Shown here one piece after another: positions 1 to 38,809 of a DNA stretch of 38,809 bases. The stretch comes from a bacterium (lineage in GTDB: Bacteria > Bacillota_I > Bacilli_A > RF39 > UBA660), in contig JAQXOT010000022.1 of NCBI GenBank assembly GCA_029099845.1, positions 1-38,809 of the forward strand. The letters are read 5' to 3'. Both the position numbers and the translations under genes were made by a program. Every line of letters starts with the position of its first letter. Positions within the stretch are counted from its first letter, which is position 1. The notes below the pieces were generated by a model, which saw only the letters and a program-made list of their open reading frames with translations, was not told the origin of the DNA and did not search any database.

Positions 1-72
1 TTTTCTATCTTTTAAAACATTCATTAAAATTATATTTTAAATTAATAATATTTATGGTATTATATTATTAGA

Positions 73-210
73 AGTTGATGCGATTATTGCAACGACTTAC
101 TTTTGCGAAAAAAGTTTGAAATAACTTTCCTACTCGCACCACTTGTGAATCAGTTTGAACTATCCAAACTTTAGATATATAATTCAGTCTGAAATATGAC
201 TGATTTTTTT
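73..210 (+). ncRNA. possible tRNA-like or degenerate tRNA transcript
   Basis: Bases 80-86 (GCGATTA) pair with 131-137 (TACTCGC) with one mismatch, followed by A138 and an encoded CCA at 139-141, as in a tRNA acceptor stem. Inside, 89-92 GCAA pairs with 103-106 TTGC in D-arm position, and 111-116 pairs with 123-128. The body is only about 62 nt, so one arm is missing. An extended -10 (TGGTATTAT, 56-63) lies upstream and a terminator (184-210) downstream. It could be a tRNA remnant, a small RNA, or chance folding. Confidence 0.25.
184..210 (+). terminator. intrinsic terminator
   Basis: TCAGTC (184-189) pairs with GACTGA (198-203) around an 8-nt loop and is followed by a run of seven T. It would end any transcript covering the tRNA-like element at 80-141. 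Confidence 0.55.
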
Positions 211-431
211 ATGAATTAAGGATTTAGTAGGAAATTAGAAATATATAAAGATGATATAATAAAACAAATCAATTCTATTAAAGTTAAAACGGTGGATTGA
301 TTTTTAATGACTTACTGATTATTATTTATATAACTAATAGATGTTAAGCGTATCTACAATTTTATGGTTAAGATGTAGTTATGGTGAGGCATATAATTGT
401 ATTGTAATAATAGCAAAATAATTTAATAAAT

Positions 432-460
432 AAAAAAATGACAAAATGGTGTCATTTTTT
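432..460 (+). terminator. terminator-like hairpin
   Basis: Bases 433-442 (AAAAAATGAC) are the inverse of 451-460 (GTCATTTTTT), with an 8-nt loop. The A-tract/T-tract arms would let it work in either direction. No gene directly precedes it. Confidence 0.5.
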
Positions 461-626
461 CTAATATAGAAAGTTGCCCAATTTTTTTGTTTTATATAAA
501 AATGAATGATGGTTGTTTCAAAAGTGGTAAGTATTTCAAAAAATATGTAATAGAATTAAAAAAATCAATAATATAGTTGAAATTATGAAAATTATTAATC
601 GGGTATATTATCATGCTTCTTCTTCT

Positions 627-655
627 AAAAAGGTTAATTTTGGTTAACCTTTTTT
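627..655 (+). terminator. terminator-like hairpin
   Basis: An 11-bp perfect stem (627-637 with 644-654, AAAAAGGTTAA / TTAACCTTTTT) and a 6-nt loop end in a T tract. No coding sequence is seen upstream on the plus strand. Confidence 0.55.
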
Positions 656-720
656 ATATGCTTATGAGGAATTGGCTAGTTATATATTTTAATGGAAAAG
701 TGGATCTTGAATAAATATTA

Positions 721-759
721 GAAAAAGAATACGACTATTTGGGAGTAATCGTATTCTTT
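721..759 (-). terminator. intrinsic terminator of the minus-strand gene at 918
   Basis: An 11-bp perfect inverted repeat (724-734 with 749-759, AAAGAATACGA / TCGTATTCTTT) has a 14-nt loop. Read on the minus strand it is followed by five T, so it fits termination of the hypothetical gene ending at 918. Confidence 0.6.
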
Positions 760-917
760 GTTTGGTAATTTGTACATCGATAAAATCAATAGGTGTTATT
801 GTAAAAATAGTATTTTGTTTGTTTTTTAGTACATGTAAATATCTTTACTTTTTGGTTTAATCTAAAAGTCAAATTTTCTAAGCTACTTAATTAGTTTTAC
901 TTTTGTAATTCTTTTGT

Positions 918-1241
918 TTATTTTTTAAAATAAGCGCTATAGTTTCTTTTTGCTTCTGCTTGTAAATATTCTGTATCAGCTTTAATGGCTTTAACAATCT
1001 TTTCTTTTGTCCAAATATCTTTTTCATGTAAATCGATGGTGCCAGAAACACATAAATTTTTTAGAGGAACTTCAAGACTTTCTAATGTTAGGGCAATAAA
1101 TTTTTTCATTTCTTCAGTTTGTTCTTCTCTAACATTAAAATCAAAGCCCAAATATTCCGGACCGCCGCATCGAATATCTACTGGATCGTTAGCGACGCAA
1201 TCAACACTTATTTGTGAGCATTTTATTAAATTATCGTTCAT
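918..1241 (-). CDS. hypothetical protein, 107 aa
   Basis: I do not recognise this protein. The ATG start is supported by AAAGGAG about 8 bases upstream on the minus strand. It is acidic and soluble, with no signal peptide or membrane segment. Four cysteines (C8, C15, C25, C64) and a short GGPEYLGFDFNV stretch near residues 26-37 are its only distinctive points. The C-terminal half looks helical and lysine-rich. It is monocistronic, with a minus-strand terminator at 721-759. A small regulatory or metal-binding role is possible but nothing in the sequence decides it. Confidence 0.7.
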   Translation of the reverse strand: MNDNLIKCSQISVDCVANDPVDIRCGGPEYLGFDFNVREEQTEEMKKFIALTLESLEVPLKNLCVSGTIDLHEKDIWTKEKIVKAIKADTEYLQAEAKRNYSAYFKK

Positions 1242-1408
1242 AAATATTAAAACTCCTTTGTGTAAGTTATTTTAACATAAAATTGTTGATTTGCAACATT
1301 GATATGATTATTTTAAGTAAGATGACAGTATAATTTAATTAGTTAGTAGCTATTATTGTTATGATTGTAAAATAAAACGTAAAAGAATTTTAAATGTATA
1401 TTTGTTTA

Positions 1409-1437
1409 TTGACAGGATGTATTTGTACGTTTACTAT
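1409..1437 (+). promoter_or_regulatory. sigma-A type promoter with overlapping inverted repeat
   Basis: TTGACA (1409-1414), a 17-bp spacer and TACTAT (1432-1437) lie about 35 bp before the gene starting at 1473. The -10 is embedded in a 15-bp inverted repeat, TACTATT-A-AATAGTA (1432-1446), which could be an operator. Confidence 0.65.
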
Positions 1438-1472
1438 TAAATAGTAGAGAGTAGTAGAGGAAGTGTAATTAT

Positions 1473-2501
1473 ATGTATGATATTAATACAAAAAATGTTA
1501 AAAAAGGGAAAAGATTTTTTTATATTTTTTTGCTAGTAGGATTGTTGTTTTTAGTTATATTGGGGTTAATATATATATCATCAATTGTTAGGTTAAAAAG
1601 TATGGATTCAACTGTTACGTCAACAAGTGTTGAAGTTAGATCGTATGTTGATGATGAGGGTAGCACAATGTATTCTCCAGTTTATTCATATGAGGTTAAT
1701 GGAGAAAACTATACTTGTGGATCTAATTCTTCATCGAGCATATATCCTGGTACGGATAATAAAACGGTTTATTATGATTCAAAAAATCCTTCAAATTGTA
1801 TGACGGAATATTCTAAGTCTAGTAATAATATTATGTTATTATTTATGTTAATTCCAATAATTTTTATTGTAGTAGCGGTAGTTAATATTAGGAAAGTAAA
1901 TAAAAAAGTTAAAACAATATTGGAACTAAATCAAAAAGGAAAATTAGTTAAAAATTTGCCATATAGATTAGAAGACTCTGGAACAGTAATAAATGGGGTT
2001 CCAATTCAAATGCCAGTTGTTGATTATGTTTTACCAAATGGATGTAGTATAACATTATATGGTGACCCACGACATGACAGAAAAACTTGTGATGCGGATG
2101 GAATGGTTGATTTATTAATTGATGAAAATAATCCCCAAAATTATTTTATTGATTTTGAAATAAATCGTATTAGTGGTAATTTACCTCAGGATTATTATCA
2201 ACAAAATTCTTATTTGAATATTGAAAATAACAATATGCAAAATCAATCAAACTACAATCAAAATATGAATGTAAATGGTTATAATCAAGCTATGAATAAT
2301 CAGAATATGAATCCAAATGGTTATAATCAAGCTATAAATAATCAGAATATGAATCCAAATAGTTATAACCAAATGATGAATAATCAGAATATGAATTCAA
2401 GTGGTTATAATCAAACGATGAATGTTCAGCCAACAAATGTAAATAATTATAATCAAATAAATACTGCACCAGGTACACAAAATCAAAATAATAATTATTA
2501 A
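1473..2501 (+). CDS. DUF3592-like membrane protein with Asn/Gln-rich repeat tail
   Basis: This is a 342-aa membrane protein. Membrane segments are at about residues 15-37 and 120-138. Between them lies a DUF3592-like module with the typical YSPVYSYEVNGENYTC and VYYDSKNPSNC strings; a second, more diverged copy may follow at about 150-235 (VPIQMPVVDYVLPNG, VDLLIDENNPQNYFID). The C-terminal 85 or so residues are Asn/Gln/Met/Tyr-rich and built of 14-residue repeats of the GYNQAMNNQNMNPN type. It is a single gene behind its own promoter (1409-1437) and is followed by a terminator at 2604. Function is unknown; a cell-envelope role is inferred. The tail is probably disordered and may vary between strains. 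Confidence 0.8.
   Translation: MYDINTKNVKKGKRFFYIFLLVGLLFLVILGLIYISSIVRLKSMDSTVTSTSVEVRSYVDDEGSTMYSPVYSYEVNGENYTCGSNSSSSIYPGTDNKTVYYDSKNPSNCMTEYSKSSNNIMLLFMLIPIIFIVVAVVNIRKVNKKVKTILELNQKGKLVKNLPYRLEDSGTVINGVPIQMPVVDYVLPNGCSITLYGDPRHDRKTCDADGMVDLLIDENNPQNYFIDFEINRISGNLPQDYYQQNSYLNIENNNMQNQSNYNQNMNVNGYNQAMNNQNMNPNGYNQAINNQNMNPNSYNQMMNNQNMNSSGYNQTMNVQPTNVNNYNQINTAPGTQNQNNNY
2277..2460 (+). repeat. 42-bp in-frame tandem repeat
   Basis: Units start at 2277, 2319, 2361 and 2403, with a partial unit from 2445; each encodes a variant of GYNQAMNNQNMNPN. Copies differ by a few substitutions. A shorter, degenerate lead-in copy starts at 2250. The array lies entirely in the 3' end of the DUF3592-like gene and keeps its frame. 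Confidence 0.85.
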
Positions 2502-2603
2502 AAAATGGGAAATAATTTGTAATAAAATCATTTAGTAATCAATTAAAATTATTAGGCATGTAATTGTAGTTTACTGACATAATGATATTATAGATATTTT
2601 ATC

Positions 2604-2634
2604 AAAAACTAATCTAGAAATTGATTAGTTTTTT
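2604..2634 (+). terminator. intrinsic terminator
   Basis: AAAACTAATC pairs with GATTAGTTTT around an 8-nt loop and runs into TTTTTT. It follows the gene ending at 2501. Confidence 0.7.
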
Positions 2635-2881
2635 GTTGATTGCTAATCTTTATTTAAAAAATGTTTTATTTATAAAGTAAATATTTTAAATATATGAGGT
2701 AGTCATTTAGTATGATGAGTAAATTATTGTTATGCTTCTTTGTTAAATAAGAAAAAATCTTATGTAAATTATGGAGAAGGAGTGGTAATAATAGGTTAAT
2801 TAGAAATAGTTTATTGATATTATATATTAATAAAATTAAATTTTGCATTTACATTTTTTACATTAATATTTTTCGTTTAAA

Positions 2882-2910
2882 TTGTATTGTTTAAATATTT
2901 TATTTATAAT
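2882..2910 (+). promoter_or_regulatory. sigma-A type promoter
   Basis: TTGTAT (2882-2887), a 17-bp spacer and a perfect TATAAT (2905-2910) precede the secreted-protein gene at 2937. Confidence 0.6.
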
Positions 2911-2936
2911 TATTATGGTAGAGTGGTGTATTAGTT

Positions 2937-3581
2937 ATGAAGAAAAGTTTTAAAATTTTATTTACTTATATTTTAGTTTTTGTTGTTTCGTTTTGTTGTA
3001 TCAATGTAAATGCTACAAGTATTCCATATGGTTGGGAAACTAATGGTAAGACGATTTATACAACTGAAGATGGTACGGCTTCTGTAACAAAGGATGGTCA
3101 TGTTGTTACATTGACACTTAACAATTATAATGGTGATGGTTTGGTAGAAAATTGCTATGGGACTGGGGTATATGGTGTTGTATTTAATATAGTATTAATT
3201 GGTAATAATACTATAACAAGTACTTCAGATATTGGTATTAAGCTTAATGATCCTGGGGTTGTTAATTTTACGGGAGATGGTGATTTGACAATCAATGCTA
3301 AAACGCCAATAAGTTATGAAGGATATCGTGATTATTTTTATATTAACCCTAGTGAAAATATTTATACAACAGTAAAGAAAACAGAAGATAGTATTTCTAA
3401 TGTAGATGATTCGTCTATAAAAGAGAGTGATGAGGTTGTTAATGAAAGTGATACGACAACTTCTTCAGAGAAAATCAATTATACATTTATATTGTTAGTT
3501 GCTTTAATTGGATATATAGTTATCAGCCTGATTATGATGATTGTATTGTTTACTAAAGTTAATAAATTAAAAAAAGACTAA
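2937..3581 (+). CDS. secreted, C-terminally membrane-anchored beta-rich protein
   Basis: This 214-aa protein has a Sec signal peptide (about residues 1-26, cleavage expected after NVNA). A short-strand region at about 40-125 alternates Asn, Gly and Thr with hydrophobic residues (IVLIGNNTITS, VNFTGDGDLTIN), as in small right-handed beta-helix or carbohydrate-binding-type folds. A Ser/Asp/Glu-rich linker (about 140-177) leads to a transmembrane helix (about 180-207) and a short Lys-rich cytoplasmic end. It is therefore probably displayed on the outer face of the membrane. No catalytic motif is visible. The ribosome binding site is weak (GAGTGG). It is flanked by its own promoter and a strong terminator. 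Confidence 0.75.
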   Translation: MKKSFKILFTYILVFVVSFCCINVNATSIPYGWETNGKTIYTTEDGTASVTKDGHVVTLTLNNYNGDGLVENCYGTGVYGVVFNIVLIGNNTITSTSDIGIKLNDPGVVNFTGDGDLTINAKTPISYEGYRDYFYINPSENIYTTVKKTEDSISNVDDSSIKESDEVVNESDTTTSSEKINYTFILLVALIGYIVISLIMMIVLFTKVNKLKKD

Positions 3582-3642
3582 ATATTTGTTTTTTGTAATA
3601 TTAAATCATTATAGGAATAATTGATATGTTAATAGTTATTTA

Positions 3643-3679
3643 TAAAAAAATCTTTCCATTTTTATTGGAAAGATTTTTA
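3643..3679. terminator. bidirectional terminator between convergent genes
   Basis: AAAAATCTTTCCA pairs with TGGAAAGATTTTT around a 6-7-nt loop, with A and T tracts on the two sides. It separates the plus-strand gene ending at 3581 from the minus-strand gene ending at 3704. Confidence 0.8.
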
Positions 3680-3703
3680 TTTTATTTAGTGTTTTTTAAA
3701 TTA

Positions 3704-4030
3704 TTAAAAAGTAGCAATTATAGCATCAATAGTATCTTCTTCTTGTTCTCTTTTTGATATTTGAGATAATAAATTTATTTCTTTTTCAAGTGATTTGATA
3801 TCTTTTTTTAACGCTTTAATGGTTTCTTTATTTGTGTCAATAATTTTATTAACTGCATTTTCAATTTCTTCTTCAGTTGACTCTTCTTTAAGGTTATTTA
3901 ATAATTTAGCATATGTTTTAGCCTTTTCAACTTTATTCTTTCTTTCATATTGCTCTTTTTCTTCTTTAATTATGTTATAGTCTAGAGTAACAATTTCTGG
4001 TTTTATACCATTTAGTCTAAGTATTTTCAT
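3704..4030 (-). CDS. small coiled-coil protein, unknown function
   Basis: I do not recognise this 108-aa protein. The start is supported by AAGGAG about 8 bases upstream on the minus strand. The first 20 residues look like a short beta element (MKILRLNGIKPEIVTLDYN); residues 20-100 are a highly charged Lys/Glu helical region predicted to form a coiled coil. There is no signal peptide or membrane segment. It lies about 100 bp downstream of the phosphodiesterase gene on the same strand, so it may be cotranscribed. A structural or adaptor role is only a guess. Confidence 0.7.
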   Translation of the reverse strand: MKILRLNGIKPEIVTLDYNIIKEEKEQYERKNKVEKAKTYAKLLNNLKEESTEEEIENAVNKIIDTNKETIKALKKDIKSLEKEINLLSQISKREQEEDTIDAIIATF

Positions 4031-4127
4031 TTTTTTCTCCTTATGATATTAATTTTAATATGTATTTTATTAATTTCTGTTGTATTTATGTAATTGAGGA
4101 TTATATTATCTTTTTGTATTTAAATAG

Positions 4128-4841
4128 TTAAAGTGTTTGATATGGTAAATTATCACATATATAAATATAGTTTTTATTTTGTTTTGGTAGTTCTTCATGT
4201 TTTTTTATAGTCCAGACTAGAATAGGACATTTTTTTAAATATTTTTTGAGATGCTTTCTTTTAAGAATTTTTCTAGATACCGATAAGAAATCTGGATGAC
4301 AATATTTTATATCAAAAATTGAAGTATTGAATATTTTGAATTTTTTAGTATCAGTTTGTTCACTTATAAGAAGCCCAACAGGAAATTTTTTCTGTTCTTT
4401 TTTTAACAGCTTGACAATTTTTGAATTGAAAGCTTGAATGATTATTTCACCTTGATAGTCATTTAATTTTTCTAGGAGAATTTTTGTTATTAATTTTTCA
4501 TTGGTCTTACATTTTATTTCTATAATTATTAATACTTTAGAATTTACTAGTTTAAGAACTTCATCTAAAGTTGGAATTTTTTCTTTGGTGTCGAGAAGGG
4601 TTATTTTATTTAGATCTTTTACAGTTAAATCTTCGATTGTTAAATTTATATTAGTCATCCGTTTTAGATTATGATCATGAAAAACGACGAGATTATTATC
4701 TTTAGTTAAGTGTAGATCTAGTTCAATAGGATAGTTATTAATTATGGCATTTTTAAAAGCTCTTAGGGAATTTTCAGGAATAATTATATTATCGTATAGG
4801 CCTCTATGGGCTACCAATTTATTTTTATATTTTTCTAACAT
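4128..4841 (-). CDS. glycerophosphodiester phosphodiesterase family protein
   Basis: It probably hydrolyses glycerophosphodiesters to sn-glycerol 3-phosphate plus an alcohol, serving phospholipid or teichoic-acid turnover. The GDPD TIM-barrel signature is clear: AHRG (H12, R13) with ENSLRAF, then ELDLHLTKDNNLVVFHDH, giving the metal ligands E40 and D42 and catalytic H12 and H55. Its length (237 aa) is typical of the cytoplasmic short GDPD type, and no signal peptide is seen. I chose the ATG at 4841 because AGAGGT lies at correct spacing; a TTG six codons upstream (4859) has no site of its own. Confidence 0.88.
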   Translation of the reverse strand: MLEKYKNKLVAHRGLYDNIIIPENSLRAFKNAIINNYPIELDLHLTKDNNLVVFHDHNLKRMTNINLTIEDLTVKDLNKITLLDTKEKIPTLDEVLKLVNSKVLIIIEIKCKTNEKLITKILLEKLNDYQGEIIIQAFNSKIVKLLKKEQKKFPVGLLISEQTDTKKFKIFNTSIFDIKYCHPDFLSVSRKILKRKHLKKYLKKCPILVWTIKKHEELPKQNKNYIYICDNLPYQTL

Positions 4842-4948
4842 AGCTTTACCTCTTGTCAATTATATCATATTGTTATGAAATCAATATGATATTTTCTAAA
4901 TAAATAATTGTTTTACGTTAAAAAGGGCTTTATTTGTATTGCTTTTTT

Positions 4949-4957
4949 TGGTATAAT
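4949..4957 (+). promoter_or_regulatory. extended -10 promoter element
   Basis: TGGTATAAT is an extended -10 (TATAAT at 4952-4957) with a weak -35 (TTTATT). It lies about 28 bp before the start at 4986 and is itself inside a longer in-frame reading frame, which argues for the later start. Confidence 0.55.
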
Positions 4958-4985
4958 AAGAACGATTTTTGAGGGGGATATATAT

Positions 4986-5777
4986 ATGGTTGATGTTTTA
5001 CATTATGCTGAGAAGGTATTTAATAATAGGCCTGCTGATGTTTCTTTAGTTAATAGTCGTAATCCACTTATGGTGGGGGAAGAAAAGGATTTAATTGGAT
5101 TCCGTTTTTTTGATGTAGTGCAAAATTTTAGGGGACAGGAAGAGATTACAAATTATAGTGGAATGTATTATTTTGGTTCTAGAATTAGTTATAAAGATTT
5201 AGTTTTAGAACAAGATGATTTTATAAAAAGAATGCAATTAGATTATTTAAGTAGACTGGGAATTGAAGAAGCTATTTTTTGCGAGAAAGCTGGCAAGGTG
5301 ATTTCAACTATTAGTGTTAGTGACAAAACTATTGAGGAAGTCAGACTGGAACGTATTAATGAACAAGTTAGGAATATTGATGTTAATCAGAAGGAATTTT
5401 TAAATACTTTAATAACTACATTAGAAGAACATGGCAATGATGTTGATATTATTACTTCTGAGGTTTTAGAATTTCTTTGTGATCTTGAAATAGACCCTGA
5501 GATTGATGCGATTGAGGCAATCATTAGAACCTATGATTTATATGTTAATGGATATAAAGCGGCTAGCACATCGGCAGTTGTTGGTGATTTGAAAATTGGC
5601 TCTTATGAGAGAGAAACATATTTTAAATTAAGTGATGCTGTTGATATGGTTAGTCCATTATATCAAGAATATCCATATTTGGAAAAAATGATGGACAAGG
5701 TAAAGCTTGCTATTTCTGATGAAGACTCGCTAGCTGAAAGTGTTCAAGCTAAAACTAAAAGTAAAAGAAATAAATAA
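4986..5777 (+). CDS. unknown protein, first of a paralogue pair
   Basis: I do not recognise this 263-aa soluble protein. An upstream ATG at 4908 keeps frame, but GAGGGGG just before 4986 and the promoter at 4949-4957 fix the start at MVDVLHYAEK. It is homologous along its whole length to the next gene: both have a GF.F/GFRFF core, then TNYSxMYYFGxRxSY (here about residues 47-61), an IFC motif, a variable middle and an EYPYLEKMMD-type end. It ends in a Lys/Arg-rich tail. There is no signal peptide or membrane helix. A terminator (5802) separates it from its paralogue, so the two are expressed independently. Confidence 0.75.
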   Translation: MVDVLHYAEKVFNNRPADVSLVNSRNPLMVGEEKDLIGFRFFDVVQNFRGQEEITNYSGMYYFGSRISYKDLVLEQDDFIKRMQLDYLSRLGIEEAIFCEKAGKVISTISVSDKTIEEVRLERINEQVRNIDVNQKEFLNTLITTLEEHGNDVDIITSEVLEFLCDLEIDPEIDAIEAIIRTYDLYVNGYKAASTSAVVGDLKIGSYERETYFKLSDAVDMVSPLYQEYPYLEKMMDKVKLAISDEDSLAESVQAKTKSKRNK

Positions 5778-5801
5778 TGAATTAATATAAGTAGCAAACG
5801 T

Positions 5802-5830
5802 GTAGACAAATAAGTATGTCTACTTTTTTT
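5802..5830 (+). terminator. intrinsic terminator
   Basis: GTAGACA (5802-5808) pairs with TGTCTAC (5817-5823), followed by seven T. It ends the first paralogue's transcript. Confidence 0.8.
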
Positions 5831-5872
5831 GTATTACTTATTTATTATGTAAGTAAAACAATTAATTTTTAG

Positions 5873-5902
5873 TAGACGTTGTTTAAATAGTAATGATATA
5901 CT
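5873..5902 (+). promoter_or_regulatory. probable promoter of the second paralogue
   Basis: TAGACG (4/6 to TTGACA), an 18-bp spacer and TATACT (5897-5902) lie 30 bp before the GTG at 5932. Confidence 0.45.
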
Positions 5903-5931
5903 TGATTTAGTGATAGAAGTAGAGTGATTTA

Positions 5932-6780
5932 GTGGTAGAAAAGAAGTATGAACATTTTATTAAGAAGTACTATTCAACATTTCAAGATGTGCTGGATGGT
6001 TTTTATACTCGCGAATTTGAGTGCTCTGATAGAGAAGTATTTGGAGTGAAACAAGAAGAAGGAATGTTTGGTTTTAGTTTTTATTCTGTTGGCAAAATAT
6101 ATACTGATAATGGCTCTTGTTCTGGGGCTCCTACTAATTATAGTGAAATGTATTATTTTGGAAAAAGATATAGTTATGATGAACTAATAAAATTACAACG
6201 TTTTAGTGATGCGAAATTTTTAAAGGAAAGAGATGTTACAGAGGGAATATTTTGCGATAATGGTTCAATTGTTGTTGATATTTTTGATTCTTCTAAAACT
6301 GTTGATGAATATAAAAGAGAAAATAGTTTGAAATTTTTTGCATTTTTAGAAGTCAATAAATTAGATTTTTTAGAGGGCTTAGCTACTGTTATTGATATGT
6401 TTGAGGATGATGTTATGTATGCGATTGAAATTAAGGGCTTTCCTAAAAAAGCTAAGGAACAAGCTAAATTTTTTATTAATGTTAATGGCAGTAATGTTTT
6501 TGAAACTAATTTAAAAACTATATCTAAAGATAATATTATTGAAGCAGTTAAATTTAGTGATGTGCTTTTGATGATAGATGATTTGTGTGATAAATTTCCT
6601 TATCTTGCTTTTATTGTTGATAATGCAGCTAATATGATGTTAGAGAATGACTCATTAAATATTGGCGAAGCGTTGATTACGGTAGCAAGTAATATGGATT
6701 CTAGGGCTGAGGAAATTGATCATAACAAAGTTTTGGTAAAGCAAGGAGAAAAAGGAGTGACGGCTGGTGATATTAAGTGA
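5932..6780 (+). CDS. unknown protein, second of a paralogue pair
   Basis: This 282-aa protein of unknown function is a full-length paralogue of the preceding gene. Shared blocks are FGFSFYSV (compare IGFRFFDV), PTNYSEMYYFGKRYSYDEL, the EGIFC motif and the FPYLAFIVD end. It starts with GTG behind a weak GAGTGAT site. It is soluble with no recognisable catalytic motif. Its last 14 bases overlap the start of the 5'-nucleotidase gene, so the two are translationally coupled. The coupling suggests, but does not show, a link to nucleotide metabolism. Confidence 0.75.
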   Translation: MVEKKYEHFIKKYYSTFQDVLDGFYTREFECSDREVFGVKQEEGMFGFSFYSVGKIYTDNGSCSGAPTNYSEMYYFGKRYSYDELIKLQRFSDAKFLKERDVTEGIFCDNGSIVVDIFDSSKTVDEYKRENSLKFFAFLEVNKLDFLEGLATVIDMFEDDVMYAIEIKGFPKKAKEQAKFFINVNGSNVFETNLKTISKDNIIEAVKFSDVLLMIDDLCDKFPYLAFIVDNAANMMLENDSLNIGEALITVASNMDSRAEEIDHNKVLVKQGEKGVTAGDIK

Positions 6781-7555
6781 TGATGTTAAGAAGAAAATAC
6801 CAATTGATGATTTGAGTAATTATTATGTAGTTGCAGATTTTGATCGAACTATTACAAATGGTAATAGCAAAACTTCTTGGTCAATATTAGCTAATAGTGA
6901 TTTAGTTCCTCAATGTTATGCTTTGGAAAGACAGGATTTATACGATAAATATCGACCAATAGAGCTTGATTCACAAATTGATTTAAATGATAAATCTCGT
7001 TTAATGAGTGAGTGGTTTTATAAACATATTCAGTTATTTGTAAAATATCAGATTAGTGAGGAAGTTTTTTTGAAAGCTGGACGAGATTTACGGGTAATGG
7101 AATTTAGAGAGGGTGCAAAAGAATTTTTAGAGTTTTTATATAAGAAGAAAGTACCGGTGATTATTATTAGTGCAGGTATTGGAAATTTTATAGAGTGCTT
7201 TTTAAAAGCAAATGATGCTTATTTTGATAATATTTATATTAGTAGTAATAAAATTAAGTTTAAAGATGGAGTAGCAGTGGGAGTTTGTTCAAATATTGTA
7301 CATAGTTTTAATAAGAATGAAGTATTTTTACCTGAAGAAATTAAAAAATCAATTGGAAATAGGGATAAGGTAATTTTACTTGGTGATCAAATTAGTGATT
7401 TGAGGATGGTTGATGATAATCTACATAAAGATGTACTAAAAATTGGTTTTTATTCTACTAGATCGGAAGTTATGATTACAGAGTTTCAAGAGAAGTTTGA
7501 TATAGTATGTTTAGATAGTGACAACTATAATAATTTATTAGATATATTGTTTTAG
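6767..7555 (+). CDS. HAD-superfamily 5'-nucleotidase (UMPH-1/cN-III-like)
   Basis: It probably dephosphorylates pyrimidine nucleoside monophosphates. HAD motif I is DFDRTIT (D24, D26 as nucleophile and acid/base), motif II is the serine in IIISAGIGNFIE (about 132-143), and the acidic motif IV is LLGDQISDLRMVDD (D207, D211). This motif set, especially SAGIG and GDQ.SDLRM, is that of the UMPH-1 (cytosolic 5'-nucleotidase III) family rather than general HAD phosphatases. Its 262 aa is close to family length. It starts at GTG 6767, 9 nt after AAAGGAG, overlapping the end of the upstream gene by 14 nt. Substrate choice is inferred from family only. Confidence 0.78.
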   Translation: MILSDDVKKKIPIDDLSNYYVVADFDRTITNGNSKTSWSILANSDLVPQCYALERQDLYDKYRPIELDSQIDLNDKSRLMSEWFYKHIQLFVKYQISEEVFLKAGRDLRVMEFREGAKEFLEFLYKKKVPVIIISAGIGNFIECFLKANDAYFDNIYISSNKIKFKDGVAVGVCSNIVHSFNKNEVFLPEEIKKSIGNRDKVILLGDQISDLRMVDDNLHKDVLKIGFYSTRSEVMITEFQEKFDIVCLDSDNYNNLLDILF

Positions 7556-7576
7556 GTATTTAATTTTTAGCAAAAT

Positions 7577-7586
7577 GTGTTATAAT
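7577..7586 (+). promoter_or_regulatory. extended -10 of the tRNA-Thr gene
   Basis: TGTTATAAT (TATAAT at 7581-7586) lies 14 bp before the tRNA 5' end. The -35 is poor. Confidence 0.5.
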
Positions 7587-7599
7587 TATTTTGCTAATT

Positions 7600-7675
7600 G
7601 CCAAATTAGCTCAGTTGGTAGAGCAGTGCATTCGTAATGCAAAGGTCGAAGGTTCAAGTCCTTTATTTGGCACCA
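7600..7675 (+). tRNA. tRNA-Thr (anticodon CGT)
   Basis: A full cloverleaf is seen: acceptor GCCAAAT/ATTTGGC, D arm GCTCAGTTGGTAGAGC, anticodon loop TTCGTAA (CGT), T arm with GTTCAAG, discriminator A and an encoded CCA (7673-7675). The first anticodon-stem pair is a G-A mismatch. It reads ACG, a rare codon in this AT-rich genome. Confidence 0.95.
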
Positions 7676-7709
7676 TTGTTGATTAGTTCAAATATTTGAA
7701 CTTTAATAT

Positions 7710-7761
7710 AAAACCAATCTTTATGTTTATTCTAAGGGAATAAGCAACTGATTGGTTTTTT
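7710..7761 (+). terminator. branched terminator after tRNA-Thr
   Basis: AAACCAATC pairs with GATTGGTTT, enclosing an inner hairpin (TTATTC-TAAG-GAATAA type), followed by TTTTTT. An 18-bp perfect palindrome (7685-7702) lies just upstream. Confidence 0.7.
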
Positions 7762-7820
7762 GTTAGGTAAAATTATGAAAAATAATGACTTTTATTTGTA
7801 TTTTTATATCAATAGTTTAA

Positions 7821-7849
7821 TTTACTTATTGACATTATAATGCTATAAT
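7821..7849 (+). promoter_or_regulatory. sigma-A type promoter of the ABC transporter operon
   Basis: TTTACT, a 17-bp spacer and TATAAT (7844-7849) lie about 36 bp before the TTG at 7885. Confidence 0.6.
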
Positions 7850-7884
7850 GTATTAAGATTTATGGTTTGAAAGGGGCGAGTTAT

Positions 7885-8583
7885 TTGGCTTTTATTGAGT
7901 TTAAGGATGTAGTTAAGGAATATAAGGGTTCTGTTAATGTTTTGGCGGTTGATAAGTGTTCTTTTAAAATTAATAAGGGTGAATTTGTGGTTATACTTGG
8001 TCAAAGTGGAGCGGGTAAGACAACTATTTTAAATATGCTTGGTGGAATGGATAGCCCAACTAGTGGAAAGATCATAGTAGACGGAAAGCGAGTAGATGAG
8101 TTTGATTATAAGGAATTAATAGAATATCGAAGAAGTGATATTGGTTTTGTTTTTCAATTTTATAATTTAATTGCTAATTTAACGACACTTGAAAATGTGG
8201 AGCTAGCTTGTCAGTTATCTAAAGATGCAATGGATCCTAGAGTGGTATTAACTTTAGTTGGACTTTTAGATCGAATAAATAACTTTCCATCTCAATTATC
8301 AGGTGGTGAACAGCAACGAGTTGCTATAGCTAGAGCTATTGCTAAAAATCCTAAAATATTGTTATGCGATGAACCAACAGGGGCACTTGATTCCCGTACT
8401 GGGCAGATGATTATTGATTTATTATTGAAAAATTGTAAAAATATGCAAATGACAACGGTTTTAATTACCCATAATTCGGCTATTGCTGAAGTGGCTGATA
8501 AAGTTATTACCATAAAAAATGGTACGGTTGAAAAGGTTTTAATAAATAAAAATCCTAAAAGAGTAGAAGAGATTGAGTGGTGA
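7885..8583 (+). CDS. ABC transporter ATP-binding protein (MacB/LolD type)
   Basis: This is the ATPase subunit for the FtsX-type permease that follows. Motifs in order are Walker A GQSGAGKTT (39-47), a Q-loop in FVFQFYNL, the signature LSGGEQQR, Walker B ILLCDEPTGALD and a switch histidine in LITHN. The FQFYNLI..LT.LENVELA pattern is that of the MacB/LolD/FtsE subfamily, which usually works in mechanotransmission, peptide export or antibiotic resistance rather than import. I chose TTG 7885 because AAAGGGG lies 8-9 nt upstream; a TTG at 7867 would precede that site. The permease start follows the stop codon by one base. Confidence 0.92.
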   Translation: MAFIEFKDVVKEYKGSVNVLAVDKCSFKINKGEFVVILGQSGAGKTTILNMLGGMDSPTSGKIIVDGKRVDEFDYKELIEYRRSDIGFVFQFYNLIANLTTLENVELACQLSKDAMDPRVVLTLVGLLDRINNFPSQLSGGEQQRVAIARAIAKNPKILLCDEPTGALDSRTGQMIIDLLLKNCKNMQMTTVLITHNSAIAEVADKVITIKNGTVEKVLINKNPKRVEEIEW

Positions 8584-8584
8584 T

Positions 8585-11002
8585 ATGATGCTACTTAGAA
8601 ATTCTTTAAGAAAAATTAAAAAATCCTTAGGAAGGTATTTATCACTATTAATTATTATTTTTATTGGGGTTTTGTTTTATTCGGGAATTATTGAAAGCGT
8701 TCCTAATATTAAAGATGTGCAAGCTAAGTATTATCAAGAAAGTAATTTAATGGATATAAAGCTTCTTAGTGATTTAGGATTTTTAGATGAAGATGTTGAT
8801 GCTATTGAAAAATTAGAAAATGTTGATTTAGCAGTGGGAAGTTATTCTAAGGATGTTTTAGTAGAAGATGATGTTGTTAGAATACATGCACTTTTAGATG
8901 AAATTAATAAGCCATATTTGATTGATGGAAGAATTCCGAGTAAAAAAAATGAGTGTTTGGCAGATGCAAATTTTTATAAAGTTGGCGATAAAATCAAAAT
9001 AAATGAGAAGTATACTGATGATTTGGAAAATTCAGTATATGAAGTTGTTGGGACGATATATTCACCAATATATACTAGTGATGATTATGGCAATAGTAGT
9101 ATTGGAAATGGTAAGTTGCACTCTTATATTTATGTTTTGAAAGATAATTTTAAGAGTCGTTATTATACTGAGGTTTTTATAGTGGCTTTAAAAAATAAGG
9201 AAAGTAAGCCATATTCAAATTCGTATAATAATAGTGTTTTAAAGGCTACTTCACAACTTAATAATTTAAAAGCAGAAAGACTTGATTTAAGAAAAAAAGA
9301 GATGGTTATGGCTAGTGGTGGAATGATTAGCTATGAGATGCTTGATGATTGCAACTGGTATGTTTTAAATAGAGACGATGTTGTTTCTTCTTATAGAATA
9401 CTTGAGAGTCAATATAATCAGGTTACAACTATTGCTAATGTTATACCTATATTTTTTATAGTAATTGTTGTGTTGATGACATCCAATACAATGAATAGAA
9501 TGATTATTGAAGAACGCGGTGAGATGGGAGCTTTATTGTCTCTTGGCTATTCAAATAAGCAGATTGTTTGGACTTATTTAATGTATGTTTTATCAGCTAC
9601 TTTATTGGGCTCTGTTTTGGGGTATTTTATTGGAACACTAACTTTACCAAGACTTGTTTATAACTGTTTTCTAATTAATTTTCCAGATATTACTTATAAG
9701 TTTAGGCTACCTTTATTTTTGGGGTGCGTACTTGTTTCTTGCTTGGTAATGATTATTGTGACTATATATGCAACACTCCGTGAATTAAAACAATGTCCAG
9801 CAAATTTACTTAGGCCGATTGCTCCTAAGATGGGAAAGACGATATTTATAGAAAGGTTTAGAAATATTTGGAATAGGTTATCATTTTCTTCTAAGGTGAC
9901 CCTACGTAATATTTCTAGATATAAAAAACGAGTTATTATGACTCTTTTAGGAACAGCTGGATGTACTTTTTTGATTATGATTGGTTTAGCTCTTAGAGAT
10001 AGTATTAATACTATTGGCAGTAAACAATATAATGATCTGTTTAAGTATGATAATCTTATCATTTTAAATGATAGTATTTCTTTAACTGATGATTTAGATA
10101 ATAAGGTTTTTACGGATTTAATTGATGATGTTCTTTATTTAAAACAAGAATCATTTAAAGCCGTTTTAGATGATAATAGTTTGGATATTTACCTTGTTGT
10201 TCCAGATGATGAGTATCTTTTTGAAAAGTATTATGCTTTGCCAGATGTTAATAATAAAGAAAGACTAAATCTTAGTAGTGATGGGGTTATTATTACTCCT
10301 AAATTACAGAAAAGATTTGATGTTTCGGTTGGAGATTATTTAGTTATTGAAAAAAGTGATAAGAAACAGTATAAGTTAAAAGTTAGTGGTGTAACAGAAA
10401 ACTATGTTGCTAATTATGTTTATATGAGTAAGGAGTTATATAATAAGACATTTAATGATGATCTTACTTATAATGCTTTAGTATCTAGCAATTTGATGTC
10501 AGAAGAGGAGATTGCGGTTAAATTATTAGATTCAGGAAAAGTACTTAGTGTTAATTTTTCTTCGGATTTAATACAAACAGCTAATAATATGATTAATGGC
10601 TTGAATGAAATTGTTGTATTATTAGTTATTATTTCTTCTATTTTAGCGTTTACAGTTTTATATAATTTAACGAATATTAATATTAGTGAGCGTACTCGAG
10701 AGATTGCAACATTGAAAGTTTTAGGGTTTAGAGATTTGGAGTCAAATGCTTATATTTATCGTGAAACACTAATAACAGTTATTGTTGGTATTATAATAGG
10801 TTTATTAATTACTCCACCAATTCATAGTTTGATTATGGATTTATTAGAGGTAGATACAATTGTTTTTTTACGACAAATTAAATTGAAAAGTTATGTATTT
10901 TCTTTTGCTTTGACTTTACTGTTTGCTATTATTATGCAATGGATAACGTATTTTAAAATAAAGAAAATTAATATGACTGAGTCATTGAAATCGGTTGAAT
11001 AA
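8585..11002 (+). CDS. ABC transporter permease with two FtsX domains
   Basis: This is the membrane subunit partnering the preceding ATPase. It has about eight membrane helices: one near the N terminus (about 15-36), a group of three at about 285-400, one at about 450-470 and three at about 685-795, with large extracytoplasmic domains in between. This is the duplicated-FtsX layout of long MacB-type or lipoprotein-type permeases. ERGEMGALLSLGYS and ERTREIATLKVLGF are the coupling helices typical of FtsX repeats. I chose ATG 8585 over a TTG at 8573. Substrate is unknown. Related pairs export peptides or lipids or regulate wall hydrolases; the next gene, possibly a papain-like peptidase, would fit the last idea. 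Confidence 0.9.
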   Translation: MMLLRNSLRKIKKSLGRYLSLLIIIFIGVLFYSGIIESVPNIKDVQAKYYQESNLMDIKLLSDLGFLDEDVDAIEKLENVDLAVGSYSKDVLVEDDVVRIHALLDEINKPYLIDGRIPSKKNECLADANFYKVGDKIKINEKYTDDLENSVYEVVGTIYSPIYTSDDYGNSSIGNGKLHSYIYVLKDNFKSRYYTEVFIVALKNKESKPYSNSYNNSVLKATSQLNNLKAERLDLRKKEMVMASGGMISYEMLDDCNWYVLNRDDVVSSYRILESQYNQVTTIANVIPIFFIVIVVLMTSNTMNRMIIEERGEMGALLSLGYSNKQIVWTYLMYVLSATLLGSVLGYFIGTLTLPRLVYNCFLINFPDITYKFRLPLFLGCVLVSCLVMIIVTIYATLRELKQCPANLLRPIAPKMGKTIFIERFRNIWNRLSFSSKVTLRNISRYKKRVIMTLLGTAGCTFLIMIGLALRDSINTIGSKQYNDLFKYDNLIILNDSISLTDDLDNKVFTDLIDDVLYLKQESFKAVLDDNSLDIYLVVPDDEYLFEKYYALPDVNNKERLNLSSDGVIITPKLQKRFDVSVGDYLVIEKSDKKQYKLKVSGVTENYVANYVYMSKELYNKTFNDDLTYNALVSSNLMSEEEIAVKLLDSGKVLSVNFSSDLIQTANNMINGLNEIVVLLVIISSILAFTVLYNLTNINISERTREIATLKVLGFRDLESNAYIYRETLITVIVGIIIGLLITPPIHSLIMDLLEVDTIVFLRQIKLKSYVFSFALTLLFAIIMQWITYFKIKKINMTESLKSVE

Positions 11003-11033
11003 AAATAGTAATTTAAATTAGTAGAGGTGTAGT

Positions 11034-11576
11034 GTGCGAAGAAGTAGTAAAATTAAGGTTTATATTGTTTTAACGTATACAGGGACATTGCTTTCAAAAA
11101 TTATTAAGTGCTATACCAAAGAAGAATATAGTCATGTATCACTGGCTTTGGATAAAAATTTAAATAAGATGTATAGTTTTGGAAGACTTAATCCTTATAA
11201 TCCTTTTATTGGCGGATTTGTTCATGAGGGAGTTAATATTGGAACATTTAAGAGATTTAAAAATACTAAGGCACTTATATGTTCTTTAGAACTTAGTTGT
11301 AGCCAATATCGAAAATTAAAGCAAATAGTTAAAAAGATGGAACGAAAAAAAGCTATGTATAAATTTAATACAATAGGTTTGTTTGCAGCGGCTTTTAATA
11401 TAAGAATTAGGAGAAAATATTATTTTTATTGTGCTGAGTTTGTAAAGTACTTATTAGATGAAGCTAATATTAATTCAAAATTACCTGATACTATTAAGCC
11501 GATGGATTTTAAAAAGATAAGTGGTTTGCAGATAGAATATATGGGAATGTTGAAAAATTATCAATTAACTTATTAG
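11034..11576 (+). CDS. permuted NlpC/P60-like (YiiX/DUF830-type) protein
   Basis: This 180-aa protein matches a conserved Firmicutes family I place in the circularly permuted papain-like fold. The His motif SHVSLALD (H34) precedes the Cys motif FYCAEFVKYLL (C133), the reverse of classic NlpC/P60 order. YSFGRLNPYNPFIGGFV (about 47-63) is the family's other conserved block. There is no signal peptide or membrane helix, so it is probably cytoplasmic. It starts with GTG behind GAGGTG and lies 31 bp after the ABC permease, probably in the same operon. Substrate could be a lipid, amide or peptide and is not shown by the sequence. Confidence 0.75.
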   Translation: MRRSSKIKVYIVLTYTGTLLSKIIKCYTKEEYSHVSLALDKNLNKMYSFGRLNPYNPFIGGFVHEGVNIGTFKRFKNTKALICSLELSCSQYRKLKQIVKKMERKKAMYKFNTIGLFAAAFNIRIRRKYYFYCAEFVKYLLDEANINSKLPDTIKPMDFKKISGLQIEYMGMLKNYQLTY

Positions 11577-11684
11577 AAACAAAATAATTTAATTTTAGTT
11601 AATATTTATGATATTAAGAGAAATTTATTTCATATACCTTGGTAGTTTTTCATATAATTTTTTAGGAAATGGTAAGTTTTACTA

Positions 11685-11713
11685 TTGAAATATTTTCTTG
11701 GTAATGTTACTAT
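11685..11713 (+). promoter_or_regulatory. promoter of the riboswitch-antiporter unit
   Basis: TTGAAA (11685-11690), a 17-bp spacer and TACTAT (11708-11713, with upstream TGT) put the transcript start at about 11720, immediately before the aptamer. Confidence 0.65.
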
Positions 11714-11721
11714 TTTATTGA

Positions 11722-11825
11722 TACAAGGGAGTAGTTTACACTATATTTGGTGTTTGTATGGCGTCAGCCGATATATTATATGTATCCGCTATATAAGAAT
11801 ACTGTTGTATTTTAACGAGACTTGA
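11722..11825 (+). ncRNA. putative yybP-ykoY (Mn2+) riboswitch aptamer
   Basis: The leader has yybP-ykoY-like elements: a 5' CAAGGGAGTAG strand, several internal hairpins (ACAC/GTGT at about 11739-11753; GGC-GTCA-GCC at 11760-11769), and a 3' AACGAGACTTG strand resembling the conserved AACAAGACC element. CAAG (11724-11727) pairs with CTTG (11821-11824) to close P1. That same 3' strand is the 5' arm of the terminator at 11818-11851, so ligand binding should stabilise the aptamer and turn expression on. The downstream cation antiporter fits. The family is recognised from memory of its consensus, not by a covariance search. Confidence 0.7.
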
Positions 11826-11851
11826 GGACGGGAGTTCTTGAGTCTTTTTTT
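11818..11851 (+). terminator. riboswitch expression-platform terminator
   Basis: A 12-bp stem (AGACTTGAGGAC, 11818-11829, with GTTCTTGAGTCT, 11834-11845, three G-U pairs) with a GGGA loop runs into a T tract. It sits directly upstream of the antiporter's AAAGGGG site and shares ACTTG with the aptamer P1. Confidence 0.85.
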
Positions 11852-11868
11852 AGAGAAAGGGGCTTTTT

Positions 11869-12810
11869 ATGATTAGTATTATTTGGATTATAATTGGTTT
11901 TATTTTATTAATTAAATGTGCTGATATATTTGTTGATGGGTGTTCTAATGTGGCAAAGGCACTGGGAATTCCTTCACTTATAATTGGACTTACTATTGTG
12001 GCTTTTGGGACAAGTGCGCCAGAGGCGGCTGTTAGTGTTGTTGCTTCTTTAAAGGGAATGAATGATATTTCTCTTGGTAATGTTGTTGGTTCTAATATTT
12101 GTAATTTGTTACTAGTACTTGGTGTTAGTGGATTGAGTGGATGTTTAGTAGCTAAGAAAAAAATAGTTACAAGGGATTTTGTATATGCTATTTTTTCTAG
12201 TATTGTGATGATTATTATGAGTTTTGGGTATTTTACTAATGGTGGTAGTAAAGGAATAATTGATAGGACCGATGGCTTAATTTTATTGTGTTTTTTAGGA
12301 ATTTATTTATATGTTTTAATTTGTGATGCGATTAAAACGGCAAAAAAGAAAGAAGAAAAGAAAAAGTTTGAAATAAAGGATATATTTTATATTATTATTG
12401 GAATTATAGGAATTGTTCTTGGAGGACAAATTGTAGTTAATAATGCTGTTTTAATTGCTAAGATGTTAAAAGTTAGTCAGAATGTAATTGCATTAACAAT
12501 TGTTGCAATTGGTACATCATTACCAGAACTTGTAACTAGTGTTGTAGCAGCACATAAGGGAGAATCGGATATTGCGATTGGAAATGTTGTAGGTTCAAAT
12601 ATTTTTAATGTGTTTTTTATTTTAGGATTAGCTAGTGTTATTAGTCCGATTACTTATGGAATTGAATCGTTTATTGATATAATTATTATGTTTTTTTCAA
12701 GTATTTTAGTTTATATTTTGACACTTAAAAATTTTAGAATTGGTAATAAAAAAGGAATAATATTACTTAGCATGTATATTATTTATATGATATATATTTT
12801 AATAAGGTAA
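11869..12810 (+). CDS. calcium/sodium (CaCA) antiporter, YrbG type
   Basis: This 313-aa membrane protein exchanges Ca2+ (or another divalent cation) for Na+/H+. It has about ten membrane helices and the internal duplication of the CaCA superfamily: VAFGTSAPEAAVSVVASLKG and VAIGTSLPELVTSVVAAHKG are the two alpha repeats, each with the ion-coordinating G-T-S-x-PE core and followed by the GNVVGSNI motif. The two halves are joined by a Lys/Glu-rich cytoplasmic loop near residues 155-168. It starts at ATG 11869 behind AGAAAGGGG. It is monocistronic and apparently controlled by the leader riboswitch, so Mn2+ may be a relevant ligand or substrate. Confidence 0.92.
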   Translation: MISIIWIIIGFILLIKCADIFVDGCSNVAKALGIPSLIIGLTIVAFGTSAPEAAVSVVASLKGMNDISLGNVVGSNICNLLLVLGVSGLSGCLVAKKKIVTRDFVYAIFSSIVMIIMSFGYFTNGGSKGIIDRTDGLILLCFLGIYLYVLICDAIKTAKKKEEKKKFEIKDIFYIIIGIIGIVLGGQIVVNNAVLIAKMLKVSQNVIALTIVAIGTSLPELVTSVVAAHKGESDIAIGNVVGSNIFNVFFILGLASVISPITYGIESFIDIIIMFFSSILVYILTLKNFRIGNKKGIILLSMYIIYMIYILIR

Positions 12811-12912
12811 TATTTTTATGTTAGTTTTTTAGGTTATTTGTTTTATTTAGATGATTTTATAAATTTAGAATGTTTTAAATAATTTAATATTTTATGGTAA
12901 TAAAAATTTTTG

Positions 12913-12941
12913 TTTACTTTTTTATTGATTTGTGTTATAAT
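12913..12941 (+). promoter_or_regulatory. sigma-A type promoter
   Basis: TTTACT, a 17-bp spacer and TATAAT (12936-12941, with upstream TGT) precede the gene at 12974. It has the same -35 as the promoter at 7821. Confidence 0.6.
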
Positions 12942-12973
12942 ATGACAGCAGCAATAAAAGAGGGGAAATGTTT

Positions 12974-14041
12974 ATGAATTTTGATATGAGAATTAGAGAT
13001 GTAGAAATTGCTTCAAAAATTGCCGAATTTGTAAAATCGCGATTATTGAACAATCAAGCAGTTATTAAAAACAATGAGGTTGATGCTGTTAGTGCTCAAG
13101 AGGCACTTTTAGAGTTAAAAGCTATTCAGGATGGTATTAGTGCATGGAGTTATCCTTTGCAGTATACTAGTGAGTACAAAAAATTGAAAGAAAGATGTTC
13201 TGGAACTATTGATTTTACTGATCAAGAAATTGATGAAATTACAGAAACACTTAATCAAGCAATTAGAACTTGTGGTTTACCTAAAAATATGTTTTATTTT
13301 GATGTTTTAACGTTTTCAGTAGTGGAACTTGATAGATTAGTAGATTATAAAATTTCAACATTACCAGGAAAATATGAAAATGATGAAATTTATCAAAGAG
13401 CTGTTAAATGGCGAGATTGTTTACAACTAGGACAAGGACCTATGCATTATCAACCATTTTCAGCAATGATTTATTGTGGCTATCCAAGATGTGCATTTAT
13501 GATAGCCGATGATGATGGAGTCATCTATGAAGTAGATAATAATTTGGTTGTAAAAACGGATAATATAGAACATATATTGAAAGAAGATATAACAAAGAAG
13601 TTTAGTGATGATGAATTAGATAATGCTTTAGAGGTTGCTGCTAATTGGTGGACTAAGGCATTTACTGATCCTATGTTTGTAATTCGTTATAATAGTAATG
13701 TAAGCTTTATTAGTTCTGTTTTGGCATTATGTTATAATATGTATGGTCAACAAATTTCTAAGGAAACTTCAGAAGTATTTAAGCAAAGTTTGAAAGAAGA
13801 AATTAAAGAAGGTATTGAAAAGACTGGACATTATACAATTAAAGTTAATTGTGATATTGATCAAAGCTTAAAGAATGCAGTTCTTAAAGCAGATATGAAA
13901 GCAATTGATTATTCATTAAGAACTGTTATGGATATTACACCAGAGGAAGTTATTTTAAAAATTGGTAGTGGTGAAAATAATACCCAAGTTTTATATAGTG
14001 CAAAAGAAAAAAGCAAACAAAAGTCTTTAAATAAAAGGTAG
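12974..14041 (+). CDS. unknown soluble protein, 355 aa
   Basis: I do not recognise this protein. It has no signal peptide or membrane segment. The N-terminal 110 or so residues look helical (DVEIASKIAEFVKSRLL, EALLELKAIQDG), followed by a mixed region with an aromatic- and Cys-bearing stretch YQPFSAMIYCGYPRCAFM (about 157-174), an acidic ADDDGVIYEVDNN, and a helical C-terminal half. The first ATG (12968) is only 2 nt from AGAGGGG, so I use ATG 12974. It is monocistronic between its own promoter and a hairpin terminator overlapping its stop codon. Codon use is like its neighbours, so it is probably lineage-specific rather than recently acquired. Confidence 0.75.
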   Translation: MNFDMRIRDVEIASKIAEFVKSRLLNNQAVIKNNEVDAVSAQEALLELKAIQDGISAWSYPLQYTSEYKKLKERCSGTIDFTDQEIDEITETLNQAIRTCGLPKNMFYFDVLTFSVVELDRLVDYKISTLPGKYENDEIYQRAVKWRDCLQLGQGPMHYQPFSAMIYCGYPRCAFMIADDDGVIYEVDNNLVVKTDNIEHILKEDITKKFSDDELDNALEVAANWWTKAFTDPMFVIRYNSNVSFISSVLALCYNMYGQQISKETSEVFKQSLKEEIKEGIEKTGHYTIKVNCDIDQSLKNAVLKADMKAIDYSLRTVMDITPEEVILKIGSGENNTQVLYSAKEKSKQKSLNKR

Positions 14042-14061
14042 CTAGTATAGCTACTTTTTTT
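14038..14061 (+). terminator. intrinsic terminator overlapping the stop codon
   Basis: GTAGCTA (14038-14044) and TAGCTAC (14048-14054) flank a 3-nt loop, followed by seven T. The stop codon TAG (14039-14041) is in the 5' arm. Confidence 0.85.
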
Positions 14062-14110
14062 GTGTCAATAATAGTTAAGTTTTGTAAATATAGTTTGTGA
14101 TTTTTAGAAA

Positions 14111-14121
14111 TGTGATATAAT
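14111..14121 (+). promoter_or_regulatory. -10 box of the tkt operon
   Basis: TGTGATATAAT with TATAAT at 14116-14121; the -35 is weak. The in-frame ATG at 14120 overlaps this -10, so translation must start later. Confidence 0.5.
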
Positions 14122-14146
14122 GTATGCAATGAATGAGGTGATTTAC

Positions 14147-16135
14147 GTGAATATAGAAAAGGACGATAATGAGATTAATCAAGAGAGAATAATTGATCAA
14201 ATTCGTTGTTTAGGTATTGATATGATTGATGAAGCTGCGAGTGGGCATCCTGGTATTGTTTTGGGAGCAGCACCGATTTTATATACTTTATATGCTCATC
14301 ATTTGCGTTTTGATCCTAAAAATCCTAATTATTTTAATCGTGATAGATTTGTTATGTCAGCGGGACATGGTTCAGCACTTCTTTATTCAATTTTAAATTT
14401 GGCTGGTTTTGATGTTAGCCTTGATGATTTGAAAAGGTTTAGACAAATCGATTCTAAAACACCAGGACATCCAGAGTATGGTGTTACTCCTGGTGTTGAT
14501 GCAACAACAGGGCCACTTGGACAGGGCTTAGCTATGGGAGTTGGTATGGCTATTGCTGAGGCCAATCTTAGCAAGCGATTTAATACACCAGAATGTGAAA
14601 TTATTGATTATAATACTTATGTTTTATGTAGTGATGGCGATTTAATGGAAGGAATTAGCTATGAAGCAGCATCCCTTGCTGGTAATTTGAAATTAAATAA
14701 ATTAATAGTTTTATATGATTCCAATAAAATATCATTAGATGGAGATGTTAATTTAACTTTTACGGATAACATTTCTATGAGATTTCTTTCCTTAGGCTTT
14801 AATGTTATTACGGTAAGCGATGGAGAAAATTATGAGGCTATATCTAAGGCAATAGAAGAAGCTAAGGCTAGTACTGATCGACCTACGTTAATTGAAATTA
14901 ATACTACTATAGGTAAGCATTCGGTTTTAGAAGGAACTAATGCTTGTCATGGTAGTCCTTTAAAAAAGGAAGATATTTCAGCTATTAAGGAAAAGCTAGG
15001 ATTTCGTGATATACCATTTGCTGTTTCTCAAAATATTTGTGATGATTTTAGGTATTTTATTGATAAAAGATGTCAGAATTTAGTTAGTGATTTTAATATT
15101 AAATTGGCTAGTCTTACGGAGGAAAAAAGACAAGAATTAGAATATTTGATGGGTACTAATAAACAAATCCCTGTTGCAGAGTTTATTTATGATCCACCAG
15201 TTGATAAAGCAGAAGCACCAAGAGATACATCTTCTAAAATATTGAATTCTATAGCGATTAATAATCCAAATGTTATGGGGGGAAGTGCTGATTTATTTTC
15301 ATCTAATAAAACATACATTAAAGATGGAGGCAATTTTAGTTCAGATAATTATTTAGGTAAGAATATTTATTTTGGTGTTAGAGAGCATGCTATGGGAGCT
15401 ATTCTTAATGGTATGGCTTTATGTGGATTTAGGCCTTATGGTTCAACATTCTTAAGTTTTAGTGATTATATGCGACCTGCTATTAGGCTAGCGGCGATGA
15501 TGGATTTAGCAGTTACTTATATTTTCACTCATGATTCGATTAGTGTTGGAGAAGATGGACCTACACATCAACCAGTAGAGCAATTATTGGCATTACGTTC
15601 TGTACCTAATTTGGATGTTTTTAGGCCAGCAGATGCTAATGAGGTAATTGGAACTTATTTAGCTATTATGGAGAAAAAGAGTGGCCCAGCGGTTATTTGC
15701 CTTTCGAAAACTAAATTGCCAATACTAGAAACGACAAAGGCAAAAGATGTAGAAAAAGGTGGATACGTAGTATTTGAACCCGAAAGAAAGGCTAATGGGA
15801 TTATTATATCTACTGGTGAAGAAGTTCATTTGGCAATTGAAGTTGCTAAAAGACTTAAGGTTAAAGGAATTGATATTAGAGTTGTGTCTATGCCTAATTT
15901 AAATAGATTTTTAAGGCAAGACCCAGAATATATTGATGAAGTTTTACCAGTAGAAATTAGAAAAATAGTTATTGAAGCAGGATCTTCATTTGCTTGGAAT
16001 TGTTTGATTTTTAATGACAAGTATATAATATCTTTAGATCAGTTTGGAGCAAGTGGCAAAAAAGAAGATGTTTATAAAAAATATGGGTTTGATGTTGATA
16101 GTTTAGAAGAAAAAGTAGAAGATTTATTAAAATAA
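14147..16135 (+). CDS. tkt: transketolase
   Basis: This thiamine-diphosphate enzyme of the pentose phosphate pathway moves two-carbon units between ketoses and aldoses. Its 662 aa is full length. The thiamine-binding segment SDGDLMEGISYEAASLAG, the early ASGHPG motif, the pyrimidine-domain VREHAMGAILNGMAL and the HDSISVGEDGPTHQP block are all intact. I chose GTG 14147 because GAGGTG lies 7 nt upstream and the earlier in-frame ATG (14120) lies inside the promoter. It heads the unit tkt-sirA-yneF, the order known from Bacillus, with 51 bp to sirA. Confidence 0.97.
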   Translation: MNIEKDDNEINQERIIDQIRCLGIDMIDEAASGHPGIVLGAAPILYTLYAHHLRFDPKNPNYFNRDRFVMSAGHGSALLYSILNLAGFDVSLDDLKRFRQIDSKTPGHPEYGVTPGVDATTGPLGQGLAMGVGMAIAEANLSKRFNTPECEIIDYNTYVLCSDGDLMEGISYEAASLAGNLKLNKLIVLYDSNKISLDGDVNLTFTDNISMRFLSLGFNVITVSDGENYEAISKAIEEAKASTDRPTLIEINTTIGKHSVLEGTNACHGSPLKKEDISAIKEKLGFRDIPFAVSQNICDDFRYFIDKRCQNLVSDFNIKLASLTEEKRQELEYLMGTNKQIPVAEFIYDPPVDKAEAPRDTSSKILNSIAINNPNVMGGSADLFSSNKTYIKDGGNFSSDNYLGKNIYFGVREHAMGAILNGMALCGFRPYGSTFLSFSDYMRPAIRLAAMMDLAVTYIFTHDSISVGEDGPTHQPVEQLLALRSVPNLDVFRPADANEVIGTYLAIMEKKSGPAVICLSKTKLPILETTKAKDVEKGGYVVFEPERKANGIIISTGEEVHLAIEVAKRLKVKGIDIRVVSMPNLNRFLRQDPEYIDEVLPVEIRKIVIEAGSSFAWNCLIFNDKYIISLDQFGASGKKEDVYKKYGFDVDSLEEKVEDLLK

Positions 16136-16186
16136 TATTCGACTTAAATAGACTTTTATATTTGTTACTATTAAATAGGTGATAAT

Positions 16187-16648
16187 ATGAAAGTCTATTT
16201 TATTTTTGAAATTAAAGATGAATTTGTTAATTTGTATTTAGATAATTCACGAATTTTATTTAATATTTTGAGAAACATATATTTTTTAGAGCGAGATGAA
16301 GTGGAATTTGGTTATAGTTTATTTAGACAAATTACTAATCCCATTGATAAAAATTTGCTTGATCGTAAGATATTTTTATATTGTCATCAAGATATTCCGT
16401 ATTCTAAAAGAAGCAATATTCATTATATAAATAATTTATATAGAAATGAAATAAGTCGTTTAATTGTAAAAAAAAGTTATATTAGGCTAGAAATGGAGCA
16501 AGCAAAGTCATCTTTTTTTGATATTTTAAAAGAGTATTCTAATAATTATTTTGTTTGCGATTTTAAGAATTTTGATTTTTTCTTTTTAAGTCATTGTAAT
16601 TTAGAAGAGGTTAGTGTTTATATGAGTTATAATAAAATGCTTGTCTAA
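16187..16648 (+). CDS. sirA: SirA-like sporulation inhibitor of DNA replication
   Basis: In Bacillus subtilis SirA binds domain I of DnaA and blocks new rounds of replication as cells commit to sporulation. This 153-aa protein has the family's length and layout: an N-terminal FEIKDEFVNLYLDNSRILFNI matching the SirA YLIKEEFANHYF pattern, a LFRQITNPID block near residue 50, and a C-terminal NNYFVCDFKNFDFFFL strand. Its place between tkt and yneF is the B. subtilis position (yneE), which strongly supports the call despite low identity. RBS AGGTGAT precedes the ATG. It probably shares the tkt transcript; a sporulation promoter is not obvious. Confidence 0.82.
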   Translation: MKVYFIFEIKDEFVNLYLDNSRILFNILRNIYFLERDEVEFGYSLFRQITNPIDKNLLDRKIFLYCHQDIPYSKRSNIHYINNLYRNEISRLIVKKSYIRLEMEQAKSSFFDILKEYSNNYFVCDFKNFDFFFLSHCNLEEVSVYMSYNKMLV

Positions 16649-16689
16649 AGTTAATTAATTTAGTAAAATATTGGTGAGGAGATGAAATA

Positions 16690-16899
16690 ATGGCACATGA
16701 TATATTATTGGTTGTAATTGGACTAATTATTGGTTTAGTTATAGGTTTTTTTGCTGCTAGATATTTTATGCAAAAATATTTAAAGAAGAATCCTCCTATT
16801 AATGAAGAGATGATTAAAACTTTAATGATGCAAATGGGAAGAAAACCTAATCAAAAACAAATTAATCAAATGATGAAGGCTATGGAAAAGTTTCAATAA
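16690..16899 (+). CDS. yneF: YneF family (UPF0154) small membrane protein
   Basis: This 69-aa protein has one N-terminal membrane helix (about 5-26, with [18 protein letters not shown]) and a conserved cytoplasmic tail, [20 protein letters not shown] and [10 protein letters not shown], the hallmark of the UPF0154/YneF family. It is widespread in Firmicutes and Mollicutes, where its function is unsettled. Its neighbours (tkt, sirA) keep the Bacillus order. The ribosome binding site is GAGGAGATG-like. A hairpin terminator follows. Confidence 0.93.
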
Positions 16900-16910
16900 G
16901 TAAAATAATT

Positions 16911-16936
16911 AAGGCATAATGTGTTTATGCTTTTTA
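16911..16936 (+). terminator. intrinsic terminator after yneF
   Basis: GCATAA (16914-16919) pairs with TTATGC (16925-16930), followed by five T. Confidence 0.7.
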
Positions 16937-16998
16937 TTTGCAATAAAAATGATATCTAGTTCTTCTTTTTTTTGATATAATTTTAAGTAGGTGATCTT

Positions 16999-18762
16999 AT
17001 GAAAGACTTTAGAGAAAAGTTAGCTTTAGTCCCAACTAAACCAGGTAGTTATCAAATGAAAAACAAAGATGGGGTTATTATTTATGTTGGTAAAGCTAAA
17101 AATTTAAGGAATAGATTAAAGAGTTATTTTACCGGAACGGTTACAGGTAAAACAAAAATGTTAGTAGAAGACATTGATGATTTTGAATATATTGTGACAT
17201 CTTCGGAACTTGAGTCTTTGATATTGGAAATTACATTAATTAAAAAGTATGATCCTAAGTATAATATTATGCTTACAGATGATAAAACGTATCCATATAT
17301 TGAATTAACTAAAGAGAAGTTTCCTAGGCTTAGGGTAGTTAGAAATGTAAAAAGAAAAAGAAATTTAAATTATTTATATGGGCCATATCCTAATGTTACA
17401 GCCGCAAGGAAAACAGTTAATATGCTTAACCGGTTATATCCTCTTAGAAAATGTGAGCATTTAGGAAAAGAACTTTGTTTATATTATCATATTCATGAGT
17501 GTTTAGGATATTGTGCTAGAGAAGTTAGCCCTGTTGTTATTGAGAAAATGGAAAAAGAAATTGTTTCTTTTTTAAAGGGTGATTCTAGTTTTATAACACA
17601 GAAGATTAATGAGGAAATGCAAAAGGCAAGTGATGCACTTAATTATGAGCGAGCGCTAGAATTAAAAAATATGCTAACGGATATAGACATTACATTAAGG
17701 AAACAGAAGATAGATTTAAATAATAATTATAATTTTGATTTGCTTAATTATTATTTGGATAATAATTATTTATCAATACAACTTTTTTTTGTTCGAGATG
17801 GTTTACTTGTAGGTAGAGATAAGGAAATATTGAGCAGTAGTATTGATATAAAAGAACAAGTGGTAGAATATATATTGCGTTTTTATGAAAAGACGGGTAT
17901 TTTACCGAAAGAATTATTGGTTCCTGAAGAAATAGATGCTGGATTACTTAGTGAATATTTAAAGATAAAGGTTGTAACACCACAGCGGGGAAAACTAAAA
18001 AATTTACTAGATTTAGCTAGGGAAAATGCTAAGGAAGTATTAGCCGAGCAAGAAGAAGTATTGAAAAAAAATGATGATCTAAGAATAGGGGCACTTGATG
18101 AACTTAAAGAGTTATTAGGAACTGATAAAGTTTCCCGAATGGAAGCATTTGATAATTCTCATTTATTTGGAACTTTTTATGTTGGGGGTATGGTTGTTTA
18201 TGAGGATTTTTTGCCTGTAAAAGATGAATATCGAAAGTTTAAAATATCAACGGATGTTAAAGATGATTTAAGTGCGATGAGAGAAGTTTTATACAGACGA
18301 TATTATCGAGCATTAATGGAAAATTTGCGTTTACCTGACTTAATTGTAATGGATGGAGGATATTCTCAAGTAGAAGTTGCAAAAGATGTTGTATCATCTT
18401 TAGGACTTTCAATTAAAATAATTGGTTTAGTTAAAGATAAAAAGCATAAAACTAATTCTATTATTGATGGTGATGGAAAGATACTTAATATTAAAAGTGA
18501 TAGTAATTTGTTTTTATTTTTTAGTAGAATACAAGAAGAGGTTCATAGATTTGCGATTGCATATCATAGGAATATTAAGTCTAAGGGGGCACTTAGTTCG
18601 GTTCTTGATGTAGTTCCAGGAATTGGGGAAGTTAGAAAGAAAGAATTACTAAAGAAGTTTGGATCTTTAAAAAAATTAAAAAGTGCTTCAATAGAAGAAT
18701 TAAGTGAAGTTGTTTCAAAAGATGTTGCTTTAAAATTATTTAATTATTTAAAGGAACTTTGA
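16999..18762 (+). CDS. uvrC: excinuclease ABC subunit C
   Basis: This nucleotide-excision-repair nuclease incises on both sides of a lesion with UvrB. Its 587 aa shows all domains: GIY-YIG nuclease (PGSYQMKNKDG, IIYVGKAKNLRNRL, about 15-45), four cysteines in KCEHLGKELCLYYHIHECLG and the following GYC (about 151-172; a proposed iron-sulfur site), a UVR motif (about 200-228), the RNase H-like C-terminal nuclease (MEAFDNSHLFGTFYVGG; MDGGYSQ) and tandem helix-hairpin-helix (LDVVPGIGEVRKKELLKKFG). ATG 16999 follows AGGTGAT. A TATAAT at 16976-16981 suggests its own promoter. uvrA and uvrB are not in the window. Confidence 0.97.
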   Translation: MKDFREKLALVPTKPGSYQMKNKDGVIIYVGKAKNLRNRLKSYFTGTVTGKTKMLVEDIDDFEYIVTSSELESLILEITLIKKYDPKYNIMLTDDKTYPYIELTKEKFPRLRVVRNVKRKRNLNYLYGPYPNVTAARKTVNMLNRLYPLRKCEHLGKELCLYYHIHECLGYCAREVSPVVIEKMEKEIVSFLKGDSSFITQKINEEMQKASDALNYERALELKNMLTDIDITLRKQKIDLNNNYNFDLLNYYLDNNYLSIQLFFVRDGLLVGRDKEILSSSIDIKEQVVEYILRFYEKTGILPKELLVPEEIDAGLLSEYLKIKVVTPQRGKLKNLLDLARENAKEVLAEQEEVLKKNDDLRIGALDELKELLGTDKVSRMEAFDNSHLFGTFYVGGMVVYEDFLPVKDEYRKFKISTDVKDDLSAMREVLYRRYYRALMENLRLPDLIVMDGGYSQVEVAKDVVSSLGLSIKIIGLVKDKKHKTNSIIDGDGKILNIKSDSNLFLFFSRIQEEVHRFAIAYHRNIKSKGALSSVLDVVPGIGEVRKKELLKKFGSLKKLKSASIEELSEVVSKDVALKLFNYLKEL

Positions 18763-18793
18763 TAAATGATAAGCTAGTTTAGTTCATTTTTAA

Positions 18794-18822
18794 TTGCTTA
18801 TTTAAAAAAAATATTGTACAAT
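18794..18822 (+). promoter_or_regulatory. sigma-A type promoter of the pilin-like gene
   Basis: TTGCTT, a 17-bp spacer and TACAAT (18817-18822) lie 25 bp before the ATG at 18848. Confidence 0.55.
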
Positions 18823-18847
18823 GTCTTTAGAATTGGAAGGTGATTGT

Positions 18848-20635
18848 ATGAAGAGATGTGATAAAAAAAGGAGTAGGCAATCTAAAGGCTTTACGATTGT
18901 TGAAATACTTGCTGTTGTTGTTATTTTAGGTATTCTTGCGGGAGTAGCGGTTCCAATGGTTTATCGTTATGTTGATAAAAGTAAAAAACAATCTTATGAA
19001 ACGATGGAGTCTACAGTATATGCTGGAGCTAAGAACTATGTTTTGGAACAGAATATGTCTTTAAATAGTTGTGCTTCTGGTTATACTGATATTGAGACAA
19101 TTGGAGATAATTTTCTTCAAGACTTGCAATATGTTGAAAGACTAGTTGATCCAAATGATAAGAGTAAGCAATGTGTATATAATGTGTATGGTTGTGAAGA
19201 AACGGAAGCAGCTGGTGATGCTTTAGCGACGTATAAATATAAGATTGAACTTAAGTGTTTAGATTATACTGGTTGTATTGTTTTCCATGAAGATGGTACA
19301 AGAGTAGATTGTGAGATGCCAAATGATGAAACTAGGGGCCCTGATTGTGGAGAACAAACACCAAGCATTAATAGTTGGAGTAATGTTGATAAGCTTGATA
19401 TAAAACTTCAATGTGTTGATACAACTAGTGGTGGTTGTGAAAAAAAAGTATATACATATACTTTTACGGAAGAAAAAGCTCATCAAGATGTTGTTATAAA
19501 AGATGTTTTTGGAAATTCGACCACTTGTTCAATTAATACTTATATTGATAGAACTGCACCTAGTAAGCCTGTAATAGATAATCCATATGAAAATGTGTGG
19601 GCTAATAAAAATTACAAGATAAAGGTTAGCTCTGTTGATAGTTTATCAGGCATTAAATATTTTGAATATAGGTATCCAAATTCAAGTAATGAAGCTGAAA
19701 GAAATTGGACACAATGGGAAAATTCTTCTAAGAGCAAGGGAGATTCTACACCATTTACAACAACTGATTTTTCTATTGAGAGAAATGAGGTCGTAGAAAT
19801 AAGAGCTTGTGACTATGCAGGAAATTGTTCTGAAAGCTCTCAAAGTATGATAAAAATTGATAAAACTAAACCAACTTGTACGATTGTGAAAAATATTGCT
19901 AATCCTAACGGATCAAATGGTTGGTATGTTTCTGATATTAATGTTTCTTTAGATACTAGTGATGTTGGGGGAAGTGCTATAGCTGGATATGATTTGACTA
20001 CTTCTACAACTCCTACGTATGCTTTTAATAAAACAGCTTCTCAAGGTGAAACTTCAGGGGTGACATATTATGGATATGTTAAAGACAATGCTAATAATGT
20101 TGGTACATGTAGTTCTGGAGTTATAAAGGTTGATAAAACACCTCCTAGTTTAACCTTTTCACTTTCAGGTAATGTTTCAACGGCAACATGCTCTGATTCG
20201 TTGAGTTCGGTTACGCAAGAAAAATATACTAAAAATTTAAGTTCTTCTTCACTAGTTCATTCTGTAACTTGTACTAATGGTGCTGGACTTACTTCAAGTA
20301 ATTCAAAAACATATAAATACAATGCTTGTATAACTGGTAGTCCTAATGAATGTGTTGGTTCTTATGTTCGCAAGTGGGTAGGAAATGCTACTAAAACTGC
20401 TTCTGGGTCATGTCTTTGTAGGGGAGCTAACACAGGGCACGGATATCCAGCTGCAACTGGCTGGTGTACAACTAGTGGTTGTGGCTGCCCTGGCGATACT
20501 TGGGTTATTCAAAATAATTGCTCAATAAAGTATTCTTGTTCAAGTGGTACTCTTAGTGGTTCTAGTTGTTATTCTACTGTTTGGGATAGTTGTGCAACTA
20601 CAACAAATACTTGTGTTGCTGGGTATACGGGATAA
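18848..20635 (+). CDS. large pseudopilin-like surface protein with Ig-like repeats
   Basis: This 595-aa protein begins with a class III (type IV pilin) signal: a basic leader, then KG^FTIVEILAVVVILGILAG, with Gly at -1, Phe at +1 and Glu at +5, so a prepilin peptidase should process it. After a pilin-like helix come several Ig-like/Big modules, each opening with a VDKT/IDRTAP-type phrase (IDRTAPSKPVID, IDKTKPTCTIV, VDKTPPSLTF). The last 110 or so residues are Cys-, Gly- and Ser-rich, including SGSCLCRGANTGHG and CTTSGCGCPGD. I chose ATG 18848 (GGAAGGTGAT upstream) over an ATG at 18821 inside the promoter. No pilus assembly genes are nearby. It is probably a surface adhesin or minor-pilin type protein. 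Confidence 0.8.
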   Translation: MKRCDKKRSRQSKGFTIVEILAVVVILGILAGVAVPMVYRYVDKSKKQSYETMESTVYAGAKNYVLEQNMSLNSCASGYTDIETIGDNFLQDLQYVERLVDPNDKSKQCVYNVYGCEETEAAGDALATYKYKIELKCLDYTGCIVFHEDGTRVDCEMPNDETRGPDCGEQTPSINSWSNVDKLDIKLQCVDTTSGGCEKKVYTYTFTEEKAHQDVVIKDVFGNSTTCSINTYIDRTAPSKPVIDNPYENVWANKNYKIKVSSVDSLSGIKYFEYRYPNSSNEAERNWTQWENSSKSKGDSTPFTTTDFSIERNEVVEIRACDYAGNCSESSQSMIKIDKTKPTCTIVKNIANPNGSNGWYVSDINVSLDTSDVGGSAIAGYDLTTSTTPTYAFNKTASQGETSGVTYYGYVKDNANNVGTCSSGVIKVDKTPPSLTFSLSGNVSTATCSDSLSSVTQEKYTKNLSSSSLVHSVTCTNGAGLTSSNSKTYKYNACITGSPNECVGSYVRKWVGNATKTASGSCLCRGANTGHGYPAATGWCTTSGCGCPGDTWVIQNNCSIKYSCSSGTLSGSSCYSTVWDSCATTTNTCVAGYTG

Positions 20636-20667
20636 ATTTAAGAAGTATATTTAATTTAATAAAGATA

Positions 20668-20700
20668 TGTAGGAATTAAGACTTCCTACATTTTTCTTTT
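20668..20700 (+). terminator. intrinsic terminator
   Basis: TGTAGGAA (20668-20675) pairs with TTCCTACA (20683-20690) around a 7-nt loop, then TTTTTCTTTT. It ends the pilin-like gene. Confidence 0.85.
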
Positions 20701-20848
20701 GTCTCCTGGTAAAATAATTTTTATAAAATTGATTATTTTATGATTCTTATGTGTTAAAGAAGACGATAATTTTAACTTTGTATGATTGATAAAAAGTGGA
20801 TAGATAGGATGAGAAATATTTAGAAGGTATGTTTTATCTTTTTTTCAA

Positions 20849-20878
20849 TTGACAATAAAAGTTTTAAAAGAGTATACT
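20849..20878 (+). promoter_or_regulatory. sigma-A type promoter of mutL-miaA
   Basis: TTGACA (20849-20854), an 18-bp spacer and TATACT (20873-20878) precede mutL by 25 bp. Confidence 0.7.
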
Positions 20879-20902
20879 TTAATTACTTGAGTAGGTGATA
20901 TT

Positions 20903-22669
20903 GTGTCTAAAATTAAAGTTATGGATGAAGTTTTAGCTAATAAAATAGCAGCTGGTGAAGTAGTAGAAAAGACTATGAATGTAGTAAAAGAGTTAGTTGA
21001 AAATTCGATTGATGCTAAAAGTACAGAGATAACTATAAAATTGATTGATTCAGGGGTTAAGGAAATCGAAGTTATAGACAATGGTATTGGAATGGATGAG
21101 GATGATGCTAAAATGGCTTTTTCTCGTCATGCTACTTCAAAATTAAAAAATTTGGATGATTTATTTTATATTGAATCATTGGGGTTTAGAGGAGAAGCGT
21201 TGCCTTCAATTGCGGCAGTTTCTAATGTTAGATTGAAGACTTCTGATGGAAATATAGGAACATTAGTTACTTTAAAAGGAGGAGAAGACCTTTTAGTTTC
21301 AAGATGTGATTTACAACAGGGAACTACAATTACTGTTTCAGATCTTTTTTATAATACACCAGTTAGATTAAAATATTTAAAAAATTTATATGTAGAATTG
21401 GCTAATATTGTAGAGTATGTTAATAAAATGGCTTTATCTTATCCTAATATAAAGTTTTGTCTTATTAATAATGATAAAGTTTTATTATCAACTGATGGTA
21501 ATGGTGATTTACTTAAGGTTATTTATCAAATATATGGTGCGGATATAACTAAAAAGATGGTAGCAATTAGTGGAGAGAATGATGATTATTATATAAGTGG
21601 TTTTATTTCTTATCCTGAAGTTACTAAGAGTAATAGAAATTCTATAACTACGCTTGTTAATGGAAGAGTTATTAAAAATAATGATTTAAATAAAACTATT
21701 ATTGATAGTTATCATACTTATATTCCTAAGGATAAGTTTCCAATTATTGTACTTAATATTGATGTTGATCCAATTTTAATTGATATTAATATTCATCCTA
21801 CAAAAATGGATATTAAATTTTCTAAGATGGAGGCATTAAAAGACCTTGTTTCTGAACTTATTTCTAAAAAACTTAAAGAGTTGGTATTAATTCCAAATAT
21901 TTCTGTTCGAGATGTATCAAATGTTTCTGAGGTAAGAAATCAAATTAATAATAATTTTGAAGATAATAAGGTAGATAATAAGAAAATTGAAGAAATTTCT
22001 TTTGATTTTTCCGTGGCGGATAGAGAGGTTTCTTATGAAGGGACTAATGATAAAACTAGTAGTAATGATTATTCTAATGATGCTTACCGAATTAAAGAAA
22101 TGATTCCTCGAGGAATAGTTTATTCAACTTATATTGTTGCAGAAAATGAAGATGGTATGTATATAATTGATCAACATGCGGCGGCTGAGCGAATAAATTA
22201 TGAAAAAGTTCTTAGAGCTTTAAAAGAAAAAGTTATTATTGTTGATTTACTTGTTCCGATTAAAATTGAACTGCCAACTCATGAGTATTTAATTGTAAAG
22301 AATAATTTTAATATTTTAGAAGAGTATGGTTTTAATGTTGAAGAATTTGGAATAAATACAATATTGATACGAAGCCATCCTAATTGGATTATGGAGGATT
22401 TGGCGGAGGAGTGTATTCATAAGGTTATCGATATAATTGTTACTAAAGAAGGATTTGATTTTGACCAGTTTGTTTGGCATATGGCAGCTACAATGGCTTG
22501 TAGGATGTCAATTAAGGCTAATGATTATATTTCTTATGATGATCAAGTATGGTTACTAAATGAGCTTAGAAAATGTGATAATCCGTTTACTTGCCCACAT
22601 GGAAGGCCAACAATTATTACATATACAAAATATGATTTAGAAAAGCTATTTAAGCGAAGTATTGATTAG
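20903..22669 (+). CDS. mutL: DNA mismatch repair protein MutL
   Basis: This is the coordinator of mismatch repair. The N-terminal GHKL ATPase motifs are intact (VKELVENSIDAKS, DNGIGMDED, GFRGEALPSIAAVS and the FYNTPVRLKYL block). The C-terminal domain carries DQHAAAER followed by INYE (from D423), plus ACRMSIKA and CPHGRP, the metal-binding set of endonuclease-type MutL, so it should nick DNA itself as expected where MutH is absent. It has 588 aa with a short, Asn/Asp-rich linker (about 335-385). It starts with GTG behind AGGTGAT. mutS, usually next to mutL in Bacilli, is not adjacent here. miaA follows after 26 bp. Confidence 0.97.
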   Translation: MSKIKVMDEVLANKIAAGEVVEKTMNVVKELVENSIDAKSTEITIKLIDSGVKEIEVIDNGIGMDEDDAKMAFSRHATSKLKNLDDLFYIESLGFRGEALPSIAAVSNVRLKTSDGNIGTLVTLKGGEDLLVSRCDLQQGTTITVSDLFYNTPVRLKYLKNLYVELANIVEYVNKMALSYPNIKFCLINNDKVLLSTDGNGDLLKVIYQIYGADITKKMVAISGENDDYYISGFISYPEVTKSNRNSITTLVNGRVIKNNDLNKTIIDSYHTYIPKDKFPIIVLNIDVDPILIDINIHPTKMDIKFSKMEALKDLVSELISKKLKELVLIPNISVRDVSNVSEVRNQINNNFEDNKVDNKKIEEISFDFSVADREVSYEGTNDKTSSNDYSNDAYRIKEMIPRGIVYSTYIVAENEDGMYIIDQHAAAERINYEKVLRALKEKVIIVDLLVPIKIELPTHEYLIVKNNFNILEEYGFNVEEFGINTILIRSHPNWIMEDLAEECIHKVIDIIVTKEGFDFDQFVWHMAATMACRMSIKANDYISYDDQVWLLNELRKCDNPFTCPHGRPTIITYTKYDLEKLFKRSID

Positions 22670-22695
22670 TTTTAATAGTTAATAGAGGTGATTTT

Positions 22696-23571
22696 TTGAA
22701 AGATATTATTGTAATTGTTGGACCAACTGGGGTTGGAAAAACAAAACTTAGTATTGAACTGGCCAAAAAGCTTGATGCGGAAATAATTAATGGAGACTCT
22801 GTTGCGATATACCGAGGATGTGATATTGGTAGTGCTAAGCCTTTAGAAAAAGAGCGAGATAATATTAGGCATCATTTAATTGATATTCGTGATGTATGGG
22901 AAGATTATTCAGTTTTTGATTACCAGAGGGATGTTAGAAAATTAATAGATGATATAACAAATAGAGGTAAAAGAATTATTATTGTTGGAGGAACTGGGCT
23001 ATATATAAAAGCGGCTTTGTATGATTATAAATTTACGGAGAATAGTAAAGCTAATAGTTATGATAGTTATACTAATCAAGAACTATATGATAAGATTCTT
23101 AGTTATAATGTAGATTTGCCAATTCATATAAATAATAGACAGCGTTTGGTAAGATTACTTAATAAGTTAGAAAATGGAGAAGAAATTTCTAATAATAAAG
23201 ATATCTTATTATATCCAGTTAAAGTTATTGGCCTTACTACAAATCGTTATCATTTGTATGAGAGAATTAATAACAGAGTTGATATGATGATTCAAAATGG
23301 TCTTATAGAAGAGGTTATGAATCTAAAAAAATATTATAATAATTCTCGTATTTTAAATAGTGCGATAGGGTATAAAGAGTTTAGCGAATATTTTAAAAAT
23401 AATAAAGAACTAGATTTGGAAAGTATTATATATAATATAAAACAGGATTCTAGGCATTTTGCAAAAAGACAGTATACTTTTTTTAAACATCAGTTTGATG
23501 TTGTTTGGTATGATGTTAATTTTGAAAATTTCAATGAAACAATAGATGAAGTGTATAATGAAATAAACTAA
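22696..23571 (+). CDS. miaA: tRNA dimethylallyltransferase
   Basis: It adds the dimethylallyl group to A37 of tRNAs reading UNN codons. P-loop GPTGVGKT (about 9-16) is followed by the substrate-binding GDSVAIYRGCDIGSAKP, HHLIDI and VGGTGLYIKA, all family hallmarks; VAIY replaces the common MQVY, as ALIY does in E. coli. The C-terminal GYKEF and the QDSRHFAKRQYTFFK region end the typical fold. Its 291 aa is slightly short for the family. It starts at TTG 22696 behind GAGGTG, and mutL-miaA is a usual Firmicutes order. It ends before a bidirectional terminator. Confidence 0.96.
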   Translation: MKDIIVIVGPTGVGKTKLSIELAKKLDAEIINGDSVAIYRGCDIGSAKPLEKERDNIRHHLIDIRDVWEDYSVFDYQRDVRKLIDDITNRGKRIIIVGGTGLYIKAALYDYKFTENSKANSYDSYTNQELYDKILSYNVDLPIHINNRQRLVRLLNKLENGEEISNNKDILLYPVKVIGLTTNRYHLYERINNRVDMMIQNGLIEEVMNLKKYYNNSRILNSAIGYKEFSEYFKNNKELDLESIIYNIKQDSRHFAKRQYTFFKHQFDVVWYDVNFENFNETIDEVYNEIN

Positions 23572-23595
23572 TATGTTTTTATGTTTTGGCAAAAT

Positions 23596-23624
23596 AAAAA
23601 TCTCTATTTGCTAGAGATTTTTTT
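23596..23624. terminator. bidirectional terminator between convergent genes
   Basis: AAAAATCTCTA pairs with TAGAGATTTTTTT around a 5-nt loop. It lies between miaA and the minus-strand transglutaminase-like gene. Confidence 0.85.
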
Positions 23625-23630
23625 ATTTGA

Positions 23631-24545
23631 TTATGATTGCATTATTTCTTTATAGATATCAGGATTAAAATTATGTTCTGTTTGATCAAGAGCTAATAAT
23701 TCGGAAGTTGGGATTAAATAATAATCATAGATAATTATATTAAGTCCAATGTCTAATATTGGAACATCCCAAGTCAAATCAATATTTTGCCACTGATTAT
23801 TTAATTTTACGGCATTCCATACATGGTTTTCACTTGCTACTTTATAGTTTTCAACACCTAGGCGTTCTAACATTAGTTGCATGGCATCTGTATAGCCACT
23901 ACAAATACTATAACCTTGTATTAATGGACCATAGGCAGTGTCGGATTTGTATGTTTGATCATTATAGTCACGTCTTGATGAATCATATATAGTATTGTTA
24001 ATAATATAGTCATGAGCAGCTCTAATGTTTAATTCGAGAGAATTATCTTTTTTTATTATGGTATCTTCGATGGAATCTAATTTTGCTTCAATTTCTAAAA
24101 TATCTTGTTCAGTATAGCTTCTATTAATATGAATTGTTATTTTTCCAGTACTATCAAATTCTGTTTCAATATGTTTGAACCCATTGTAGGGATGAACAAA
24201 GTTATTAATTGGGGATAATGATTCTTGGTCATTAGCAATGCTTTCCAAGTCATCAAGGCAAGTTTCATATTCTTTACCACAATAAAATGTAAAGTCGTTT
24301 TTACCAGCATTTATAACAGTATAATAAATATTTAGTAAATCTTGTTTACATTCTGGGATAAAGTTATCGGTATTTTGAACATAAGAAAAGTCATAATCAC
24401 GATAGTATTCGTTTTTTTCTCCAAGACTCACTTCTATTTGATTGGAAGAGAGTAATTCATTAATTGGTACTTGTAATTTTTTATCTTGCATTAGAACTAA
24501 TCCTAATACAATAAATAATATTCCTAAGGCTGCAAGCTTTTTCAT
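23631..24545 (-). CDS. membrane-anchored transglutaminase-like (papain-fold) protein
   Basis: This 304-aa protein has a membrane anchor or uncleaved signal at residues 4-20 and an extracytoplasmic domain. The transglutaminase-like triad is visible: C215 in GYSICSGYTDAMQLML, H241 in ENHVWNAVKL and D256 in WQNIDLTWD, the order expected for cysteine peptidase/transglutaminase homologues of the cell envelope. I chose ATG 24545 because GGAGGAAAT is directly upstream; a longer frame reaching 24611 lacks a site and would run through the promoter. It is monocistronic with a good promoter (24573-24601). Substrate is unknown; wall-peptide or protein processing is inferred. Confidence 0.8.
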   Translation of the reverse strand: MKKLAALGILFIVLGLVLMQDKKLQVPINELLSSNQIEVSLGEKNEYYRDYDFSYVQNTDNFIPECKQDLLNIYYTVINAGKNDFTFYCGKEYETCLDDLESIANDQESLSPINNFVHPYNGFKHIETEFDSTGKITIHINRSYTEQDILEIEAKLDSIEDTIIKKDNSLELNIRAAHDYIINNTIYDSSRRDYNDQTYKSDTAYGPLIQGYSICSGYTDAMQLMLERLGVENYKVASENHVWNAVKLNNQWQNIDLTWDVPILDIGLNIIIYDYYLIPTSELLALDQTEHNFNPDIYKEIMQS

Positions 24546-24572
24546 ATTTCCTCCTAAGTATTCTTTATATTC

Positions 24573-24601
24573 ATTGTATACTACTTTTTTTTTTATGTAA
24601 A
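24573..24601 (-). promoter_or_regulatory. sigma-A type promoter of the transglutaminase-like gene
   Basis: On the minus strand TTTACA (24601-24596), a 17-bp spacer and TACAAT (24578-24573) lie 28 bp before the start at 24545. Confidence 0.65.
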
Positions 24602-24613
24602 TAGTTTGCATAA

Positions 24614-24645
24614 AACAAAAAAATCGGATTATTTTCCGATTTTAA
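24614..24645 (-). terminator. rpsT terminator
   Basis: AAATCGGA (24621-24628) and TCCGATTT (24635-24642) form the stem; A/T tracts on both sides give T tails in either direction. It lies just after the rpsT stop. Confidence 0.8.
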
Positions 24646-24648
24646 TTT

Positions 24649-24912
24649 TTAGTTCATAGTGTTCATCATTTTTGTTAATCTTGATTTTAAACGTGCAGCT
24701 TTATTTTTGTGTACTTGACCACTAGACATAGCTTTATCAATTCTTTGGATAGCAATATTTAAATTATTACTTGCTGCTTCTTTGTTTTCGGCTTTAACCT
24801 CTTTTTCAAATTTTTTAATAGCAGTTCTCATACTTGAATTTACTAAAGTATTTGTGTTAGTCTTTTTTACGCTTGAACGCATACGTTTTTTAGCGCTTTT
24901 AATATTTGGCAT
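24649..24912 (-). CDS. rpsT: 30S ribosomal protein S20
   Basis: This 87-aa protein is lysine/arginine-rich and all-helical, opening with MPNIKSAKKRMR and having the NNLNIAIQRIDKAMSSGQVH and KNKAARLKSRL blocks of S20, a primary binder of 16S rRNA in the 30S subunit. The start is supported by GAGGTG on the minus strand. It is transcribed alone from the promoter at 24942-24970, divergent from gpr, the same arrangement as in Bacillus. Confidence 0.97.
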   Translation of the reverse strand: MPNIKSAKKRMRSSVKKTNTNTLVNSSMRTAIKKFEKEVKAENKEAASNNLNIAIQRIDKAMSSGQVHKNKAARLKSRLTKMMNTMN

Positions 24913-24941
24913 AATTTCACCTCACTTTTATAAACATATTA

Positions 24942-24970
24942 ATTTTATCAAATTTAAAAGAAAAAAGCAA
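24942..24970 (-). promoter_or_regulatory. rpsT promoter
   Basis: On the minus strand TTGCTT (24970-24965), a 17-bp spacer and TAAAAT (24947-24942) precede rpsT by about 30 bp. Confidence 0.55.
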
Positions 24971-25014
24971 ATAAAAAATAGCATTTTTGTTAATATTATA
25001 GATAGGTGAAGAAT

Positions 25015-26004
25015 ATGCATACGATAGATTTAGGAAAATATGATTATCGGACGGATTTAATTATTGAAAAAATTGATAATTTGAAAGATAGTGTTCATTA
25101 TGAAGAAAACAAAATTTTAGTTGATAATATAAAGAATTTAAATAATCAGTATATTACTATATCTTTCGATGATATTACTGATAAAAATAATTATAAAAAT
25201 GTTTTAGATATATTTGTTAAGGAATTAAAAAAAATATTAGCTGGTTATCTTAAAGAAAATAGCAAGATATTAGTAATTGGACTTGGAAATAGTAGATCAA
25301 CACCAGACTCTTTGGGACCGCTTGCTGTTGATAATGTTTTAGTAACAAGGCATTTATTTGATTTGGGAGATGTAGAAAGTGGTTATAAAAATGTTTGTTC
25401 ATTTAAACCACAGGTTACTGGAGTTACAGGAATAGAAACTAGTGAGGTAATTATTGGGCTTGTTGAAAGATTAAACATAGATTTAGTCATTGCGATTGAT
25501 GCATTGGCTTCTTCTTCTATTACAAGGGTTAATAGGACAATTCAGATTACGGATAGTGGAATTGCTCCAGGAAGTGGAGTTGGTAATAATCGACAAGAGT
25601 TATCATTAAAGACATTAGGAATTCCCGTTATTGCGATTGGAGTGCCTACTATTGTTGATGCGGCTACCATTGTTACAGATACAATTAAATATTTACTTAA
25701 ACAGTTAAGCTATAAAGTTGAAAATGTTGATAATGTTAAGGCTAAATTAATAAATGAAAAAACTTATGATTATAGTAAACAAGATGTTATTTTTAATGAT
25801 AAGGATAAAGAAAGGGTATTAGGAATGTTAGGAGGCCTTAATGATAATGAATTAAAGACATTGTTTTTAGAAGTCTTAACACCTGTTAATTATAATTTAA
25901 TGGTTACACCTAAAGAAATAGATTTTATGATGGAAAAAATGGGATTATTAATAGGAAATGGGATCAACAAAAGTTTACATAGTTCTTTTAATACGACAAA
26001 ATAA
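25015..26004 (+). CDS. gpr: germination protease (spore protease GPR)
   Basis: It degrades small acid-soluble spore proteins when spores germinate. Its 329 aa matches the A25 aspartic-type peptidase family: LGNSRSTPDSLGPLAVD, then LVIAIDALASSSITRVN and TDSGIAPGSGVGNNR, followed by GIPVIAIGVPTIVDA. The N-terminal YDYRTDLIIE resembles the RTDLAxEA site where the zymogen is self-processed. I chose ATG 25015 (AGGTGA upstream) over a GTG at 25006 lying inside that site. It is divergent from rpsT and 36 bp before spoIIP, as in Bacillus. No clear sigma-G promoter could be read with confidence. Confidence 0.95.
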   Translation: MHTIDLGKYDYRTDLIIEKIDNLKDSVHYEENKILVDNIKNLNNQYITISFDDITDKNNYKNVLDIFVKELKKILAGYLKENSKILVIGLGNSRSTPDSLGPLAVDNVLVTRHLFDLGDVESGYKNVCSFKPQVTGVTGIETSEVIIGLVERLNIDLVIAIDALASSSITRVNRTIQITDSGIAPGSGVGNNRQELSLKTLGIPVIAIGVPTIVDAATIVTDTIKYLLKQLSYKVENVDNVKAKLINEKTYDYSKQDVIFNDKDKERVLGMLGGLNDNELKTLFLEVLTPVNYNLMVTPKEIDFMMEKMGLLIGNGINKSLHSSFNTTK

Positions 26005-26040
26005 TTAATATTTAATCTATATATTAATATTGGTGATATT

Positions 26041-26946
26041 ATGAAGAAGAAATTTATTACGAGAAAGCAGCAAAGAAAAATACCTTTTAAATTTTTCTTT
26101 TTTTTCTTTTTTCTTTGTTTTGGTCTTTATCTTAGTTTTTTATTTTTAGATAAGAGTACAATAAAAATTACTGATGTTGAGGTAGCAAACTTTTTAGTAG
26201 CGGTATCTTTGAAAGAAAAAGTTTTTAGTGTTGAGGCAATAATTGAAAAAATAAAGCCAACTTCTTTTTTACAAAATAATTATGGTTATTCAAAAGAAAG
26301 CAAGAAAGAAATTCCCGTTATTAAGGAAGAAAACCCACTTATTTATATTTATAATTCACATCAAACAGAAGAATATCATCCCAGTAACTTTTTAGAATTT
26401 AGTGTTACACCAACAGTAATGGTGGCAGATTATATATTAGAAGATCTTTTTGAACAAAATGGTTTTTCTGTTATTGTTGAAGAACGGAGTATAAAAAATG
26501 TTTTAAAAGAAAATAATTGGAAATATGCATATAGTTATAAAGCAAGTCGTATTTTTATGGAGGATGTAGAAAAGAATAATCCCTCTTTAAGATACTTTAT
26601 AGATGTTCATCGGGATAGTTTAAGTAAAGATAAAACGACTGTTACAATCGGAGAAAAAGAATATGCTAAAACGATATTTTTGATTGGAATGGAAAATAGT
26701 AACTATGAAGAAAATCTTGAATTTACAGAAAAAATTAATAATAAAATTAATGAAAAGTATCCAGGCCTTTCTAAGGGAATATATAAGAAAGGAGGAATAG
26801 GTGTTAATGGTGTTTATAATCAGGATTTTTCAAATAGAGTAATTTTAATTGAAATTGGTGGTTATGAAAATTCTTTAACAGAAGTATTAAATTCTACATT
26901 AGCTTTTGCGGAATGCTTTATGGAGGTTATTAATGAAGAAATTTAA
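26041..26946 (+). CDS. spoIIP: stage II sporulation protein P
   Basis: SpoIIP is an N-acetylmuramoyl-L-alanine amidase and endopeptidase that thins septal peptidoglycan during engulfment, working with SpoIID and SpoIIM in the mother-cell membrane. This 301-aa version has a membrane anchor (about 18-37) and an extracytoplasmic catalytic domain with IYNSHQTEEY (zinc His), RYFIDVHRDSL (second His) and a late LIEIGGYENSL (Glu). GIYKKGGIGVNGVYNQDF matches the family's GVY.GVYNQDL block. The following gene overlaps its last 14 nt, so the two are coupled. spoIID and spoIIM are not in the window. Confidence 0.95.
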   Translation: MKKKFITRKQQRKIPFKFFFFFFFLCFGLYLSFLFLDKSTIKITDVEVANFLVAVSLKEKVFSVEAIIEKIKPTSFLQNNYGYSKESKKEIPVIKEENPLIYIYNSHQTEEYHPSNFLEFSVTPTVMVADYILEDLFEQNGFSVIVEERSIKNVLKENNWKYAYSYKASRIFMEDVEKNNPSLRYFIDVHRDSLSKDKTTVTIGEKEYAKTIFLIGMENSNYEENLEFTEKINNKINEKYPGLSKGIYKKGGIGVNGVYNQDFSNRVILIEIGGYENSLTEVLNSTLAFAECFMEVINEEI

Positions 26947-27259
26947 TAGGATTTGGGAATTTTTTTTAGTTGTTATGGTAATTCTATTTTTGGTTATATA
27001 TATTGGACAAGGAACAGGCTATTATCAAGTGGGGGAAAATAGAAAGGCAACTTTAACGAGTGATGCAATTAAAAGATTTGAAGATGATGTTAAAGAGGGA
27101 AAAGATATTATTGCAAGTAATTATTTAGTTAAAGAAAAAAATTATAATAATAATATTTCAATTATGGGTATGAAAATATCAGAAATTATTGAGAAGGGGT
27201 TTAATAAATTTATAAATTTTATTTTTAAAGAATTAGAAAATGTTGTTAAGGGGAAATAA
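26933..27259 (+). CDS. small membrane protein in the yqxA position after spoIIP
   Basis: This 108-aa protein has one N-terminal membrane helix (about 8-27) and a short basic/acidic outer or cytoplasmic domain. In Bacillus the gene after spoIIP is yqxA (DUF3679), a protein of similar size and topology; the GQGTGYYQVGENRKA stretch after the helix is at the place of the YqxA helix-proximal motif, but identity is low, so I leave the symbol empty. I chose ATG 26933 (GGAGGT upstream) over an ATG at 26906. It is translationally coupled to spoIIP and presumably sporulation-related. lepA, next in Bacillus, is absent here. Confidence 0.72.
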   Translation: MKKFNRIWEFFLVVMVILFLVIYIGQGTGYYQVGENRKATLTSDAIKRFEDDVKEGKDIIASNYLVKEKNYNNNISIMGMKISEIIEKGFNKFINFIFKELENVVKGK

Positions 27260-27287
27260 AAATAAAGATTTTTTATTTCTTTTTTTT
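27253..27287 (+). terminator. intrinsic terminator after the gpr-spoIIP unit
   Basis: GAAATAAA (27253-27260) pairs with TTTATTTC (27272-27279), then a T run. All A-T pairs but one per arm, so modest strength. Confidence 0.5.
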
Positions 27288-27315
27288 GACCCATATAGTA
27301 TAATGTCAATAGAAT
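27286..27315 (+). promoter_or_regulatory. promoter of the helical-repeat/alkD operon
   Basis: TTGACC, an 18-bp spacer and TAGAAT (27310-27315); a TATAAT at 27299-27304 is an alternative -10. The gene starts at 27331. Confidence 0.5.
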
Positions 27316-27330
27316 AAGGGTGATTGGATT

Positions 27331-27960
27331 ATGCCAAAACGTAATGTGATGCTAGATAGTTTATTATATGTATTAAATAATTTACAAACGGATATTAGCA
27401 ATAATTTAAATGAAATATCGATGGAACGAAAAAGGCGTGAATACCGTGATGATATATTACAGTTATCAGCAGATGATGTTTTACTACTGGCTACTTATTT
27501 TACTAATTCTAATGATGCTTTTAAAGAGAGATTTTTAGAATTATTACATACTACTTATAATGATAAAGATCTTGAAGAAAAGTTTATGGAGGAGTTTAAA
27601 AATTTGTATTTTTTAGGCAAGTCTAATTTAACAAATATTACACAATATGGGGCAGCGAAAAGGGTAGTAATGGATTTTATAAATAAACTAAAAGATCAAG
27701 CTATTAGTGAAAAAAGATTGGATGAAATAAAAGAAAAAGAACTAGCAGGACAACTTTTTATCGTTAAAAAACTGATTAAATATTATTTGGCTAGCCCAGG
27801 GAGTATTGAAGTTAAAAATATTGATGAGTTTTTGATGATGTTTGATGTTATTGGAGTTAATGAAAAATTTAAAAATAATGCTTTATGTGTTGCAATAGAA
27901 AATAATGTTAAGTTTTATAATAGCACTCTTAGGAGAAAGAAGAAAAATAGTGAGATTTAA
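27331..27960 (+). CDS. unknown helical protein, 209 aa
   Basis: I do not recognise this protein. It is soluble, charged and almost entirely helical, with Lys/Arg-rich N- and C-terminal ends (MERKRREYRDD; RRKKKNSEI). No catalytic motif or cysteine pattern is seen. It starts at ATG 27331, about 10 nt after AGGGTGAT. It is the first gene of a four-gene unit ending in an AlkD-type protein, with only 20 bp to the next start. A nucleic-acid-binding or scaffolding role would fit its charge but is not shown. Confidence 0.75.
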   Translation: MPKRNVMLDSLLYVLNNLQTDISNNLNEISMERKRREYRDDILQLSADDVLLLATYFTNSNDAFKERFLELLHTTYNDKDLEEKFMEEFKNLYFLGKSNLTNITQYGAAKRVVMDFINKLKDQAISEKRLDEIKEKELAGQLFIVKKLIKYYLASPGSIEVKNIDEFLMMFDVIGVNEKFKNNALCVAIENNVKFYNSTLRRKKKNSEI

Positions 27961-27980
27961 TTAAGAAGGGATTGATATTT

Positions 27981-29795
27981 GTGATGGAGCAAGAACAGTT
28001 AGTAAGCATTTTACAAAAGTTTGTTGCGAAGAACAAAAGACAGCTAGAAAAATATAAGCGTTTTCAAGATCAGATGATTAATGAAAAAGAAGAGGCAGTA
28101 AAAAAGATTACAGAGGACATTAAAAATATTGTTGAAGTTGATTTTTCTTTAATTGAAGGGCTAGTTAATTCTTTTTTAATAGCAAATGAGGAAAAAAAGG
28201 CGATGCTTAATGAATTAAAACTAGTAATTCAGTTAATATCTTTAAATGTTTCAGATGGTACTACTTTGAATTTAAACTCTAAACAAACTTCTTCAATTAA
28301 TAGTTTCTTAAAAAATGCTAATAATTATCTTGCAGATTGGAAAAAGTTTTGGGAAAATAATCATGCTGATATGGAAAAAGTGCAGGATAGTACTAAAATG
28401 TGTAAAAAAATTCTTCGATCACTAAGTAATCCTAAGAATATGAGTTTTATTACTGATACGTTAGTTTTAGATGATATTTTTGATAAAGTGGGGGTTACTT
28501 TAGAAGATAGAAATGATATGTATCAGTTTATATTGAAATATAATAGAAAAATTTTTGATTATAAAACGGGAAATTGTAATGTCCGTGAGTTAGAAGCATT
28601 AGGAAAAATAGATCCAGCTAAATTAAAAGATATCTTTTTTAGTTTTGGGTATGATTTTTCAAAGCTAGCTAGTGATATTCAGGAAAATATTATTGAAAGA
28701 GCGACTGTTAGTAATATAAGTTCTGTGTTTTCAAGTTTAGCAAATAATGGTTATCAGTTAGATATTAATAATGATCAGTATTTATTGATGTCTTTATTAG
28801 TTGAGGGGGATGCTAGTATTATTAACAGGATAAGTAGTATGGCTTTTTCTAAGGGATTAGCTCCGCATGAAGTATTACAGATTGGAAGTATTTTGATTAA
28901 GCAGTCAAGAAGTAAAGTTCGTAGTAGCAGGGCTTATGAGAGATTTAGAATAGATGACGATTTAGAAAAAGGTTTAAAAATAGTTGGGGCAGCGGATGAC
29001 TTTGTAAATAATGTTGAAGAATTAGGTAAATGGGGGTTTTCTGTTAGATATGTTTATGATCGCTATAAATATGTGCTTAGTTCGTCTAATGATGTTTTAC
29101 GACATAATTTAAATTTGTTTAGAGATTATGGCTTTTCCTTAAAAAGTGAGAAAAATAAGTTATGTTCTGGGGTTATGGCAGCTCTTCTTGGGTATAATAC
29201 CGTGGAAGTAATTGATCGGTTTCTAGAAGTACATCCTTTAGCTATTAATTATCTTAGAAATAATTTAAGTGTATTGCGCCAAATAAAAAATTTGGATGAT
29301 TTAGTATTTTATAAGCTATATTATTCTTATAAACATCAAGGTAGTGAAGAGGCATTTATTAAAATTATTACTAATGATGATGAAGTATTATGCATGCAAG
29401 GTGAGGTGGGTGGTTTATCATCAATTTATATGGAAGGTTATGCTGGTATTAATGAAGATAATAAACTTCTTGCAACTGAAGCTTTTAAGCCAACTTACAG
29501 TAGAGATTATTATTCTTTAATAAAAAATAAAATTGATAAAGAAATCATGGCTTCAATCTTTGATAATGATTATGTTCAGTATGTAAATAAATATTCTGAT
29601 AAAAATGAACCATTACTTTATGATTTTGATGGAATAAGGATATCAAAAATGAAAACTTTACGTGTTTTTGATACTTTACTTAGCGTGGGAGTAATTCCAA
29701 GTGATGAGAGTTTCTTATTTGCTCTTTTATATAATACAATTATTACTCGTGTGGATTATGATAAACTAGTTAAAATGGTAAAATTAGAAAGTTAG
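27981..29795 (+). CDS. large helical-repeat protein, unknown function
   Basis: This protein of about 604 aa is unrecognised. Its first 70 residues are a charged coiled coil (LQKFVAKNKRQLEKYKRFQD). From about residue 150 it looks built of repeated helix pairs with the pattern hydrophobic-xx-hydrophobic-G-F/Y/L, such as FFSFGYDFSKLASDI, SMAFSKGLAPHEVLQIG, ELGKWGFSVRYVYDRY and LFRDYGFSLKSEKNK, spaced roughly 30-40 residues, resembling mTERF-like or other alpha-solenoid repeats. There is no membrane segment. AAGAAGGG lies 10 nt before GTG 27981, which I use; ATG 27984 is nearly equal. It lies between the 209-aa unknown and a short protein of the same repeat type. Confidence 0.72.
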   Translation: MMEQEQLVSILQKFVAKNKRQLEKYKRFQDQMINEKEEAVKKITEDIKNIVEVDFSLIEGLVNSFLIANEEKKAMLNELKLVIQLISLNVSDGTTLNLNSKQTSSINSFLKNANNYLADWKKFWENNHADMEKVQDSTKMCKKILRSLSNPKNMSFITDTLVLDDIFDKVGVTLEDRNDMYQFILKYNRKIFDYKTGNCNVRELEALGKIDPAKLKDIFFSFGYDFSKLASDIQENIIERATVSNISSVFSSLANNGYQLDINNDQYLLMSLLVEGDASIINRISSMAFSKGLAPHEVLQIGSILIKQSRSKVRSSRAYERFRIDDDLEKGLKIVGAADDFVNNVEELGKWGFSVRYVYDRYKYVLSSSNDVLRHNLNLFRDYGFSLKSEKNKLCSGVMAALLGYNTVEVIDRFLEVHPLAINYLRNNLSVLRQIKNLDDLVFYKLYYSYKHQGSEEAFIKIITNDDEVLCMQGEVGGLSSIYMEGYAGINEDNKLLATEAFKPTYSRDYYSLIKNKIDKEIMASIFDNDYVQYVNKYSDKNEPLLYDFDGIRISKMKTLRVFDTLLSVGVIPSDESFLFALLYNTIITRVDYDKLVKMVKLES

Positions 29796-29804
29796 GTGAT
29801 AATT

Positions 29805-30092
29805 TTGGATTTTCTAAAAGATTTTGGTATTACTGATGAGATTATTTATCGAATAGAAATGGCTAATGATCGTGCCTTAGTTTTTAGTTTTATTTGTGCT
29901 AAAGATAAAGTTTGTAAAAATATTGAATATTTTCGAAGTATTGGAATAGAAGTTATAGAATTATTGCTGATATATAGATTGGAATTATTTTTAAATGATT
30001 TAGATAAGATAAAAAGTTCTTTTGCAAATTATGATATTAAAACTTTAGTACAATTAATTAATGAGGATATAAATGCAGTTAACTTATTATAA
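29805..30092 (+). CDS. small helical-repeat protein, 95 aa
   Basis: I do not recognise this protein. A TTG at 29805 is the best start, with AGGTGAT 6 nt upstream. Phrases such as LKDFGITDEIIYRIEMA and IEYFRSIGIEVIELLLIY repeat the helix-G-I/F-helix pattern of the larger upstream protein, so it may be a truncated or stand-alone relative. It is soluble, with no catalytic motif. The stop overlaps the start of the next (AlkD-like) gene by 20 nt, so the two are translationally coupled. Confidence 0.7.
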   Translation: MDFLKDFGITDEIIYRIEMANDRALVFSFICAKDKVCKNIEYFRSIGIEVIELLLIYRLELFLNDLDKIKSSFANYDIKTLVQLINEDINAVNLL

Positions 30093-30792
30093 AGAGTGGA
30101 ATCAAAATAATTACAATACTTTTATAGCTAGTTTGATGGATTTTAAAGATATTAAGTATTTAGAATTTAATAAAAAGATTATTTTTACTAAATATGAGAT
30201 GATGGGAATTAGGGTAGGAGAAGTTAGGAAGATAGCTAAAGAACTTAGTAAAAGTAATTTTACTAGTTTTTTAGATTGCAATTATAATTTCTATTTTGAG
30301 GAATTATTAATTCGTGGAATATTATTATCTTATATAAAAGATTATAATGAGTTTGTTTTATATTTAGATAGATTTGTTGGGTTAATTGATAATTGGGCAA
30401 TATGTGATATGGCTTTATCTAGTTATAAGATTATTTTAAAAAATAGAAGCAATTTTATTAATAAAATTTTAGAGTATCTTTCTACAAACAAAGAATTTAT
30501 TGTAAGGGCTGGAGTTATATTTTTACTTGATTATTATTTAGTTGATGAATATATAGATGAGGTATTTAAAATAATTAATAGTATTAATTTTAGAGCTTAT
30601 TATGTTGATATGGCAATTGCTTGGCTTATTAGTGTTAGTTTTGTTAAGTATAAAGATAAGACAATTGAATTTTTAGATAATACTAATTTAGATAAAGAAA
30701 TTATTAGGATGGCTGTTCAAAAAATAAGGGATTCAAAAAGAGTAGATAATTATGATAAAGATTATGTATTAAAGTATAAACATATTGAATAA
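30073..30792 (+). CDS. AlkD-type DNA alkylation repair protein
   Basis: This 239-aa HEAT-like repeat protein is of the AlkC/AlkD DNA glycosylase family, which removes alkylated purines from DNA. Family blocks are GIRVGEVRKIAKEL, FEELLIRGILLSYI, LIDNWAICDMA (with W and D at the lesion-recognition position), EFIVRAGVIFLLDYYL and the AYYVDMAIAWLISVSFVKY stretch with the conserved Tyr/Trp. Length fits. It starts at ATG 30073 behind GAGGAT, inside the previous gene's end. It is last in the operon and followed by a strong bidirectional terminator. Confidence 0.9.
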   Translation: MQLTYYKEWNQNNYNTFIASLMDFKDIKYLEFNKKIIFTKYEMMGIRVGEVRKIAKELSKSNFTSFLDCNYNFYFEELLIRGILLSYIKDYNEFVLYLDRFVGLIDNWAICDMALSSYKIILKNRSNFINKILEYLSTNKEFIVRAGVIFLLDYYLVDEYIDEVFKIINSINFRAYYVDMAIAWLISVSFVKYKDKTIEFLDNTNLDKEIIRMAVQKIRDSKRVDNYDKDYVLKYKHIE

Positions 30793-30851
30793 AAGTACTT
30801 GTTGGAGTTTAATTATTTTGATTTAATAATAAATAAAAATAGGCAAAAAAG

Positions 30852-30880
30852 AAAAGTAGTAAATATTTACTACTTTTTTG
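30852..30880. terminator. bidirectional terminator (perfect palindrome)
   Basis: A 26-bp perfect palindrome (30852-30877, arms AAAAGTAGTAAAT) with A and T tracts lies between the convergent AlkD-like gene and the lipoprotein gene. Confidence 0.85.
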
Positions 30881-30883
30881 GTT

Positions 30884-31759
30884 TTATTGATATAATTCTT
30901 GTTTTATTAGTTCTAAGTTTTCATTCATAATTGATAAATAATCTTTTTTTTCAGAACGTTCACTATCAGAAATAATATCTAATTTGTGAAGACTTAGTAT
31001 TTTTACATCATTGTAGTTGGCTATTATATCATTAGCATTATCACTAGGTGAGTTGCCTTTAAAATTATATATATAACTTATTTTTTTGTTGGCAATTAAA
31101 TTTTTTACGTCACTTAAGGTTTTATCAGAGGCATCTTTATCAATGCAGTAAACTTCTAAACCAAATTTTTCTAAGAATTTTAAGGCTGAATTGTCAACAA
31201 TAATAATTTTTTCATTAGTATTTTCAATAGTAAGACGATAATCAGCATCAAGTTCTGAAAGATTAATTTTTAAAGTTTCATACTTTTCTTCAATTTCTTC
31301 TTTTAAAACATTACTGGTAATATATTCTTCCAAACCAAGACGAATATTTTGAGCCATCATTAGAAGTGATGATGGATTAAGCCATAATTCTTCAGGAGAG
31401 TAATTAGTTTCTAAAACATAGGTACTATCGATTATTTTTAGATCTTTATTTAGTTCTAGTAGGTCGATTGCTAATTCTCTTTCTTTTTCAATTAAACCAT
31501 TGTATATAAATAAATCCTTTTTACTAAAATCCTTTTTTTGTTTTTCACTAATATTATAATTGTCTATATCAACACCGTCTGGATAGATAGATGATATTGT
31601 TGCATGTTCTGAATATAGATTTTTCGTAACATATTCATTTGGATAATTAGTAACTATAATATCAATGTTTTCCATATCATCAGTAGTACATCCTGTAGTT
31701 AATAAAGCTCCAATTATTATTGTAACTAATAAAATATTATACTTTAGTAATTTTTTCAT
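30884..31759 (-). CDS. ZnuA-like substrate-binding lipoprotein lacking metal histidines
   Basis: This 291-aa lipoprotein has a signal peptide ending in a lipobox, LLTTGC (C24). Its layout matches zinc/manganese cluster-9 binding proteins (ZnuA/TroA): IYPDGVDIDNYN (61-69) where family members have DPHxYE, FIYNGLIEKE, ELWLNPSSL (124-131) where they have HxWLDP, IIIVDNSALKFLEKFGLEV where they have SHxAFxY, and a C-terminal lobe. All three metal-binding histidines are replaced, by D/I, E and N. No ABC permease or ATPase is adjacent. It may bind another ligand or act as an accessory protein. It starts at 31759 with AAGGAG upstream and overlaps the end of yidD by 4 nt. Confidence 0.75.
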   Translation of the reverse strand: MKKLLKYNILLVTIIIGALLTTGCTTDDMENIDIIVTNYPNEYVTKNLYSEHATISSIYPDGVDIDNYNISEKQKKDFSKKDLFIYNGLIEKERELAIDLLELNKDLKIIDSTYVLETNYSPEELWLNPSSLLMMAQNIRLGLEEYITSNVLKEEIEEKYETLKINLSELDADYRLTIENTNEKIIIVDNSALKFLEKFGLEVYCIDKDASDKTLSDVKNLIANKKISYIYNFKGNSPSDNANDIIANYNDVKILSLHKLDIISDSERSEKKDYLSIMNENLELIKQELYQ

Positions 31760-31977
31760 TTTTTCTCCTTGATTGGTACAGGGTCATAGCCATATGTTCC
31801 AAAAGGGTTGCATTTAAGAATTCTTTTAATAGTTAAATAACTTCCTTTTATAGTTCCATATGTTTCTAATGCTTCAATAGCATAATTTGAACAAGTTGGA
31901 ATATGACGACAAGAATTATGACAGGATAGAGGCATTTTTTGATATATTTTTATAAGAAAAATTAAAATTTTTTTCAT
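31756..31977 (-). CDS. yidD: membrane protein insertion efficiency factor YidD
   Basis: This small 73-aa peripheral membrane protein assists YidC-mediated insertion. The family core is present: an amphipathic N-terminal helix KKILIFLIKIYQKM, then CRHIPTCSNYAIEALETYG, a long helix and ILKCNPFGTYGYDPVP. It has an additional CHNSC stretch before the core. The ATG has no good ribosome binding site (only a distant AAAGGAT), but the N terminus aligns well with the family. The usual yidD neighbours (rnpA, yidC) are absent; instead it is coupled by an ATGA overlap to the lipoprotein gene. Confidence 0.93.
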   Translation of the reverse strand: MKKILIFLIKIYQKMPLSCHNSCRHIPTCSNYAIEALETYGTIKGSYLTIKRILKCNPFGTYGYDPVPIKEKK

Positions 31978-32068
31978 ATATGTTGACCGTTTTATGACTA
32001 TCCTTTCCTGTAATTTTTTATTTTATCTTGCACAATAAGTTTACTATAATTTAAATAAAATAGCAATT

Positions 32069-32105
32069 ATAAGTATACTAATTTCATTAATTTTGTTATA
32101 CTTAT
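32069..32105. promoter_or_regulatory. inverted repeat over the rnc promoter region
   Basis: ATAAGTATA (32069-32077) and TATACTTAT (32097-32105) form a 9-bp inverted repeat 19 bp apart. The right arm contains the TATACT -10 (with upstream TGT) of rnc. It may be an operator or simply two opposed -10 boxes in a divergent promoter region. Confidence 0.4.
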
Positions 32106-32119
32106 CATGGTGATGCAAT

Positions 32120-32785
32120 GTGGAAGAATTATTTAAAAAAATAAATATAAAACCAAAAGATATTAGTCTTTATGTAACGGCTTTTTCACATAGTAGTTAT
32201 GCTAATGAACATAAAGCAAAGGGAGATTATGAGAGACTTGAGTTTTTAGGAGATTCTGTTGTTGATTTAGCAATCGCTGATTATTTATATTCACATAATT
32301 TTGATAATGAGGGCGAGATGACAAAAATTAGAGCGAGCTATGTGTGTGAAAATGCTTTATATGAATATTCTATGGCTTTAGGTTTAAATAAATATATTAG
32401 AGTTGGACATGGTGAGGAAAAAGAAGGGGGACAATATAAAAAAGCAATTGTTGCAGATATATTTGAAGCTTTAATGGGAGCCATTTATTTAGATTTAGGT
32501 TATGCTACGGCTAGAAAAACGGTGTTAAATATAATAGTTCCTTATATTGAAGATCCTAATATTACTTTTTTTAGTGATTATAAGAGTGCACTACAAGAAT
32601 ATGTTCAAACGGAACAAAAGAGTGTTTTATATGATTTAGTTTTAGAAACTGGGCCTGCACATGATCGAACATTTACAGTAGAAGCTAAAATAGATAATAT
32701 CGTATATGGTGTTGGAACCGGTGGCTCTAAAAAAGATGCTGAACAGGAAGCCGCAAAAGAGGCTTTAAAAAAATTAGCAGTTTAG
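32120..32785 (+). CDS. rnc: ribonuclease III
   Basis: This double-strand-specific endoribonuclease processes rRNA precursors and structured RNAs. Its 221 aa has an N-terminal nuclease domain with ERLEFLGDSVVDL (metal ligands E, D) and the later DIFEALMGAIYLD (second metal-binding Asp/Glu), and a C-terminal double-stranded RNA binding domain (about 153-219: DYKSALQEYVQ, GSKKDAEQEAAKEALKK). It starts at GTG 32120 behind GGTGAT. No acpP, smc or ftsY is next to it, unlike Bacillus; an RNase J-family gene follows with its own promoter. Confidence 0.96.
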   Translation: MEELFKKINIKPKDISLYVTAFSHSSYANEHKAKGDYERLEFLGDSVVDLAIADYLYSHNFDNEGEMTKIRASYVCENALYEYSMALGLNKYIRVGHGEEKEGGQYKKAIVADIFEALMGAIYLDLGYATARKTVLNIIVPYIEDPNITFFSDYKSALQEYVQTEQKSVLYDLVLETGPAHDRTFTVEAKIDNIVYGVGTGGSKKDAEQEAAKEALKKLAV

Positions 32786-32787
32786 AT

Positions 32788-32816
32788 TTGTATTTTATTT
32801 AAACTAGTGGTATAAT
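32788..32816 (+). promoter_or_regulatory. sigma-A type promoter of the RNase J-like gene
   Basis: TTGTAT, a 17-bp spacer and TATAAT (32811-32816) lie just after the rnc stop. Confidence 0.6.
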
Positions 32817-32872
32817 TGTTTATGCTCTTTAGAAATATGTAAGTCTTTTTAAATATTATGAAAGGAGAAATT

Positions 32873-34525
32873 ATGAGTAAAATTAAGATTTTTAGTTTGG
32901 GCGGTTTAAATGAAAATGGCAAAAATATGTATGTAGTTAAAGTGGATGAAGATATTTTTGTGTTTGATGCTGGACTAAAATATGATAATGATTTAAATTT
33001 AGGTATTGATTATATTATTCCTAGTTTTGATTATTTAATTAAAAAAAGAAAAAATATAAAAGGAATATTTTTGACACATGGTCATGATGGAAATGTTGGA
33101 GCTGTTCCAGATATTATTAGTAAATTGCCTAATGTTGCGGTATATGGAACAAAATTAACTTTAGAAATTGTAAAAAATGATATGACTAGTGAAGAAATTG
33201 CCAAAGCTAATTTTAAGGAGATTAGACCACATTCAAAACTTGATTTTGGGGCTAATTCATTATTTCCTATTAGTGTAACACATTCAATACCAGATGCAGT
33301 TTGTTATGTATTATATACGGTTGATGGAGCAATTGTTTATACAGGAGATTTTGTATTTGATTCTACAATGATGGGGGCTTATAAAACAGATATTGGTAAA
33401 TTGGCTTATGTTGGGAAACAAGGTGTTTTATGTTTACTTGCTGAGTCTTTTTATGCCGATAGAGAAGGACATACTAGCCCTAATAACCGAGTATCTTCCT
33501 TTATTAGAGAAGTTTTAGCAGAAAATCCTAATCGAATTATTGCAACAGTTTTTCCAGCTCATATATATCGAGTACAAGAATTATTTAATGAAATTTCTAA
33601 AACACATAGAAAAATAGTTATTATGGGAAAATCTTTACAGGAAACTATTAATAGAGCTTTAGAGATGGGGTATTTGAATGTTGATAAGGGTCGCATTGGA
33701 ACGCTTAATGATTTGGATAATAAGGATGTAGTAGTATTTATTTCTGATGAGAAAGAAAAACCATTTGCTAATTTGGAAAGAATTATTAATGGTTATGATA
33801 AGTATATAAAAATTAAAGAGACTGATACAATATTTATTACTGAGCCAAGTTATCCTGGAATCGAAAAAAGAATGGCCGTTGTAATGGATGATATTGCTAT
33901 GCTTGGAGCTAATGCTGTTAGTTTATCTAGCAAAAAGCATTTATTGCACCATGCTTCTAGAGAAGATTTGATGCTAATGATTAATTTAATGAATCCAAAG
34001 TATTATTTTCCGGTAAAGGGAGAATATCGATTACAATATGCTAATGCAGAAATTGCTGAAGAATTGGGAATTCCTAAAGAAAATATTATATTGAAACAAA
34101 ATGGCGATGTATTTGAATTAGTGAATGGCGTTAATACAAATTCTACAGAACACGTTGAGGTTGATGATATTTTAATTGATGGAAAAAGTCGTGGCGATAT
34201 TGGCGATTTAGTGTTAAAAGATCGTGAAATGTTAGGCGAAAGTGGAATTGTTATTATTAGTTGTACTCTTGATAAGCAAACTAAACAGATTTTAGGCGGA
34301 CCTGAGATTTTGACGAGAGGTTTTATCTATGTTAAAGAAAGTCAGGATTTATTAGAGGAAACTAAGAACATTTCTAAAGAAACAATTGAAAGTAATATTG
34401 AAGTTAATGCAAAGCGTGTTGATTATGCTAAAATTAAGAATGAAGTTCGAGATATTTTAGGTAAATTTTTCTATAAAGAAACTGGTGCAAAACCAATGAT
34501 AATTACTGTTATTCAGGAAATATAA
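32873..34525 (+). CDS. RNase J-family protein with degenerate active site
   Basis: This 550-aa protein has the metallo-beta-lactamase, beta-CASP and C-terminal domains of RNase J (SLGGLNENGKNMYVV, FVFDAG, HSIPDAVCYVLY, YTGDFVFDSTMMG, a late MIITVIQEI). The metal site is broken: where family members have HGHEDH it reads HGHDGN (H69, H71, D72, G73, N74), and the late histidine of the P-x-HGEYR block is lysine in PVKGEYR (K382). The equivalents of H74/H76 and D164 remain. It therefore resembles the catalytically weak RNase J2 of Firmicutes, which partners RNase J1. I chose ATG 32873 (AAAGGAG upstream). No second rnj is in the window. Confidence 0.88.
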   Translation: MSKIKIFSLGGLNENGKNMYVVKVDEDIFVFDAGLKYDNDLNLGIDYIIPSFDYLIKKRKNIKGIFLTHGHDGNVGAVPDIISKLPNVAVYGTKLTLEIVKNDMTSEEIAKANFKEIRPHSKLDFGANSLFPISVTHSIPDAVCYVLYTVDGAIVYTGDFVFDSTMMGAYKTDIGKLAYVGKQGVLCLLAESFYADREGHTSPNNRVSSFIREVLAENPNRIIATVFPAHIYRVQELFNEISKTHRKIVIMGKSLQETINRALEMGYLNVDKGRIGTLNDLDNKDVVVFISDEKEKPFANLERIINGYDKYIKIKETDTIFITEPSYPGIEKRMAVVMDDIAMLGANAVSLSSKKHLLHHASREDLMLMINLMNPKYYFPVKGEYRLQYANAEIAEELGIPKENIILKQNGDVFELVNGVNTNSTEHVEVDDILIDGKSRGDIGDLVLKDREMLGESGIVIISCTLDKQTKQILGGPEILTRGFIYVKESQDLLEETKNISKETIESNIEVNAKRVDYAKIKNEVRDILGKFFYKETGAKPMIITVIQEI

Positions 34526-34541
34526 AAAGCTTTTGCTTTTT
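34524..34541 (+). terminator. short hairpin between the RNase J-like gene and tRNA-Arg
   Basis: AAAAAGC-TTTT-GCTTTTT overlaps the stop codon. It may end the gene's transcript or just precede the tRNA. Confidence 0.45.
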
Positions 34542-34545
34542 AGTT

Positions 34546-34622
<77 letters not shown>

Positions 34623-34637
34623 TTATTTGTTTATATG

Positions 34638-34671
34638 AAGTCTTGATCAAAAAAAGAATCAGGGCTTTTTT
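34638..34671 (+). terminator. terminator after tRNA-Arg
   Basis: AAGTCTTGAT (34638-34647) pairs with ATCAGGGCTT (34658-34667) with wobbles, then TTTTTT. Confidence 0.75.
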
Positions 34672-34699
34672 GTTACATAGTTAAAGAAAGGGAGAATAC

Positions 34700-34728
34700 T
34701 TGTAATATTTATGCTTTTGGTATATAAT
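34700..34728 (+). promoter_or_regulatory. sigma-A type promoter
   Basis: TTGTAA, a 17-bp spacer and TATAAT (34723-34728) precede the metallopeptidase gene. Confidence 0.6.
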
Positions 34729-34789
34729 ATTAGTGTATTAAATGGTATTAGGTAGTAGATATTATTTAATAAAATGTAAGGAGATATTT

Positions 34790-35476
34790 ATGGATTATTA
34801 TTATATAAGTTATGCATTAACAATTTTGGCGCTTATTATAACTACAGTGGCACAAATATATGTTAATTCGTCATATTCAAAGTATAAGAAAGTTAAAAAT
34901 AGAAGGGGCTTAACTGGAGCTGAGGCAGCACGAGCTGTTCTTGATAAAAATGGTTTACAAAATGTAAAAATTGGGATGGTAAGAGGTACATTATCAGATC
35001 ATTATGATCCGCGTACTAAGACTGTGAACTTATCTTCTGATATTTATAATGGAACAACGATTGCTGGTGTTAGTGTTGCTTGCCATGAGTGTGGCCATGC
35101 TATTCAAGATAAAGAAAATTACACTTTTATGCGAATTAGAAGCAGTTTAGTTCCAATCGTTAATTTTTCTTCAAAGCTTGGTTATTTTGCGATCCTTTTA
35201 GGAATTGTTTTTAGTTCCATTAATTTAATTTGGCTAGGTATTTTTGCAGAAATTGCAATTTTGTTATTTCAACTTGTTACATTGCCTGTTGAGTTTGATG
35301 CAAGCCGAAAGGCATTAAAGGAACTTGATGCGATGCAGATTCTTGATAATAGTGAGATGCGTGGTAGCAAAACAATGCTTAGATCTGCAGCACTAACATA
35401 TGTTGCGAGTGTTACTTCTACTATTATTGAAATATTTAGATTAATATTATTAGCAGGAAATAGAAATCGTGACTAA
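34790..35476 (+). CDS. YugP-type zinc metallopeptidase, membrane bound
   Basis: This 228-aa membrane protease of the Zn_peptidase_2 family has the zinc site VACHECGHAIQD (HExxGH). Membrane helices are near the N terminus (about 3-25) and at about 120-165, with another near 205-225; LPVEFDASRKALKEL (about 165-180) is the other family hallmark. It starts at ATG 34790 behind AAGGAG; an upstream ATG (34742) lies too close to the promoter. It is coupled to the next gene by an 8-nt overlap. Substrate is unknown. Confidence 0.93.
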   Translation: MDYYYISYALTILALIITTVAQIYVNSSYSKYKKVKNRRGLTGAEAARAVLDKNGLQNVKIGMVRGTLSDHYDPRTKTVNLSSDIYNGTTIAGVSVACHECGHAIQDKENYTFMRIRSSLVPIVNFSSKLGYFAILLGIVFSSINLIWLGIFAEIAILLFQLVTLPVEFDASRKALKELDAMQILDNSEMRGSKTMLRSAALTYVASVTSTIIEIFRLILLAGNRNRD

Positions 35477-35933
35477 TATGATTTTAAGAATTATGGCAAA
35501 AATTAAAAAATTTATGTACGGAAGATATGGAATTGATGAGTTATATAATTTTTTATTTAGTGTCTATTTAATTTTAGCTTTCATTAATTTATTTTTAGGT
35601 AATTCTTTTATTTCATGGTTAATATTTTTTATTGCTGTTATAGCAATATATAGAGTGTTATCTAAAAATAGTAGTAATAGAAGAAAAGAAAATGCCATTT
35701 ATTTAGAGATAGTAAGAAAAATTTCTAAGTTATTTATTAATGTTAAAAGAAATTTTACTGATAAGGAACATATTTATAAACGCTGTTCTTGTGGGACAAC
35801 AATAAAAGTTTCTTTACCTAAAAGTTATGGTATTAAACATGCAAAATGTCCTAATTGTAAAAAAAGAAATACATTTCTTGCTTTAAAGAAAGAAAAAATT
35901 ATTATTATTCCTAAAGAAAAAGAAGCTGAATAA
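35469..35933 (+). CDS. membrane protein with C-terminal zinc ribbon
   Basis: This 154-aa protein has two membrane helices (about 27-43 and 45-62), a basic linker with RRKENAIYLEI, and a C-terminal zinc ribbon: CSCGTTIKVSLP followed by KCPNCKKRN (C-x-C and C-x-x-C). Similar small proteins are common in Clostridia and Bacilli without known function. The start is GTG 35469, overlapping the YugP-type gene's end; ATG 35478 is an alternative. The coupling suggests the pair acts together at the membrane, perhaps in quality control, but that is inferred. Confidence 0.75.
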   Translation: MTNMILRIMAKIKKFMYGRYGIDELYNFLFSVYLILAFINLFLGNSFISWLIFFIAVIAIYRVLSKNSSNRRKENAIYLEIVRKISKLFINVKRNFTDKEHIYKRCSCGTTIKVSLPKSYGIKHAKCPNCKKRNTFLALKKEKIIIIPKEKEAE

Positions 35934-36294
35934 TATATCTATTATTTAGTTTTTTTTTATGCAAGTTTTAAATAAAGTATTTATATGTTATTTTATTACC
36001 TGACTTTTGAAAAATATTAGGATGTTTATATTTTGATTTATAAGTAAGTAATTGATAATTTAGTAATTAGGATGATTATAATTTAAATTAATTGGTTGTT
36101 AATAAAAACTATTGTAGGAAAAATTAGGTAATGTCTATACTCTTAAAAAATAATTAAAATAGTATTTTAATTGTTTTTTTTATGTTATACTACTATTATA
36201 TATAATAATTGATAGTAGTTGAGGTATATTCATTTACATTTGATAGTAGTTGAGGTATATTCATTTACATTATTTATTAAAAGTGGAGGTATTT
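35934..36294. other. intergenic region with tandem repeat and promoter candidate
   Basis: This 361-bp gap holds a TGTTATACT extended -10 (36183-36191), the 31-bp tandem repeat at 36209-36270 and the GGAGGT site of the next gene. The rest is AT-rich with no gene or strong terminator seen. Confidence 0.55.
36209..36270 (+). repeat. two perfect 31-bp tandem copies upstream of the LXG-like gene
   Basis: Unit 1 is 36209-36239 and unit 2 is 36240-36270, with no differences. Each has GATAGTAGTTGAGGTATATT and CATTTACAT, including a GAGGT that mimics a ribosome binding site without a following start codon. They lie in the 5' untranslated region just before the real site and ATG at 36295. Confidence 0.9.
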
Positions 36295-36828
36295 ATGTCA
36301 AAAGTTATTAAGAGCGAAGTTCGTGAAATGAGTAGTTCGGCTTTAGTTTCTGCTTTGAAGCAAGATATATATGATTCTAAAAGATTAAAATTTGCGATAA
36401 GATCGTTTGTTAGTGGTTCAAAATGGAAATTGACTGGTCCTAATTATGATCTTGCTAGGGAATTAATGGAACAATATATTCCTATATTAGATAAAAGAGA
36501 AGAAGCAGCAGAACAGCTAGTTAGTGCAATTAAATCTGGCTGTAATAGTTTGGCTAGTTATATGTCACCTTTTGCTGTTTTAGATGAGGCAGAAAGAGCA
36601 GAATATGAGCAAAATTTAAGACAGGCACAAGAGACTTTAAATTATTTAAATTCGCTTAGTTGGTCTGATGAAGATTTTAATTTAATTAATTATTGGAGTA
36701 CTTATTTTTCTTGTAAAAAAATTATTGAAGAGTGTACTTTATATCTTGAAAAATTGGATGGTTTACCTGGGGCTGATGCTAGTGCTTATAGCCCGATTGA
36801 GGCAGCATCATCGCAATCTTTAATGTAG
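36295..36828 (+). CDS. LXG-like helical protein, 177 aa
   Basis: This is an unrecognised, soluble, helical protein. Residues 17-66 (ALVSALKQD, FVSGSKWKLTGPNYDLAREL, MEQYIPILDKREEAA) resemble the N-terminal LXG domain of type VII secretion substrates: a helix, then L-x-G (L46, G48) with a following NYD, then a helix ending in a Y-x-P-[IL]-L motif. It lacks any toxin domain. GGAGGT sets the start at ATG 36295; the frame extends upstream through the repeats but without a site. It heads a three-gene unit with a coiled-coil protein and a hydrolase. A secreted partner or adaptor role is inferred. Confidence 0.68.
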   Translation: MSKVIKSEVREMSSSALVSALKQDIYDSKRLKFAIRSFVSGSKWKLTGPNYDLARELMEQYIPILDKREEAAEQLVSAIKSGCNSLASYMSPFAVLDEAERAEYEQNLRQAQETLNYLNSLSWSDEDFNLINYWSTYFSCKKIIEECTLYLEKLDGLPGADASAYSPIEAASSQSLM

Positions 36829-36851
36829 GGTTAAAGGGGTGCTTTAATTTT

Positions 36852-37220
36852 ATGAATGAAGAAAAAGATACAAAGAATGAGTTACGAGAAAAGATTGGAC
36901 AACTTGAAGAGAAATTAGATATAGAAAATGGCAAATTGAAGAAAATTAATACAGTACAAGATTCTTTGATTAGTTTGAAAAAAAGTCTTGATAAATGTAC
37001 GGCAGTTTTATCTCGAGCGCTTGAACCTGGTGAGGCTAAAGAAAAGTTTAATAATTTATTAGACGATAATGCCTTAGATTTTAAAAAAACACATAGTAGT
37101 TTTGAAGAACAGGCAGAAGTCTTAAAACGAAAGGTTATAGATTTACAGGCTGAACGCGATAAGGCTATTCAGGATTATGAAGAATATTCTCGTGAAGAAG
37201 AAAAAGATAGTGAAAAGTAG
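36852..37220 (+). CDS. coiled-coil protein, possibly DUF5082-like partner
   Basis: This 122-aa protein is almost all charged helix: two long coils (about 8-50 and 78-115) joined by a LEPGEAKEKFNNLLDD segment. Size, topology and place between an LXG-like protein and a larger effector-like protein resemble the small helical partners (DUF5082/YwqH type) that accompany LXG proteins of type VII secretion. There is no signal peptide. AAAGGGG lies about 12 nt before ATG 36852. The family link rests on layout and is weak. Confidence 0.68.
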   Translation: MNEEKDTKNELREKIGQLEEKLDIENGKLKKINTVQDSLISLKKSLDKCTAVLSRALEPGEAKEKFNNLLDDNALDFKKTHSSFEEQAEVLKRKVIDLQAERDKAIQDYEEYSREEEKDSEK

Positions 37221-37249
37221 TTTTAATTATTTAATTAAGGAGGATTAAT

Positions 37250-38383
37250 ATGGCTGGTATACCGACTAGTGATGGGGGTTCAATTACTTATCATAATTAT
37301 AAAGGCAATGTTAGTTATTCAATTTATGTTCCTGCTAATGTTTCGGCTGATACACCAATATTTACATATACATATGGTTCAGGCAGAACGGATGATTGGT
37401 GGAGTAGATATCATAGTGCTGGAAACTATGGGATCTATGATGCTTTAATTGCTAATGGAAGTGATTCTATTGTTATTATGCCTACGATGGATTGGGGAGC
37501 TGATTGGGGCAAAAATACAATGGAAATAATTAATTCTGTGCGATCTGAATATGGAATTACTAATTTAAATGTATCAGGTAGTGGATTTAGTAAAGGTGGT
37601 TTTGGTGGTTTTGATATAGTAGCAGAAAATATTAGACAAAATCCTGATCTTGATCCACAAGTTGTGTTTTTTGTTGATGATTATTCTAGTACATATTACA
37701 TGGCACGAAATAAGTTAGGAAATGGTAAAGCAGAATTGTTTGCTGAAAATAATACGGTATTTTTTGCTTATGATCCTTATTGGAAAGGTACTGATAAATA
37801 TCAAGCTTATATCGATGCTGGTATCAATGTTATTAGAGTAGAACCAGCCAATTATGATCATGTTCAAATTAATGCTAATTTTTTTAAAAATGGTATTTAT
37901 GATTATATGGCAGGTGAACAATTGCCAGCTGATGGTTATGTATATAAAGTTTATAATAAAAATACTGGTAGCTGGGAGGAAATTGAATATAGTCAAATTG
38001 CTACAGTAGATAAATTATATGACTTTTATGGAATAGATAACTTACAAACAAAAATTAATACAATATTAGGCCTTGCTTCTTATGATATAAAATCTGATAA
38101 TGAAGTTGTTGCAGAGTATCTTAATAAAATTTTAAGTTGTATCAAAAGTTCTAATTTTTTAACAGCTAGTTTGGATTCTTTTGCGGGTTCTAGTGATACT
38201 AATGTGCCATCTCAAGTACCATATTGTGTTAGAAAACATTTTATAAGTGTGGCAAAAATGTTTACAAAATTAACTTCGCTTATGGATACGGTAGCTTCTA
38301 TTGATCCAAGTTATCAAGAGACAGATCAGAATCTAATGAATATGGTAAACGGAATAAATGATTCTTCCAATATTGAAAAATAA
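37250..38383 (+). CDS. alpha/beta hydrolase fused to a C-terminal helical domain
   Basis: This 377-aa protein has two parts. Residues 1-220 look like an esterase-type alpha/beta hydrolase: a TYTYGSGR oxyanion region, nucleophile elbow SGSGFSKGGFGG (S114 in GxSxG), acid candidates D143/D144 or D175, and H204 in NYDHVQIN. Residues 230-270 form a linker. The C-terminal 110 or so (about 266-377) are helical, with ILSCIKSSNFLTASL, VPYCVRKHF, FTKLTSLMDTV and a final DPSYQETDQNL like the end of WXG/LXG-type helical hairpins. No signal peptide is present, so export, if any, would need a type VII-like route. Strong AAGGAGG precedes ATG 37250. Substrate unknown. Confidence 0.75.
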   Translation: MAGIPTSDGGSITYHNYKGNVSYSIYVPANVSADTPIFTYTYGSGRTDDWWSRYHSAGNYGIYDALIANGSDSIVIMPTMDWGADWGKNTMEIINSVRSEYGITNLNVSGSGFSKGGFGGFDIVAENIRQNPDLDPQVVFFVDDYSSTYYMARNKLGNGKAELFAENNTVFFAYDPYWKGTDKYQAYIDAGINVIRVEPANYDHVQINANFFKNGIYDYMAGEQLPADGYVYKVYNKNTGSWEEIEYSQIATVDKLYDFYGIDNLQTKINTILGLASYDIKSDNEVVAEYLNKILSCIKSSNFLTASLDSFAGSSDTNVPSQVPYCVRKHFISVAKMFTKLTSLMDTVASIDPSYQETDQNLMNMVNGINDSSNIEK

Positions 38384-38438
38384 GAATAACGATTTTAACT
38401 AGTTGTAGTTAGTTACTGAAAAAAAATAATTTTATGTC

Positions 38439-38467
38439 TTGCTAAATTTAAGTGAATATGTTAGTAT
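38439..38467 (+). promoter_or_regulatory. sigma-A type promoter of tRNA-Met
   Basis: TTGCTA, a 17-bp spacer and TAGTAT (38462-38467, upstream TGT) lie 21 bp before the tRNA. Confidence 0.55.
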
Positions 38468-38488
38468 TATATTGTTCACTTGATTTAT

Positions 38489-38565
38489 GGCGATGTAGCT
38501 CAGCTGGCTAGAGCGTCCGGTTCATACCCGGAAGGTCGGGGGTTCGATCCCCTCCGTCGCTACCA
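38489..38565 (+). tRNA. tRNA-Met (elongator, anticodon CAT)
   Basis: Cloverleaf with acceptor GGCGATG/CGTCGCT (first pair G-U), D arm GCTCAGCTGGCTAGAGC, anticodon stem TCCGG/CCGGA with loop TTCATAC (CAT), T arm GGGGGTTCGATCCCC and an encoded CCA (38563-38565). It is very close to Bacillus elongator tRNA-Met. It lacks the three G-C pairs of an initiator anticodon stem, and its first acceptor pair is G-U rather than a mismatch. Confidence 0.93.
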
Positions 38566-38602
38566 ATTAGAATTAAACTCAATAAATTTGAGTTATATAT
38601 CG

Positions 38603-38626
38603 ACTAACTAATACAGTTAGTTTTTT
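38603..38626 (+). terminator. terminator after tRNA-Met
   Basis: ACTAACT pairs with AGTTAGT around a 5-nt loop, followed by TTTTT. Confidence 0.75.
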
Positions 38627-38641
38627 AATTGTCAATTCAAT

Positions 38642-38670
38642 TTGACTTTTTTTGTTAAATGTAGTATAAT
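38642..38670 (+). promoter_or_regulatory. strong sigma-A type promoter
   Basis: TTGACT (38642-38647), a 17-bp spacer and TATAAT (38665-38670). No gene starts within the window after it, but a terminator lies about 65 bp downstream. Confidence 0.65.
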
Positions 38671-38676
38671 CTACAA

Positions 38677-38760
38677 TACTTGATTAGTAATATACTCTTC
38701 AAGTGTTTGAGTGGTAGTTTATTTTGACTAAGTGGTACATACGATTGTATGTCTTTTTTA
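38677..38760 (+). ncRNA. candidate short RNA or leader
   Basis: The span begins at the expected start of the promoter at 38642-38670 and ends in a hairpin terminator, ACATAC-GATT-GTATGT (38737-38752) followed by CTTTTTT. About 84 nt with a possible internal hairpin (ACTC/GAGT around 38695-38713). No open frame with a ribosome binding site is seen. It could be a small RNA or a regulatory leader for a gene beyond the window. Confidence 0.35.
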
Positions 38761-38809
38761 ATCTATAAATTCATATAATATAATTAAGTATCATTTAGTT
38801 ATAATATGA

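What the first reader, a model, noticed from the sequence alone, without database searches (positions are those of the whole stretch)
36295..38383. Possible new LXG-like secretion cassette with an alpha/beta hydrolase
The operon encodes an LXG-like protein (KLTGPNYD at 45-52), a small coiled-coil partner and a hydrolase (S114, H204) carrying a C-terminal helical domain. The order matches small-partner-plus-effector modules of type VII secretion, but here the enzyme is N-terminal and the putative targeting domain C-terminal, and the LXG-like part is a separate protein. This would be an undescribed architecture.
Basis: inference. Interest (0 to 1): 0.7.

Follow-up and report, generated by a model that had tools for sequence, protein, structure and literature searches.

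The report
Split, reversed type VII secretion cassette
A small operon in an uncultured Bacilli relative encodes an esterase whose tail, together with a separate helper protein, appears to form the two halves of a type VII secretion address label that is normally carried differently, suggesting a new way such bacteria package exported enzymes.

Summary
The three ORFs, the LTG motif (P0001 46-48) and S114/H204 are real. The type VII (T7SSb) link is well supported by comparative evidence: the genome has a full-length EssC and WXG100 proteins; in related genera the same trio (esterase with C-terminal helical domain, LXG-like protein, coiled-coil protein) sits directly upstream of essC; and in other relatives the esterase, its C-terminal domain and the LXG-like domain form one natural polypeptide. 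The C-terminal domain is a WXG100/Lap1-like hairpin with an aligned PhixxxD export motif; the LXG-like partner is remotely related to Pfam LXG and keeps F...S...LxG. I read the cassette as a T7SSb substrate whose composite signal (LxG plus PhixxxD) is split between two proteins, with the PhixxxD half fused behind an esterase of the CE1/esterase-D fold. The claim that enzyme-first order is undescribed is wrong: S. aureus TslA (2023) has it. What appears new is the separate, toxin-less LXG-like protein plus a Lap-like domain fused to the enzyme, and one LXG/coiled-coil pair detected for three enzyme genes. Secretion, complex formation, substrate and toxicity are inferred, not shown.

The parts
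36295..36828 (+). P0001, LXG-like protein without a toxin domain, 177 aa
36430..36438 (+). L46-T47-G48, the LxG motif (F38...S42...L46xG48 pattern conserved in the family)
36852..37220 (+). P0002, coiled-coil partner, 122 aa; relatives lie directly upstream of essC in three genomes
37250..38383 (+). P0003, esterase with C-terminal helical hairpin, 377 aa
37250..38047 (+). alpha/beta-hydrolase domain of P0003, about residues 1-266, CE1 feruloyl esterase / esterase D type fold
37589..37591 (+). S114, predicted nucleophile in GFSKG, invariant in 17 relatives
37859..37861 (+). H204, predicted catalytic histidine, invariant in 17 relatives
38078..38359 (+). Lap1/WXG100-like helical hairpin, residues 277-370 of P0003
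38312..38326 (+). Y355-QET-D359, YxxxD (PhixxxD) export-type motif in the second helix
36209..36271 (+). perfect 31-base tandem duplication just upstream of the cassette, containing a promoter-like site (36233-36261); promoter role not shown

Best explanation
The operon most likely encodes a T7SSb export substrate and its partners. P0003 is an esterase with a Ser-(Asp/Glu)-His active site followed by a Lap1/WXG100-like hairpin that carries the PhixxxD half of a composite type VII signal (YQETD 355-359). P0001 is a toxin-less LXG-like protein that carries the LxG half (L46-G48). P0002 is a coiled-coil partner in the role of a second Lap. The three would assemble in the cytoplasm, the LxG turn of P0001 would pack beside the PhixxxD helix of P0003, and EssC would recognise the joint signal and export the enzyme. 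Shown here by sequence: homology, gene neighbourhood, natural fusions, motif conservation, conserved active site. Inferred: complex formation, export, and the enzyme's target. For the target I favour a cell-envelope or glycan ester, with antibacterial use somewhat more likely than nutrient use.
For: Own genome: EssC TIGR03928 1001 bits full length and WXG100 proteins, one over cut-off, beside other T7-type loci. Neighbourhood: the trio directly upstream of EssC in G362:C10 and G270:C7, and esterase-hairpin genes within 5 kb of an EssC-WXG cluster in G363:C24. The coiled-coil gene also precedes EssC in G272. Homology of the window genes to those: P0001 profile vs partners hhalign 99.3% over 175 columns, P0002 97.5% over 96 columns. 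Fusions esterase-hairpin-LXG in G270:C1 and G272:C44/C12, and glucosaminidase-hairpin-LXG-LysM in G272:C24. LXG relation: PF04740 subthreshold but in register, 19-197 vs 17-194 E 0.0025, and 28-133 vs 26-134 E 0.0016. Hairpin: TIGR04197 E 0.049 below cut-off; aligned [YF]xxxD in 12 of 15 and [IV]xxxD in the other 3. AlphaFold: hairpin with the motif in helix 2, LxG in a turn between two long helices of the fused relative. Published composite LxG/PhixxxD signal of TelA-LapA3 (PMC13355648). All 8 cassette-bearing genomes have EssC against 140 of 291 in the family. None of the three has an N-terminal hydrophobic segment.
Against: No Pfam or NCBIfam model is reached above its cut-off by any of the three window proteins. 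The cassette in the window is not itself next to essC (contig C22 vs C8). The hairpin model has low confidence (pLDDT about 45-66) and the helical fold search is uninformative. The relative in G001:C82 lacks the PhixxxD motif. No immunity gene was identified beside the cassette. No complex prediction was possible. Co-occurrence with EssC comes from few genera.
Confidence: 0.78

Rival explanations
1. The cassette is exported by the T7SS as proposed, but the enzyme is not an antibacterial toxin: it is a surface or secreted carbohydrate/envelope esterase used for feeding or for the cell's own wall.
For: Best structural matches are CE1 feruloyl and acetyl xylan esterases; several relatives carry long linkers with a hydrophobic C-terminal segment or LysM, i.e. 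apparently cell-attached enzymes; no immunity gene was recognised next to the cassette.
Against: The enzyme part diverges faster than the hairpin in most pairs (19-26% vs 30-44% identity) and the same module carries a glucosaminidase elsewhere, a polymorphic-toxin-like pattern; TslA, the nearest functional precedent, is antibacterial (PMC10730906).
Confidence: 0.4
2. A cytoplasmic esterase with two helical adaptor proteins, not exported at all; LxG and YxxxD are chance motifs in helical proteins.
For: No model above cut-off; no secretion data; window cassette is unlinked to essC.
Against: Relatives of all three genes next to essC, fusions with LysM or hydrophobic tails and a glucosaminidase, family-wide conservation of both motifs at aligned positions.
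Confidence: 0.1
3. P0001 and P0002 are machinery-side adaptors of a T7SS variant and not part of the exported complex; they hand several hairpin-tagged enzymes to EssC.
For: Only one P0001/P0002 pair was detected in the genome but three esterase-hairpin genes; coiled-coil relatives precede essC in three genomes.
Against: In G270 and G272 the LXG-like part is fused to the enzyme itself, so it would travel with it.
Confidence: 0.25

Closest known systems
TslA-TlaA1-TlaA2 of Staphylococcus aureus (Tsl1 family, PMC10730906)
   Same: Alpha/beta-hydrolase enzyme first, helical type VII targeting domain last, two small helical partners encoded in the same cluster.
   Different: In TslA the LXG-like domain itself is the C-terminus; here the enzyme ends in a Lap1-like hairpin and the LXG-like part is a separate protein. 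TslA was modelled on a Yarrowia lipase, P0003 matches CE1/esterase D best. TlaA proteins lack a clear F/YxxxD motif; here it is present. No TilA-like gene recognised here.
LXG toxin - Lap1 (DUF3130/TIGR04197) - Lap2 (DUF3958) complexes such as TelC and TelD (PMC9600955)
   Same: LxG on one chain and FxxxD on a small hairpin partner, plus a second helical partner.
   Different: The cargo enzyme is joined to the Lap1-like hairpin instead of the LXG domain; the LXG-like protein has no toxin domain; no family model is reached above cut-off.
TelA-LapA3-LapA4 and EsxA composite signal (discussed in PMC13355648)
   Same: Composite WxG/LxG plus PhixxxD signal.
   Different: Here inferred from sequence only, and divided between an enzyme's tail and a cargo-free LXG-like protein.
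T7SSc-T7SSj variants (PMC11217815)
   Same: EssC with a small ubiquitin-like type ORF and WXG100 proteins; reverse lipases are mentioned.
   Different: The substrate section read here does not describe the split arrangement; this lineage was not checked against the paper's subtype definitions.

Membership tests
LXG domain (PF04740) | score above Pfam gathering cut-off | tested here: not met
   P0001 has no hit; relatives reach 18.2 and 18.8 bits against 26.5; no PF04740 in the own genome (B. subtilis control positive)
LXG domain (PF04740) | LxG in the turn between two long helices | tested here: met
   F...S...LxG conserved in 15 sequences; AlphaFold of the fused relative puts LxG at 177-179 between helices 147-176 and 180-221
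LXG polymorphic toxin | N-terminal LXG fused to a C-terminal toxin domain | tested here: not met
   P0001 ends after the helical part; in the fusions the enzyme is N-terminal
Lap1 (DUF3130/TIGR04197) | score above NCBIfam cut-off | tested here: not met
   14.2 bits against 26, model positions 53-84 of 85; the genome search with this model rang in no control
[quoted passage not shown]
   YQETD 355-359 in helix 322-367; [YF]xxxD in 12 of 15 relatives
Lap1 (DUF3130/TIGR04197) | DxxTxxxGN motif in the turn | tested here: not met
   the turn has a different conserved pattern, SSDTNVPS in P0003
TslA/Tsl1 reverse substrates | N-terminal hydrolase and C-terminal helical targeting domain | tested here: met
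   domain order of the model; that the helical part targets is inferred
TslA/Tsl1 reverse substrates | C-terminal domain is itself the LXG-like domain | tested here: not met
   P0003 ends in the Lap1-like hairpin; the LXG-like part is P0001
TslA/Tsl1 reverse substrates | sequence homology to TslA | not tested
   TslA sequence was not fetched
T7SSb | EssC ATPase | tested here: met
   TIGR03928 1001.5 bits, cut-off 778.4
T7SSb | EsxA-type WXG100 protein | tested here: met
   G000:C18:7524-7727, 29.2 bits, over cut-off
T7SSb | EsaB/YukD beside essC | tested here: inconclusive
   84-aa ORF directly after essC, conserved in the genus, but no Pfam hit
T7SSb | EssA, EssB, EsaA membrane proteins | not tested
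CE1 / esterase D carboxylesterase fold | alpha/beta-hydrolase fold with Ser-acid-His | tested here: met
   8bbp_B Z 14.1, rmsd 3.3, 197 aligned; esterase D E 1.9e-7; LC-Est1C by profile E 7.9e-5; S and H invariant

The most novel reading that the evidence does not exclude
The composite type VII signal is split and shared: one toxin-less LXG-like protein and one coiled-coil protein act in trans as a common export adaptor for several enzymes (three in this genome), each tagged at its C-terminus with a Lap1-like PhixxxD hairpin, while relatives have fused the same parts into single chains with different enzymes.
Probability: 0.45. Interest if true: 0.75.

Novelty: new variant of a known kind. Interest (0 to 1): 0.6.

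Why it matters
Known T7SSb substrates build their address from an LxG on the cargo protein and a PhixxxD on a small partner. Here the cargo enzyme appears to carry the PhixxxD half at its C-terminus and a cargo-free LXG-like protein the other half, with single-chain versions in relatives. That offers a natural test of which part EssC reads and of export from the C-terminal end, and a sequence tag for finding type VII substrates that LXG and WXG100 models miss in a large uncultured lineage with small genomes, where about half the sampled genomes carry EssC.

Tried and rejected
The P0001 hit in G139 is an SMC-type coiled coil and was discarded as chance. P0001 found nothing in viral contigs and P0003 nothing in plasmids. 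PHROGs and PADLOC gave only weak coiled-coil type matches, so no phage or defence reading. TIGR04197 over 120 class genomes rang nowhere, controls included, so it says nothing about absence. PF04740 at class and phylum level gave only sub-cut-off hits, so no LXG seed set could be harvested for a direct profile comparison. PDB profile searches with the LXG-like and coiled-coil alignments gave only seemingly unrelated helical proteins. Structure search of the helical fusion model was uninformative: top rows are designed helical bundles with Z under about 13, and no LXG or WXG100 structure is among the rows shown. Weak hairpin matches in G073, G280, G319 and others (E about 0.001-0.008) were not counted as members. 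The idea that P0003 resembles TslA in enzyme type was dropped in favour of CE1/esterase D. The shuffle test of the YxxxD motif was made on segments chosen around the motif, so it is not used as a probability.

Full report
Observation. They are real genes: each has relatives elsewhere, the trio is kept together in another genome of the genus in a different order (esterase, LXG-like, coiled coil in G002:C35), and the LXG-like and esterase genes are adjacent in G001:C82. In the window and in G002 a similar membrane metalloprotease-type gene lies upstream (window 34742-35476, L016 6420-7112), so the locus looks syntenic.

Is there a type VII system? Yes. The window's genome has one full-length EssC (1001 bits, cut-off 778) on contig C8, followed by an 84-aa ORF at the place of EsaB and two hairpin-sized ORFs of 75 and 72 aa that are conserved in the genus. 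WXG100 proteins occur on contigs C18 and C2, one above the Pfam cut-off. Next to them are a cluster of four small WXG100-size ORFs with a larger protein that looks like a CHAP-type hydrolase, and a cluster with a DUF4176-like ORF and a very large protein (these names are my reading, not tested). So the organism appears to use its T7SS for other substrates as well.

What links this cassette to it? First, neighbourhood. A profile of the P0003 C-terminal domain found the same domain behind other esterase-like proteins in other genera. In G362:C10 the order is two WXG100-like genes, esterase-hairpin, LXG-like, coiled coil, EssC, EsaB-type ORF. In G270:C7 it is LXG-like, coiled coil, two WXG100-type genes, esterase-hairpin, LXG-like, coiled coil, EssC, EsaB-type ORF. 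In G363:C24 two esterase-hairpin genes lie within 5 kb of an EssC-WXG100 cluster. In G272 a coiled-coil gene directly precedes EssC. Three of 13 loci outside the genus within about 5 kb of EssC would be unlikely by chance (binomial about 0.001 to 0.006 for p of 0.015 to 0.03), with the caveat that the loci are related and the test was made afterwards. The window's P0001 and P0002 are homologous to the genes in those clusters (hhalign 99.3% over 175 columns and 97.5% over 96 columns; reverse hmmsearch E 3.5e-30 and 4.4e-20). All eight genomes with the cassette or its parts have EssC, against 140 of 291 sampled in the family (hypergeometric 0.003, few genera).

Second, natural fusions. In G270:C1 one 718-aa protein holds esterase, hairpin and LXG-like domain. 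In G272, 892-aa and 812-aa proteins do the same and add a long linker with a hydrophobic C-terminal stretch, and a 701-aa protein replaces the esterase by a glucosaminidase (PF01832, E 2.5e-18) and ends in LysM. The hairpin and the LXG-like protein thus look like two parts of one functional unit that is split in the window.

What are the parts? The LXG-like protein: Pfam LXG is matched below cut-off but in register by relatives (E 0.0025 over 19-197 vs 17-194; E 0.0016 over 28-133 vs 26-134); F...S...LxG is nearly invariant over 15 sequences, and the predicted fold of the fused relative has LxG in a turn between two long helices. I call it LXG-like, not LXG, because no cut-off is reached. The hairpin: helices 284-299 and 322-367 in P0003 (low confidence), a weak TIGR04197 match, and an aligned [YF]xxxD in 12 of 15 relatives with [IV]xxxD in the other three. 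PhixxxD on a Lap and LxG on the LXG chain are reported to form one composite signal in TelA-LapA3, as in EsxA (PMC13355648), and FxxxD of Lap1 is needed for export (PMC9600955). The enzyme: an alpha/beta hydrolase whose best matches are CE1 feruloyl esterases and esterase D (Z 14.1, rmsd 3.3, 197 aligned; profile E 7.9e-5 to LC-Est1C). S114 and H204 are invariant in 17 relatives and the acid column around D143/D144 is D or E. None of the three has an N-terminal hydrophobic segment, unlike the membrane-anchored esterases of G116, which fits a non-Sec route.

How it most likely works. P0001, P0002 and P0003 assemble; LxG of P0001 and YQETD of P0003 make the signal; EssC exports the complex. Assembly and export are inferred. 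The enzyme domain diverges faster than the hairpin in most pairs (19-26% against 30-44%), and in G001:C38 a 63%-identical enzyme has a different C-terminus with a 99-aa gene behind it. This swapping resembles polymorphic toxins, but no immunity gene was recognised, and a surface or nutritional esterase is a serious alternative. Only one P0001/P0002 pair was detected in the genome but three esterase-hairpin genes (C22, C14, C17), which suggests a shared adaptor; the assembly is about 91% complete, so a missing second pair is possible.

Comparison. TslA of S. aureus already shows enzyme-first order with C-terminal helical targeting and two partners (PMC10730906), and reverse lipases occur beside other T7SS variants (PMC11217815). 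In the papers I could search I found no description of an enzyme fused to a Lap1-like hairpin with a separate toxin-less LXG-like protein; the library lacks most subscription journals. The finding is therefore rated a new variant of a known kind.

Limits. No experiment, no complex prediction, a low-confidence hairpin model, sub-cut-off family scores, and a window cassette that is not itself beside essC. The organism is known only as a relative of uncultured Bacilli MAGs.

Noticed in passing
window 36209-36271: Perfect two-copy tandem repeat of 31 bases immediately upstream of the cassette, with a promoter-like site; could be a recent duplication of a control region.
   Followed up: partly
L014 6827-8442 (G001:C38): Esterase 63% identical to the P0003 enzyme but with an unrelated helical C-terminus and a 99-aa gene directly behind: a natural domain swap.
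   Followed up: partly
L012 7344-8429 and L013 7092-8270 (own genome, C14 and C17): Two more esterase-hairpin genes without an LXG-like or coiled-coil neighbour.
   Followed up: partly
L078 4880-6985 (G272:C24): 701-aa protein with glucosaminidase, Lap1-like hairpin, LXG-like domain, linker and LysM.
   Followed up: partly
L054 2001-4751 (G270:C7): 916-aa protein with esterase, hairpin, glucosaminidase and a hydrophobic C-terminal segment beside essC.
   Followed up: partly
L080 4584-6094 (G272:C41): Esterase-type gene read as two ORFs before LXG-like and coiled-coil genes; looks interrupted.
   Followed up: no
L095 4816-7245 (own genome C18): Four small WXG100-size ORFs beside a 386-aa protein that looks like a CHAP-type hydrolase; probably another type VII substrate locus.
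   Followed up: no
L096 4848-10499 (own genome C2): WXG100-size ORFs, a DUF4176-like ORF and a protein of more than 1300 aa: probable further type VII substrate locus.
   Followed up: no
L017 2012-8750 (G116:C7): Run of four membrane-anchored proteins with esterase-like C-termini, beside a fifth related protein (8762-10486) that looks like a beta-lactamase-type enzyme.
   Followed up: no
window 18821-20635: 604-aa protein with a pilin-like N-terminal helix followed by a long cysteine-rich part.
   Followed up: no
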